Source: Thelephora terrestris
Lineage: Eukaryota; Basidiomycota; Agaricomycetes; Thelephorales; Thelephoraceae
Reading direction: 5' to 3'
DNA length: 64,000 nucleotides
Assembly (NCBI GenBank): GCA_015956445.1
Contig: WIUZ02000024.1
Location: 124,001-188,000 of the forward strand
This document shows positions 1 through 64,000 of this stretch, piece after piece; position 1 is the stretch's first letter; each line of letters opens with the position of its first letter. The position numbers were made by a program, and so were the translations under genes. The notes below the pieces were generated by a model. That model made no database searches, was not told the DNA's origin, and saw nothing but the letters and a program-made list of their open reading frames with translations.

Positions 1-3000
1 TCGGGAGAGACGACCATGATGTCGGGGCGTGTGTGGACGTTGATGGTGTCAGAGTGCCTCTGGAGGTCATACGCTGTATAATTGATGCGAAGTGTCTTAT
101 GAATGGATATTTTACCACCCTTGTCGATATCAGTATCGAGTATGTCTTCACTGGAGGGTACATCCTCTTGAACCAGCAGTCGTGACAGAGCGTGTCTTTT
201 GAGGTTCCATGTGAAATCCTAGAAGTGCGATTGGTAAACGATGGGCGAGAGAGACATGTGGCCCACCTCAAACAAAGGATCTGACTCCTGATCAGTCATC
301 CAGATACGAGCGTTCTTGCTCTTCTTCCAAGGCTTCGAAATGACGTAGCTTGAGGCAGATGAAACGCAAGGGATGGCTTCATCTGCAGGTCCAGAGGTGC
401 CCCTCTTCACCTCCGTGAGTCTTCTAATCAGACGTCTACGGGCTTCTTGATTGCTGATTGATCTGGCGACCAGTCGATGGTTTGTACGAGCATAGAAGTG
501 TTTCACACGCCGATGCTCGCATTCGCCCTGGTGAAATGATTAGTATATTATTAAGTGGATATGTAGCTAGAAAATAAAATTTACCATCTGTGTGCTATAT
601 GAATCGGTCGTTCCTCGTTGGCGGATAGTGTTGGCGTAATCTCCCAGTGTGTGGAGTTTATAGGTGGAGAGGTTAAACCTCCTTGTGCCCGATGAGGCTT
701 TCCTCTTTGACTTCCCAGTGGCCGCCCGTCGTTTCCGAGCCTCTGCCTCCTTCGGGAGCTCCTTGGTATCAAAGTTGTCACTAAACTTTGCACCAAAGTG
801 GCGGAGGGTGGATCCAAGCGGTTTTGTCAGGACGTCAAAGGAGGTCAACGTATGATCGGTGTGAAGGCGTAGCTTAGCATACGCGTGCCAGGTGGAAAGG
901 GTGAAAACAAGGTCAAGGATGACCTTCTCGTGCTTCCTGGGCAACAGCCCCCCAATCACTGGGATGATACACTGAAATACATGAGTTAATTGTACTATTG
1001 TTGGTTGTGAACGTACTTGTAAGATATCTTCAAAGTCTCGTGCGGCAAGTTTCTTCATCACAGAGACGTTGTTGGAAAATTTTCGGATCGTGTCGAGTCC
1101 AAACGTCGGAACCTGTCGGAACCTACCCACATACACTGGGGGCAAGGGGTCACTTACCCAGCAATGACATTGTGATTACATTGTGATTTTTTAGGCAATG
1201 TGTGCAGCCTGTGGCCAAGAGGTACATGCTGAGTTCTTTTACAAAGTACCCATCAATGTGACCACAATGTGGCCAGTGGGTTCATCTTGATCACTTTTAC
1301 AAAGTACCCATCAATTCGATCACAATGTGCCCTGTGGGTCCATGCAGGATACATTGTAAAAGTATCCATCAAAGTGGCCACTGGGCACTTTGTGAAAGAA
1401 ACCCCTGGGTTCTTTCACAATCTTGCTTACAAAGTGTCCAGCATACACCTGAGCCACTCATTGAGAATTCTTTCAGAAAGTATCCAACAATGTTTCCACA
1501 AAGTATTCAACCAGATACTCAATGGTTTCTTTGAAAGTTTGTTGTAAAATCCAACCACATTGAGAGTTCATTGTGAAAACATTGAGAAGAACCTCCTGGG
1601 GACATTGTGGTCACATTGCTGGTTACTTTTTGAAAGAACTCTTAATGAGTGGCTCAGGCACCCAGTTGCATAAATTGTAAATAATATTGTGAAAGAAAAC
1701 CCTGGTTTCTTTCACAAAGTGCCCAGTGGCCACTTTGATGGATACTTTTACAATGTATCCTGCATGGACCCACAGGGCACATTGTGATCGAATTGATGGG
1801 TACTTTGTAAAAGTGATCAAGATGAACCCACTGGCCACATTGTGGTCACATTGATGGGTACTTTGTAAAAGAACTCAACATGTACCTCCTGGCCACAGGC
1901 TGCACACATTGCCTAAAAAATCACAATGTAATCACAATGTCATTGCTGGGTAAGTGACCCCTTGCCCCCAGTGATAAGAAATCAGGAAAACGGACAAATC
2001 ATGATTGCGATCTCACCGGCGGTCGAACTCCGCGATGACCCCTGTGCCTTGGGTATAGAGGATCCGAAGAAGATGCGTCAATACGGCCTTCCAGACGCCC
2101 AGCTCGAATTCATGCATGAGGTCCACAACAAAGAGCGAGAAAAACTCCAGCCCGAACTTATCAAGGGCTGAAATGAATGCGCTCTGGGGGGGTAATCAAC
2201 ATGCGCTCGGTTTAATAATTGGTTTACTTACACGTGTCGGCGTAAACGATTCTGAGCCAATTACACGGTTGACAGCCATCGAATTGACGGTATACCCCTT
2301 TTTGTAAATGATCTCCCGTGCGGTTTCAACGCTGGCCCGGTACCTTTCATTACATTTCCGAACTTTCGCCCTTCTTTGTCTGTCAACCATGGTTCCTAGA
2401 CCCCTGATGTACTCTCGCCTGATGAGACATCGTGGACATGGACATATACCCATGTTTCGTACACAGGCTAGAAGTACTCTTTTCAGTGCACATAGTATCA
2501 ATAAAAATCTGAGATGCGTGTGAATTGGCGACTTACTTCTCCGGGTAATCAGCCATATATGCAAAAAACCGGGGGAACACATGGCGGATTACTTGATCGG
2601 CAAAACAGATAAAAATTCCAAATTGATATGCTTGTACAAAGTCCGGGGCACTGAGAATCAGTAGCCAGAGTGCCTGAATGAGCTCCCGTTTGCAATGTGT
2701 GATTGTTGCGTCCGAGGGAACAATACCAAATTTCTCCCGATACCAATCAGAAAAAGAGTCGGGAAGCTACATCATATCAATTATTAAATGATCCACAGGG
2801 GGCGTAACATAGATGAGACACACCGAAGGAAAATAGGCCGTGTGATGCGCCGCATGTGAAGAGGGTTGACAGCGGATGTATTTGGAAAGGTTCCCAAAAT
2901 ACACATAGACGGGCCAGAGAGACGCGGTCCCAAACTGCGCAAGCATAGTCGCATCCGAATACGGAGCCAATTCAACCACAATGCTCTCGGCCTCAGGGTA

Positions 3001-4329
3001 ATCTGGATGTGGGGGAATGTTCTGGACTTCTTGATATGCGGTGATCATCTCATCTGAGGTATACGCTTCTCCATACAGCCGAATTGATGGTGCGTCATCT
3101 GTTGGCTTCCACCTCTCTTCGAATGGTGCTGTATGAAAAAACCCCGCTGTTGCCTTGTCCTGACAGGCGTTCTTGATAACAGCTGTTAGATCTCGATATA
3201 GGAGGCCTTCGATCTCGAATTCCACAGCGTCCACTTCGGCAACCTTCTCCTTGGGGCATGGCACGGAGATCTTTACATTCGCCTTGTTCCACCCCTGACC
3301 TTCAAGGCTCAACTCAAAGGCATCAAGCTTCTTAAGCTCATTCGCCAACTTGACACCTCGCAGTTCCTCAGCCTCGAAGTCCTCGTGTAGGATGACATCG
3401 TCTATCAGGCGTTGGGCGTCGGCCATAGATTTTTGACCAGTTCCCGAACAGAACCATTGGATTAAGAGGGCGACTGTTGTGTTCAAAAACAGGCCTACCA
3501 GGTTGGATAGGCCTGTTATAAACACGATCGGCATCCGAAGACCAGAGGCAAGATTGTCTGCACATGCTTGGTGAGTTTCTCCAGAATCGATGAAGTCGTT
3601 GTGATCCGGAACAGGGACATTTGAGAGTTCTGATACGGGATGGCGATGATAGATCCTGAATCGTCCGAACTCATCCGCCTCTGTCATAAACTTCTTGAGC
3701 TCGACTGGAGGGGTTGGTGAGACAGGGGGCATTGAGGAGGCTTGTCTTTGGTGTTTATCTGCCTCAACTATCGCCTCTTCCTCTTCCATTTGTCGCTTCT
3801 GTGTCTTGAAGCTCGGAAGGTGCGAGAGCCCCAAATCTGTATCCTGATATCTCGTTGGCAGTCGGCGTATGCGGCCGTAGCGACCTGTAGAAAGTAGGGT
3901 GGCATCAGTCAGCAGGGGAGGTGCGTTTATTGGGGGTGGTGGGGCAGTGGTTTGGCCCCCGCCCTGTAACGACGACAATAATTGTGAGGCATATGCTTTT
4001 ACTAAGCCTATTTTTACAGAACACACCTCAAGATCAACATCAGCAGGTTCTACAGCCTCTGGGACAATCTCCAAATGTTCAGAGCAGGATATTTTGCGCC
4101 GCTTGGCCTGTTGGTAATCGTCTTCACGCCGCTTGACCTCCTTGCCAACTGAGGCAAGTCCAAGTTTGGCTATCTTACACTTTCCAACATGAGTGGTAAG
4201 CGCTCTGTCACCTTTTGCTTTGAAGTTGCATCCTTCAGCAGGGCACACAAGCATGGTAGACGTGCATTTGGGAGGAAGAGAGATGTCTTTTCTCTCTGTG
4301 AGTACTTTGCTCATTGCACGACGCCTCAT
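1..4329 (-). CDS. Plavaka-type transposase (CMC-like DNA transposon), 3' end outside window
   Basis: Multi-exon DDE-type transposase of the Plavaka group, which cuts and pastes its own element. Exon 1 (4329-about 2830) starts with a C2HC finger (C-x4-C-x12-H-x3-C, residues about 29-51), then an acidic, Pro-rich linker and the core with APYSDATMLAQFGTASLWP, a likely catalytic Asp block. Later exons carry ADQVIRHVFPRFFAYMADYP, NMGICPCPRCLI and DLMHEFELGVWKAVL, all hallmark Plavaka segments. The coding sense continues to base 1 (INYTAYDLQRHSDTINVHTR), so the C-terminus is cut by the window edge. A TAG at about 217-219 falls in a plausible 48-nt intron (GTGGGC...TTCTAG). One intron, about 1122-2010, is swollen by a MITE. 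The family call is from motif order and is strong; full activity is not shown. Confidence 0.88.
1134..1973. mobile_element. Fold-back CACTA-type MITE inside the transposase intron
   Basis: The 840-bp element begins CACTGGGGGCAAGGGGTCAC and ends with the inverse complement. Its two arms (about 1134-1428 and 1680-1973) are nearly identical inverted repeats of roughly 290 bp around a 250-bp centre. It is flanked by the 3-bp direct repeat ATA (1131-1133, 1974-1976). CACTG ends plus a 3-bp duplication fit the CACTA/CMC group. It has no coding capacity; the small ORFs are the same arm read twice. It lies between splice donor CG|GTGAGA (about 2014) and acceptor GGTAG (about 1121), so splicing would remove it. 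Confidence 0.9.
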
Positions 4330-4535
4330 CTTTTTCTCTGATTTGATTCGATCGCATCACACCGCTCTTTTTCCTCTTCCACCACGTCCTCTCTTTGCTC
4401 TCCCACTGTGTTGTCTCTCTTCACCATCATTCTGCTGCTTTTTTCTCTCCCCTTCATTGAATCTGATCTCACCTTCGTTCTGCTTCGTCTTTGTCGGTTT
4501 TATATCGTGCAGATCAGTTGTCCCCCGATATCAGT
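4330..4535. promoter_or_regulatory. Shared divergent promoter of transposase and DUF6698-like gene
   Basis: 206 bp between two outward-facing start codons. It is pyrimidine-rich on the plus strand (CTCTTTTTCC, CTTTGCTCTCCC). No clear TATA box was seen. The assignment is inferred from layout only. Confidence 0.4.
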
Positions 4536-7500
4536 ATGACACGACATCGGGGATCCAAGGAGGCTGACACGGCAAAGAAGCGTCCAAGAAAAGCTTTCAG
4601 CTTCATGTCACTTGGCTCGAGAACCAAAGGGTTTGTATCTTAATTTCTTGACCCTTTACGAGCTGATGTAAAACTATCAGGTGGGATAAAAATGCTCCAC
4701 GAAGTGATTGCCCGTATGGCATTTTTGGAAAACGCATGCAGAGATCGTTAATGGGTTTTGGATCCCTTGTGACTGCCATTTACTCACAAGAGATGATCAC
4801 TGAAGCCACGCTCAATGCAAGTCATGGCATCTTGAACCCGGGTAAGGGCAACATGCGCTATTTTCACGAACGGCTGGGGTTCCACAGGTACATTTTAGGC
4901 ATAAGCTGACAAAAGGTTGACTACTAACATGAAAATTTAGGGACGGCGTCACTACAGAATACCAAACTATGCGCAGAGCTGTAACAGTCTTACTTCGCCA
5001 ATTTCCAGGTATCAAACATGATATTGAAAAATCCAAACAAAATGGTGATGCGCTCATCCAGAAGATCAGAAGGGTATGTGTCGATACCCCTGCCCTATAT
5101 GCGATTATATGCGCAACTGCACAACCGTACTATGGAAGTTCTGACATCCGCTCATGCCAGGTTATGAAAGGTGCACATGCAGCGCGCAACACTGATGCAA
5201 ACTCAATCAGGAGTAATATTTTCACCCTCTCCCATGACGACGCCAAGAAACGTGGTTGGTCAATGCCAGCAAAGATTGAGAAGTCAAACCGTGGCATCAA
5301 GTCTGAGTGCACGGCACGGTTCCTCCTCTCCTTCAAGGAACGCGATGAATATCTCAAAGATCCGGAAGCATTGGTCTTCTTTATATATTGTTTCATTCCA
5401 TCAGACAGCTGACAGATCACCTTAGTTACCGTGAGAAGGTTGAACGAAACCAAATCAAGCTGTCATTGACCGACACGTGGCCTGCCATCCTGTATGATGA
5501 GAACATGGTTAATGATGAAGACGAGCTAGCCGGTCTCTTCAGGAGTGAGACACTCCTTCGTGTATGTTTTTTATCAACCTGCATATACTTACCACACTCA
5601 CAAGATCCAATCTTAGTGCGGGATAACCATTCTGTGCAGCCCATCCGCAGGGTGTGAATGGAAATATCCTGAGCCAGGTGCTCGGTCATTCTCAGCAAGC
5701 CAAAAGAGTCAAACGCTGAAATTAACGGAATCAAGAGGATAACGCCTGAAACCATCGCATACTTTTCAACTTTAGTATGATTTCCTACTGTTGTTCTTGA
5801 TTATATGCACGCTCTGACCTGGCACTTGGTAGGCAATTTTTGCCATCCATGACAGCCTCATTTTCTGTCGTGACCTTGGAGGGATCGATCTCTCCGAGGT
5901 GTATCATGATGTTGTGGCTGCGCTGAGAATGAAGACAGAATGGGCTGTTCAAACGTTAGCATTTTGGAATAAGTAAGTGGGATACATGGTTTACGCCCAT
6001 AGCTAATCTCAGCAATTTGTTAGGATCTTCTTTGGAGAAAGAGAAGAAGAAGAAACCGAGCCAAGGATCAACCGCGAAGATAGGTTCAAGCAACTGGAGG
6101 CAAAACAACGAGAGAGAAGGCCTGATGGTGTTAGATGCTGACCCACCTAGGTTACCGGCAATCACTCCACCACGTCCTCAAGGCGTTCAGAATCTTGATA
6201 ACTCAGGTGAGGATTTCAATCTTGCTTTGAGCGGATTGACTGGCTACTAAGTCACCCATCTTCGAAGGGCTGGGATCGCCCACACTTGATGATGCAGAGG
6301 ACAGAGGTGAGATCTTATGATATTTCATGATCAACGACACCTACAAGATTCGCTATCATACAGTCTCTCTTCCTCCCAAGTCAAAGAACACGCAAAAGAG
6401 AAGGATGAGTGGTTAGTCTTGCCAGTCTGTAGATCCTGCAGACGCCTACTCACATCGCCACCCAGTCCCTGACTCAGACTTAGACCTAGACCCGGAATCA
6501 GAACCTGATTCTGACCCTGATTCTGATGGAAAACAGTCCGGTACGCCTAGCCACATTACTCATCCATGTGTCATGGTTAAGTACTGACTACACACTATCA
6601 TCACAGATGCCGCAACGCCTCCGCCCAAAAAAGTTCCGAGGCATTCAATTGGTATGTCATCCCCTCCCTTGTGTCTTATGTTCTGACATTACGTTAGACC
6701 GAGAACATTCTCCTGCTACAGTACGACCTACAGCAGCTAGAAAGAAGCAAACCACCCAGTCATCATCTTCCCAGCTGCAGGACAACGCTGAGGATGGTGA
6801 GTCTAATTCTGTCTCTATGAATTGACGCCATCAAGATTATACTAATTTCCTAGATAACCACGTGAATGTGGGCGAATGGGATGCCGTATGCAAGGAACTC
6901 AAGAAATGTAAGTGTCATACCCAATTATCGGTCTGCCTACTCCACCCACTGTCGAACCCCAGCAATCAAGTATGCAACAGCTGCCAGTCTCAAGGAAGCA
7001 ACCAACGAGTTCACAAAGATTGTGTCCATGAGGGCAGAAAAGGGCACACGCTACTACAATGAACACTGGGACCGTCTCGGTAAGTGGTCTTATATATTAC
7101 AGCCCTGAATGGTCGTTGACGTTCTCCATAGAATGGTTGAGGATGGACGTTGAATGACAGTACCAACGCACCATAGCAACAGGTTTGACATTTGAATACA
7201 CCTTCAAGTTGCTCACTGACAATTTATTGACTTGTGACCGCCCACTAGGTTTAGTGTTGAAGATCCCAGCTACAAAAAAGAAAGGTACATCATTCCCATT
7301 TTCTACCTTATCCCACTGTGCTGACAACATCTCACCATGAACTTCACAGGACCCCAAAGAGCCAAAAAAGGTGCGCTGATCTATATCAAACTAGACATTT
7401 GTTACTAATAATGTGCTGCCAGTGGTCCCGGGAGCACGAAGGATCACAAGGAGCATCTCTCGTCGGGAGGGCCAGGATGATGATGACGATGAACTTGACC

Positions 7501-7562
7501 CTCCTGCCAAAATTGATAAGCTCATCAACCCGCCTGTCGTGCCGTCAAGAAGGAAGCGTTAG
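4536..7562 (+). CDS. DUF6698-like protein, probable passenger gene of the Plavaka element
   Basis: Many short exons. The start ATG at 4536 gives a basic N-terminus (MTRHRGSKEADTAKKRPRKA). Recognisable blocks in order are MRRAVTVLLRQFPGIKHDIE, a GAHAARNTDANSIRSNIF-like segment, TDTWPAILYDENMVNDEDEL, GIKRITPETIAYFSTL, AIFAIHDSLIFCRDLGGIDL and TLAFWNK-IFFGEREEEETEP. I relate this order to the Agaricomycete DUF6698 family (function unknown). The tail is acidic then basic (PVVPSRRKR). Joining the blocks at about 5640-5720 needs a change of frame that no obvious intron explains, so one frameshift is possible. The gene starts 207 bp from the transposase start, head to head, and probably shares its promoter. 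Confidence 0.6.
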
Positions 7563-7829
7563 TCTCCAGCAATCCCTGTCAAAGTTTCTTGTCACGCCCT
7601 CCACCACAATAAATAGCTTTCTTGGCCTCGATCATCATGTACCGCCTGTCTCTCGTACCTGAATCGTTCTCCCTACATCTGTGGTGTAATACTGATTCTG
7701 TAATTGTCAGTATATATCCTATTACACCCAAAATCCAAACCCCGTGTAACAAATAAACCGTTGTTATCAGATTTTTTCACAATGAACTCAGATCAATACA
7801 ATGAATTCCAGTTTACCATCACAAGCCTT

Positions 7830-8190
7830 GTTCTTTGACATAACCCTTGCTTTTCATTATAACCCTTGTTTTCCATCATAACCTTTGTTTTCTGACATAA
7901 CACTGGTTTTCCGACATATCCCTTGTTTTCCGACATATCCCTTATTTTCTGTCATAACCTTTGTTTTCTGACATAGCACTTGTTTCCCGACATATCCCTT
8001 GTTTTCTGACATAACCCTCGCTTTTCATTATAACCTTTGTTTTCCAACATATCCCTTATTCTCCAACATAACCCTTGCTTTTCATCGTAACCCCCACTTC
8101 TCTTCATAATGCTTGCATTTTGTTATGACTGCCACTTTCTCTTGTAACCCTCATTTCTCGTTAAAACCTTTGCTTTCCATCACAATGTCT
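7830..8190. repeat. Degenerate minisatellite, unit about 20-21 bp
   Basis: About 17 head-to-tail imperfect copies of a unit like CTTGTTTTCCGACATAACCC. Variants include TTTTCATTATAACCC and TTCCGACATATCC. The array decays toward 8190. It lies past the DUF6698-like gene, where subterminal repeats of the Plavaka element could be, but no terminal inverted repeat was recognised. Confidence 0.85.
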
Positions 8191-8366
8191 CAGTCTATCG
8201 ATCGAAGCTCATCAAGGCACGGTCAAGTCTGCGGCAACGCGGTAAGCATTGCGGTGATATTACTATTTTATGGAGGTGTTGTGAGAACTCGGAGGACTCT
8301 TACGAAGACACGCGATCTATACAAACTATTATCGCCTTTACCAGAGCTTCTGTTTCCGAACAGAGT

Positions 8367-8969
8367 TCATAACTTCTTTCCCCTTTTCCTGATGCCAAGT
8401 CGACCCATGATGGTGTTGAGGTTTGCGACGGATGTAGAATAATCGTCGACGAACCGCTGGTGAGCAGGAGCGCCCCCAGTACAGAGCAACTTGACGTCCG
8501 TGAACCTCTGTACGTATGCAGTTGGGCCCGTCCACCGACCATCGGGGTAAAGCCAGGACTGACCCGGCACGAGCTGAGTCACAATGGTGAGGACTGCAGG
8601 CACCAAGGGATCAGCTGGCACGTCGACTGCTGGATCATTGGTGGGGTTGTCAGGCGTGGGGGAGCGACCATCGGGCTGTTCGGCAGTCGCTGCGCCAGGG
8701 TCATCCGGGAGGGAGGAGTTTTCGAGAGTGACAGGAGAGGGGGAGGGGGGGGGTATAATGACGAGTCGGTGGCTAGAACCATATGGCTCCCAGGTAACTT
8801 TCTCCACTATTGTCGGGTCAGCGAGGTACTCGCCTCGAGCCATCAGACCCTCACGGACCAGCGACATCCTGGTGGCTATGTTTCGAGCGGCAGTCCTTGG
8901 GGAGACAGGAATGAAAGGAATGGACATCAGAGGAACTTGGGAGGTTTGGGAAAGGGATGTTGACCTCAC
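8367..8969 (-). CDS. Hypothetical protein, Pro-rich centre
   Basis: A 200-codon open frame. It has a hydrophobic stretch near the start (PLMSIPFIPVSPRTAARNIA), a Pro/Asp-rich low-complexity centre, and a more structured end (VQRFTDVKLLCTGGAPAHQR). The more likely start is the internal Met of MSIPFIPV. No family was recognised. It lies just upstream of the Helitron gene on the opposite strand and could be cargo of that element or an unrelated remnant. Length and composition favour real coding, but no homologue came to mind. Confidence 0.4.
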   Translation of the reverse strand: MRSTSLSQTSQVPLMSIPFIPVSPRTAARNIATRMSLVREGLMARGEYLADPTIVEKVTWEPYGSSHRLVIIPPPSPSPVTLENSSLPDDPGAATAEQPDGRSPTPDNPTNDPAVDVPADPLVPAVLTIVTQLVPGQSWLYPDGRWTGPTAYVQRFTDVKLLCTGGAPAHQRFVDDYSTSVANLNTIMGRLGIRKRGKKL

Positions 8970-9088
8970 CGCAACAACGTCGTCTCATTTATACCCCTAA
9001 GGTGAGAAACAGCGATGCAGAACATTCCATTTATACCCGTCTTCTGATGAAAACGATACAGGGCAGTTCCTGGAACCTGCCGTGGATG

Positions 9089-9495
9089 GTAAGCGATGGG
9101 AACGAGCTGATAAAACTCTCGGGTGAGCCATGAGTGAGCCGTCAAACCCCGAAAGAGTGTTTGGTGGGACATAGTGGTAGGGTCTAAGCATCCTAATGAA
9201 TAGTTAATCGTCTTCAGATCACAGATTTGGAAGATGCTGAACGCAGCTCACTGGCTCACTGTTTCTCCACTACGTCAAAGAAAGAACAACATACTGACAG
9301 CCTCTGCATTCTCATAGGCGTGAGACAGTGCAATTTTTCAAATCGGTCTTGGAATCTAAGCGATGGGAATGAGCTGATAACACCCTCGGATGGGCCGTTC
9401 TGTCCCGAAACTCATTTATCAAGGAGTCATGGTAGGATCTGTTCACCCCAATGAACATCTCAGACCTCCTCTCGAAGTTACAGATCAAGGATATC
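9089..9495 (+). repeat. Diverged tandem duplication of the Helitron gene leader
   Basis: Two copies, about 9089-9290 and 9356-9545. Each begins TAAGCGATGGGAA(C/T)GAGCTGAT, passes through ATGGTAGGATCTGTTCACC-like DNA, and runs into the first codons of the helicase frame (CAGATCAAGGATATCCTAGA against CAGATTTGGAAGATGCTGAA). The downstream copy holds the start at 9451. The upstream copy is degraded and has no equivalent open frame. Confidence 0.7.
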
Positions 9496-12400
9496 CTAGA
9501 AGCGACTCACGAGCTCAGTGTCCCTGCGCCATGTCAAAGGAAGAAGAGCGTTCTCACAAGTTTCATTCTTGGAAACCTCACCCCAGGGATTGAGAAGAAT
9601 CTCCGTGATAAACTCGCCACAAGAACCTCCACAAGTTCTGGACCTCCTCTCCGCAAGCAGAAATGGGACGAGCCACAGCCAAACACAGGCAGGAAGTCGT
9701 CCCGGATGGACACCGGTGGGCCAGAAGATGACGACGAGTTCCTGGACCTTCCTTCTGATACCACCCTCAAGGCTTGCTACCGCCAGTTCTACAAGGCAAC
9801 ATCCAACGCCGCCCTGGAGCATGTGGTGTGTGCCGTCTGTGCACGCGAGAAGGCTCGTCAGTCTGATGGCGTTGAAACCGTTGACCTGGAGGATATCCCA
9901 TCGGCCTCGCGCTTAGTGCCGCATCAACCCCATCCTGACCATACCCTCTTCAACGGGATGCTCCTCTCGCCAGAAGGGGTTATCTGCCAGGAGGACAGGT
10001 CCATCGCAAATATCTGTCGTGAATGTTTAAGCGATTTGAAGAGGACCCCATCGCTTCCTCCAAAATTTTCCCTGGCAAACAACCTGTGGATTGGCGCAGT
10101 CCCAGCCGAGCTAAGCACGCTGACTTTCCCAGAACAACTTCTGATTGCTCACCTGTACCCACGGGTGTACGTGTTCAAGTTGTTCCCGAAGTCTGGCGCT
10201 GGATCAGCAGATGGATTACAGCGTGGCATGAGGGGCAACGTCAGCACCTACGAGCTTAATGCAGGCGCAGTGGTAGCCATGGTTGAGGGGCAATTGATGC
10301 CGCGCCCTCCCGCAGTTCTCTCCTCCCTGATCGCAATCACCTATATCGGGATTGGTTGCATTCCAAAAAATTGGATTCATTCAACGTTTCGGGTTCGCTG
10401 CTTTCACGTCGCCAGGGCTCTCGCCTGGCTCAAGGCCAACAATCCTAAGTACTATGGTGACATCGTTATCAGTCAACGCCAACTGGATCAACTACCCGAG
10501 GACGATGTGCCAGATGAAATACTTGGGGTCATCCGACAGTCGAACGACACAGGATTAATTGATCAAGAGTCATCAGGCTATGTCCGAACTGATGAGATAG
10601 GTTTGTCATCTAAATTGAACGACCCACAGGAAGCCGGATCTGAATTTCTCATAGGAGATCAGTCAGGCAGCCCTCACCTGGACGCAGACACTGTGAACTC
10701 ACCTCCTTGTGCTGATGGTATGTGAACTCCTCTGGTACCCTGCAGCTCATGCGATCGGATTGCTGAACCAAGTTTAGATGAACCTTCTCCTGACGTGATT
10801 CCCCTGCAAATATCTGGATCTGTCGATTGCGACCTTTCCAACGTCACGGCCAACGAGTTGATGAAATGGGGACTTGCAAACCTGTGGAAAGAAGGTCGCG
10901 AAGGGGGGTATGCAGTGCGACATGGGCGTCAACCAGTTTCTGACTTCCCTCCCCGGGAGACTGGAGATGCAGAGTGCCCGGTGGATCAGCCCAACTTCTT
11001 TGAGAAGGCGTTCCCCTGTCTCTATCCTTACGGCCGAGGTGGCCTTGAGTGTAGACGACCTGTCCCGCTTGACTTCGCCGAGCACATCCGGTGGTCGCTT
11101 CAGTATTGTGACCGACGATTTCGCAAGCACGAAACATTCCCCTTTATCACCTTCGGTATTTCTCAACGCCGACAAGCTCTGACCTCAGCCCGGATACAAA
11201 TGAAGCGTCACACCTTCGAGCGAGAGGCTCACACCGTCGCGGCAATCACAGCTGAAAAGCTTAATCGAGCAAAAGCAGAGGAGGAAAGTGGGCTCCCAAT
11301 ATCTGACAAAGCGGTTAGTGTGCTCAAGAAGCACGTCTACGCCACTGCTGCTCGAGTCTCAGGCACAGATCAATCACGGTATCGCCTACGAAGTCAAATC
11401 TGGTCAACATCAACGATCTTGGGACCACCCTCACTCTGGATTACAATCAACCCCTCTGACCTCCATGATCCAATCGCTCAAATCTTCGCTGGTGAGGACA
11501 TCAACATGGATGATTTCATGGCCACCCTTGGACCCGATAAAGCAAAGAGGGCAAAAAACATCGCTGATGATCCCTACGCAGCCGCCAAGTTTTTTCACTT
11601 TATGATCACAACGATCCTGGAAACCCTCTTTCAGGTGAAGGTTACACCTGCCCAAGTGAAAAGCGGGATGGGAGTGTTTGGAAAAGTTTCTGCGTACTTC
11701 GGCACCGTCGAGTCGCAAGGGCGAGGGACACTACACCTCCACCTTCTCGTCTGGCTCAAGAAAGTTCCTTCTCCGGAAGAAATTGCCGCGCTACTCAAAA
11801 CCGAGGAGTTCCGAAACCGTATCATCGCATTCATCCAAGCGAACTTCAGGGCCTATGTTCCTGGCCTAGAGTCTGCCGAATCGATTGCGCAGCTTCCCCA
11901 CAACAACGAAGTGTCCTACAGTCGACCGCCGAACCCTGACTGCAAAGACTATGAAGGCGAGCTGCGGCGCTCAGAGCTGGCACTAGCTCGAATGGAACAA
12001 GTCCACGCGTGCAAACCCCGACGCTGTTTGGTCTACGATCGGCATAACCAATTGGTGTGCAAACGGCGCGCCCCATTTCAGGTGTCCGACAACGACTTCG
12101 TCACTGATACAGGCCTATGGGGGCCCAAGCGACTCCATGGTTATATCAACTCATGGGTTCCGTCTATTCTCCTCAATGCTCGGTGTAACAATGACGGGAA
12201 GTTTCTAACAAGTGGAGCGGACACAAAGAATATCACGTTTTATGTTACTTCTTATGCGGCTAAGAAGCAAGGCAAGAACTACAATGTGTCTGCGGTTATG
12301 GCTGACGGCTATGCATATCACCTCGAACATCCGAAACCCGAATACATCGACAGTGTTTGGGATCAGCAGCGTCTCCTCCTATTCCGTCTTGTTCACTCGA

Positions 12401-15400
12401 TCAACCGAGAGCAAGAGATCGCGGGCCTGATGGTCATCTCTTACTTGATGGGGTGGGGCGATGTCTTTCGCTCACACACTTACTCGCCGATCTACTGGGG
12501 GTCTTTCATGAGTGCATTGTATATTGCATTCCCTCAGCTCTCGGGGCGGGTGAGGTAATTTGGGCTTTCTCACACCATAGTAGTGAGCCTCGCTGATCCG
12601 CTTCATGTGTTAGGTCCGTATCACCAACACCTGGAAGTGCAGTTGACTCAGAGAAGACCCCTGATTCCAGGGAAGGCGAAACTGAAGCTCAGACGGTACG
12701 CTGACCTCACAGTTTTAGACGCGCAAACTAAACGATACCCAGGCTGACACCGTGGTCACATTGGAGTTTTCTGGCTCAGGGAGCATGATTGTCAAGTCCC
12801 AAGTTGTCGACTATCAACACCGTGGGACCGAATTAGAGGACTACAATGTTCTTGATTTCTTTGTGGACATGTATGAAACAGAGATAACAAAGGCTGACCG
12901 TGAAGCCGAGCTATTCAATGAAGACGTCCGACGCAGGCCAGGCCGCCCACGCAATACTCGTGTACAGTACCTGACAGGCCACCCAAAATCCGCGACCGTC
13001 CACCGAGTCATTCGTTCTCCAGGCCACCGCAACCTCCCGAATTTCCTTGGCAGGTGGTTTCCGCGAAATGACGACGAGGAGATTTACGATTTCTACTGTG
13101 CATGCATGCTTACACTACTGAAGCCATGGCGGAACCTAGAGAGCGATCTCAAGCCTTCAACCGAGAGTTGGGCAGCAGCGTTCGAAAATTTTCGTCACTC
13201 AGCCACCCCGAGAGCAGACGCGCGCTGTCTGGAATCCAATACTTTCACAAATGCGAGTCTGCGGCACAGAAAGACATCACAAGTCCCCTTCCTTATCAAG
13301 TTTCCCCCAATAATCAGATCATGGATGACGAGTCGGGAACTGATCACGTCTCTCAGCAGCAAGAGTTCTCTGAGGAGGGCCTGGCACTGTTGAAGGCAGA
13401 GAGCGTCTCCCTGCGCGAAGAGCTTCATGGACATATGGCAATTGAACTCGCAAGACACCTGGGTATCTTTGACAACGAGCAGCGCAATTGGACCATCGAT
13501 CTACACGCGTTCCCATCCAATGCGACCCAGGACGATTTGGCACGTATTTCAATGTGGCACAACCTCCTTCAATCCGCCGTCAACGAGAGAGCAAAGGCAT
13601 CCAATCCGGTCCCCACTGGGAGCGAGACCGCCGATATCCCCACGATTGAACGCTCGACTCTTCCAGGCGACCTCCTGCTCAACACCCCAGCTGCCATCCT
13701 GCTTCAATCAGCCGCTGCATCCGAACAGTCACTGCCAGCGGTGGATCTGGACCTTTTAAAACCCGACCAGCTCACCGCCTACCATATCGTGACCTGGCAC
13801 CTCGGTGAGACCTTGCGCGGAAATGATGTTCCTCCCCTTCGTATGGTTCTCTATGGAGAGGGAGGGACTGGGAAGTCACGGGTTATCCAAACTATAACCG
13901 AGGCATTTGCGGCGCGCGGAGTGAGCCATATGCTCATGAAGGCCGCCTATACTGGTGTAGCTGCATCACTAGTGGACGGGAAAACAACTCATGTCATCGG
14001 GTCCATGTCTTTGGGTTCAAAGGATGACGTTAGCGACGCTGCAAAGAAGAAGCTCCAGGATTTTTGGAGGAATATTCGGTATTTAATCATCGACGAATAC
14101 TCAATGCTCTCAAAAAGCTTCTTGGCCGCCCTCTCTCGTAATATTTCGATCGGGATGGAGGGTTCGCAAGGGTTTCGACAAGCGACATCATTTGGTGGAC
14201 TCAATGTTATCCTCTGTGGTGATCTGCACCAGTTCCCACCCGTGGCTTGTGGTAAACGGGAGTCGTTATACTACCCGGTCAGCACAGACGACAAGCTCAC
14301 ATCGCAAGTCAGCCGGAAAATATATGAGGAGTTCTCCACAGTCATTATCCTCAAAGAACAGATGCGTGTTACGGATCACATCTGGAGGGATTTCCTCAAT
14401 CACCTTTGCTATGGAATGGTGGAGCGACGACACCTCACAATGCTCAGGACACTGCTTCTCAAGAGTCGGACACAGGGCCCCTCAAACACTCCCCCTTCCT
14501 CAGATCCTCCCCTCACCCTCATCCAAGCCGTCGACTTCTCCACGCATCCATGGGCCGACGCATCTCTAATCACTCCCCGCCATGCTGTCCGTATCCGGTG
14601 GAATCAGGCCGCAGCGCAGAAACAGTGTAGCGACGCAACGACCCGTCTATTTGTTTGTCCGTCACTCGACACAATTAAGGGGTCATCGCTCACTCTCGAA
14701 GAACGCTATGCTCTTGCAAACCTACCCAAAAAAAGCCGGAGACGCGACAAGGGCCTCCCCGAGTTTATTCACTTGGCGATCGGGATGAAAGTTATGGTAA
14801 CAAATAACCTACAAACCGACTTGGACGTGACAAACGGAGCCCGCAGCATCATCGCTGATATCATCCTCAATCCCGACGAACCACCTCTGGATGAAGGATC
14901 AGTAACCACATTGAAGCACCTGCCCGAATGCATCCTGGTCAAGCTCTCTCGCACACGCGCAGCTGCTTGTCAGGAACATGGTATTTTTAAACTTTTATAA
15001 CACGCTCTTTCTTCGAACTCTTCTTACCAATTCTTATGTTTGAATGCTTCACATTCCTTATCCTTCACACCAATCATTCGAAACACACACACGCGCGTAC
15101 TATTCCCAGCGAATCCACAACGAGCTATACAAGTGCTATCCAATGTCCTCAAAAGTCGACTCTATCTACGGCAGGCCTCATGGTCATCACCCTTCCATCC
15201 CGGAGATCATAGTGCTGGCCCCTCCTCGCTAGGACCTCCCCGAACATGGCGTCACCATCTTCGGCACTCAGCTGAACGACTAGTTCAAGCCGATAGGAAG
15301 AGACTCCTTCGAGCGGACCGATCAACCTCCCAGATGTCACCGAACTGCTGAACACCTGGTCCCACATCTCCATCACCAGGTGACTGCTCGACAGCACTAT

Positions 15401-18400
15401 CGACGTAGTCGGCGAGTGACCCTCCGTCTCCCTCGTCGGACCCCTGGGCGGAATCCTGGATTGCGAGTCGACGCTGGTGGCGAAGCTGGATCTCCGACTC
15501 GACCTGTCGGTAGGGACGGTTGATCCGATAGCGGAACTCTCGTCCCCTATCTCGACCAGACTGGTCACCATCTGACTCAACTGGAAGCGGGTATGGGTAA
15601 GCCGATGGAGCCATGCGATGAGCAGGACGGCGTCGAGAGCGTCTGCAACGTTGCCCCTTAGTCACCGGACGTACCTCGGCGACCCTCGGAGCATCTTCAG
15701 CTCGGTCAACCTCCATGACCTCATCCTCGATCTTCACCAACTGATGGATCGGCTGCAAGACGCAGCGCCCACAGTTCTCCTTGTCGGAAGCGGCCAAGGT
15801 GGAAGCCGGACCTGGAGTCGGAACGGGAACCGCGTTCTCGATCGGAGGCGTCGCATAGGACGACGGGTTAGGCGATGGGAGTACCACCTCGTCGGCGTAC
15901 TCTAACTCGAACGGAACGTCTGCTGTCCCCTGACCAACCAATTTGGGACCTTCTTTACAGTTGCAGGTTTTGTCCTGCAAGGACTCGACCTGCGCTGTCA
16001 ACACGGCCACCACGTTCTCAAGCTCCTCAGTCTAGAAGAAGTGTCAGCTTCCCTCATTTCGTCTTCGAGATGAGGAAAGCTACCTTTTCATCCCTCCTGG
16101 CCAACGCCCCCTTAATGTTGTTATCCCTGACCTTCAGACCGGCGATCAACTCCTGATGGTTGGCGACCATAGCCTCCAACGCCTCGTTCGTTCCCTGCTG
16201 AAAGGCGGCCAGAGTCTCCTTCATCTGAAGACCCTCCGCCGACAGACGAAGGACGTCTGCCTTCGCCTCTTTCACCTCCCGTTCCAATCGTTCAACCTAG
16301 GCAGTCTGATTAGTCGAGAGTCATACTCGCATATTCAGACAGAAAACCTACCCGGCTTTCTCCCTCCCGAACGAGCGACCACAAGAGACTAGTGGCGGCG
16401 GTAGCATGGCGGACAGCCCGAGGAACGGTTGCTCCGTGCTCCAATAGGTCCTGATCGTAGATTCCCCTCTGCAGGGTGTACCAGAGCTCCTTCTTGATCG
16501 GATGCTCTAGCTCCCCGAACCTACCCCGCATTCGGAAGGCCACCTTCTCAGCAATGATTGTACGAACCCAGAGCTCGTCGTCCCAGGTCAACCCCATCAA
16601 ATGAGGCATCGTCTCCCTGAGACGTTCGGCGTCCACTTCCGTGACGACCTCCAAGATCTAGAAGCCGTTAGCTGGACATCAACGCCCAAAAGAACGTAAC
16701 CTCTACCTAGAGGAAGGCGTTAGTGCTAGCACAGAAAGCTCTAGGTCTCCCCCATACCTGGTCATCCGTGGTATAGGGAGTTCCAGCCGCACAAGCGTAG
16801 GATTTACGAGCGGCGGCACGACGATCGATGCGAGAAATGGTGGAGATACCATTGGCGACTTTGTAGGTGTAGTTGTTGGGGAAGGACATGTTTTGGTAAG
16901 ATGATGGGGAAGTTGCTGGTGTTGCTGATCAAGGATGGCTCCAAGAAGACGTCCTTCTTATAGCCTAGATCGGTGATCCTTCACGTGACCTACCTCGACG
17001 AACCTCATTGGTCCGGGTCACATCAACTTCCGCCCCTGTACCATCATCGTTGGCTTACTACATCAAGCTGACACCTCGGCCCGCGGGACGGCCTTGGAAG
17101 AATTTCGTTCCGGAACGCCTAGAACGCGCGCGCACTAAAAATAGGTCTCAAGACCCTGATGACCCCTTTATGACATCACGAACCCCTTTTTACGACCCCT
17201 CATGACTTTACGATTACGATCAACCCTGGACCCTGGAACACACACGTGGGCACGGGGTATCAACATTTGGACACTGTGCTTCTAATCGGATAGTAACCCT
17301 ATCTGATCTAGTTGTGCTTTGGAAGCAGAGTAGGCCCGAGTCGAGACCGGCGGCCGAAGAATATAATCCCTGGTGCCACTTAGGAAGAACGATATTCCCA
17401 GGTGCTATGCCTAATCAAGACTGGGTCTGATCAAGCGATTATGGTTGCAACTCCCAGGTTACTGCCTGTCCGTTGGTATCATACCACCTACCGACAACAA
17501 GGGATGTGTAGAGTCCTGTTATCTCTAGCCAATCGCAGAAGCTACGAGACGGGCTCACCTGACCCTTGGGTGTGGTCTAGATTCAGGTACGAACTTTCAT
17601 GACCCATGCCCCTTTTTCTTTTAGGACTAGTGTTATCTTTACCCCTATGTTTCATGCGGACATTCGTTATCTTTTATGCAATCCTTCACACGCTAGTAAG
17701 GCCCTTTGTCCTTTATTCTCCCACACGTCACCTTTGTTCGCTTCCCTTACTTAGTGTTCACACACTCCTTATCTCCCTTTGTTCTGGACTTGATAAAGGT
17801 ATATTAGGGTATTGACGTCATGGCCACTCCTTTAGTATAAGTAGCAACTGTGGCTGTATCGTAGTACCTTAGTTTTGTTACCTCAGGAAATCCTCTGCCC
17901 TTCTCAGCCCAGTTGCAGTTAAGGACAAGTCAGAGTTTCTTGTTTGATCCAAGACATCCCCCATCTGTTCTCCCTCCCGCTCTGCGCGTCAACTGCGCCT
18001 CGTAACTATAGACTCCCAGCAGTCATATTAGAACACCTCGAGCGTCCAGTCGATCAACTGGTGGAGTCATCAATCCTGCTGTAGGGATCAACCCTTGTTT
18101 GTTAAACTGAACGAAGTACAGTTTAGGCTGGGTTTCTCTTTAGGATTTCGACCTGACTTGTAGTGACCTCGGACAACCTACCGGAAGAATAGAGACGTGA
18201 TCGTTCTCTCACAAGCTAGTTGGACTAGTGAGTACTCTGCGGAGTCGGCTCAGTGCACTGGTAGTTGTTGGGGTAGAGTGGCCCTGACACTGCTCTTCCA
18301 GGTCTAGACGAGGGGATAATCCCGATCCAGCGCGTTGAACAGGGGCTATGTGGGCTAGAGTCCGATGGGGAGAAGATGGGGTGCCCTGTCAACGTCAATG

Positions 18401-21400
18401 AAGGTGGTCCTTAGTCGTACGATGCCTCCTAGCTCCGTAGGGACACGTAGGGAACTGTAGGGAAATGTAGTGAAACGTCGGGAACGTCGGGAACGTCGGG
18501 ACGTGTAGGGAGAAGTAGATATCAAGAGGGAATTAAAGATAACTAAAGATAACAGAAGGGAATCAATGAAACAGACAAAGGAACGACAAGGGAAAACTTC
18601 GGGACGACGACGAGAACTTCGGGAGGTCGGGATCTTCGGGATGACGACAGGACGCTAGAGACGACGACGAGAACGCAGGGACGCAGATATGACGACGAGA
18701 ACGATAGGGAAGACGCAGGAGACTATAGGGAGACGACGACGACGAGAGGAGAACGATAGGGAGAGGAAAACATGGGAATCAGTCCCCTGGATTGGTCTCT
18801 CTTGAGTCTATCGAATACAGAGGCTTATATACTAATCTAGGAGGCTCTGAGAACGTAGGAAGCAAGAGGGAATGAACCAAATGATGTCAAAAGACCTAAT
18901 GACGAGTCTATGACATAGGGAGGGCGAGGGATCGAAGGGAACAACCAAGGAAAGAGATGTGGTTGAGAAATGAACCAAAAGGGAATGATCGAGCATAGGG
19001 ATCGAGAGATTGAGGGGAATGGTGTAGGGAGATATCGCGAAGGTATAGGGAAGTCGGGAGAAGGTATAGGGAGGGGTCGCGAATGGTGTAGTGTTGGGAG
19101 GGATATAGGGAGGTCGGGGGGGGGGGGGGGGGGGGGTAGTGAGAGATAGGGAGAATACTAAAACATCGGGAAGGTCGCAAAGCATCGGGACGAGTAGGTT
19201 AGTATAGGGAAGGGAGTAGTGAGGTAAAGGGAGATATACGGGTATGTAGGGAAGTATAGGGATGCATAGGGAGGGGTAGGAGGGTATAGAGAGTATAGAA
19301 ACGTCGCGAAACGTCGCGAAACGTCGCGAAGCATCCCGAGGGAAAGGGACGTAGGGAATGTCGCCGACGAGTACTCCAGAGAATGGAGGCATGTCATCTC
19401 CTTGGGACTTCAGAATACAACCGTCCTCGGTTGTCCAAAGAATAGGGAGGACTCCTTGGGACTTCTGATACCAACTGGCTCGTCCCAATGTGATCCCGAA
19501 GAAAATGGGAGTAAGGGAATGGAGGGGAGCAATATAGGGTGAGAGGATGGGCAAAGGGAGACCTCGGGAGCTAAAAGCAAGCGGTAGGGAGATGTCGAAA
19601 ATTGGAGGAAGGGTGTAGGGAAACTTCGGGATGAGTGAAGATGCGGTGAATAAATGAAGGGGGCAGCTGTAGGGAAGCCTCGTGAATGGGAGGGAAACCA
19701 TAGGGAAGCTTCGGGAATCAAAGGGGTGTGGTCGGGAGAGGAAGGGAGACGTCCAGATGACTTGCCACTGAGAAGGGAGATCAGAGGAGTGGAACATCGC
19801 GATGGTCTGCTGGGGGAATAGGGAACTGGGGAGTAGGACTACGAACAGATGCAATAGATGAAGAGCTGCTCGAAAACAATAACGGAGGAAGAGAAGCAGA
19901 AAAGGGAGAAAAGTCGGGAAGTGAAAGAGATAGATCAGGAGGGGGATAACATGAATCGTGAAGAGGACTAGATAAATCGCGTGGGAAACAACGGGGAGTA
20001 GAACCAGAACAAGAGTAGGGAGAAGATTCGTGGTGTAGGGAAGTGGGGGAAGTAGATAGGGAAAGATAATCGTCACAGGGATGGGCTAGAGGCGGAGAAC
20101 CGCAAACAGAAGGAGGTAGCGAACTCGAATCCTGAAGGGAATGAAATAGGGAAGGAGAACTATGAAGGGAAGTGAATAGCGAAGGGGAATTGTAATGGAA
20201 ATGTGAAAATGGCTTGTGGAGTGAGGAAGATAGGGAAGGGGAGGCTACGAGTGTAAAGGGAGACTGAAGTAATGAGGGAGACTTGAATAGCGAAGGAGAA
20301 GGCATGTATGATAGTGGGGAAGAGATAGAGGAAGTGTAGGGAGAGGCGAAAGAGGTAGTAGGGAGGCTGTTGGACGAAGATTCGGAACAAGGAGAGGAGA
20401 AGGGAGGAGGGATGGAGACAACCTCAAGCAAAGTTGTAGGGATGGGAGGGTCGCGACTCGCGACTGTAGGGATGTCGGGAGAAGCGTCTTCCGGCCCGAA
20501 GAAGGTGGAAAGGTAGGAATCGAGAAGATCGTCTTCTTCCTCAATGTTCACGATGGGCTCCTCGCTATCAAAAGAATGATCGCGATGATAGGGAGGCTGT
20601 AGCGATGCATGGGGAGGCTGGGACAATGTGTAGGGAGGCTCAGGTGCGTAGACAGGCTGAGGGGATGTGTAAAACTGAGAGGAAACATAGGAGAGCTCGG
20701 GAGACACGTCGCGAAGCCGAGCGAAGGTGTGAGAAGGCTGGGGAGGTACTAGGGGGTTTTGGCAATGGATAGGACTGGTCTGGGAATCAGGCTCAGCTTC
20801 CCAGGCTCGTTCTTGTCTTCTCCGTTGGATATCAGCATAGACAGCGTTGAGTTGCATCGGCACCAGCTGAAACGGAGAGGGAGACTGAGTAGATGGGCAG
20901 GGAGACTGAGGGGGTGAGTAGGGATGCTGGGGAGATCGGTCGGGAGACTGAGGGAATAGATCGTGAGGCTGAGGAGATAGGTAGGGATGCTGAGGAGATG
21001 GGTAGGGAGGTTCGGGAGGTGGATAAGAACGCTGAGGGGATGGATCGCGAGGCTGAGGGGATGCTGGAGGGGTCTGGTGACGAGGAGGACTAATCTGAGG
21101 ACTAGTCTCAGCTTTCCTGCGCAGTTCTTCTCTTCTCTTCGTGAGAACCTCAATACGAGCTTGCCAAAACTCCATCTGCTCCTGCTCAGGGTCGACTCCG
21201 CTGTTGTGGTTAGAACCTGCAGGGGAGTCTGTCCCAAAAGCGTCGCGATGGTTCTGTTCTTTGTCGCGAAGACGTCGAGAGCCCCAATACTTGATGACAA
21301 GGTCCTGCAAGGTTGTTCCAGGAATGCTCCGAGGAATTGAGTGCCCAGTGGGAAAAGCGAGTTTCCCAGAGCTGTTTCGGATTATCCATCCCTGCTCAAG

Positions 21401-23440
21401 GTAGTGAGCAGCTGTTGGACAACTGCGAACAAGATGTTCGCGCGAATCGCAGAAGACACAGGCTAGGCTCCACTGGGGGGGGTTTTGAACTACTCCTCCT
21501 GGAGTAGGAGAAGGAAGACGCTGAGAGTAGGGATGAGCGACCGGATTTAGCGCATTGGTAGCAAGGAGTTCAGCAAACATAGCAAGAAATTCCTCGAATT
21601 GTCTATCACGGCGCTGATGATCGGGAGGATCGCGACCGTCGCGAGGCCTGCTAGCGAAGATAAAGAGTGCAGCTTCATGAACATCATCAAGATGATATAC
21701 TTTATCATAGGGCCTTGTTTTTGAGAGCCTCTGACGAATCTCTACCCGGATTGGGTGAGGGAAACCTTGAAGATAGAAAGTGCCACATCGGGAGTCACAG
21801 AGGTCGTCATTGTCAACAAGATAGTCGCTCATGGAGAGGAATCGCTCGTAATAGGTGTGGAGCTGTTCGCGATTCATATCCCGATAGTCCGCAGTGTGCT
21901 CGATAAGGCGGTTGAGATCATAGAGGGAATATCCAGTTGGCATGGTAGATGGCTTTAGAGGGAAGGGGGGAAAGTCGCGAGGGTTGGGGAGCTAATAGGG
22001 AGGCAGGGAGACTAACACGGCGTGGGTTCCAGGTGAACAGGGGCTATGTGGGCTAGAGTCCGATGGGGAGAAGATGGGGTGCCCTGTCAACGTCAATGAA
22101 GGTGGTCCTTAGTCGTACGATGCCTCCTAGCTCCGTAGGGACACGTAGGGAACTGTAGGGAAATGTAGTGAAACGTCGGGAACGTCGGGAACGTCGGGAC
22201 GTGTAGGGAGAAGTAGATATCAAGAGGGAATTAAAGATAACTAAAGATAACAGAAGGGAATCAATGAAACAGACAAAGGAACGACAAGGGAAAACTTCGG
22301 GACGACGACGAGAACTTCGGGAGGTCGGGATCTTCGGGATGACGACAGGACGCTAGAGACGACGACGAGAACGCAGGGACGCAGATATGACGACGAGAAC
22401 GATAGGGAAGACGCAGGAGACTATAGGGAGACGACGACGACGAGAGGAGAACGATAGGGAGAGGAAAACATGGGAATCAGTCCCCTGGATTGGTCTCTCT
22501 TGAGTCTATCGAATACAGAGGCTTATATACTAATCTAGGAGGCTCTGAGAACGTAGGAAGCAAGAGGGAATGAACCAAATGATGTCAAAAGACCTAATGA
22601 CGAGTCTATGACATAGGGAGGGCGAGGGATCGAAGGGAACAACCAAGGAAAGAGATGTGGTTGAGAAATGAACCAAAAGGGAATGATCGAGCATAGGGAT
22701 CGAGAGATTGAGGGGAATGGTGTAGGGAGATATCGCGAAGGTATAGGGAAGTCGGGAGAAGGTATAGGGAGGGGTCGCGAATGGTGTAGTGTTGGGAGGG
22801 ATATAGGGAGGTCGGGGGGGGGGGGGGGGGGGGTAGTGAGAGATAGGGAGAATACTAAAACATCGGGAAGGTCGCAAAGCATCGGGACGAGTAGGTTAGT
22901 ATAGGGAAGGGAGTAGTGAGGTAAAGGGAGATATACGGGTATGTAGGGAAGTATAGGGATGCATAGGGAGGGGTAGGAGGGTATAGAGAGTATAGAAACG
23001 TCGCGAAACGTCGCGAAACGTCGCGAAGCATCCCGAGGGAAAGGGACGTAGGGAATGTCGCCGACGAGTACTCCAGAGAATGGAGGCATGTCAGCGTCTC
23101 CACAAAAACTCAAATCCGTGTTCACGGGAAATCACGGACAGTGACCCGCACCCAGTTCCCGATCACTGGAGCATACGCCTTCACCGACTATCGCGCGCAG
23201 GGACAGACGATTCCTTACGTTGTGGTTGACATCGCATCTCCTCCCACGTCTGGACTTTCACTCTTCAATCTTTACGTTGCTCTTTCGCGCAGCTCTGGGC
23301 GGGACACTATCCGGCTGCTTAGAGACTTTGATGATAGCACATTTTTGCAGGGACACGTACCAGAACTACTTGAAGAGGATGAAAGGCTTGGTGGACTAGA
23401 CGTTATGACGAGGGAGTGGTGGGCCAAAATGGCAGGCTGA
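9451..23440 (+). CDS. Helitron Rep/PIF1-type helicase, opened by two insertions
   Basis: Rolling-circle transposase of a Helitron. The N-terminal part (9451-10721) has a Cys-rich segment (ICRECLSDLKRTPSLPPKFS) and LTFPEQLLIAHLYPRVYVF. Next is the Helitron-like N/Rep domain (10777-12553), with the two-His motif TLHLHLLVW and the Tyr motif ITFYVTSYAAKKQGK. The PIF1 helicase follows: GEGGTGKS (Walker A, about 13860), YLIIDEYSML (Walker B) and ILCGDLHQFPPV. An intron starts at 14981 and ends at 18301, swollen by element A. The short exon 18302-18335 (GLDEGIIPIQR) is cut by element B and resumes at 23098 with helicase motifs V-VI (YAFTDYRAQGQTIP, LYVALSRS). The open frame changes near 13200-13220, between AAFENFRHSATPRA and RALSGIQYFHKCES, consistent with a one-base frameshift. 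Present form is not functional unless both insertions are removed. Confidence 0.9.
15285..16889 (-). CDS. Coiled-coil protein of element A, unknown function
   Basis: About four exons joined by short introns. Exon 1 (from ATG 16889) is basic and contains RIDRRAAARKSYACAAGTPY. Exon 2 holds ETMPHLMGLTWDDELWVRT and IKKELWYTLQRGIYDQDLLE. Exon 3 is a strongly helical coiled coil (REVKEAKADVLRLSAEGLQM onward). The last exon has another heptad segment and then a long Pro/Glu/Arg-rich tail. A TATA box (CTATAAG, 16957-16963) lies 70 bp upstream of the ATG. No enzyme motif was seen. The same layout recurs in element C. It may be a gag-like or accessory protein, but I do not recognise the family. Confidence 0.55.
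17488..17569 (+). repeat. Conserved 80-bp block shared by elements A and C (copy in A)
   Basis: Starts with CTACCGACAACAAGGGATGT and ends with CTGACCCTTGG 71 bp later, with a CGCAGAAG core between. The second copy is at 60405-60487 with the same order and spacing. The DNA on either side differs. Confidence 0.8.
18336..19396 (-). repeat. 3' LTR of element B
   Basis: 1,061 bp, plus-strand ends TGAACAGGGG...GGCATGTCA. It contains many GGGA/TAGGGA-type short repeats, a triplicated AACGTCGCG near 19312-19330 and a run of 21 G at about 19116-19136. It is practically identical to the copy at 22034-23093. Confidence 0.92.
19781..21943 (-). CDS. Gag-like protein of LTR element B
   Basis: A 720-codon frame beginning MPTGYSLYDLNRLIEHTADY. 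The first third is the helical capsid-like region (LHTYYERFLSMSDYLVDNDD, FYLQGFPHPIRVEIRQRL). A CCHC zinc knuckle CVFCDSREHLVRSC follows. The rest is Pro/Ser/Tyr-rich low-complexity sequence. This pattern is that of gag proteins of Ty3-like elements in Agaricomycetes. No protease, reverse transcriptase or integrase signature is present, so the element would depend on proteins supplied by another element. Confidence 0.8.
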   Translation of the reverse strand: MPTGYSLYDLNRLIEHTADYRDMNREQLHTYYERFLSMSDYLVDNDDLCDSRCGTFYLQGFPHPIRVEIRQRLSKTRPYDKVYHLDDVHEAALFIFASRPRDGRDPPDHQRRDRQFEEFLAMFAELLATNALNPVAHPYSQRLPSPTPGGVVQNPPQWSLACVFCDSREHLVRSCPTAAHYLEQGWIIRNSSGKLAFPTGHSIPRSIPGTTLQDLVIKYWGSRRLRDKEQNHRDAFGTDSPAGSNHNSGVDPEQEQMEFWQARIEVLTKRREELRRKAETSPQISPPRHQTPPASPQPRDPSPQRSYPPPEPPYPSPQHPYLSPQPHDLFPQSPDRSPQHPYSPPQSPCPSTQSPSPFQLVPMQLNAVYADIQRRRQERAWEAEPDSQTSPIHCQNPLVPPQPSHTFARLRDVSPELSYVSSQFYTSPQPVYAPEPPYTLSQPPHASLQPPYHRDHSFDSEEPIVNIEEEDDLLDSYLSTFFGPEDASPDIPTVASRDPPIPTTLLEVVSIPPPFSSPCSESSSNSLPTTSFASPYTSSISSPLSYMPSPSLFKSPSLLQSPFTLVASPSLSSSLHKPFSHFHYNSPSLFTSLHSSPSLFHSLQDSSSLPPSVCGSPPLAHPCDDYLSLSTSPTSLHHESSPYSCSGSTPRCFPRDLSSPLHDSCYPPPDLSLSLPDFSPFSASLPPLLFSSSSSSIASVRSPTPQFPIPPADHRDVPLL
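22034..23093 (-). repeat. 5' LTR of element B
   Basis: 1,060 bp, same ends and internal repeats as the other LTR. The G-run has 20 instead of 21 bases. Confidence 0.92.
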
Positions 23441-23657
23441 TTTGGAACGAAAGGAGAGGAAAAACGAACAGAACCCATCGGCTAGGCCACAGGGTCTGGA
23501 GAAATAAAATCCGCAAAAACCCCTTCGGCTGGGCCGCCAGGGCTTTGGGATGAATGAGGAATGAATAGCAAAAGAGGGAAAGGGTTGTCCGCGGAGGGCG
23601 CAATGTTTCGGTGCAGAGAGGGGAAGAGACTGGAAGGGAGGAGCACGCAAAAACCCT

Positions 23658-23822
23658 GTCCCGTGGCGGGACGACATTTTTGCCGAGCCCGAGGTGCCTG
23701 TGCCGGAACCGGCATTTGTGTTTATTTTCGTTTATCTCAACATGTAAACCGTCAAAATGTTCCTATAGTCATACAACTCGGCGCTTCAATTTAGGGGGGG
23801 CAGGGAAACCTTGCAAGCAAGG
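23658..23822 (+). other. Candidate Helitron 3'-end hairpins
   Basis: Past the helicase stop are three perfect palindromes: GTCCCGTGGCGGGAC (23658-23672), TGCCGGAACCGGCA (23701-23714) and CCTTGCAAGCAAGG (23809-23822). The last lies exactly where MITE sequence begins. Helitrons end with a hairpin shortly before CTRR, but no convincing CTRR end was fixed here. Confidence 0.4.
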
Positions 23823-24096
23823 TAACAATATTCTGAATATAATTAAAATAATAAATATGTTATTTTCAAAACAGATTCTGCCCACATTCAAGGCAAAACA
23901 GATTCTGCCCACATTCAAGGAATATGCAAATGCAAATGAACTCTCAGCAGAGTTGGCTCTGGGCATCAGATTTGAATAAAATAATCCTAGGATATGGCTA
24001 GAATATGTTTAAAATAAGACATGTTTATTATTCTAATTATATTCTGAATATTATTTAGAATAATCCCCAGAAACCTATCCTATCCTGGACCCAGTG
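23823..24096 (-). mobile_element. CACTA-type MITE copy, one end missing
   Basis: Inverse-oriented relative of the complete MITE at 43742-44028. It shares TCAAAACAGATTCTGCCCAC, GCAAATGCAAATGAACTC and the terminus CCTGGACCCAGTG (ends 24096). The left terminus (about 45 bp) is absent and replaced by the hairpin-bearing DNA past the Helitron gene. A 27-bp segment (CAAAACAGATTC...TTCAAGG, 23870-23923) is tandemly duplicated only in this copy. Confidence 0.85.
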
Positions 24097-24099
24097 TGT

Positions 24100-24860
24100 A
24101 GTAATTCTGATGAGAGCGAGCACATAGAGGCAACAATAATCGAAGCACTTCCATCTTGGTTGATCCAGACAGTGGCCAATGTTCCAGTAGCGCTGTTATA
24201 AGTCCACTGTGCAGAGTAGGTCAGAGGATGGGTGAAATGGTGCACTGACCATCTCATTTACTACCACGGTAGTCTCCGCGGTCATTGTGGAGTCAATGAA
24301 GTACGAGTTTCTGATGGCCGTGGGACGGTCACCGGGTTGAGTGCCAGTACGGAAAAAAAAAGTCCAGAAATATAGACATACATTTCGCGACACCTCCGAG
24401 GTATCTATACCCATCAAACGGGCAGGTTAGTCCGAGGCATGATGGCGAACCTTGAAATTTGAAACCCTCCTCAGAAGATCCTGGTTTGTAGTTGTTCAAG
24501 GCCGCGACGACACGGACTCCAAGACCCAAGAAAGGCCAAAACGGGTTCGAGTTCCAAGAATGGGGAGATCGAGAAGGGCCCGAACCTGGAGCTAACTCAA
24601 AACGAACCGTCGTGGAAATATCGAGATCACTTCCAGAGCCAGACTGGTCCTTGGAGGAGACGCAACGAGAGCGTTGGCGACAGAAGGATCGTATCCGTCC
24701 TGAGCTCCCCCGCCGTTTACCAGATTCCGGGAAATGTAACCGAGAGGGTTGTTGTTGTTAGAGTCGAAGACCTCGATGGTTTAATCGGTATGAGTAATCG
24801 TGACTAACGGTGGGGGCACAGATGAAGGGCTTAGTGCGACGGACGGGAGAGCCTGCAACA
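24100..24860 (-). pseudogene. 5'-truncated copy of the secreted-protein gene at 27004-28216
   Basis: Aligns along its length with about 27180-27955, for example TTCCATCTTGGTTGATCCAGACAG, the ACGGTCACCGGGTTGAGTGCCAG block and CCACTAA-type intron ends. It has scattered substitutions and small indels. The first exon with the signal peptide has no counterpart: similarity stops near 24860. The last exon is lost where the MITE ends at 24096. A broken duplicate. Confidence 0.75.
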
Positions 24861-24869
24861 ACGAGTAAT

Positions 24870-25380
24870 GTCTGCTGGACCTGAGGCTCTCATGGAAGAT
24901 GTCCTAGCTTTCCCACTGGCATGCACAATGCCCCTGAAAACGAATTACCAGACGGTCTGTCGTGCGGGTGGTCACCGCTTAGCTTAAGCTCACGGTGATC
25001 AAGGGACTCAGTCTCGGACTGACGAGTCCAGGACGTGCCGCGGCACGGCCCGGGGGCGGGGAGCGTGCGATCGGCACCAAGCCACCAACGAACTTGCGGA
25101 GGCTCCGAGGAGGGTCGCTAGTTAGACTACTAGGATCACCCCTCTTGTCTCTCGACCCCCACCCCTTGTTCCTCTCTCCATAACCTTCTCAGTTTTTCAC
25201 CCACTTCTGCTGTCGCTCATCTAATTTTCGTATCACGAATTCTGTTATCGCTCGGCGTTCAACCCATGGCTCAAGGTTCTCAAGAATTGACCGGCGGAAA
25301 AGCCCCTGGCAATCTTGTGCTCGGCGTGTGTCAGTCACAGATTGCCATCCGGGATCAGCGTGCGCCAAATTTAACCACCA
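24870..25380. other. No gene seen
   Basis: About 500 bp between the truncated duplicate and the F-box gene. It includes a GC-rich patch (CGCGGCACGGCCCGGGGGCG) and pyrimidine-rich DNA just before the F-box gene, which likely holds its promoter. Confidence 0.5.
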
Positions 25381-26605
25381 TGTCGGATCGGCGACTTCCA
25401 CTAGAGATCCTCGACTACATCGTCGACCTCCTGCACGATGAACCTCAGGCGCTCAAAAACTGTTGCCTTGTTGCCAAATCATGGGTTCCTCGCACCAGGA
25501 AACACCTTTACAACAAGATCGAGATCACGTACCGCACTGACCTTGAGGCATGGTGGAAGGTTTTTCCAGACCCAGGCAGCTCACCTGGACACCATACTCG
25601 TTCTATGCTTTTTCATGGTTTTGGCTTTATCGCCACCGGAGGGTACGGTATGGTACGGCCGTTTTCTAACGTCGTGCGATTGGAGATGTGGGACGGTAAG
25701 GGTAAGAGTATTCTTGCACGTTCGTTTTCTACCATAACTTCTCACTGGTTCTCGAATTCACGTAGCTTACCTCAGCCCGTACCTTACAACGCCACAATTC
25801 TTGCAACTCATCTGTTCCTTCCCCCTTCTCGAGGACATGTATGTCGGGATTCACGGGGTAGGAAACTCAAAACACAAAGACGAACCTCTGTTCCAGCCTC
25901 GTGTCCCGCTCCCGTTGACCGGCACCCTTTCGCTCAATTTGGACAAAGGGATAGGAGACGTCACTCGCGAATTGCTGGGCTTACCGCACGGCATCCACTT
26001 TCGGAGATTCTCTTGTGTCTGGCGTTTCGAGCAAGACTACCGGTGGGTAATGGCTTTGGTGGAGAGGTGTTCTGACACCCTTGAATACGTTGAAATTGAT
26101 CGCAACCGTCAGTACCTTCCGCTTCCGCAATAGTGCCAACGCCTGACTTGAGTTCGTGCTAGAACATTCGTCATTAGCTTTGATCGACTTGTCGAAAGCG
26201 ACGAAGCTCAGAGAAGTGGCATTCTGGTTTACTTCCGACCCCACCTGGATCAAAAATTCGCTTAGGACCATTTTGCCTGAACACAGAGATCTCCAGAAGA
26301 TCCTAATATACGGCGATCCGTATTACGACATACTTCCTAATGAACCCGTAGGTTCAAAGGAGGTTGTCGGAGAAGAAATTTATAAGCAGTGGATGGAGCT
26401 CGACGGCCTTCTCGTCCGGCTCTGGGAATCTCGTGCAGTTCGCACCAAACTCACAGTCAGAAGGAAGGGAGGAAGGGTGTACAACCTCGCAACAGGCCTA
26501 TTGCCAGAGATGACGAAAAGGGGGATAATCCAGTCAGTGACTTACCCCGATGGGCATCGACCTCCTCAGTTGTTGTGGCCCTGGCGCAACAGAGACAAAA
26601 AATAA
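25381..26605 (+). CDS. F-box family protein, probably frameshifted
   Basis: The start ATG at 25381 gives RLPLEILDYIVDLLHDEPQA followed by LKNCCLVAKSWVPRTRKHLY, the F-box of a large Agaricomycete family that recruits targets to SCF ubiquitin ligases. The middle holds SFPLLEDMYVGIHGVGNSKH and LPHGIHFRRFSCVWRFEQDY. The final exon (ALIDLSKATKLREVAFWF to HRPPQLLWPWRNRDKK) follows an intron at about 26131-26175. Between FYHNFSLVLEF (about 25740) and VAYLSPYLTTPQFLQLICSF the frame changes without an obvious intron, so a one-base indel has probably inactivated this copy or forces a non-standard splice. The F-box call is by sequence pattern; no target can be named. Confidence 0.7.
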
Positions 26606-27003
26606 AAATAAAAATACTCAGGCCCCCCTCTGCATTTCCTTGCCGTCATTTTCCCCCTCAAATTCCGCTGTCGCCGTCCGTTGTCCATTTTCGAATCATT
26701 TCATCAATCAGTCCTATTCAGATTCTCGATCGCTTTGGAAGTTCCTCACGTCACGGAGGACATGATTCAGGGCACCACAGTGGGCCGTGGGTACCCGCCT
26801 TCACGTAGGTTTCGATCGAACAGACAACAAGATCCCCGACCTTCGCGGTTGTGGGGGGTATGTGAATTAGACAGCGAGACAAGGTTCTCATCGCGACAAG
26901 TAAATACGAAACACAATTGAGTCCATAGGAGCACAGAGGCAGTGGTAGACGCGATCGAATAGTAACTAAAAATGTCCAAAGGCTTACAGCCAGTCGAAGG
27001 AGT
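26606..27003. other. Intergenic, no gene seen
   Basis: A convergent gap between the F-box gene and the secreted-protein gene. Open frames here are short and lack codon pattern. Confidence 0.5.
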
Positions 27004-28216
27004 TTACTGCGGGACGAACACATAGGTCTGGAACAAGAGTTAGCGAAACAACTGCGAAATCGGAACCCCAGACTTACGACGGGGGTAACGGGAGCCGGGT
27101 ACCTGGCGAAGAAGGCGCCTTGGTCACCACCGATGTAGAGCCCAGTGCTCTGGGTCCAGGTTTGGAGCGCCGGGGTAGCTGTAGTAATAATTCTGATGAG
27201 AACGAGCACAGAGATAAAACAAAGATCGACGCACTTCCATCTTGGTTGATCCAGACAGGGGTCAACGTTCCGGTAGCGCTGTTAAAAGTCCACTGTGCAA
27301 AGTAGGGTCAGAAGATGGGCTGAATCGTGCACGGACCACACTTACCACGGCGGTCTCAGCAGTCCTTGGGGAGCCAATGAAGTACGAGTTGTCGATGAGG
27401 GTGGGACGGTCACCGGGTTGAGTGCCAGCTACGAAAAGGGTCAGTCATCTATCGACAAAAAGTCAAGAAAAATGGACATACGGTTCGCGACACCTCCGAG
27501 GTATCCATACCTATCAAACGGGCGCGTTAGTCCGAGGCATGATGGCGAACCCTAAGAACCTACTCGTAGGATCCTGGTGTGAAGTTGGAGTCCGTGTCGT
27601 CGCGGCCTTGAACAAGACCCAAGAGAGGCCAGGATGGGTTCGAGTTCTAGAAATTGAAAGGTTGAGGAGAGCCCAACACAGAGGGCTATCTCGAAACGAA
27701 CCGTAGTGGAAATGTCGAGGTCACTGCCAGAGCCAGACTGGTCCGTGGTGAAAGACACGATGAGAGCGTTGGCGATAGAGGGATCGTATCCGTATTGAGC
27801 TCCCCCGTTTACCAAGTTCTTGGAGACGTAACCGAGAACGTTGTTGTTGTTAGCGTTGAGGACCTCGATGACTCCGGTGCGAGTGATCGTGACCGGCGGT
27901 GGGGGCACAGACGAAGGGTTGGTGCGACGGACGGGAGAACCTGCAACTGTCTTATAAGGGGCATCGTGATGTGAAACAACCGCATAAACGCACCACGTCG
28001 CAGGACAGGGGCGTTAAGGGGAAGGCCCCTGCGAACGAGCTCAGCGTTGGTCAAGGCATGACCGTCGCGCGCGGGATGCTCAAGAAAATCGCGCTTGATG
28101 GTCGTGGGATCAGGCCCGCACGCAATCTCAGAGTCCCCGCAACTGGGAGGAGTAGCAACACCAGCGACTGCGGTGACGAGTACAGCCAAAGCTGGGATAA
28201 AGGAGAGGATCCTCAT
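27004..28216 (-). CDS. Secreted protein of an Agaricomycete-specific family
   Basis: The start ATG at 28216 begins a signal peptide (MRILSFIPALAVLVTAVAGV). A prodomain-like stretch ending RRG follows. After an intron comes the conserved core: VTITRTGVIEVLNANNNNVL, GYVSKNLVNGGAQYGYDPSI, LGLVQGRDDTDSNFTPGSYE. Then FNSATGTLTPVWINQDGS and WTQSTGLYIGGDQGAFFARY follow, and a last tiny exon TYVFVPQ ends at 27004. At least four short introns. The family is common in mushroom genomes and its function is unknown to me. A TATA box (TTATAAAA, 28315-28322) lies about 100 bp upstream of the ATG. A truncated copy lies 3 kb away at 24100-24860. Confidence 0.75.
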
Positions 28217-28314
28217 GACTGGTAGGGAGAAGCGTGAGGGTCTTGGGGGAAACAAGGAAAAAAAGAAGGGAAGCGAGAAAAAACGCGCTGGGAAATCCAG
28301 GGGGATTGGCCTTG

Positions 28315-28322
28315 TTTTATAA
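28315..28322 (-). promoter_or_regulatory. TATA box of the secreted-protein gene
   Basis: TTATAAAA on the minus strand, about 100 bp before the start codon at 28216. Confidence 0.5.
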
Positions 28323-28619
28323 TAAACCTGGCCACCGGCTCTCGAGTTATCAGGATTCCCGCGGCGCCGCCTGATTCCGCTTCTTGGCGGAAGCGACGAC
28401 GGAAGCGCCGGGTGCATTACGTCCCACATAAGTAAAAGCTCCCAAGGAAATTTCAATGCGTTGACATCCCTTGGTGCTGGTTGGTGCACGTGAACGCCAA
28501 CTCGCGGGTTCGAAGAACAAACGTTGCTATCTCTACCAGAGGGGAACCAGGTCAGTCTTTATTTCTACCCGGCCGATGAGAACATGCACGGACCCCTCTA
28601 ACCTCTCTAATGCCGACGC

Positions 28620-31461
28620 TTACAACATCCCCATTCCATCTTCCCCGTCGTCACCCCATCCACTGGCCACGGCCTCCTCATCCAGCGCACCCTTTTCTAC
28701 CAGCGCACTACCACCGCTCGCTACCACACCGCCCATTTCTGTTGGCCCTGACGGCTCCAATGGCGTGGGCTCCGATTGGCCAGCGACATACCATGAAACC
28801 TCGATCTGTCCAACGGTCGGCAAATTTGTTCCCTTGGCTTGCCCCTGTCCAGACGCGCCCATCGTGAGGACCAAATCCAGGAACCCGATCAAGCAATATC
28901 GACGCACCTGTTCGGCAGAACTTCTCGCCTTGAATGAAACAACGAGATCGCCATTTGATAACCTCTCGACGTTCTCGAATCCATTCGTTGTCTACAAACC
29001 CTCAATCAACGACTAATTTTGCGTTGCGAAGGAGCGAGAGATACGCACCCCGTACCAGTTCTGAGCAATTTCTATCGATCCTTCTGGGACACCTTTGACC
29101 AACAGCTTACGTGGTCGGTTGTCAAGCTTCATGCTGGCCCTCGGAGGTCCTCCGCGGCCTCGGAAGTGACCCGCTCTGCCCCGTCCTCGTCCACGCCAGG
29201 GTTTGGTGTACCCTCCGTATGGACCATACGATTGGTCCGCGTCTGAGATACCAAGACTTGCCGCCTGAGAAAACCAGTACGGTCAACGGATGACTGGAGA
29301 CTGACGAGATGACAGACACGATTACCTCCTCTTTGAGTTTTGCCAGCTTCGCCTGCAACTCCTCCGTACTCTCTTCATGGCCACCACCTTCCTCCCCGTC
29401 CTTTTTGCTGGCTTCGTGATCATCTTTTGCCATCTCCACGTCCTCCTGTTTCTCCACAGAGGGTGCTGGTACTGGCGCCGTCGCTGGTGCCGGCACCTTC
29501 ATGTCCTCTCCCAGCTTTCTTAGCTTCGTCATGATCTCCTTCTTCTCCTCCGCTGTAGCCGAGCCCAGTTGAGACATCAGAGCCTTCTGTTCCGAGATCA
29601 TCTGTTGTAACCTCTCCTGCTTCGCAGTCAGCTCTTTTAGATTACTCGATGTCACCTTGGCTGGCTTCTTCGGGGGAGCGGAAACGGACGAGGTCGAAGC
29701 GACAGGTCCGGCGTCACCATTGGCAGCAGGCTGGGTGGTAACGCGTTCCTCGTTGGCTTTTAGCTTCCCGACCAAGGTTGCAGACACCTCCAGAGCTTTC
29801 ACTCCACGCCCACCTCGACCTTCAAGCGGTCGGTGCCAGTAGACCTTCACGAACCGATTCGCAAACACCGCTTCCTCGCTCTTCCAAGCCTTCCAAGCCT
29901 GATCGTGCTCCGCAAACGTCACCAAAGCCTTGGCGGTGGGTGGATCCACTGCAATGTTCGTGACAGTGCCGAATTGTTTGAACCACTCGTTCACGGCGCC
30001 AAGGGAAAGCCGATCTTCAGGAATCTTCTCGACCACCAACGTCTTATCTTGTCGGCGGTCCGGCCGAGGTGGATGTTGTGACTGCGGATCTGACGGCGGA
30101 GCGCTGAATGTATCAGATGGAATGGCGTGTGAGGGGAAAGTTCCATTGAGCCGAGGTCCTCCTCGACCTCGCCTACCACGGGACCCTGGACCTTGTGGAT
30201 ACGGGTGATGTCCGAACTGCCCAGGTTGCGCATGGTCTCGCGGCGTAGCTGGGTCTACGGCCATATCTGATGGTCCAGGTTGCTTTGGCTCAAGATTCTG
30301 TTGGGGGACCCGTTCCTCGGGGGATGCCCACGGCGTAAGATCTTGAATGACAGGGAGCTCTCCGGATGTCGGAAGAGGGACGTCTTGTCTCCGCATGATC
30401 GGAGCTCTTTGCATATCCATCCTCTCATTCGGATCATAAGCGTTCCCACCATCCATACCATTCATTCCAGGGAACATAGCACTGTTCATCATGGACATGA
30501 AAGGCAACATCGCAGGTGGGATACTTCCCATACCCATCAGTTGCGAAGGGACTACCGCGTCGTCTCCGTGGGAATACTTGCAGTATGCGCCGCGTGAGCA
30601 ATAGCCATTATCTGGGTTGGGGTGAGCGTGCGCGGACGAAGATTTGTAAGGCTACTCACTATGATAGTCACGACATATCCCCCTCTTCGTCTGGTCCGGT
30701 GGCCGATACTGCTGGGGTCGATTCCCTCCGTGGGGTCCGGAAGGTTCGCCATGGCCACCATCTCGTCCCCTGCCGCCGCCACCGCCACCACGACCGTCCC
30801 ACTGACCTCTACCACCCCGAGCAGGTCTCGGATGCCCAGGATCGTTGCTTAACCGCGGTCCTTTCCGAAACTCGTGATCGTCTGGGGGGTTGTCCAGCCC
30901 ACGTTTTCGAGGGTTAGGAGGGTTGCTCGGTCCAGGCACGAGCCCGTCGAGCGGTATCGGTATCCCGCCGCCATTGGGACGGATAGCAGAGGGGTTGGAG
31001 TTATTACGCGGCTGAGTAGGTGTGGGTGGAGGAGAGGTATTATAAGGTAGGTAGGATTTGGATCGTAGGGCGTTGAACAGAAGGTTGATGAAATGCTGTG
31101 TTTCTGGCAATGAGGTGGAATGCCCTAAAGTTCAGAGAACGGAAGGTGGGAGGAGAGCACGGATGGAAAAAAAGCACACCTTTCTCGAGGAACTCCTCTA
31201 GTTGGGTTCCAAGCTCGACTCTCAGGTCGGTTTCGGGGGCATTGTGCTTGAGCAAGGCTAGGATGTAGTCCGCGAGAGCGCCAGGTTCAGCGTCGCATCT
31301 AGAAGAAATACCCAATCAAAAGACAAAAGGGAGCAAGGCTCGCGTAAGTATCCCAAACGAAAGATCGAGGCGGTGGAGGGGGAGGAGTGGACGCACATTG
31401 GTTCCAAATTTTTCACGAGCCATGATTTGAGTTGCGGGTCCGTATTCGGGTCGTAAATCAT
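28620..31461 (-). CDS. RBM26/27-like RNA-binding protein (PWI, CCCH, two RRMs)
   Basis: Nuclear RNA-binding protein of the RBM26/RBM27 type. The start at 31461 (MIYDPNTDPQLKSWLVKNLE) opens a PWI-like domain (LADYILALLKHNAPETDLRV). A Gly/Arg-rich linker and a CCCH finger (CSRGAYCKYSH, about 30560-30590) follow. RRM1 contains KTLVVEKIPEDRLSLGAVNE and VKVYWHRPL. A coiled coil (AKQERLQQMISEQKALMSQL), an RGG stretch (GRGRGRAGHFRGRGG) and RRM2 come next (RPRKLLVKGVPEGS; ERLSNGDLVVSFKARSSAEQ; TVGQIEVSWYVAG). The acidic tail DDGEDGMGML ends at 28620. An upstream extra exon is possible. Homologues act with nuclear RNA-exosome targeting factors; that role is inferred from the family. Confidence 0.85.
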
Positions 31462-31847
31462 CAAAGGACTTTGAGAATTGCCACTAGTGAGTTGGATTGA
31501 GAGAGGAAATGCGAAATGTATGAACAGTGTCCAGAGATGACCGTGGTCGAAGTGAACCTGCAAGTCGGTGGCTGGGCGTCAACTCAAACGCATCACAAAC
31601 GTCATGCTCGCTGCCCATCACCACGCGTTGCAAGGCAAAAGCTCACAGCTGAGTATTCTCCACGTTAAGAGCTGACCGCTTTCCTGTTCATACGGCTGTT
31701 CGGTCGCTGAAGCAAATTTCACACCAATACTGAGGATTCCGTTATCGCAGAGTGTAGTATTCTGGCAGAGAAAAGATACATGTGTAACGAGCGAACATAA
31801 ATAAAGCAAAAGGGGTGAAGGGGCAAGAAGAAAGGGTTGCCACCGCC
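31462..31847. other. Short intergenic gap
   Basis: Holds the promoter and 5' end of the RBM26/27-like gene and the 3' end of the His-rich gene. No separate gene seen. Confidence 0.5.
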
Positions 31848-33320
31848 CTACTCGAAGGCAAGTGTCGGTTCAGATCGACGATGATGGGAGTTACCCAAGC
31901 TGATCTTGAGCAAAGCCGGATCCTCCTTCCGGTCTTTACCGTCGTCGTGGTGGTGCTTGCACTCGTCACGGGATCCTCGACAATGATCGCCATCTCTGCC
32001 GGGGCTGTGGGCGTGGCGATCCTTGCTATGCGCGTCGGGGGACTTGCGGCCATCTTCACGTGCGTTGTGGGTATTTCCATCGTCCTGTTGTGCGCCGCCA
32101 GACTTGTCGTCGCCCTTGTGTGCCTCCCAAGACTTGTTGTCATGCTCCTGATTGTCGTGAGATTGGTGGTGATCCCGATGCGGCTCATGGTGATCGTGAT
32201 GGTGTTCATCCCTATGCAACTCATGGTGAACGTGGTGGTCAACCATACGCTGATCGTGGTGTTCATCCATATGCTTGTCGTGGTGGTCATCCATATGCTG
32301 ATCGTGGTGGCCGTCTCTATGCTGGTCGTGGTGATGATCCCAACGCTCGTGCTCCTCTCGCGTGTTCTGGATATGAACGGTAGAAGCACTATCACGATCC
32401 ATAACCTTTCGATTCGCCTCAGTAATCGCAGTATCGAACCTAGACAGCATCTCCTGAGCTTTTTCAACCGGAAGCTTTCCTTGCGTGGCACCATCGACGA
32501 GATTTCTCAAGGGGTCGAGGAGCGTATCGAGGAACTTAACCGGATCGGTGAGGGCATTGATACCTTGAGGCAATTCCGGGACAGAGCGGGCGTGATTGAA
32601 GGGCAACGGCAATGCGCCGTGCTCGGGGGCATTGGCAGCAACACCCTTGACTATGTCACCTATCGCAACCTTGATTTTTGCGACCATTTGCTTCTGAACG
32701 TCTGTAAGGGGCGTGGTGGGATCCTTCCCGATCCCCATAGCCATGAGAGTCTGCGAGAGATGGACGACAGTTTCACCCAAGACAGGGGGAATGTCGCACG
32801 AAGCAGGAAGATTGACAAGCTGGGCATCTCCAAGAGACCTTGAGACCGGCGGAGAAACTGGGATATTGGAACGAAGGTCCGAGGTGACATCTTTAACAAC
32901 GCCGCTAAGCACCTGATGAAGTTGCCCAATGTCCGCCTTCTGTTCTTGGGAAAGGGGGATGTTCTGTTCCTCGGTAGGGGGCATGTGATCAGACATGGTG
33001 TTCACGCCGATATTCTTGAAGAAGTCGGCAAGAGGTTCAAAGAAGTGTTTAGAAGCACCATTGTCGTAGAAAGACTCGACGCTGAATGCTTCGTCCCTTG
33101 GGGCATCTAAGGGTGGGATATGGTGTGAGAGATGTATCGTTCAACTATAGGAGTAGAACATACTGGGAGAAGACGAAGTGCCAGAGCCCTGGGCTACAGT
33201 CGTCGAGTTGGGATAGGACTCATTGGAGTCAACGCTCGAACCCGCGTGCGGAGCACCAGAGACGAAAGACACCAGGTAGATGGCGGTGAGAACAAGAGCA
33301 TTCGTGATCGACACGCGCAT
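31848..33320 (-). CDS. His-rich secreted protein, probable metal binder
   Basis: The ATG at 33320 starts a signal peptide (MRVSITNALVLTAIYLVSFV) with a likely cut after SGA. One intron (33107-33163) joins SSPS to NAPRDEAFSVESFYDNGASK. The middle (about residues 100-270) is helical with no known domain. The last third is a His/Asp-rich region built from units such as HHDQHRDGHHDQHMDDHHDK and HHHDHHEPHRDHHQSHDN, ending in a Lys/Asp/His-rich tail. Such repeats bind Zn, Ni or Cu in other proteins, so metal binding outside the cell or at the wall is inferred. A TATA box (TATATAAG, 33453-33460) is upstream. Confidence 0.75.
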
Positions 33321-33452
33321 GATAGAAGATGAAGATGGAAGGCAAAGTGGTTTGGAAGGTTGGAAGGTTCAAAGGGGATCCGCAAGGTCAACTTGTGGAA
33401 GGAGTGATAACGGCTGAAGCGTTGTGGGGAGAAAGTAGGGCGAACCGCAGGG

Positions 33453-33460
33453 CTTATATA
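33453..33460 (-). promoter_or_regulatory. TATA box of the His-rich secreted protein gene
   Basis: TATATAAG on the minus strand, about 130 bp before the ATG at 33320. The 347-bp divergent spacer also serves the CstF-64-like gene at 33668. Confidence 0.5.
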
Positions 33461-33667
33461 GAAACCCAGAAAGACAGGGGTTTCCCCACTTCCGAGCCTC
33501 CGAGAGTCCAGAGATTTCAGTCCAAACCAACTCAACCTCGAACAGCATATCGATGAGCCAGCTCGGTCGCTCCAGGGCGATTTGAGGATGATAGTGGCAC
33601 GAAACCAAGTCGCGGCGATCAGATTGAACTTCGCTCCATTCCACCTCCCATAACCTTCGCGTTCAGG

Positions 33668-34440
33668 ATGGCCGGTCTTCCGGACGAAAATCTCATCGAA
33701 TTACTCCTACATCTCAAGGTCCGCACGTACACTACTTTCTCCTATTCCATACTAACACCTAGACCATTGCGATAGAAAACCCCCCCGGAGCAGGCTAAGA
33801 TAATCCTGAACTCCCAGCCTCAAGTTTCGTACGCGCTCATGGATCTAATGGTCAAGATTAACGCGGTCAACATGGAGGTCTTCCAGGTGCCGCACCCCTC
33901 TCCCCTTTCTCACTCCGCATGGTCTCACCGCTATCTCTAGAAAACTCTATCCTCATTCGGTGCATCTCAAACCCCCGTACCCGTCCCCCCAGCACCAGCA
34001 CCATTACCAGCGCCTCCCACCGGTCCATCCCACGCCCTCAAACACCAGCAACAGCAGCAACAATACCCAGGATACCCTCCTCAAAACCCCGGTCCATCCA
34101 TGCATCCAAACCACCAAACGCAGGGATATCCTCCTCAGCTTTACCCCCTACCCCCTGTGGCGCCGCGAGCTCAAGTACAAGCAACTATGACGTTACCCCC
34201 GCATCTGCAGAACTTGCCTGAGGATCAGAAGGTACAACTCTCTCAATTCCTTCGTTGACCAGGCAATTGACGCATAGTTTGTAGGCCATGTTGATCAAGG
34301 TCCTCTCGATGACCCCCGAACAAATCAACATGCTCGCCCCTTCAGAACGGGCTAGTATCATGCAATTGGTTCGCATACATCATCGAAACTTCCATTCTGT
34401 ATCTCACGCGATCCGCTTCCAGAGGGCTACTCTTGGATGA
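33668..34440 (+). CDS. CstF-64-type hinge and C-terminal domain protein without RRM
   Basis: Five exons, all phase 0: 33668-33718, 33776-33886, 33941-34231, 34285-34368, 34423-34440, giving 184 residues. The N-terminus (MAGLPDENLIELLLHLK then KTPPEQAKIILNSQPQVSYA) is the CSTF2 hinge that binds CstF-77/Rna14. A Pro/Gln linker follows. The C-terminus (LPEDQKAMLIKVLSMTPEQI, NMLAPSERASIMQLRATLG) is the CstF-64/Rna15 C-terminal helix bundle. CSTF2 proteins normally begin with an RRM; here the ATG directly precedes the hinge. The protein would therefore bring the polyadenylation-factor contacts without the RNA-binding part. Confidence 0.88.
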
Positions 34441-34596
34441 GCAACGCCTTGCCGACTCACCCGTCCAGAAGTCAGGGCAGTCTTTACAGTCTCTCATAAA
34501 AGCTGGGATCTCCGATGCATTAAACAATATGGTAAGATGGGTGCAACGAGGCGACGCTACAGAACAGACAGAGCACGGTGAACAGTTCAATGAGTT

Positions 34597-35015
34597 TCAA
34601 TCCACTGTGACACCCTTCGCTCTTAAATCGTTCTTCGCTTCTTGTATTTCCTGGGATCGTGGACATAGGAAGGCCACCCTTTGAGCAACGAATGGTAAAG
34701 AAGTAGGAAAATATCGTAGACGTACATGCATCAATTCCGCATACGCTTCAGGACAGTCCCTGAACGACCATAACCCCAACCCGAGCGACCCCAGTGAATA
34801 AGACCCAAAGGATACCAGCACCCACCACGGAAGCTGTAAACCAACATAAGTCGAAAATATCTGTGTTCGCCCGCCGGAGACCCACGTACCACTGGCATGA
34901 TCTGGTCTTTCGTCTCTTCCGCGATGAACGGAACCGGGAGTATCGAGAACCAGACGAGGAAGTAGCAAAACGCGACCGCAGACGCGTATGAGGCGAAACG
35001 AGTCGCTCGCGTCAT
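34597..35015 (-). CDS. DPM3: Dolichol-phosphate mannosyltransferase subunit 3
   Basis: Three exons, all in phase: 35015-34890, 34833-34726, 34650-34597, giving 95 residues, the usual DPM3 size. Two membrane segments (SAVAFCYFLVWFSILPVPFI and LPWWVLVSFGSYSLGSLGLG) are followed by the soluble C-terminal helix (FRDCPEAYAELMHEIQEAKN) that in DPM3 holds the catalytic DPM1 on the ER membrane. The complex makes dolichol-P-mannose for N-glycans, O-mannose and GPI anchors. It is convergent with the CstF-64-like gene (156 bp apart). Confidence 0.9.
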
Positions 35016-35713
35016 TCGTGGTAATGAGCAAGGTGAGGATGATCAAATTGTGATCCTCAGATGGAACTCACACGTTGACGTAGCCCTGACCTGGATCAGG
35101 CTCTCAATGATGCGAAGCACCGGAAGGACAAGTTCTATTTTTTCGAAGCCAAATTTCCAGGTGTAGAAATGCAACGAGATCCTAGGCGGAAACGATGTAG
35201 CAACGCGCATAGAACGCCAATAGTTCGTTCGCTGGACCACAAACAAAGAACTGGACGGAGGCAAACGCACAGACCAACACAAATACCACAACAATCGTGT
35301 CTGCGACATTCCCAACAACAACACCCTGCCACAACCCATCGCCGAGGATCCGCCCTTTACCAACTCACCGCTAGCCTCGTTCCAACAAAGTGGCATCGAA
35401 GGCAACTATCCTTGTCCCATTGTCATCGAAAACCTGATACCCCGCGCAGACGATTGCACGCAGCATATCGGGCGGTCTGATGGACGCTATGATCTCAGGG
35501 TGTCATTGAAAGACCAACGTTCATCCGCTGAGATCGTACCAAATATATTGGGCGCGCAATCTGAGGATCCAATTTACGGCCTTCGTCACAAGAGGGAGGA
35601 GATGGAAATAAGGCGCATGCATGCATGCCATAGTAACTTCTATCAGATCTTAGAACAATAGGTTAATTTTGTTTGTTGTTGACCCTACGCAGTAGGAATC
35701 TCGTACCGTGCGC
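35016..35713. other. Intergenic, possible unassigned ORF
   Basis: A plus-strand frame stays open from about 35222 to 35660 (145 codons) but has no upstream ATG and no recognised family. An overlapping minus frame is equally long. I see no convincing gene. ATGCATGCATGC at about 35620 is a short alternating run. Confidence 0.4.
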
Positions 35714-37960
35714 CTAATCATCAACATTCCCGGTCGCCAGTTGTTCGTAGATGAATCCTCTCTTCCTCGGTCTCGAGAACTCCCCATTAAAGTCTAACCT
35801 AAGCAGCAACCGTTCGACATGCCGCCTGACCTCCCCATCGCCCTTTCCCCGACGTCTTTTGATGAATGAATGGAAACCAGAGATATTAGCGGTACTCATG
35901 TTGACCAAAACGGACTTGGAAGCATCGGCGTTCGCAACGAAGGGTTGCGATGTCGACGATGTGAGTTGCTCATAGAAAGATTGTAAGAGATCGTGAAGTG
36001 TCTGCACCCATGAGATTAGGAAAAAGAGGGAAGTGGAGAGGAATGAAGGGGAACTCACATGGTTGATCTCTGATACGACCGCCAGACGTTCCCGTACCAT
36101 ACCACCGACCGCCTCGTTCTCTGCGTTATTTATGCTCCCCTCAATCAAGAGCTCTGGAAGTACGTCTCCTCCCCAGCGCTCGACCTGCACAACGAACTTG
36201 TCGCAAAGTTGGAGGAGGGTCCGAATTACGGCGGTCAGTGGTTGATTTGAGAGCAGGGTTCCCACAATAATCCTCTCGAGGTAGTCGTGGTGTATCGTTC
36301 GGAGGGTGGTGAAATCGAGATGGTGGGAAGAGCTGGCACCCGGAGCGGACTCAGCCGTTCCTATGTGCGAGCGGTAGCTGGCCGAGCTTTGTACCTCAGG
36401 GTTGGTACCAGCTAAAAGCATTTTGAGGCGCCTCCATTCAACATCGATAACGTCCACCATTGTGTAAGCCAGCAGACTATCTAGGAACCAATTCAGTTCC
36501 CTGACGAGCCCCCATCCGCAACGCAAGAGTTCCCGTCTGGACCCCAAATCCTCAGCGGTGCCGCCGTCCCCGAGTCCTGTCCATCGTCTTCGGGCGCGTT
36601 GCGAGTTAGAGAGTGAGGTCCAGCAGGCGTGTATTCTGGTATGTGTCTTCCGCAGTGCGGAGAGGTAGCTGAACAACGCGCCATAGACTTGGAGGTCCTG
36701 GGAGTGGAGGAAGAGGTCCAACGGCCAGGTGACAGTATAGTTAAGAGCGAGAGGAGTCCCGAGTAGCAAGTCATCGAACGTAGTAAACTCCGCACTTGAA
36801 GTACTTTGGCTCAAGGTCGGGGGGAGCAGTGGACGGACCGGGCCCGAAGGGAGGCTGAATCGCAAGCGTGATAAGAGTGGGTCATGTTGGGCGGTTGTGC
36901 CCATAGAAGCTCGTAGGAGGACCAAATGTAGATCCTGTTCTCTGATGAGAGCTTTGGACGACGACCTGAGGCGTTCGATTTCCTGAATGAGAGATAAACC
37001 AAACTCGCCGTTCCGCAGGAGGAGGTAATTTGCGCTGGAGTATATGAGAAGGCGGTTGAAGTGAATAAGAGTTGCGAAGCCTCACAGAGAATCGACGGCA
37101 TCTTCCGCATCCTTCTGGGTTAAAACGTTGAGCCACATCCATTCACTGATATTCGTGCGGATTGCGAATATTGCACGGTCAAATCGATGACGATCCTCTG
37201 GGAAGACGCTCTCGAGAATTGTGCTATGTTGGGACGCCAATTCCCGGGGTAGTTGGATGTGCCATTTAGCTGCTCGTATCGTCCCGATAGCACGTCCGAC
37301 GTAGGCGATGGACGCACGTGTGTGTTCGGAGATGCAGGAGGGAGTCGCCGTTTCGATCAATGCGTAATCAGCGGTTGCGATGGGCTCCGACGGAGAGATT
37401 GTTCCGTGTATCATGAAAGTCGCCAATTGGGATCTCCACACCCTTTGGACAGACCTTGAAAGTCGCTGGAGGATAGAGGCGATCCTATGAACACCTGTCC
37501 TGGATCTGGAGATGAGCAAGTCGATCAAAGGGCCAGCCTTCCACTTTTCTGTGGCATTTTCGAGCTCCTTCATGAGAGACTCTAGCGCGACAAGAGGTGC
37601 GTCCCATTCGGAGAAAGTCGCGCGTACCGCGGACAACGGCACAAATGAACCGCTGGCGACAAACTCTGCCTCACGTTTGAGAATCCGCGCTTCAGTGTCG
37701 ACTACGAGCGCCTCGTATTCTTTCTTGAGGATCTGGTTCAACGCGGCGCATAGAGCACAGATGTATTGTGAGGATTCTCTTGAGAGGGAGGATGTGATTG
37801 ACTTTATGACGCGATATCTGTGTGCGATCCGACAGAGAGACTCGAGACAGTCGCGTTCACCAGGATGAAGGAGCGGGATGAGGGCGGGATCTATTGAATT
37901 ATCGCTGGGGAATAACGAAGAGGAATGGCCGGCGAGAATGAGGAGGATTTCGGCAATCAT
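35714..37960 (-). CDS. Gamma-tubulin complex component 4-like (GCP4)
   Basis: Three exons. The start MIAEILLILAGHSSSLF matches the GCP4 opening (M-x-x-E-x-LL-AL-G). Exon 1 (37960-37084) contains HPGERDCLESLCRIAHRYRV and HTRASIAYVGRAIGTIRAAK. Exon 2 starts ANYLLLRNGEFGLSLIQEIE and holds LGTPLALNYTVTWPLDLFLH and LQVYGALFSYLSALRKTHTR, the conserved GCP C-terminal (grip2) region that contacts gamma-tubulin. The last exon (TLHDLLQSFYEQL) ends at 35714. GCP4 belongs to the gamma-tubulin ring complex that nucleates microtubules at spindle poles. Its start lies 190 bp from the divergent pyrophosphatase gene. Confidence 0.9.
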
Positions 37961-38150
37961 CTGAGTGGGTAAGTGTAAGTTTATAAGAAAGGAATAACAA
38001 TCTTGTAATCGACGTTATCGATTGGGACCGGGTTCTTACGAAAATACTTATAAGCCAGGTGTAGCTGATCCTCAAATGCTGCCTCCTTCTCCGTTATCAC
38101 TCGCGGCAAGGCGATTATCTCTCACTGCCCGTCTTTTTTCTTCATCTGCC
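37961..38150. promoter_or_regulatory. Bidirectional promoter of GCP4 and pyrophosphatase genes
   Basis: 190 bp between two outward-facing ATGs, with a pyrimidine-rich stretch (CTGCCCGTCTTTTTTCTTCA) before the pyrophosphatase start. Confidence 0.5.
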
Positions 38151-39355
38151 ATGGTCTCCCGTACGTTTTCTCCCATCTCCTTCATCCTGTCATCGCCACC
38201 TCACCGTCACCCCAGAATATACCGCCCGTGTCGTGGGTGCTCCCAACACCTTCGGTAGATATCGGATAAAATCGCGGGCATCCGTTGCTGGTTGACTCAC
38301 CGACTCTCCGCCAGAACATCGCGTCTACCCCGAACAAAACGGGTCTGTGCTTTCCCCCTTCCACGATATCCCTCTCTTTTTCGACCAGAACAATGGTATC
38401 CTCAACATGGTCGTTGAGATCCCACGTTGGACCAACGCCAAGGTCGAGATCTCTAAGGATGAGGCCTTCAATCCCATCAAGCAGGACATCAAAAAGGGTC
38501 GTTTGCGTTTCGTTCGAAACTGCTTCCCTCATCACGGTTACATCTGGAACTATGGTGCCTTCCCTCAGGTGTGTCACCTCCCGCGCATTTACCCGCGGTT
38601 TCCGTGACCTAATGACCGCTTTCCAGACCTGGGAGGATCCCAATCACTCTCACCCCGAAACCAAGGCCAAGGGTGACAACGATCCACTCGACGTTTGCGA
38701 GATCGGCGAACAGATTGGTTACTCTGGACAGGTCAAGCAGGTCAAGGTTCTCGGTATCATGGCCCTCCTCGATGAGGGCGAGACCGACTGGAAGGTCATC
38801 GTCGTTGACGTTAACGACCCTCTCGCTCCCAAGTTGAATGATATCGAGGACGTTGAGCGTCACTTGCCCGGGCTCATCCGGGCAACCAACGAGTGGTTCA
38901 GGTGTGGACTATATGCGCTCCACTTGAATATTCAACTCACCCCATCGCCTTTGAAGGATCTACAAGATCCCCGACGGCAAGCCCGAGAATCAATTCGCCT
39001 TCTCCGGTGAGGCTAAAAATAAGAAGTACGCCATGGAGATCATCCACGAGACCCATGAGGCCTGGCGCCGCCTCATTAACGGTGACACCGCCCCTGGCGA
39101 AATTTCCATGTAAGTGCCCTCAAACTATCGGTGTCATATCCGCTCATCCCACTTTCAGCCGCAATGTAACCAACACCAGCTCCCCTGGGTACACCCACAG
39201 GAATGACCCTACCTACGTGTCCATCCCTCCTGCCTCCAATTTGCCCCCCGCACCCATCGACCCGTCTAGTAGGTTTAAGTTTGACCTCACCCAACACGAT
39301 GCTGACCTTTTCTCAAGTCTCCAAGTGGTTCCACATCTCTTCCGCTACCATTTGA
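38151..39355 (+). CDS. IPP1: Soluble inorganic pyrophosphatase
   Basis: Family I pyrophosphatase, hydrolysing PPi to two Pi with Mg2+. Seven exons. The first is only ten bases (ATGGTCTCCC), joined to [12 protein letters not shown], then [10 protein letters not shown] and [20 protein letters not shown]. The core has [36 protein letters not shown] and the active-site signature [12 protein letters not shown], then [20 protein letters not shown]. The last exon ([12 protein letters not shown]) ends at 39355 after an intron at about 39269-39316. Length and order match the yeast enzyme. Cytosolic, as no targeting peptide is seen. Confidence 0.95.
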
Positions 39356-39624
39356 ATACGCTCCTTTCGTACATACCTAGTGCCAGACCAATAAGCAAAG
39401 ATAAATTGAGCTCTCCACGAATCGTAAATCTGATGAGGTTCATGGTCCTGTTTATCTCCCTTGATGCCTGGGTCGCCTTCAGTTCCCAACTGAGTTGTCA
39501 CCAATCCACTTGATGTAGCCGCTGTCGATCATCAGGCTGGCGCCTCTTTCAATTTGAGCTAACGTAGCTCGTCCTTCTGGACCTGACTATTACGTTCTCC
39601 TTCATCCAACCTCCTCATTCACAG

Positions 39625-42303
39625 ATGTGGAACGCCGACGATGACAACGTAGACATTCACGCAACCGCCTCTCACCTCTCAGGATCTCACGACTTCAACC
39701 TCGACGACGCCTTCTCAGAAGACGATGGTGCCCTGGACGTTGCCCTCGAGTTTAATCCCGCTGCAATCCGTGCCGCCCTTGCTCGTACACTTTCCGAGCC
39801 CATTGAGGGCTCCGATGGCGCTGAAGGAGACGGGGGAAGCACGGACGCTGGTGTGCCCGGCCTTAAATACGATCGTAATGAATCTGTGAGGGTGGAAGAT
39901 CCTGACGCCTCAGTATCCACACTCGACATTAACGCTTCCCCGGCCCACGTTCCTGGACGGGCTCCCGGAGAGTGGTCGAGGAGCACGAGTTATAGCCATG
40001 GATACAGGTACAGGCAGGATAATCGGGATACAGCGGGGGTAGAATCGTTGGCGAATTTCTCGAGGATTTCTTTGGGCGACAGTGCTGGCGACCTCGAGTC
40101 TGTCGAAATATCTTTGGAACCTTCGGAAGAGAACGCGGAGGAAGGGCTGGGTGAGGAAGCAGCGGTCGCGGAAGAGGTCGATAATGGTCTGTTCCGTGCT
40201 GTGCACATTGACCTTTCGCAAGGCGGGAAACCTCGAGTTGAGGAACTTACGGCTGAGCTTCCGGAACTTTCGGTCTCACACACCCTAGACCGAGATGAAG
40301 CACGGACGCCCTCTCCAAGGCCCCTACTCCCCCCGTCTCTCCCATCCGGACCGAATGATGATCACAACGTCTACGCTTCGCCACCCTCTTCTACCCCAAC
40401 CTCGAACACATTCCAGAATCTCCAAAGCCAGAGCCAGTCTGTGCCAGATTTATCCCCACAAACCACTCTCCACCGTTCGGCGCGGGATCCTCACTCTCGC
40501 GATGAGACCAATCGCACCCCGCTAGATTCAGCGAGGACTCCGTTTTCAACCGGTTCCGTAGGGCTTCCTTCAATTGCGACCACGTCTGGATCAATTCCTG
40601 CTCTCAGCTCTACGGCTTCCCCACCAGACTCTTCACAATTTGAACCATCCAAACACGGTGGGCATCGGCATAGTCGGTCGGTAGGGCCGAGCACCTTGGA
40701 TAAAGTCATCAGTAGGACGAGGCCAACTTTCCTGCCCCCGAAGCCTAAGACGGAGGATTTGAAGCATATGGCGGACTGGGAGACCATGATGAAGCAGAGC
40801 AGAGCGGTCGGTGAGTTTCACTCTCATCTGTTCGTTTGGTTTTGTGTCGGTTTCGTTCGTGCTTTGAGAGGATTCAAGCGTATTGACCTTCAGCTTTTTT
40901 CTCTCTACCCGTGAATGCTTCGTAATCCTGTTCTCCCCTAAATTCCTTTCGTCGGACTTCGGTTTCAAAGAGAAACAGAAACGGAAGGTGGCTGAAGAAC
41001 GACGACTTGCGCGGGAGAAACGAGCTGAGGAAGCGGCGCATATCTGGGAGAAACAGATTTTACCTGATTGGAGGGTCGTTCACAGAAATCCTGAACTGCG
41101 GAAGCTGTGGTGGCAAGGTGTCCCGACATCGATGAGGGGGAAGATGTGGGAAAGCGCTGTGGGCAATCCGCTATCTCTGAGCAAAGGTGACTCCATTGCG
41201 CAAGTGTCCATTTCTTCTCGCTGATGGGATTTAAGACTCGTATCGGACATGTCTCGCTCGAGCCAAACGGTCGCTCAACGCAGAAACGCTCGCCTTAATC
41301 GACGCAGACATCCTCACGACATTGCCGAGCCTACACCTGTTCCATCCAGAATTGGGGGTGATGTACGGGGATCTCAAGGATATGCTTTCTGCTTGGGTGG
41401 TCTCACGGAGAGATGAGGGGTTAGGGTATGTTCATGGGGTGGCTAAGATCGCGGCGATGTTTTTGTTGAACATGCGTGCGCCGGAGGGGTTTCTTGCTAT
41501 GAGGAATTTGTTGGAGAGGCATTGTATGAGGTCGTTTTTTGGTGGGCCTGGAGCGAAGGATGACGTGAGTCAGATCTTTCAATTTTCTCTAACATCAGGG
41601 CTGAAGAGACCGTTGTTTTTTTCTTGCGATAGGTTGAGGCTTATTACAGGTAACCCATAAAATATCATTCGCAAAAATTCCCATACGAACGTTCATCTTC
41701 TCTTTTATGCAGAATATTCGATACCCTACTCGCAGACGCGATGCCAAAGAGTAAGAGGCGCTCCCTCGGGTCTCTTTGCGAAAGAAAGCAGAGGAACTGA
41801 CACGTTTCTTATTCTTCTCAGTCTATTTCAACTTCAAACAACACCAGCTCTCTCCGGCGCATTACCTCCCGGACTGGCTCATACCATTATTTTTGGACCA
41901 TTTGGATATCAACACCTGCGCGCACGTGTGGGACGTTATACTGCTAGAGGGAGATTCGTTTTTGTTCAGGGCCGCGTTGGCGTTATTGGCGGTATTGGAG
42001 CCGAGGTTGTTCTTCCCAGACCGGAAGGAGTTGTTGGAGCTATTACGGTAAGTCGCGCACCCCATCTTGGGGTACTTCTTGAACCTGACGTTCCTTTCAC
42101 GCGAACTCCTAACTCGAATCAGGGGAGAGAACAAGGCAGCTCTGGAAGTCGCGAAGCGCGAGCGAATACCGACAGATGGGCCCAGATATGCAATCTATGG
42201 GGTGGATGAGGATGTGTTGTGGGATAAGATTGAGAGCATGGATGGGTGGTGGAAGGACACGACGTGGAAGAGGCTGGTCCTCCGGGAACTCCCCGATGTT
42301 TAG
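39625..42303 (+). CDS. TBC-domain protein (Rab GAP fold) with altered catalytic fingers
   Basis: The N-terminal 390 residues are disordered and acidic/Ser/Pro-rich. After an intron (about 40812-40967) a charged helix (EKQKRKVAEERRLAREKRAE) leads into the TBC domain. Landmarks are LWWQGVPTSMRGKMWESAVG, LALIDADILTTLPSLHLF, YGDLKDMLSAWVVSRRDEGL, GYVHGVAKIAAMFLLNM, FFGGPGAKDDV-EAYYRIF and NTCAHVWDVILLEGDSFLFR. TBC GAPs use an Arg in I-x-x-D-x-x-R and a Gln in Y-x-Q. Here these positions read Thr (IDADILT) and His (YVH). The fold should be intact but canonical dual-finger GTP hydrolysis is unlikely. It resembles the TBC1D12/14-like branch. Confidence 0.85.
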
Positions 42304-43741
42304 GTCCGGTGGTCTTCGGGTTTCCCTTAAGTGAGGCGTTATATGCTACGCTGTTGTTGGATTTTGCCTACGTTCACAAGTTCAAGCTTACACGCTCGAG
42401 TTTCATACTCTGAAGGAATTGCGATTTTCTGGGATCGCTTGTCGTCCGCGTACTATCAACCGCCGGAAAACTGAGGTCCCACGGGATGTCCCCCTGTCCT
42501 CAGATCCTGGCGCATTATAATAACAAACGCGGCAGTAGTGGTGTATTCTATGACGATGACAGGAAGATTCGGCTTGCGACTGGGAAGTGGTAGCTGAGAA
42601 CCATGAAAAGGCGGTGGCAACGGTATTGCCGTCGAGCTGGAATTTTCGCGGCTAGCTCTGAACCCTTTCGCGTGTATTCTCTCCATCATAGGAGAAACAA
42701 GATAACGAACCATCTACCGTATTCTGCGGCGATATCAGAATAATGAGGCCACTACAAACCCTGGGCATTGACCAAATCATGCCCCGCCTCCTATCGCTAG
42801 GCTTGAAGCTGTAATCGGCGTCCATACCAGGATGCATGGTACACGTCCAGCTCCTGAAACTCCTGAACACGACGGACGATGACAGCAATGAGGGACAACG
42901 CCACTTAAGCAGCTTACCGTCGCACCAGTCGCTCCTTCATACCTCGTGCGATATTTATGTGATTAGTGTCAATCAGCAAAGAATTGCTAGGAACGAGTCT
43001 ATTTGGTATCAACTCATCGGAGGGATTGGCTTATCAGGCTTGAGGCCAAAGGTAGACCTCAGGGGTGGAATGCGCTGGTGGCTTCGAGGCTCTCGGTCCA
43101 GTGCATGTGGATCGCGGCGTACCTTCAGGTAGGGAAGAAGTTGTACTGGTGTTTACCAGTTGCTGTAGGGTGGGGGGTTAGAGGCTGCACCGGCGACAGA
43201 TGGTTATAGTGCCGGCATATATACTAGAGGGAAGATACAATGCACTCGTTTTTCGGGATCCTCGAAAAAGGGGCCTGTTTGATAAACTGTCGCTAGTTTC
43301 CTCGAGTCATGTAAGATCCCAGAAACGACAAGTTTTGTAAAAGTTTTGCTGTTGGGATGGGCCCTGAGCGCCGTGATCTAGGTAGAGCTCAGTGACGGAT
43401 GGTTACGGTGGTGGCCTCCCATTTGACGATGTCTTTGGCGTCCCTCTACTCGCGTCGCTGAGCGAGTTTCCCGTTTTTGGATGGAGGAACATCGAAGGAC
43501 GATGAGTTTCCTATTACCGAAAGCATGGGATGTCGGACTGTTCAGGCGACACGACAGTCGCACACGTTCTTTTCCACTCAAAGGTTTCATTCACCCGAGA
43601 CGTGAGAAGGTGTACGCTTGGACGTTGCTGGAATGCGATCCGTAGTAAGCACGGCAAATTGAGTATAGATTAGGTGAGGTGAACTCACGAAGTCCAAAAC
43701 GCCCTTTGCTGAATACCATACGCGAACGAATGCGGAAAACA
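42304..43741. other. Gene-free stretch
   Basis: About 1.4 kb with no frame of convincing codon pattern on either strand and no repeats noted. It lies between the TBC gene and the MITE. Confidence 0.5.
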
Positions 43742-44028
43742 CACTGGGTCCAGGATAGAATAGGTTTCTGGGGATTATTCTAAATAATATTCAGAATATA
43801 ATCAGAATAATAAACATGTCTTATTTTAAACATATTCTAGCCATATCCTAGGATTATTTTATTCAAATCTGATGCCCAGAGCCAACTCTGCTGAGAGTTC
43901 ATTTGCATTTGCATATTCCTTGAATGTGGGCAGAATCTGTTTTGAAAATAATACATTTACTATTTTAATTATATTCAGAATATTGTTTAGAATAATCCCC
44001 CAAAACCTATTCTACCCTGGACCCAGTG
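43742..44028. mobile_element. Complete CACTA-type MITE, 287 bp
   Basis: Ends CACTGGGTCCAGGATAGAAT and its inverse (TTCTACCCTGGACCCAGTG), forming terminal inverted repeats of about 60 bp that continue through GGGGATTATTCTAAA and AATATTCAGAATATAAT. It is flanked by the 3-bp direct repeat ACA (43739-43741, 44029-44031). AT-rich, no coding. The truncated sister copy is at 23823-24096. Confidence 0.92.
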
Positions 44029-44512
44029 ACACATGGGCCCGGAGAGCGTCGAGAATCGCGTATGTTCCCTGTCCGCTTGATCGATATCATGATCCCGGAT
44101 TTCAGCGCACTGTGTGTCGGTCCTTCGACCCACGCCCATGCGCCAAAATTCCCCTCAAGACAACAAACAGTTAGCGTTTGAACTTCCCGTGATCATACCC
44201 ACCAAAATCCTAACTTCGAGAAAGCTCAACGTCCCCTCCATACGCGTTAGGTGGTAGTGAAAGACGATTATACCTGTATTTTTTGCCCCGCGGTTCCTTC
44301 ACTTGTTACGCTGATGTTTGAGTTCCACGCTACGATTACGTACGGATCTGCAGGACGTAGCGGCCACCGGGCTATCAGAACGGACTTGATAATGCAACGG
44401 CCGGCAGGCGGGTCCGTTCAAGTTCCCACCGATGCGCGCGCCTTCGGCAGGGAACTTACACGAGGCCATCGTCCTGTTATCCCACCATCATCGTGATCCA
44501 TCTACCGCCGAT
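44029..44512. other. Gene-free stretch before the NLR gene
   Basis: 484 bp with no recognised gene; presumably includes the NLR promoter. Confidence 0.5.
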
Positions 44513-47500
44513 ATGAGCTTCCAAAATTCCGTCTCCAGACTGAAAAATAAGATCAAAGCCAAACCAACTAATCTACGCCCACAATCAGAGCCCCACGGCG
44601 GAGTCGTTGAGGACGACGGGAATGTCAATCCGCGCATCGGAGCAGCCGAAGGTGTGTAAGCCTCGTAGGTTCGCGTTACTCTCCATAACGACCGCTTGCG
44701 CCGACGCAGACAACTATATCGACCCTCATCATGGCGGAGTGTCTCGTGACAAGGACCAAGAGAACGTTATCGGACGTATGAAAGAGAAATGGGGATCTAC
44801 TGTGTCGGCATCTGCCAAATTATTCCTCTATACTGTGAGAGACTCCGCAGATGCCTTTCCTCCCCTCAAATCTGTCGTCGGGGGTCTGTGCTCTATCCTG
44901 GAGAGCTGTGAGGTACGGTTCATCTCCAAAACCCACCTCGGACCGCGATGCTCAAACAGCCCTAGCGAGCACAGGGAAACAAGGAAGCGATAGAATCCCT
45001 TGCGCCTCGGATCAAATCGTTAGCCGGAACGCTCTGTGCCCCTGTTTCTGAGGGTGACGTAGGGGAGAAATCGAGGAGAGATGAATTGAAGCGGTGGGCA
45101 CATACTCATAAACGTCGAGAATCACGGTTAACATCTATGGCTAGGAAATTGGAGGCCATTCGTCTGGATCTGGAACTGTTGGAAAAACAAGGGAAGGTTA
45201 AGGGCTTTCTGAACAACGTCGGGAATGCCGGCAAACTTGGCGGTGTATTAGAGGACATTCGTGATGCAATAGCGCAGTATCAGGTGTGCATGACGCTCAA
45301 CTACCTTGTGTTGCAGCGTTTGATTTTCGGGTTAGACTTCATTGCAACAAGATATCTATGACAAGAGTTTTCGGCTCATTGTGAGTCTTACCCCTTCACC
45401 TCTTGTTCTTGCAGAATGAATCCCTTGCAGAAATTGGCGGATCTCGCCCTTCTCGACAAGATGCATCACGTCACTGGTGCTGGATACCTCTCCGGGAATA
45501 GGCAGGGGTGCCTGAGAGGAACGAGGGTGGATGTCTTGTGGCGAATCGAAAATTGGCTGGCAGATGAAACAGACCAGCGCGTTTTCTGGCTTAACGGTCT
45601 CGCGGGGACTGGCAAGTCGACCATCGCCCAAACGTTCGCTGAGAATAGCTTTGCAGACGGGAAGCTCGGCGCGAGTTTCTTCTGTTCGCGAGATTTCGAG
45701 GACAGGAGAGATATCCAGAACATTTTCCCCACCCTTGCCTTCCAACTCGCTTACCGATACCCAGAATTCCGAAAGCAGTTACTTCCAGTCCTGGAAGCCA
45801 GTCCCGAGATTGGGCGAGAATCTCTCTGTTCCCAGCTGGAGAAACTTATCATCCGCCCGTTCGAAGCTGTTGACATTCCAACCCTCATCATCATCGACGC
45901 CCTCGATGAATGTAAAGACAAAGAACCCGCATCAGCCATTCTATCCGTGCTCTCCAGATACGTGCATAGGATCCCACAGGTCAAGTTCTTCATCACGGGC
46001 CGTCCAGAACCCCGGATCCGCTCCGGGTTCCGGCTGGAGCTGCTTCGACCGATCACAGAAGTGCTCAAGCTCCACGATGTTGAGCGGTCCTCAGTCAATG
46101 CAGATATCAAGCTGTTCTTGGAGAGTCGGTTGACCGACATCGCCAAAACCCGGAGCGACTGCGACCTCACGGAAAGTTGGCCAAGCTCATACGACATCAA
46201 TATTCTCTGCAAGAAGTCAGCAGGGCTTTTTGTTTATGCCTCAACTGTCGTCAAATTCATCGCATCCCCGTATGACCTCCCTACCGAGAGGCTCACTCTC
46301 ATCATCTCCCTCCCCCAGAGCACAGCCCACGAAGGAAAGTCAGGGATTGATTTTCTCTACACCCAGGTTCTGGAGCAGGCATTCTCTGACGCGGACCCGG
46401 AGGCACAGGAACTTTACACCCGCTTCAAGCTGGTAGTTGGGGCAGTGCTACTGGTATTTTACCCCCTTTCAAGGAGGACACTTTCGGAACTGTTCAAAAA
46501 CTGTGGCACACCATCTCGTATATCCAACACTCTACGCTCTCTCCATTCCCTCCTCCTTGTTCCAGACAGCGAGGTTGATCCTATCTGCACCTTTCACAAA
46601 TCGTTCCCAGACTTCCTCACCAACTCAAGAAGATGCAAAGACAAAAGGTTCTTTGTGGACCCCCCAGTTCATCACACCACTATTCTATTCTCATGCCTCA
46701 GCCTGATGGGGGAGAGGTTGAAGAAGAACATTTGTGGCTTGGATGGTACCCTCTTCACTGATGCAACAAACCTAATCCATAGGAAAGCTCAAGTTGGGAG
46801 TGCTCTGGAGTACGCGTGCCGATTCTGGACAAAGCATCTCTTGGAAATTCCTAGCAGTGGTCCTCACATTGAACAAGTAAAGACTGCAATTGACAAATTC
46901 TTTACAACACATCTACTATATTGGATTGAGGTCCTCAGCCTCACAGGACACCTCAATGTTGGTGTTTATGCCCTCCATGATGTAGACCAATGGTACCTGT
47001 TGGTGAGTTTTGTGTGGGGCATCTGTCAAAGCATGTGCTCATGTATATACAGACAAGGGACTCATGCAAATGGACGAATGATAGCAATAATTTCATCTTG
47101 TCACACTTCGACAGCATCCGTGACACCCCTGCCAATATATACCACCACGTACTTCCATTTTGTCCTTCCTCATCCTGGCTCCACAAATGGTATACCCCAG
47201 AGTCCCTAGGAGTGGTCAAGGTGGTAAAGCCTGGGCGCCCAGACAAATGGGGAACATGCACTCGTGTGGTTTCCATTGACAATGATGACAAGCCACAAAT
47301 CCTTGTATGCTGGAAGGACATCATTGCAGTCGGGCTGGATTTTGGTGACATCATCATCCTTGACTCAATCACAGGGTCCCGCAAGTCGGTTCTTCACAGA
47401 AACACAGGACCATTGGTATTCCTTGTCTTCTCACCAGATGGAACACTACTTGTATCAAGTACAGATCGCACCATTGAACTCTGGGATATCCAGACCGGTG

Positions 47501-48927
47501 GAGTCATGAAAACATTCTATGGCAGCCGTGATGCTCGATCTTTATCTATTTCGCCAGACAATAACACCATTGCTATAGCTTCCCCTCAGGGTGTTTGCTT
47601 GTGGGACATCAGGATGGGGACATGCCATTCCATTGAAGGACTTGTCTCAGAATCAAATTGGGTGTGCAGTATCGATTTTCATCCTACAGTCCCTGGACGC
47701 TTGGTGTATCAATCTACTAGTGATCGTATTGCACAGTGGGACCTCACCAAAGGTACCAAGACTGGCCCCACAACTTTTGGCCATCACTTTGTCTTCTCCT
47801 CAGATGGCAAGCACTTTATTTTGTGTAGCATGGGATCCCCCACCATCCATGATGCGGTCTCTGGAGCATTCATCTCCACCCTTCCTTCCCCTGCTCTCTG
47901 GTTTGAACAGTGTTGTTTTTCCTCCAGTGACAGATTTGTGGCTGGTATCACTGGTGTAACTGTCTATGTTTGGAGCATCACTGGTACACCTCACCTGGTT
48001 GGGACCTTGATCCCCGGTGGCAGCAAAATCAAATCCCTTGTGTACTCATCCTCCTTAATCTCAGTGCATAGTGATGGAAAGATCAGATTCCTGCGGCTCA
48101 ATGATGATTCCCCAGACTCAACCACCAGGAATGCAAAATCCACCAGATCGCTCCGGGGGAAGCTCACATACATCACCCTGCAAGCAGAGGAGGGCATCGC
48201 CATCTCCGTCGATTCAGCTGGAAACATTGAGCGTTGGGATCTTTCGACTGGTCATTCAGGGATCTTCCTCCAAATCTCTGAAATAGAACATGTTGGCAGT
48301 GCTCGGCTGGTTGAGAACATATTCACCATTGTCTATTGCAATCAACCCTTCCGCACTGACTGGTACGTCTCCACTTGGGATGCTGAGTCAGGGAAAAGGC
48401 TCCAGAGGAAACCTCTATCCGGTGACCTCAACCTCGACCTCGGTGTTCTTGACCCCACCCCCTACCACGGCCTTGGAATATCGAGTGACGGGACCATGTT
48501 TTTTGTGGTGAATCTGGAGGAGATTCGGACCTGGTCCATATCCACAGGGAAGAGCACAGGGACATACCACCACAATTACCCCCACACGCAAAACCCCCTC
48601 TCCATTGACTTGGATGGTTCAAGAATTTGGATTCGTTCTTTGGAGGGGTCGAAAGCCTGGGGTTTGGACTTGAGGAACCTGAAATCACCTCCCCTAGACT
48701 CATCCAGCATACCTAACAGACTGCGCATGGCTTGTCTGCACGCCGCCCGTGGGAACGGCACGGTCCAAAGCAGGATCGTAGATACCGCCTCCGGAAAAGA
48801 AGTCTTCCGGCTGCCTGGGCAATTCTCGTACCTTGGTAGAGCCGTGTGGAATGGTCGATACATGCTTGCTCTGTACGGGACTGGAGAGTTGATGATTCTA
48901 GATTTTGTTCATACGGCCCTTCAGTAG
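44513..48927 (+). CDS. NACHT-WD40 NLR (STAND NTPase)
   Basis: Fungal NLR-like sensor, probably in self/non-self or stress recognition. ATG 44513; five introns (about 44655-44713, 44912-44972, 45283-45333, 45380-45429 and the one ending 47052). A helical N-terminal domain (LYTVRDSADAFPPLKSVVGG; SRLTSMARKLEAIRLDLELL) precedes the NACHT domain. That domain has RVFWLNGLAGTGKSTIAQTF (Walker A), SFFCSRDFEDRRDIQNIFPT, PTLIIIDALDECKD (Walker B) and VKFFITGRPEPRIRSGFRLE. A winged-helix/helical part (YPLSRRTLSELFKNC; FHKSFPDFLTNSRRC) follows. The C-terminal half is a beta-propeller with at least seven WD-like blades (TIELWDIQTGG, GVCLWDIRMG, RIAQWDLTKG, VYVWSITG, IERWDLSTG). It looks complete. The effector domain type is not recognised. 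Confidence 0.9.
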
Positions 48928-50459
48928 TGAGTAATAACGTACAGTAGTTCTGTGACGCTGAGTCTGTTTTTTAACGCTCCCTTTTCTCAATTACACTTAT
49001 ATTCGATTGCGTACAAGCCTGGCGAATGTGCTTTCGTGGAACGGCGGTTGTTTCCATGTACTTTCGCGGGCATCTGAGCGAATACATTCACGCACTTTCT
49101 CGTCGATATGTTTCCGGTCGGGTTCACGGGCGCTCGGGCTTTTCCCCATTCATCCTGAGCATCAGTACCGGTGGCCCGTTGGTTTTCATGCTGTTGACGA
49201 GATGGGCTGGATTGCAGGAGTTTCGAACGAAAACTTTGCAATTTGTCCTAGTCCAGTTGACGGTTAGCATCGATATCGTAGCCGGGAGACATGTCCAGCG
49301 AGGAATGTATTAAGCTGTACTAAACGAGATATCACTCCCTCATGGAACCCAGCCCTCGTTCAATCCGAAGAGCGAAAGATCACATTGGCAACTGCAACAC
49401 TTGTAAAGAAGGAATAGGCTCTCGAGCTCCTCACCAGTACCCAACTTTTCCAACTCCTACATGTCTGACACCAGATCTAGAGCATCAAGGAGAGCCTGCC
49501 AATGCTCCACCTCGCGGAAGTCACAGATCCACCACCACAACATCCGCACTCCTTTGACAACGGCGACACCAACTCCCTCAACGTGAGATCTGCCAATTCC
49601 TTCCCTGTCGCGAAGAGGGGCGGGAACCAAAGCGCGGCTGTGAGTCGCGGCAAGGGTAGTAGAGTGATAAGGTCCACGTTCGCGGGGTAAGGAGGGAGCA
49701 AAGCAAGGGATTGGAATCAAGCTACGATGAACAACCTGTCAGTTTGAAGGTTCTTTCAGGACCGTCCTGATGTCCGGAGGTCGAGTTCGCAGTGAGAGAG
49801 GGGTTGGTGGGCGGAAACCCTCACTGCTCAAATCGTGAGAAATCTCAAAAATATTCCTAAGAAATTCTGCGTTCTCGTCTGAATCAAAATTCAACTGATG
49901 GTGCGCCGGAGTTGTGAGGGTCTCCAACCAAGCGTTACCCTCGAACGTTCGCGTTGTCGTAAGCCCCAGCGATCCTCGATCTCCGCTCCGTAGTCTCTTC
50001 AGAATCCCCGCGGACAGAGCCGACATCCGACCCTTCTTCATTGATGGGGTAAGATATAACCTTGACTACCAGAGCGAAGCGGCACGCCGAGGTCAAGTCC
50101 ACATGGAAGAGATCTTGCCCAATATCGCCTGTTCGGCGTAAGACTCCGGCCACACGAACAACGCGCTGGTGAGTCCAGGAATCGCACTCGAGAAGAATTT
50201 ATCGCTAGAGAAAAGCCGTGACAATCGATTTCGAGCCCAACCCGGATCGAAAGGCGAGCATCGTTCAGATTTGCTGTGACGGCTCGACGTACCGTCCTAA
50301 TCCCGGCGGGTTGGAACGTTGAAGGCACGATAGAAACGAAGGTAGCGAAGCGGTGTTGACCTCGGTCCAATATCCAGATCCTACCCTGCTTGCGACGGCA
50401 ACGATTGTGTAAATGTGTGCGATAGATGAAACTACGACATTGGGGGTAAAATGTGAGAT
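48928..50459. other. Mostly gene-free stretch with one doubtful gene
   Basis: 1.5 kb between NLR and dehydrogenase. Apart from the weak minus-strand candidate at 49457-50041, nothing recognisable was seen. Confidence 0.4.
49457..50041 (-). CDS. Hypothetical small protein (doubtful)
   Basis: Two neighbouring minus frames look protein-like: 50041-49739 (FDSDENAEFLRNIFEISHDL) and 49720-49457 (GVRMLWWWICDFREVEHWQA). They could be joined by a short intron near 49735. No family recognised and the start is uncertain. Confidence 0.25.
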
Positions 50460-52333
50460 CTATTGTGGAAGCACCTTCCAAGGGTTCATGATCCCGTTGG
50501 GGTCGAACAACTTCTTGATCTTCTTCATCAATTCGATGCTTGTCTGATCCTTGCTGTATCTCATCGCACTCGTTTTCGCGTACCCGATGCCATGTTCGGC
50601 GGAGACGGATCCGTTGTATGACGCTAAGCTTACAGTCAACACTCGTTAACCATGCGATGTGGTGGAAGGTACCCACCAACGAGCTCGAACACGAACGGTT
50701 CAAGAGCAGCCGCAATCTCCGGGGTATATGCAGCGGCAACGATGTTCAGGTGGATGTTCCCTGAAGAGCAATTCAGACACAAAAAAATTCTGCGAAGTCG
50801 ATGTCTCCGTACCATCCCCAAAATGCCCGTAGCCTACTACACCCTTGATCGCGTTTTCGTGGAGCAGCCCCTTTGATAGAAGGTGGTCCTTTGTTTTGTC
50901 CACGAACTCCTTGAACTTGGAGGCAGGAATCGAGACGTCGTACTTGTACGCTTTACCCGATTTTCCGATGGCCTCGGGTATCCCTTCCCTAATTGCCCAC
51001 AAGGATTCAAACTGGGCGGGAGACTGGGCCAACACACCCGACGTTACCAGGCCAGCATCGGGATCCATAACTTTTTCCAACAGGTTGGACAATTTCTGGC
51101 AAGGAGGTGACTTGGAAACGACTCCGACATGACGCCGAAAAAGAACTGACCTCCTCGTCGTGCTCCTTATTTCCGCCGCTAGTCTCAATGAGAACAAAAC
51201 ACTGGGCACCTTCGATCTCCTCTTCGCTAAGCCCTTTACCTTGTCCGTGCTTGACCGAGAGGGTGTAGGATTCCCGGTCCATGTATTCGAACGCAGAGAG
51301 GATTTCGCCCATGTCTCGTTTGACGATTTTGAAAAGAGGGATGACCTGGTCAAAGCTTGGGAGGGCAAGTACGACGGCGTTTGTCGCTGCTGGCATTACG
51401 GGGGCCAGAATCGAGATGCCGGTTACGACTCCGAGAGTGCCTTCAGCCCCAATGAACAATTGTTTCAGGTCGTATCCTAAAAACTGTTAGATTACCGCCG
51501 CGCTGTGGCAAATGAGGCGCCTACCTGTGTTGTCCTTTCGTAGTCCCGATAGTTGATTAAGGATGGTACCGTCCGGCATCACGACCTCGAGTCCGAGAAC
51601 CGCCCCATGCAGCGAACCGTATCTCATAAGTCGTAAGCCACCAGCGTTAGTGGAGACGTTACCACCTATGTGGCAACTAAGCACGGGGAGTTGGGCCTGC
51701 TGTATGCAAAGTGATTTGAGAAGAGTACGCACCTTCCTTTTGCACCGAGATCAATCGGCATGATGTGGCTGTGCGGGGCAAGATAATCAGTCAGGGATTG
51801 CAAGATGCATCCTGCATCCGCCACCAGTATTCCTAAATTTCTGGGTCAGCCAACAGAGTAAGAAGGATGGAGGAAGTGACTTTACCAGACACCGAGTCGA
51901 ACGACCTGACCTTGTTTAAGTTCGAGAGGCTGAGGATGAGCTCGTCTCTCACAGGCACACTCCCTCCAACGAGCCCAGTGTTTCCACCTTGTGGGACAAT
52001 CCCAATCCTCTTCTCGTTACAGTGCTTGACGATTTTGCTCACTTCCTCGGTAGTTCGGGGTTTGAGCACCGTCGTGGACCTTCCCTTGTACTTTCCCATC
52101 CAATCATCGTTGAACGGGGTGAGTTCGTCGGCGGGGGTATTCGAGGGAGAGAGAGTAGACAAGATGGAAGAAGGGGCGAGGAAGCTGGAGAAATGCGCCA
52201 GGTCCTCCTCGGTCACAGAGTTTAGGTTCGATGACACGGTCGTGGAGGCCCATCTCTGGTGCAAGAAACTAGAAGATGCCTTCCACGCTGACGCTCGGGC
52301 GAGAACCCTTTGTCGAGCGACTGCTGAGAGCAT
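50460..52333 (-). CDS. D-2-hydroxyglutarate dehydrogenase, mitochondrial (FAD-linked)
   Basis: The start at 52333 ([20 protein letters not shown]) is a basic, Ser/Ala-rich mitochondrial presequence. The FAD-binding PCMH domain has [60 protein letters not shown] and [17 protein letters not shown]. The C-terminal substrate domain has [34 protein letters not shown] (metal-binding His pair) and [11 protein letters not shown]. It ends [14 protein letters not shown] at 50460. Six or more short introns. It oxidises D-2-hydroxyglutarate (or D-lactate) and passes electrons on; D2HGDH/Dld2-like is favoured over D-lactate dehydrogenase by the overall match, but both are possible. Confidence 0.88.
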
Positions 52334-52476
52334 GACTGACTCGGGTCCAGGGAGAAGGTGAGGAATGCTCGATTGACATTGACGCCATCGTGGTAAGGGC
52401 TTTCGGGCTTCGCCGAGTCCACAATGCCCATCCTTGTCGGTACCCCAATCTGACGACCGAGAACTCGGATATCCCG
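52334..52476. promoter_or_regulatory. Bidirectional promoter of dehydrogenase and CDK11-like genes
   Basis: 143 bp between two divergent start codons. Short, with no TATA box noticed. Confidence 0.5.
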
Positions 52477-53973
52477 ATGGACTTAATTCACGCAGGACCC
52501 TCAACGCCCTCACGAAAACGCTCAAGATGGGAAAACGGCGAGGAACAAGAAACCCCTCGCCAGCTCTCGCCAAAACGCGTTCCGAAACCGAAACGCTCAA
52601 AGATTTCCGACACCGATCCCTCCTCTTCCTCTTCCCAACCCTCGCAATCGCCTAGACCGCGCCCGACACCGTCCATAAACAAGCTCCATAGCGTGTGCGT
52701 CCCGCCGCGGACGTGTCACCCACCGATTTTGCCAGCTCGTTCCGTGTTCACCTACGAGAGGCTGAACCAGATCGAGGAGGGCTCGTATGGCGTTGTGTTC
52801 CGCGCTCGCGATAGGCAGACCGGGGACATCGTTGCGCTCAAGAGACTGAAACTCGACGAGGAAAAGCAGGGGTTTCCCATCACCGCTCTGAGGGAGATAA
52901 ATGCCCTCATGGCTTGTCGACACGAACATGTCGTCAACATTCGGGAGGTGGTCGTCGGGGAAACCTTAACCCAGTGAGTTTCGCGCCAGTGATGAGGAAC
53001 TTGAGACTCTTCTGACACAAGAAGAGTGTACATCGTCATGGATTTCATCGAGCACGATCTGAAGAGCCTGTTGACCGTCATGCCGACCACCTTTCTGCAA
53101 TCTGAGATCAAAACCCTCTTGCTCCAGTTGCTTTCCGCCGTCGCCCACTGTCACAAAAACTGGATCTTACACAGGGATCTCAAAACGTCCAACCTTTTGA
53201 TGAACAATCGCGGTCAGATCAAGGTAGCGGATTTTGGACTCGCCCGACGTTACGGTGACCCTATCGGCGTAGGAGGGTTGACCCAACTCGTCGTCACACT
53301 TTGGTATCGGTATGTCCTCAATACCGATCGCACCATGACAACGAGGGCACAGTATTATTCGACAGGGCGCCAGAAATCCTGCTTGGGGCCACTACCTACT
53401 CCACCGCCGTAGACATGTGGTCCGTCGGCTGTATATTCGCAGAACTCATCCTCAAACAGCCATTGTTCCAAGCGAAAGGTGAAATCGAGATGATATCTAT
53501 GATATTCAAACTGCTCGGCCCGCCTAGTCGGGACTCGTGGCCGGATTACTATGTTTTGCCGCTTGCCAAGACCATTTCTCTTCCTCCTTCCCAGCCTCCA
53601 CAGTTTCGCCAAAAGTTCCCGTATATTAGCGATGCAGGCGTAGACCTCATGATGAGGTTCCTGACTTACGACCCGGAGTGCCGAATAACAGCGGAAGAGG
53701 CCCTCCAGCATCCATACTTCAGGTATGTGGTCCTCCTGCTCGTCTGACGAACTTGATAGTTGAAACTCTGCAGCGAATCTCCTTATCCCAAACACCCTGA
53801 TATGTTTGGTTCCTTCCCTTCTGTGGCTGCTGGCGAAAAGTAAGTTAGCCCTTGAAGTCCAGAGAACGACGCCGCTGACGAATAATCGCAGACGAGGCAA
53901 ACCTTTCGAGAGTCCTCGTGCGCCTGTCAGACCGCAGGACTACAAGTTGGTGACGGAGTTTGATGACATATGA
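52477..53973 (+). CDS. CDK11-like cyclin-dependent kinase
   Basis: Ser/Thr kinase of the CDK11/PITSLRE group, linked in the family to transcription and splicing. ATG 52477; basic Ser/Pro-rich N-terminus of about 80 residues (SRKRSRWENGEEQETPRQLS), much shorter than animal CDK11. Kinase motifs: LNQIEEGSYGVVFRARD (Gly loop), IVALKRLKLD, FPITALREINAL (PITALRE cyclin-binding helix), [58 protein letters not shown] and VGCIFAELILKQPLF. Introns lie at about 52974-53024, 53310-53370, 53722-53773 and 53840-53891. The end (RPQDYKLVTEFDDI) is at 53973. CDK10 would read PISSLRE, so CDK11 is favoured. Confidence 0.9.
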
Positions 53974-54041
53974 TGACATATAATACATGTTAGATACGCC
54001 TATGCGTGGGGATAATGTTATCGTGCACGACCAAGAGCGTT

Positions 54042-54052
54042 TGGGAAAAAAA
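54042..54052 (-). terminator. Pol III T-run after tRNA-Glu
   Basis: Run of eight A on the plus strand (T on the transcript strand) a few bases past the tRNA 3' end. Confidence 0.7.
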
Positions 54053-54056
54053 AGAT

Positions 54057-54128
54057 CTCGGATACGGGGAGTCGAACCCCGAGCTGCCGCGTGAGAGGCG
54101 GCAATGTTAGCCGTTACACCATATCCGA
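54057..54128 (-). tRNA. tRNA-Glu (CTC anticodon)
   Basis: Cloverleaf on the minus strand, 72 nt, no intron. Acceptor TCGGATA/TATCCGA with discriminator G. D-loop TGGTGTAACGGCTAACA; anticodon arm CCGCCTCTCACGCGG with loop CTCTCAC (anticodon CTC); T-arm CGGGGTTCGACTCCCCG. The A and B box promoter elements are inside the gene. A run of T follows on the minus strand past 54057 (TTTTTTTTCCC), a Pol III terminator. Confidence 0.95.
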
Positions 54129-54409
54129 CTTCGATGGCACAGCTTTAGGGTCCCTCTGTGGGTAAGTACCTCTCGTTCCCTGGTCTAACAGGGATGGATT
54201 TTCCGCAATACACAGCACTGCACTGGCAGTATAATAAATTGATGCGGCGGAAATTACAAGTTTGTACGACAGATATCACAACATGCTAAAATATTGATGA
54301 TTCAATCATCGCAAACCTCCGTACTCCACCCATTGGAGCCGTGACTCGGCGATGCAGAGTACGTCTAAACAAGAGGGATCCAGAAGTCAGGAGTACAGGG
54401 TGTGTTGAG

Positions 54410-55743
54410 TTACCCGTCACTTGAATCAGATTCCTTTGTTCCCGCACGAGGTTTGCTCATCCCAGGTAAGATAACGGTCCATGTTGCCTGCTCAGAGATC
54501 AGTTTCTTGACCTAAATTCGAAAGAAAGAGTTCAGATGGCGACGAAAGGGCTGTGACTAGAAAATTCACACCTGAGTTTCAATCAGCTCGTGCAGTTTCT
54601 GAATGTTGGCCAGTTGGGGTAGCAAGCCGATAGTGGTATTCATCTTGAGATGTAACGAGATGGATGAGGGGGGTATGTTGATCGTGAACACGGGAGACTC
54701 TTCAGATGTTATAGGGAGTTGTTTTACTATGCCGGTTGTAGGTTTCGGAGGCGTGAAGACAAGCTACGAGGGTCAGCAGTCAAATTCGTAGAAACAGCGA
54801 GGTCACTGCGCCACAGACTTTGCACGAAAAGAGCTCGAGAGAGACCACGAGAGAGACCGGCAGCTTCGCGAAACCCGGAAACGGAAAATTGAGGAGTGCA
54901 GTCGTCGACACCGAAATCGACGCCGTGTCCGTGTAGTTTAAATCGACTTCCACCTGCGGCTGGGCGTACGTCAGTCAGCGCGTCTCGCGTGTGGGGGGCG
55001 ATAGAACCAGGGCGCATACATTTCCCCCGATCATCTTGGTTATCTTCGCGTTCGAAATTCGGGGAGCGGACGCGCCCAGGTCAACCGAGCGAACGTGAAT
55101 GGGTCCCTAGATGGTACATGCGACTTGAGAGGGTGCAGGGTGACGGTGTTAATGGCTACGCACAAGCAGTGTCTGTGGCCGAGCTTCGTTTGCCAAGTCC
55201 TGAATCCGCCCAAGGGTTGCCTTCTCCTTCTCTTCGTCCAACCCGCTGTCAATAGCGCGCAACTTGCGCCGGTAATCATCCACGATCTGTTCTTATTCAG
55301 TCCAAGCCTCACGGACGGACTCCGTTCCATTCCAGAGGCACGCGGCAACTCACCTGCTTCAATAAAACATTCAGCCATTCCGCAGACTCCACAAAATAGC
55401 CATCTCCTTCTTCGCCCTGCTCTTTGACCTTCGTATGGGGGAAAACAGTAGAAACGAACTCCTCAGCGGAGAAACTTGGCCGGAAGGGGAGTGCACTCTG
55501 TCCGGGGGGTTCTTTAGGGAGTTCTATCGACTTTGAGTTGAAGAAAAGAATAAGGTATACGAGGAAAAGGATGGGAATCTGTCCGAAAATGAGGCCTTGG
55601 GTAAACGTTGGAGTTAAGGTGAAGAGGTAGTTGCCCGTTGGTACGGTGGAACGCGGATGAGAAACGGAATGATCGGCAACGTCGTCCCGATTCTTGTTGA
55701 CAGTGCCGGCAATGGATTTCCTTCCTTGTAGACCGAATGCCAT
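54410..55743 (-). CDS. MMM1-like ERMES subunit (SMP-LTD lipid-transfer protein)
   Basis: An ER-anchored part of the ER-mitochondria encounter structure that shuttles phospholipids. ATG 55743. Exon 1 has FTLTPTFTQGLIFGQIPILF and a membrane segment running to LVYLILFF, then the start of the SMP domain (GDGYFVESAEWLNVLLKQ, ends 55354). Exon 2 (from 55286) starts IVDDYRRKLRAIDSGLDEEK. A later exon has VEVDLNYTDTASISVSTTAL, LNFPFPGFAKLPVSLVVSLE, the next PPSSISLHLKMNTTIGLLPQ, and the last VKKLISEQATWTVILPGMSK with stop at 54410. The order and spacing match MMM1. The part between exon 2 and the DLNYTD exon (about 55020-55210) is poorly resolved, so exon limits there are tentative. Confidence 0.72.
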
Positions 55744-56261
55744 GACGGTAGAGGTTACTGTTTTGCAGCCGTGCTTCAAAGCGATTTCCGGCAACGTTCT
55801 ATACGGGGATAGGTGGTCGAAAACTAAACAACATTTAGCTAGTGGAAGAGCAATTGTTAGGTAAAAGGGATGAAAACGAAAGACCTACTTCCTGGAGGAA
55901 AGAAGAAATGAGAGGAGAGCGAAGGGGAGGACCTGCCAGTTCTCGCGTGGTCATCTTGCCAGCAGTGAGGGTGGAGATAATGATAAGTAACAGCAGTACG
56001 GGAAAACAAGTACACACAAAAATACCGATCGGGCCACTGCATGTTGAGCAATTTCTGACATCGGTACATCAGCAAACCCGTCGGAATATGATCTAGGTAG
56101 GGGTAGGTATATCTGGCTCATCTGGCCCATCTACCCCCGTGTCTGCCCGCCCACACTTATCCACCTTTATCAGGGGAGATCGAGGAATTCCATTGCATCT
56201 AGGTAGATTAGGTAGATCAAAGCTTCATGTTCGTCAGCCTTGATACACCCAGATCTACCAG
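55744..56261. other. Intergenic, left flank of the TIR transposon
   Basis: No gene seen. Contains several GTAGAT/ATCTAC words (about 56095-56260), possibly subterminal repeats of the transposon; the exact left end of that element was not fixed. Confidence 0.4.
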
Positions 56262-56270
56262 GATCCACCC

Positions 56271-56305
56271 AAGCGGCCGGCAGGGCGCAAACTTTTCATA
56301 TCAAC
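56271..56305 (+). repeat. Left terminal inverted repeat of the P-like transposon
   Basis: A 20-bp exact core plus CATATCAAC six bases further in; partner at 63934-63969. Confidence 0.85.
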
Positions 56306-56432
56306 CGGACTAAATTAGCGCACAGGGGACCACCCAAAAAGCGAAATCACCAGGACAAGGGGTACCCATTTCAAATGTATGATGTCATACTTACAAAGGT
56401 TCGACGACTGCAAGACAATATACTATTGGCAG

Positions 56433-59400
56433 CTACGCGTCCCTCATCTTCTTCGTAGGAGGGGTTGAAGTATGAGAGTCCTTTGGAGCGGCCTTCCTCT
56501 TCACTGTAAACATCAAGGGGTCTTTATCGCCCGGTTCACCCTTCTTTTTCTTTGCGAGAGCGGTTGAGACATGCGGGTGCGGGGTGTCCAAAGTACGCCG
56601 GCCATGTTTGTTTGGCTTCTTAACCAGCAACACCCCTGCTTCAACTTCTGACTTGAGCGAAGACAACTCCGTGTTACCCAGGGGGAGGGGGCGTTCGGCG
56701 GTGTGGAATTCTTCGATGGCCTCCGGTGTAAGACCCATCTTCTTCTCTTCCTGAGACGTAATCTGGATATCCAACCAAAGCGCCTTGTCGAGACCGTTGG
56801 GAATGAGATTTGAGTGAACGGCTTGAATGTGGCTGAAGGCGTTGTACTTCCAGATGGTGAGTTTGCGTGATCCAGAGTCACAGTGAGGGCAGTGGACCGG
56901 AACATTGGTACACGATGACTTCTTTCCAACTGCTGCCCCATAGCGAAAGGAATGTTGATATTGACAATTTGATTCGATGACCCGACCACCGCTTTTCGAG
57001 ATGGCCATTGTTGTCGTACATTCGTCCCCTCCACAAAACCCGCATGCATGATCGCTGATCTAAAGGCATTATTAATATAGGGATGACGCAAAATCTATGA
57101 ATCACTTACTTCTTGTTTCAGACCACTCTCCTTCATCCCGTACAACTGAAATATGATATGCCGACCCGTATGCATGCGCATCTGTGTTGATAAGACAGAG
57201 GCATCACAGAGGGGGCACTTGACACGGGAATTCTTGTCCACTGTCGGTGCACGTGTTCTTGCTCGAACTCCATCGACTACAAAACAAGCTGCGCCTATGG
57301 GTGCAAAAGTGGGGATAAATATTTGACATGTTGAAAGAGATGACTAACCACTTTGATCCTTATACGGTAAAACACCCAGGTTCCCGATCAATGGCAAAGC
57401 CTCTACCATGGCCTCCGTATCTCGTGCGCTGCCTGACTTGATTTTCTCCCAGATGTGCTCTGTGAGCGCACTAAGGTCTTCACTGGGGAAAACCCACGTT
57501 CGGTCCGGGGAGGAACTTGGGGTAGGTGTGGGAAAGTCATCCTGGAATAGGTCGCTGACTGCATGGATGCCTGGGTTTACTGGAAAACAAAGCCAGCCTG
57601 GACACACGATCGTGAAATGGTGGATGGTTGGTTTTGAAGTTCGTTTCTTTGGGTTTGAAATCTTGAGAAACTGGCCAGGGAGCCACGCCCAAACGGAACC
57701 AGCTTGCACGAGTTGAATGGCTTGAGCCTGGACCGAAACATCTGATCTTGGGTTTTGCAAGAGGTCCGTCGTGACAGAAGGGAGGGATGACTTTTCCTTT
57801 CGTATTGTGATCACCTGGATGATCACCAAGCAGATGGAAGAACCCGAGCAGACCAATGTAGCGGTGACATCGCCAACGCAGAAGCGGTCCAAGCCAGTGG
57901 AGTTGGTCTGGATATTGGTGGAGGAGCGTTTTCGTAGGTCGTCAAGTGTTAGGCCTTGAACTCGCAGAGTCCGCTCGGTAACTTTCTTGGACCGGTTGGC
58001 TTTCAGACACTGGGCCACAACCGACGACTTCCGGTGCATGATGCCATCAACTTCCAACCAGTCCTTCGGAATGTCGTCTACGATAGGATCTCCAATAATG
58101 TCCGGCAAAAGTTCCTCGAGCTCAGTAGTATCTGGCGCCTTGTCATCAGCCAGGATCCCCTTCGGTTCCACCACCTCTCCACCCACATCTTCCTCTGAGG
58201 TTACTTCCTTGTCAGCTGCTCGCTCAGATCCATCATCCAATCCTTCATCAGAGGGGTCTAGATCCCCAGAGAATCCGACATAATTTCCAGATGGGCGGAG
58301 GAGGTCATAGTCTGGCTGTGAAAAAGCTCCAAAAGGGTCGTCACATTCATTCGGGGGGAAGACAGAAGACAGAAAAGTCTCAGCATCAGCCTTTCCTTTC
58401 TGCCAACAAAGCTGTATCGAGACATTGTCCACGGTGACATCGCCAATCCACGACTTTGGGTTCACGTGATCGACCCCAATTGCATTTGTTAGGTTGAGGC
58501 GCCGTGAGCCAGCGTCTAAGTCAGGGTGTCGGGTGTAAATGGAGCTGATGACGGAAGCCATAGCAAGCTTGTAAGAGAGTTCAAGGATGTCGAAGTTCCT
58601 ATGGTGTGTCTGGGTCCGCGCGTTGCAGAAGCATGCCTCGAGGCGATCAGAACCAACTTGAATGATGTAGAACGGCTTTGATGAGTCCAGTAACTTTTGC
58701 TTGGCAACGCAGAAGAATATGTCTTTGACTGTGGCCTGGCTGTCAGAATATAGCGGAGAGGTCATGAATTGGGTCCCGTGTTTCTGGTACAGGAAGAACG
58801 CGAGATGGGCATACTTGACGAGGGAGGTAAGTTGGTCGGTGAGGGACATTTGGACGTCAATGAATGGTTGTGTAAATGAGTTGAGCACCTCAGCCAGAGT
58901 CGTAAGCGCATGGTGCTCTTCAAGCTGGGAAGGTGTGTAAGACAACGTCTCAAGTTCTCGAAGTTGACCGAGGTGTTGGATTAATGCGACCGCCTTTGGT
59001 ACATTTTGTTTGTCAGCGGGGTCAACCAAGGAGTCAACAATCTTTTCATTAACATCCTTGAGCCGAACAAGATGAGAGCGGAGGTGGTTCTTGTTGACAA
59101 CGGTGGTGCGGATGAGTAGGCCCTCGCGGCTTCGTAATAGTGTCGCAAACCCTAGATTCATGTCAGTGATTTTGATTTGGACAGTATGACCTCCACGTAC
59201 TCTTAAAGATATGCTTCGGGTCACATGTCATTGTTATATCATGTGGGCCAGTGAAGAGATTGAGACCGTGGAGATGGTGAAGCATAGGGTAAAGAAGACT
59301 GGAAGGGGCAAGCTCCTGTGACATACAAATCTGGAATCGGCTCGAACACATGGTAGACTCTCCATCAGTGGCAATGGACCATATGGGACCATGTCTCTTT

Positions 59401-62400
59401 TCACCATCTTCGCTCTCCTTCCATGCCCTGATAAGCTCCCTCAGCCACAAAGCCATCGCTTCCCCAGTCTCTGCTTTGCAACTCCCCGAGAGGGCAACCG
59501 GAATTGCTGAATATGATGAACTGCGGAATGGTGCAATTGCCACAACTGTTGCTTCGCTGGCGTAATGGGCCCGTGGCTTGTCGCTGTGAAGCGTGTCCTC
59601 TATGTCAGCAAGGGCTTCTTGTGATCGAACACGAGGGTCGAGCGCAGATCCATGTTCCCTACAAATACCGACAACGCTGTCGGTGGATCGCAAGTACCGG
59701 CACTTTTCTTCAAGGGCAACGCCATCAACAAGAAGCGAGTGACCGCAGGTGGTCGTGGTGGGCTGTTGGTGTTCGCAGAAGAAGTGGCTGATGTTCTCGT
59801 TGACTTCTAGGAGAGTGGGGGTGGATATGCTTGGAGCCAAGACTGGAACCTTTTGTCGTTGCATGAGAGATCGGTAGGACGGCAGGTTGAATGATCTGTT
59901 CAGCGCGAATAACACCCTTGGTCCTCCGATCGATTGGGCGAGGTAAGCAAGATCAATGTCGAACTGGCTGGCGGTAGGGTGTGGGGTGTAGAGACCGTGA
60001 GCGGCAGTTGCCAGTTGCATGACCATGGCAGATGGAGAGGACCCATTCTTCATTGCAACGGAAAGTACATTAGCAACATTTTTGTAGTCGCAAACGGAGA
60101 TATGCCGTGCGAGCCGTTCCCAGTTGTGATGATTTCGCCGTTTACCCCCTTTCATTTCCAATATTTAACGCCTCATCACCACTAAGTCAGTTGGTGCCTT
60201 GCCCTAAACATGGCGGTAAACTGTTTATTATGCAGTATGCCCTATGCTTAACGACTCAAAAGTCCAATACGTGGAACGTGCTACTAGTCAAAATACCCCA
60301 GAAGACCCGAGGTATAATACGTGAACATGTACCGGCGGACCTTCATACGAAGATCCCCCCTACCTGGCCCTCCGTTGCCCCTGGACGACTAGTAGATATT
60401 CAGGCTACCGACAACAAGGGATGTATTAATAAGTGTCGCACGCTGACCTCTCGCAGAAGTCAACCGGCTTATTAATCTGACCCTTGGATTGGACTTATGA
60501 AAACCATCATGCTTTACGACTCATGGATCACACGCAATAGACAAAATAGAAAGAAGATTCATTGGAAACCAACAGTACAAAAGAGTTATCTAATCAATAT
60601 CTCTTCGGATCCTTTGTACTACTTCCAATGCCGATCTCACCAACTCCTCATTCAACCAGTTCTGCTCCCGGATCTCGTTCGGGTCCATGTCCGACAAATC
60701 ATCGTAATCTGGAAGCTCCGTATCAGAGTTTGGTTCACTATCGGGAACGAACTCGGCGTACGGATCATACTCCAGAGCAGGCCATTGACGGCGACTACCC
60801 CAAGGAGTAGAAACGAACTCAGGACGAGGAGTGTCCCTACGGACAACTCCTACGTTCTGATAGAATTCGTCGCTCCCGATTTCAATGACCTCATCATCGA
60901 TCGGAACCAACCTGTTCTCGTGACGGACTAATAAACGAGCGGGCGGCGACTCAGCCCGATTGGGAATTATCGGCGACCCGGCCCGATACGGAACCTCTAA
61001 CTCCTCTTCTTCGACTCGGACCTCCGGCTCATTGCACCTCCTCTGGAGATCCCGGACTTCTCCGGTCAACTCGGAGACACGACGAGTAAGACGAACCTAA
61101 AACGAATAGGGTTAGAAGACATTAAAAACCTTCAACCCCTACTCGTTACCTTATCGTCCTCCAATTCTCCGGTCTTAGTAACCAGAGCCCGGACCAAGTC
61201 CTTGAGAGTGGTCACCTCTCCCTAAAAGGAAATGTTGGGTTAGAAAAGTCAATTATCTCCCGACCCCACATTTACCTTCAGCAAATCAATGTCGGCCCCC
61301 TGTCGAACAACGCTATCTTCCTGTCCATGAATAACGCCTTGCATATCCTCCTTCCAGTTCTCCAAAACTTCGATCTCCTCACGACAACCATCAATACGTT
61401 CGTTGACGTGAGCCACTTCGTCCATCAACATGGACCCAACGTTCCCCGTATGGAGAACGCTGGCCTCTAACACGGAGTTAAAGGTCTCGTTGGCCTCAGT
61501 CACGAACTCAACACCCCTATTGAGGAGTTCGTTCGCATAAGGGTTAGTCTCGATACGCGCCAACTTGCGCCGAGACACCCTTCGAGCGGCCTGGAGAAAG
61601 TCCCTGAAACCTAAAAGGAGTTAGCTTGGTTTCCAAAACCGGAACGCACAAGCAGAGCCCCCACCTAAGTCAGAGAACCCTTCCTTAGGGTCGGCGGTGG
61701 CAGTGCGGTCCATAACAGCTCCCAAAGTGGGATAAGGGCGGGATGGATCACGGCGGGCATGGGAGAAGCGGTCGATGTTGAAGTTGTTCTCCTGAACAGG
61801 AGAGTAAGAGGAAGAGCGACGGGTGGGAACACGAGTTTGAGCACGAGGCATGTTGGCTGTGTGTAACAAGGGTGGGTTTGTTGAGAGACCCAGTCATCCA
61901 ACCCCCTTTGGTTATATACCAAATGCCACACCCCTTCCACGACTCAGGAGTTGAGTCATCATTTCTATTGTTTACTGCGCATGACCCACATGACATCATA
62001 TGCCCCTATTTCTTAGTCATATGCTCCCCTTTTGCCATTGGCTGTTAGTCAGTCATACCCACATTCCTTCCGAACATTCCCAGGCTACGTCATGCTTTGT
62101 AACTGCTTTGTAATGCTCTCAAATTGCTATTGGCCGCCACACTTTCGTTTATCAGCTGATAATTTGTAGCATTAGTCACCACGTAACGCACAGACCATGC
62201 AGTGCTGCGCACGGACCATGTTTGTCTGTGTTTGTATCTTTAGGGTAGTTACATGTCACTGTCACGTCACAAATCTAAGTAGTATATATACTCAGAGTAG
62301 TTTAGCCTGTACTCCTTAGATTTGTTATCATCAGACTCTCCGTGACCTCTACTGCTGTGTGCTTAGAGCAAGAGTGCCTGAAGACCCTTGTCTCCTTCCT

Positions 62401-63654
62401 TCTCCTTCTCTCCAATCTAGTCAGTGAAGAGACTTCCGATATCCCTGGGTTTGCAACAGGGTTATAACTGTGTGTTTGACCCCTGCGTGTGATAGGTTTG
62501 GATAGCAAGAGTGCTATTGAACTGTAGAGGTCGCGTCGGCCTGACACCAGTCACTTGATTTTCGTGAGAGGGTCTGAGCCTTGTGGCCTAACGATTCGAC
62601 CTTTGGTAGGTTGTCAGATCCAGGGTAAGCGTTGAACTATGAGTGACCAAACCTTTGATCACTCCTTCATCAGGAGATCACTTTTCTCCCGTGTTCTTTT
62701 GACGAGTTGTTCCCAGTTGAGTTTGTCGTACACCCGGTGTTTGTAGTCATTCTTTGCACGATTGTCAGCTTGCTGGTATTTGATAGATGAGGTGATTTCG
62801 GCGCAGTCTTGACAGCAAGGTTGTGAAGGGTCGCAAACGCCGCCACAGCTATTAGACCACAATCGGAGCGACCCGGGGCGTTCACCAACTGCTACCGTCC
62901 ATGGTAGGGTGCTTGAACCTTCCGAGCTGTGAAGGTTGAATGGGTACGTGGTGGCCGGGTCGCCAGGCTCCCATAAGACAAGGGAACCTGGACAACTTTT
63001 CTGTGCGGGTGGGATTTGGGTAAGCGGGGAGAGCGCGGGCCAGTTCGGGTGCCAGTTGGACTCGAGCATGAGGGAAGGGAGAGCAATGTGACTGGAAATG
63101 GACGGGGTTGAACAAACTTGAGGTGAGCCCGGGGCAGACCACGCGAGAGTTCCAAACGATGGGGAAGGAGGATCAAGAGGAAAGAGGTGTGAATCAATGG
63201 TTGAAGGTAGGACATTGGCCAACAAACGAGTTGCGGAAGGTTTATCGATGAGTGCCGGGGCCGACGAGACAGGTGAGATAAAGGGGGATGGAGGAAGCAT
63301 TGGGATTGCTGTGTAGCCCATTGACTTTGATGGTGGGTGGGCCCTAGCAGCCTCTAGTTCCATCTTCTTTCTCTCCTTCGCACAAGAATTTGAACCAGTG
63401 TGTAGTTGGAACGACCACTCGGCTCCCTTCGGTCCAAGGCCAATCCACTTGCCGCATGTCGGGCACTTTCGAGACATAGAGCCGTTTTCTTGTTGGCGAT
63501 AGGCGCCGCTCTGAATTGAAGATTCGAGCGGGGGAACGGGAGGGTTGGATATGCTGTTTTGTGGTCGCTCGGTGTGATACATGAGAGATATTTTAGAGAG
63601 TCGAGCAAGGAGTTGAGGATACGTGGCTCGTTGCGCCCATCCACGGTGTGACAT
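56433..63654 (-). CDS. P/THAP9-like transposase, split by element C
   Basis: Exon 1 (63654 or a nearby ATG to 62666) has a Zn finger CPTCGKWIGLGP (C-x2-C-x17-H-x5-C) and a second Cys-rich part (SCPGSLVLWEPGDPATTYPF; CCQDCAEI). After element C the frame resumes at 60155 with RNHHNWERLARHISVCDYKN. Then follow LLVDGVALEEKCRY, IWSIATDGESTMCSSRFQ and DITMTCDPKHIFK-GFATLLR, then DPADKQNVPKAVALIQHL, DSQATVKDIFF and GSDRLEACFCNARTQTHHRN. This order parallels P-element/THAP9 transposases (D-motif, TCDG, D-x-x-H-L-x-K, QKMKVKLAAQ, D-x-LENFF-x-R). An acidic linker follows. The C-terminal exon has Zn-finger motifs (KCPLCDASVLSTQMRMHTGR; CPHCDSGSRKLTIWKYNAFS) and a Lys-rich tail. The family is frequent in mushroom genomes; the P/THAP9 link is my inference. 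Confidence 0.65.
60405..60487 (+). repeat. Conserved 80-bp block shared by elements A and C (copy in C)
   Basis: CTACCGACAACAAGGGATGT, then CTCGCAGAAG, then CTGACCCTTGG, same order and spacing as at 17488-17569. Confidence 0.8.
60590..61851 (-). CDS. Coiled-coil protein of element C, unknown function
   Basis: ATG 61851 (MPRAQTRVPTRRSSSYSPVQ), basic first exon. Middle exons carry RKLARIETNPYANELLNRGV, NERIDGCREEIEVLENWKED and a heptad-rich helix (TGEVRDLQRRCNEPEVRVEE). The last exon is acidic (DDEVIEIGSDEFYQNVGVVR) and ends with LNEELVRSALEVVQRIRRDI at 60590. A TATA box (GGTATATAAC, 61911-61920) lies 60 bp upstream. No enzyme motif. The plan (basic start, coiled-coil middle, charged disordered end, short introns) is the same as in element A, although residue identity is low. 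Confidence 0.55.
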
Positions 63655-63933
63655 GTTGAAATCTTGTGACCCGATAGGGGGTGGGTCATCTCGTGACTTT
63701 GGGTGGGCGAGTCGCAAACCGATTCCGAGGGAAACCCCGATTTTTCCCTTCCCCTTCAACTGCCCTGGAATTACGAGGCAACGGCCACTCGAGCAAGTGC
63801 CAAATGGTGGCACATGCAAAGTATTTGGTGCTAATCCTACGTAGTTCTATCTTCTACATCCTAAGTTTTCACCGATTGCAAAGTAGACCTGATTTCGTCC
63901 TCGGGCACGTGTGAGACCACCACCACCACCCGT

Positions 63934-63969
63934 GTTGATATGCGGGCGCTTGCGCCCTGCCGGCCGCTT
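63934..63969 (-). repeat. Right terminal inverted repeat of the P-like transposon
   Basis: Inverse complement of the left repeat, with an eight-base spacer between core and CATATCAAC instead of six. Confidence 0.85.
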
Positions 63970-64000
63970 GGATCCACCCCGCCTGGATAGATTACTCGCG

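What the first reader, a model, noticed from the sequence alone, without database searches (positions are those of the whole stretch)
56262..63985. A fungal P/THAP9-like transposon with terminal inverted repeats
The sequence shows a single-gene unit bounded by a 20-bp exact inverted repeat plus CATATCAAC on each side. In the protein, acidic residues and partner motifs fall in the order known from P-element and THAP9 transposases: a VDG motif, TDGES, CDPKHIFK, DPADKQNVPKAV and DRLEACFCNAR. I know this protein family as a frequent unnamed family in mushroom genomes. Recognising it as a mobile P-superfamily relative would explain its abundance.
Basis: partly seen in the sequence, partly recalled or inferred. 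Interest (0 to 1): 0.85.

Follow-up and report, generated by a model that had tools for sequence, protein, structure and literature searches.

The report
Fungal cut-and-paste DNA transposon family
This is a real jumping-gene (DNA transposon) family in a fungal genome, with matching inverted ends and 8-base target duplications; the enzyme that moves it looks distantly like the fruit-fly P element's, but that kinship is not proven, and the copy in this window has been broken by a second mobile element.

Summary
The unit is 56270-63970 (7701 bp), with 21-bp perfect terminal inverted repeats and an exact 8-bp target duplication, GATCCACC. Nine related loci were found in the same genome: six have both ends, each with inverted repeats and an exact 8-bp duplication; for three no ends were found. 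Two insertions have uninterrupted empty-site copies. The window copy is not a single-gene unit: a 2422-bp LTR-like unit with a 5-bp duplication interrupts the transposase coding sequence.

Kinship with P/THAP9 is plausible, not shown. Acidic residues and D..H..K, KQxV..A and D..E motifs occur in P order, and D2-to-E spacing is 226-227 against 228 in the fly enzyme. But Pfam's P models, which recognise the fly enzyme, match none of 17 family pieces; alignments are not significant; AlphaFold models were poor. No THAP domain was detected. Rust fungi were reported to have P elements in 2011. I call it a new variant of a known kind.

The parts
56262..56269 (.). left target-site duplication GATCCACC
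56270..56290 (+). left terminal inverted repeat, 21 bp
56297..56305 (+). subterminal CATATCAAC, left copy
56270..63970 (-). whole element, 7701 bp (5274 bp without the nested unit and its duplication)
56433..57059 (-). open frame with the C-terminal transposase part: cysteine/histidine clusters (CGFCGG..C, CPHC..H)
   Evidence: the same pattern in the C23 and C11 copies
57095..57343 (-). open frame with a C2H2-like motif (CPLCDASVLSTQMRMHTGRH)
57347..59151 (-). transposase exon: insertion region (DPADKQNVPKAV), candidate catalytic E in SDRLEACF, then C-terminal part
59152..59200 (-). 49-bp GT..AG intron, splices HIFKR to FATLL
   Evidence: other copies compared
59201..60119 (-). transposase exon: candidate catalytic D1 (LLVDG) and D2 (ATDGE), conserved CDPKHIFK
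60120..60124 (.). 5-bp duplication CCAGT of the nested unit, left
60125..62546 (+). nested LTR-like unit TG..CA, 2422 bp, carrying a minus-strand gene; interrupts the transposase coding sequence
62547..62551 (.). 5-bp duplication CCAGT of the nested unit, right
62659..63846 (-). open frame holding the N-terminal transposase exon, with zinc-finger-like motif CxxC..H..C (CPTCGKWIGLG...)
63934..63942 (-). subterminal CATATCAAC, right copy
63950..63970 (-). right terminal inverted repeat, 21 bp
63971..63978 (.). right target-site duplication GATCCACC

Best explanation
This is one copy of a cut-and-paste DNA transposon family. The element encodes an intron-containing transposase of very roughly 1300-1500 residues (start and last exons not fixed): an N-terminal zinc-finger-like motif, a D..D..E catalytic region with a mostly helical stretch of about 170 residues before the E, and C-terminal cysteine/histidine clusters. 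By inference the zinc-finger regions bind the ends, the DDE domain cuts at the inverted repeats, and the free ends attack target DNA 8 bp apart. Shown here: the ends, the 8-bp duplications, empty sites for two insertions, a copy that keeps both ends but has no match to the catalytic exons, and a head-to-head double insertion sharing the 8-bp duplication. Inferred: the catalytic residues, the chemistry, and that the closest known enzymes are P/THAP9 transposases, of which this would be a divergent fungal lineage with a different DNA-binding front end. The window copy is interrupted by an LTR-like insertion in its coding sequence, so it probably cannot move without transposase from another copy.
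For: Transposon: 21-bp perfect TIRs and TSD GATCCACC in the window; C3 TSD TGTAAGCC; C45 TSD ATGGGAGT; C12 pair with three copies of CTTTTACC; C11 TSD AGAACAAC; C23 TSD ACACCGAC. Empty sites: joined C3 flanks match C3:958888-959127 at 100% over 240 bp without a gap; joined C45 flanks match 8 listed places at 96-98% across the join, e.g. C56:2054827-2055020 without a gap. C45 keeps both ends and is not among the catalytic-exon matches. P-like transposase: in 5 spliced copies D2 to the conserved D is 48, that D to V 57-58, V to E 121, D2 to E 226-227, against 36, 62, 130 and 228 in the fly enzyme (with residue numbers from passages of PMC8230255 and PMC7776569). By eye, KQNVPKA lines up with KQKVKLA at fly K400-V401, and DRLE with fly D528-x-x-E531 (fly sequence). 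A pattern of these motifs occurs in the fly enzyme, in 4 of 7 family sequences and in 0 of 20,000 shuffles of the window protein; I wrote it after seeing both proteins. Both weak models have strand, helix, strand, strand, helix, strand and then a mostly helical part up to the E.
Against: Pfam's four P-type models hit the fly enzyme but none of 17 family pieces from eight loci at E up to 10. phmmer and hmmsearch of the PDB found no transposase. hhalign against the fly enzyme gave P-value 0.16 in the wrong place. hmmsearch --max did not list the fly enzyme although it listed 518 of its 1000 shuffles. Unforced alignment gave Z between -0.01 and 1.54 over four gap settings, with none of the three catalytic residues in register in any; one setting put D339 and V401 in register. 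D1-D2 spacing is 118-120 against 73 in the fly enzyme. AlphaFold mean pLDDT was 40.5 and 49.9, and Foldseek found nothing at E up to 0.001. The position that might correspond to the GTP contact D444 is not constant (FIDV, FVNV, FTDI). C59, C1 and C16 showed no inverted repeats with 8-bp duplications in the DNA searched.
Confidence: 0.62

Rival explanations
1. A DDE transposon family with 8-bp duplications that belongs to no named superfamily: the P-like motif order reflects the general layout of DDE enzymes with an insertion domain, not close kinship with P.
For: No Pfam transposase model of any kind matched the 17 pieces. No significant alignment to the fly enzyme. Different zinc-finger-like front end and extra C-terminal cysteine/histidine clusters.
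Against: Several further motifs (DPKHIFK, KQNVPKA, DRLE..F...R) also fall in P order, and the D2-to-E spacing is within 2 of the fly value.
Confidence: 0.3
2. A diverged member of another superfamily that makes 8-bp duplications: KDZ (Zisupton) or hAT.
For: Zisupton makes 8-bp duplications and hAT elements usually do (PMC12730594, passages read). KDZ is abundant in this genome, 129 matches.
Against: None of the listed KDZ matches lies in the family loci. No KDZ or hAT Pfam model matched any of 17 pieces. By recall, hAT enzymes lack a D three residues before the catalytic E and carry a hATC domain.
Confidence: 0.06
3. A chance inverted repeat around an unrelated host gene.
Against: Six loci with exact 8-bp duplications and empty sites for two of them.
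Confidence: 0.01

Closest known systems
Drosophila P element transposase (PDB 6p5a) and THAP9
   Same: Terminal inverted repeats, 8-bp duplications, internally deleted copies; motif order D, D, D..H..K, KQxV..A, D..E; D2-to-E spacing 226-227 against 228 and 239 (published residue numbers).
   Different: No THAP domain detected; zinc-finger-like N terminus and C-terminal cysteine/histidine clusters instead; D1-D2 spacing 118-120 against 73 and 70; no significant profile or alignment match; GTP-contact residues only partly recognisable.
Rust-fungus P elements (Repbase P-1_PSt, P-1_MLP, P-2_MLP)
   Same: Basidiomycete host, 8-bp duplications (PMC3164196, one passage read). That the window's host is a basidiomycete is inferred, not given.
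Zisupton / KDZ transposons
   Same: 8-bp duplications, present in basidiomycetes (PMC12730594 abstract and passages).
   Different: No match between the KDZ model and this family.

Membership tests
cut-and-paste (TIR) DNA transposon | terminal inverted repeats at the borders of copies | tested here: met
   6 of 9 loci: window, C3, C45, C12 pair, C11, C23; not found at C59, C1, C16
cut-and-paste (TIR) DNA transposon | fixed-length target duplication | tested here: met
   exact 8 bp at 6 of 6 loci with both ends
cut-and-paste (TIR) DNA transposon | empty sites | tested here: met
   2 of 6 loci (C3, C45); none for C12, C11, C23 among the 40 of 348 candidates scored; none for the window
P superfamily | 8-bp duplication | tested here: met
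   as above; shared with hAT and Zisupton, so not distinctive
P superfamily | match to P-element profiles (Pfam TNP-like RNaseH_N, GBD, RNaseH_C, Tnp_P_element) | tested here: not met
   0 of 17 pieces at E up to 10; the fly control is listed for all four at E up to 0.01, Tnp_P_element below its curated cut-off
P superfamily | RNase-H fold with insertion between strand 5 and helix 4 | tested here: inconclusive
   secondary-structure order roughly fits, with an extra helix after the first strand; models too weak, Foldseek not significant
P superfamily | D, D, E order and spacing | tested here: inconclusive
   order and D2-E spacing fit, D1-D2 spacing does not; no support from unforced alignment
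P superfamily | GTP-binding residues of the insertion domain | tested here: inconclusive
   counterparts of D528 and V401 recognisable by eye; N in place of K400; D444 position variable
P superfamily | 17-nt staggered cleavage inside the inverted repeat | not testable with these tools
   needs biochemistry
P element/THAP9 proper | N-terminal THAP domain | tested here: not met
   no THAP match in the window N-terminal frame or in 8 relative frames, two of which (C3, C1) hold N-terminal parts
KDZ | KDZ transposase domain | tested here: not met
   129 matches elsewhere, none of those listed at family loci

The most novel reading that the evidence does not exclude
The family founds a separate DDE transposon superfamily with 8-bp duplications, CAAGCGG ends and a multi-zinc-finger transposase, an early or independent offshoot on the P side of the DDE tree that may have lost or never had GTP dependence.
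Probability: 0.3. Interest if true: 0.6.

Novelty: new variant of a known kind. Interest (0 to 1): 0.42.

Why it matters
A transposase family that no Pfam profile recognised here is a mobile element that annotation pipelines may file as host genes; defining its ends and duplication lets its copies be found by structure. If it is P-related, it extends P-type elements in fungi beyond the rusts with a different DNA-binding front end, and makes it testable whether GTP dependence is ancestral to the superfamily.

Tried and rejected
Chance inverted repeat: rejected by duplications and empty sites. Single-gene unit: rejected, nested unit found. KDZ: no listed match at family loci. Pfam for any transposase: nothing at E up to 10 in 17 pieces. 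This genome with PF21787: no match, but the tool's control genomes were silent as well, so it says nothing. Relatives in viral and prokaryotic contigs to deepen the alignment: none confirmed. Two AlphaFold jobs: low confidence. Inverted pairs of the nested unit (C4, C12) as one long-TIR element: rejected, since outside the unit itself the two interiors share only one 150-bp stretch. Ends of C59, C1 and C16: not found by a TIR-plus-8-bp search in 16, 10 and 10 kb. Partial matches of the TIR core outside the family loci were not examined.
Full report
The observation. The region holds a unit of 7701 bp, 56270-63970, with 21-bp perfect terminal inverted repeats and an exact 8-bp direct duplication (GATCCACC) outside them. 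The motifs it named are there in the stated order on the minus strand.

The unit is not a single gene. Compared with the copy on contig C3 (C3:962888-968048, 5161 bp, 79% identical over a 3.6-kb block and 70% over 1.4 kb), the window copy has an extra 2422 bp at 60125-62546, flanked by CCAGT on both sides, beginning TG and ending CA. A search of the genome with it gave 41 matches, the window included, from 40 scored of 306 candidates; 36 of the 41 are full length, and the other copies are 90-95% identical. It is therefore a separate mobile unit, LTR-like, inserted in the transposase coding sequence after a tryptophan codon (read). The N-terminal exon lies beyond it in 62659-63846.

The family. 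Protein searches of the window's own genome gave relatives at C3, C12 (two), C59, C1, C16, C23 and C11, and a search with the left end gave C45. Counting the C12 pair as one locus and the window as one, that is nine loci. Six have both ends, and all six have exact 8-bp duplications: window GATCCACC, C3 TGTAAGCC, C45 ATGGGAGT, C12 CTTTTACC, C11 AGAACAAC, C23 ACACCGAC. The other three, C59, C1 and C16, form a diverged subfamily (matching blocks 75-79% identical in DNA), and no ends were found for them.

Mobility. Flanks joined at one copy of the duplication were used as queries. The C3 site has an uninterrupted copy at C3:958888-959127, 100% identical over 240 bp without a gap, and more at 96% and below; the C45 site has uninterrupted copies at 8 listed places, 96-98% identical over 193-197 bp across the join. 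No empty site was seen for C12, C11 or C23, but only 40 of 348 candidates were scored, and none for the window, whose flanks gave only their own two matches. C45 is a 3142-bp copy that keeps both ends and matches the window element only near them. C12 is a head-to-head pair of 7164-bp copies, identical to each other, with CTTTTACC before, between and after them: the simplest reading is that the second copy inserted exactly into the duplication made by the first.

The transposase. The 950-residue open frame at C59 (17 residues of intron-like sequence left out in the script) and spliced forms of four other copies give D1-D2 118-120, D2 to the conserved D of D[PY]KH 48, that D to the V of KQNV 57-58, V to E 121, and D2 to E 226-227 residues. 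Published residues in the fly enzyme are D230, D303, D339 and E531, and in THAP9 D304, D374, D414 and E613 (PMC8230255, passages); GTP contacts include K400, V401, D444 and D528 (PMC7776569, passages). Their D2-to-E spacing is thus 228 and 239. One intron of 49 bp with GT..AG ends lies right after the CDPKHIFK motif in the window copy.

Fold. The first AlphaFold model (C59 frame, 950 residues) had mean pLDDT 40.5. Its Foldseek hits were not significant (best E 0.015, IstA transposase); of the first 20, one is IstA, four are Prp8 entries and one a tri-snRNP entry, eight are endonuclease V and three HIV reverse transcriptase, folds that I recall as RNase-H-like or containing such a domain. The second model (460 residues) had mean pLDDT 49.9 and unrelated hits, best E 0.85. 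The P transposase structure is in neither list of 50. Both models have strand, helix, strand, strand, helix, strand, then a mostly helical part up to the E; that is roughly the order expected of an RNase-H core with an insertion domain, with one extra helix, and the strands themselves are of low confidence. I treat the fold as untested.

Front and back ends. No THAP domain was detected by Pfam in the window N-terminal frame or in eight frames from C59, C1, C12 and C3. The N-terminal frames of the window, C3, C1 and C11 copies have a CxxC..H..C motif; in the C23 frame the last cysteine is missing. The C termini of the window, C23 and C11 copies have further cysteine/histidine clusters. [quoted passage not shown]

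Prior knowledge. P-superfamily elements with 8-bp duplications were reported from rust fungi in 2011 (PMC3164196, one passage). In the ten library searches I ran, whose listings were partly capped, I noticed no report of this family in the titles, abstract openings and passages I saw; most subscription papers are not held, and a survey of fungal cut-and-paste transposons that I asked for was not held.

Verdict. The transposon family is real (about 0.98). P affinity is plausible at about 0.6. New variant of a known kind.

Noticed in passing
window 60125-62546 and 40 other matches in the genome: A 2.42-kb LTR-like unit (TG..CA) with 5-bp duplications, CCAGT in the window and by eye AACCT (with an altered right end), GTGCG and CGGTG at three C23 copies, carries a minus-strand gene in several exons. 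Between the window copy and the three C23 copies, mismatches in three exon blocks are 12.5/6.2/27.3, 11.3/8.7/28.2 and 6.9/1.9/27.2% by codon position, against 6.0% in non-coding parts: the protein looks under purifying selection, and the coding part is oddly more diverged at third positions than the flanks. No retrotransposon interior was identified.
   Followed up: partly
C12:629634-643969: Two identical 7164-bp copies head to head with three copies of CTTTTACC, suggesting very recent insertion of one copy into the duplication of the other.
   Followed up: partly
whole genome: 129 matches to the KDZ transposase model PF18758, best E 4.6e-69.
   Followed up: no
C11:79871-93294 and L029:1-1894: The C11 copy sits between arms of other inverted repeats; the C3 copy lies about 1 kb from a 232-bp inverted repeat and inserted into a sequence repeated many times in the genome.
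   Followed up: no
window 18001-24000: Strong strand asymmetry: GC skew 0.29 to 0.39 and AT skew 0.15 to 0.27 over three successive 2-kb blocks, the strongest GC skew of the window's 32 blocks.
   Followed up: no
C23:822169-851657: The C23 copy is swollen to 29.5 kb by nested insertions, among them copies of the LTR-like unit, and by a repetitive stretch in L039.
   Followed up: no
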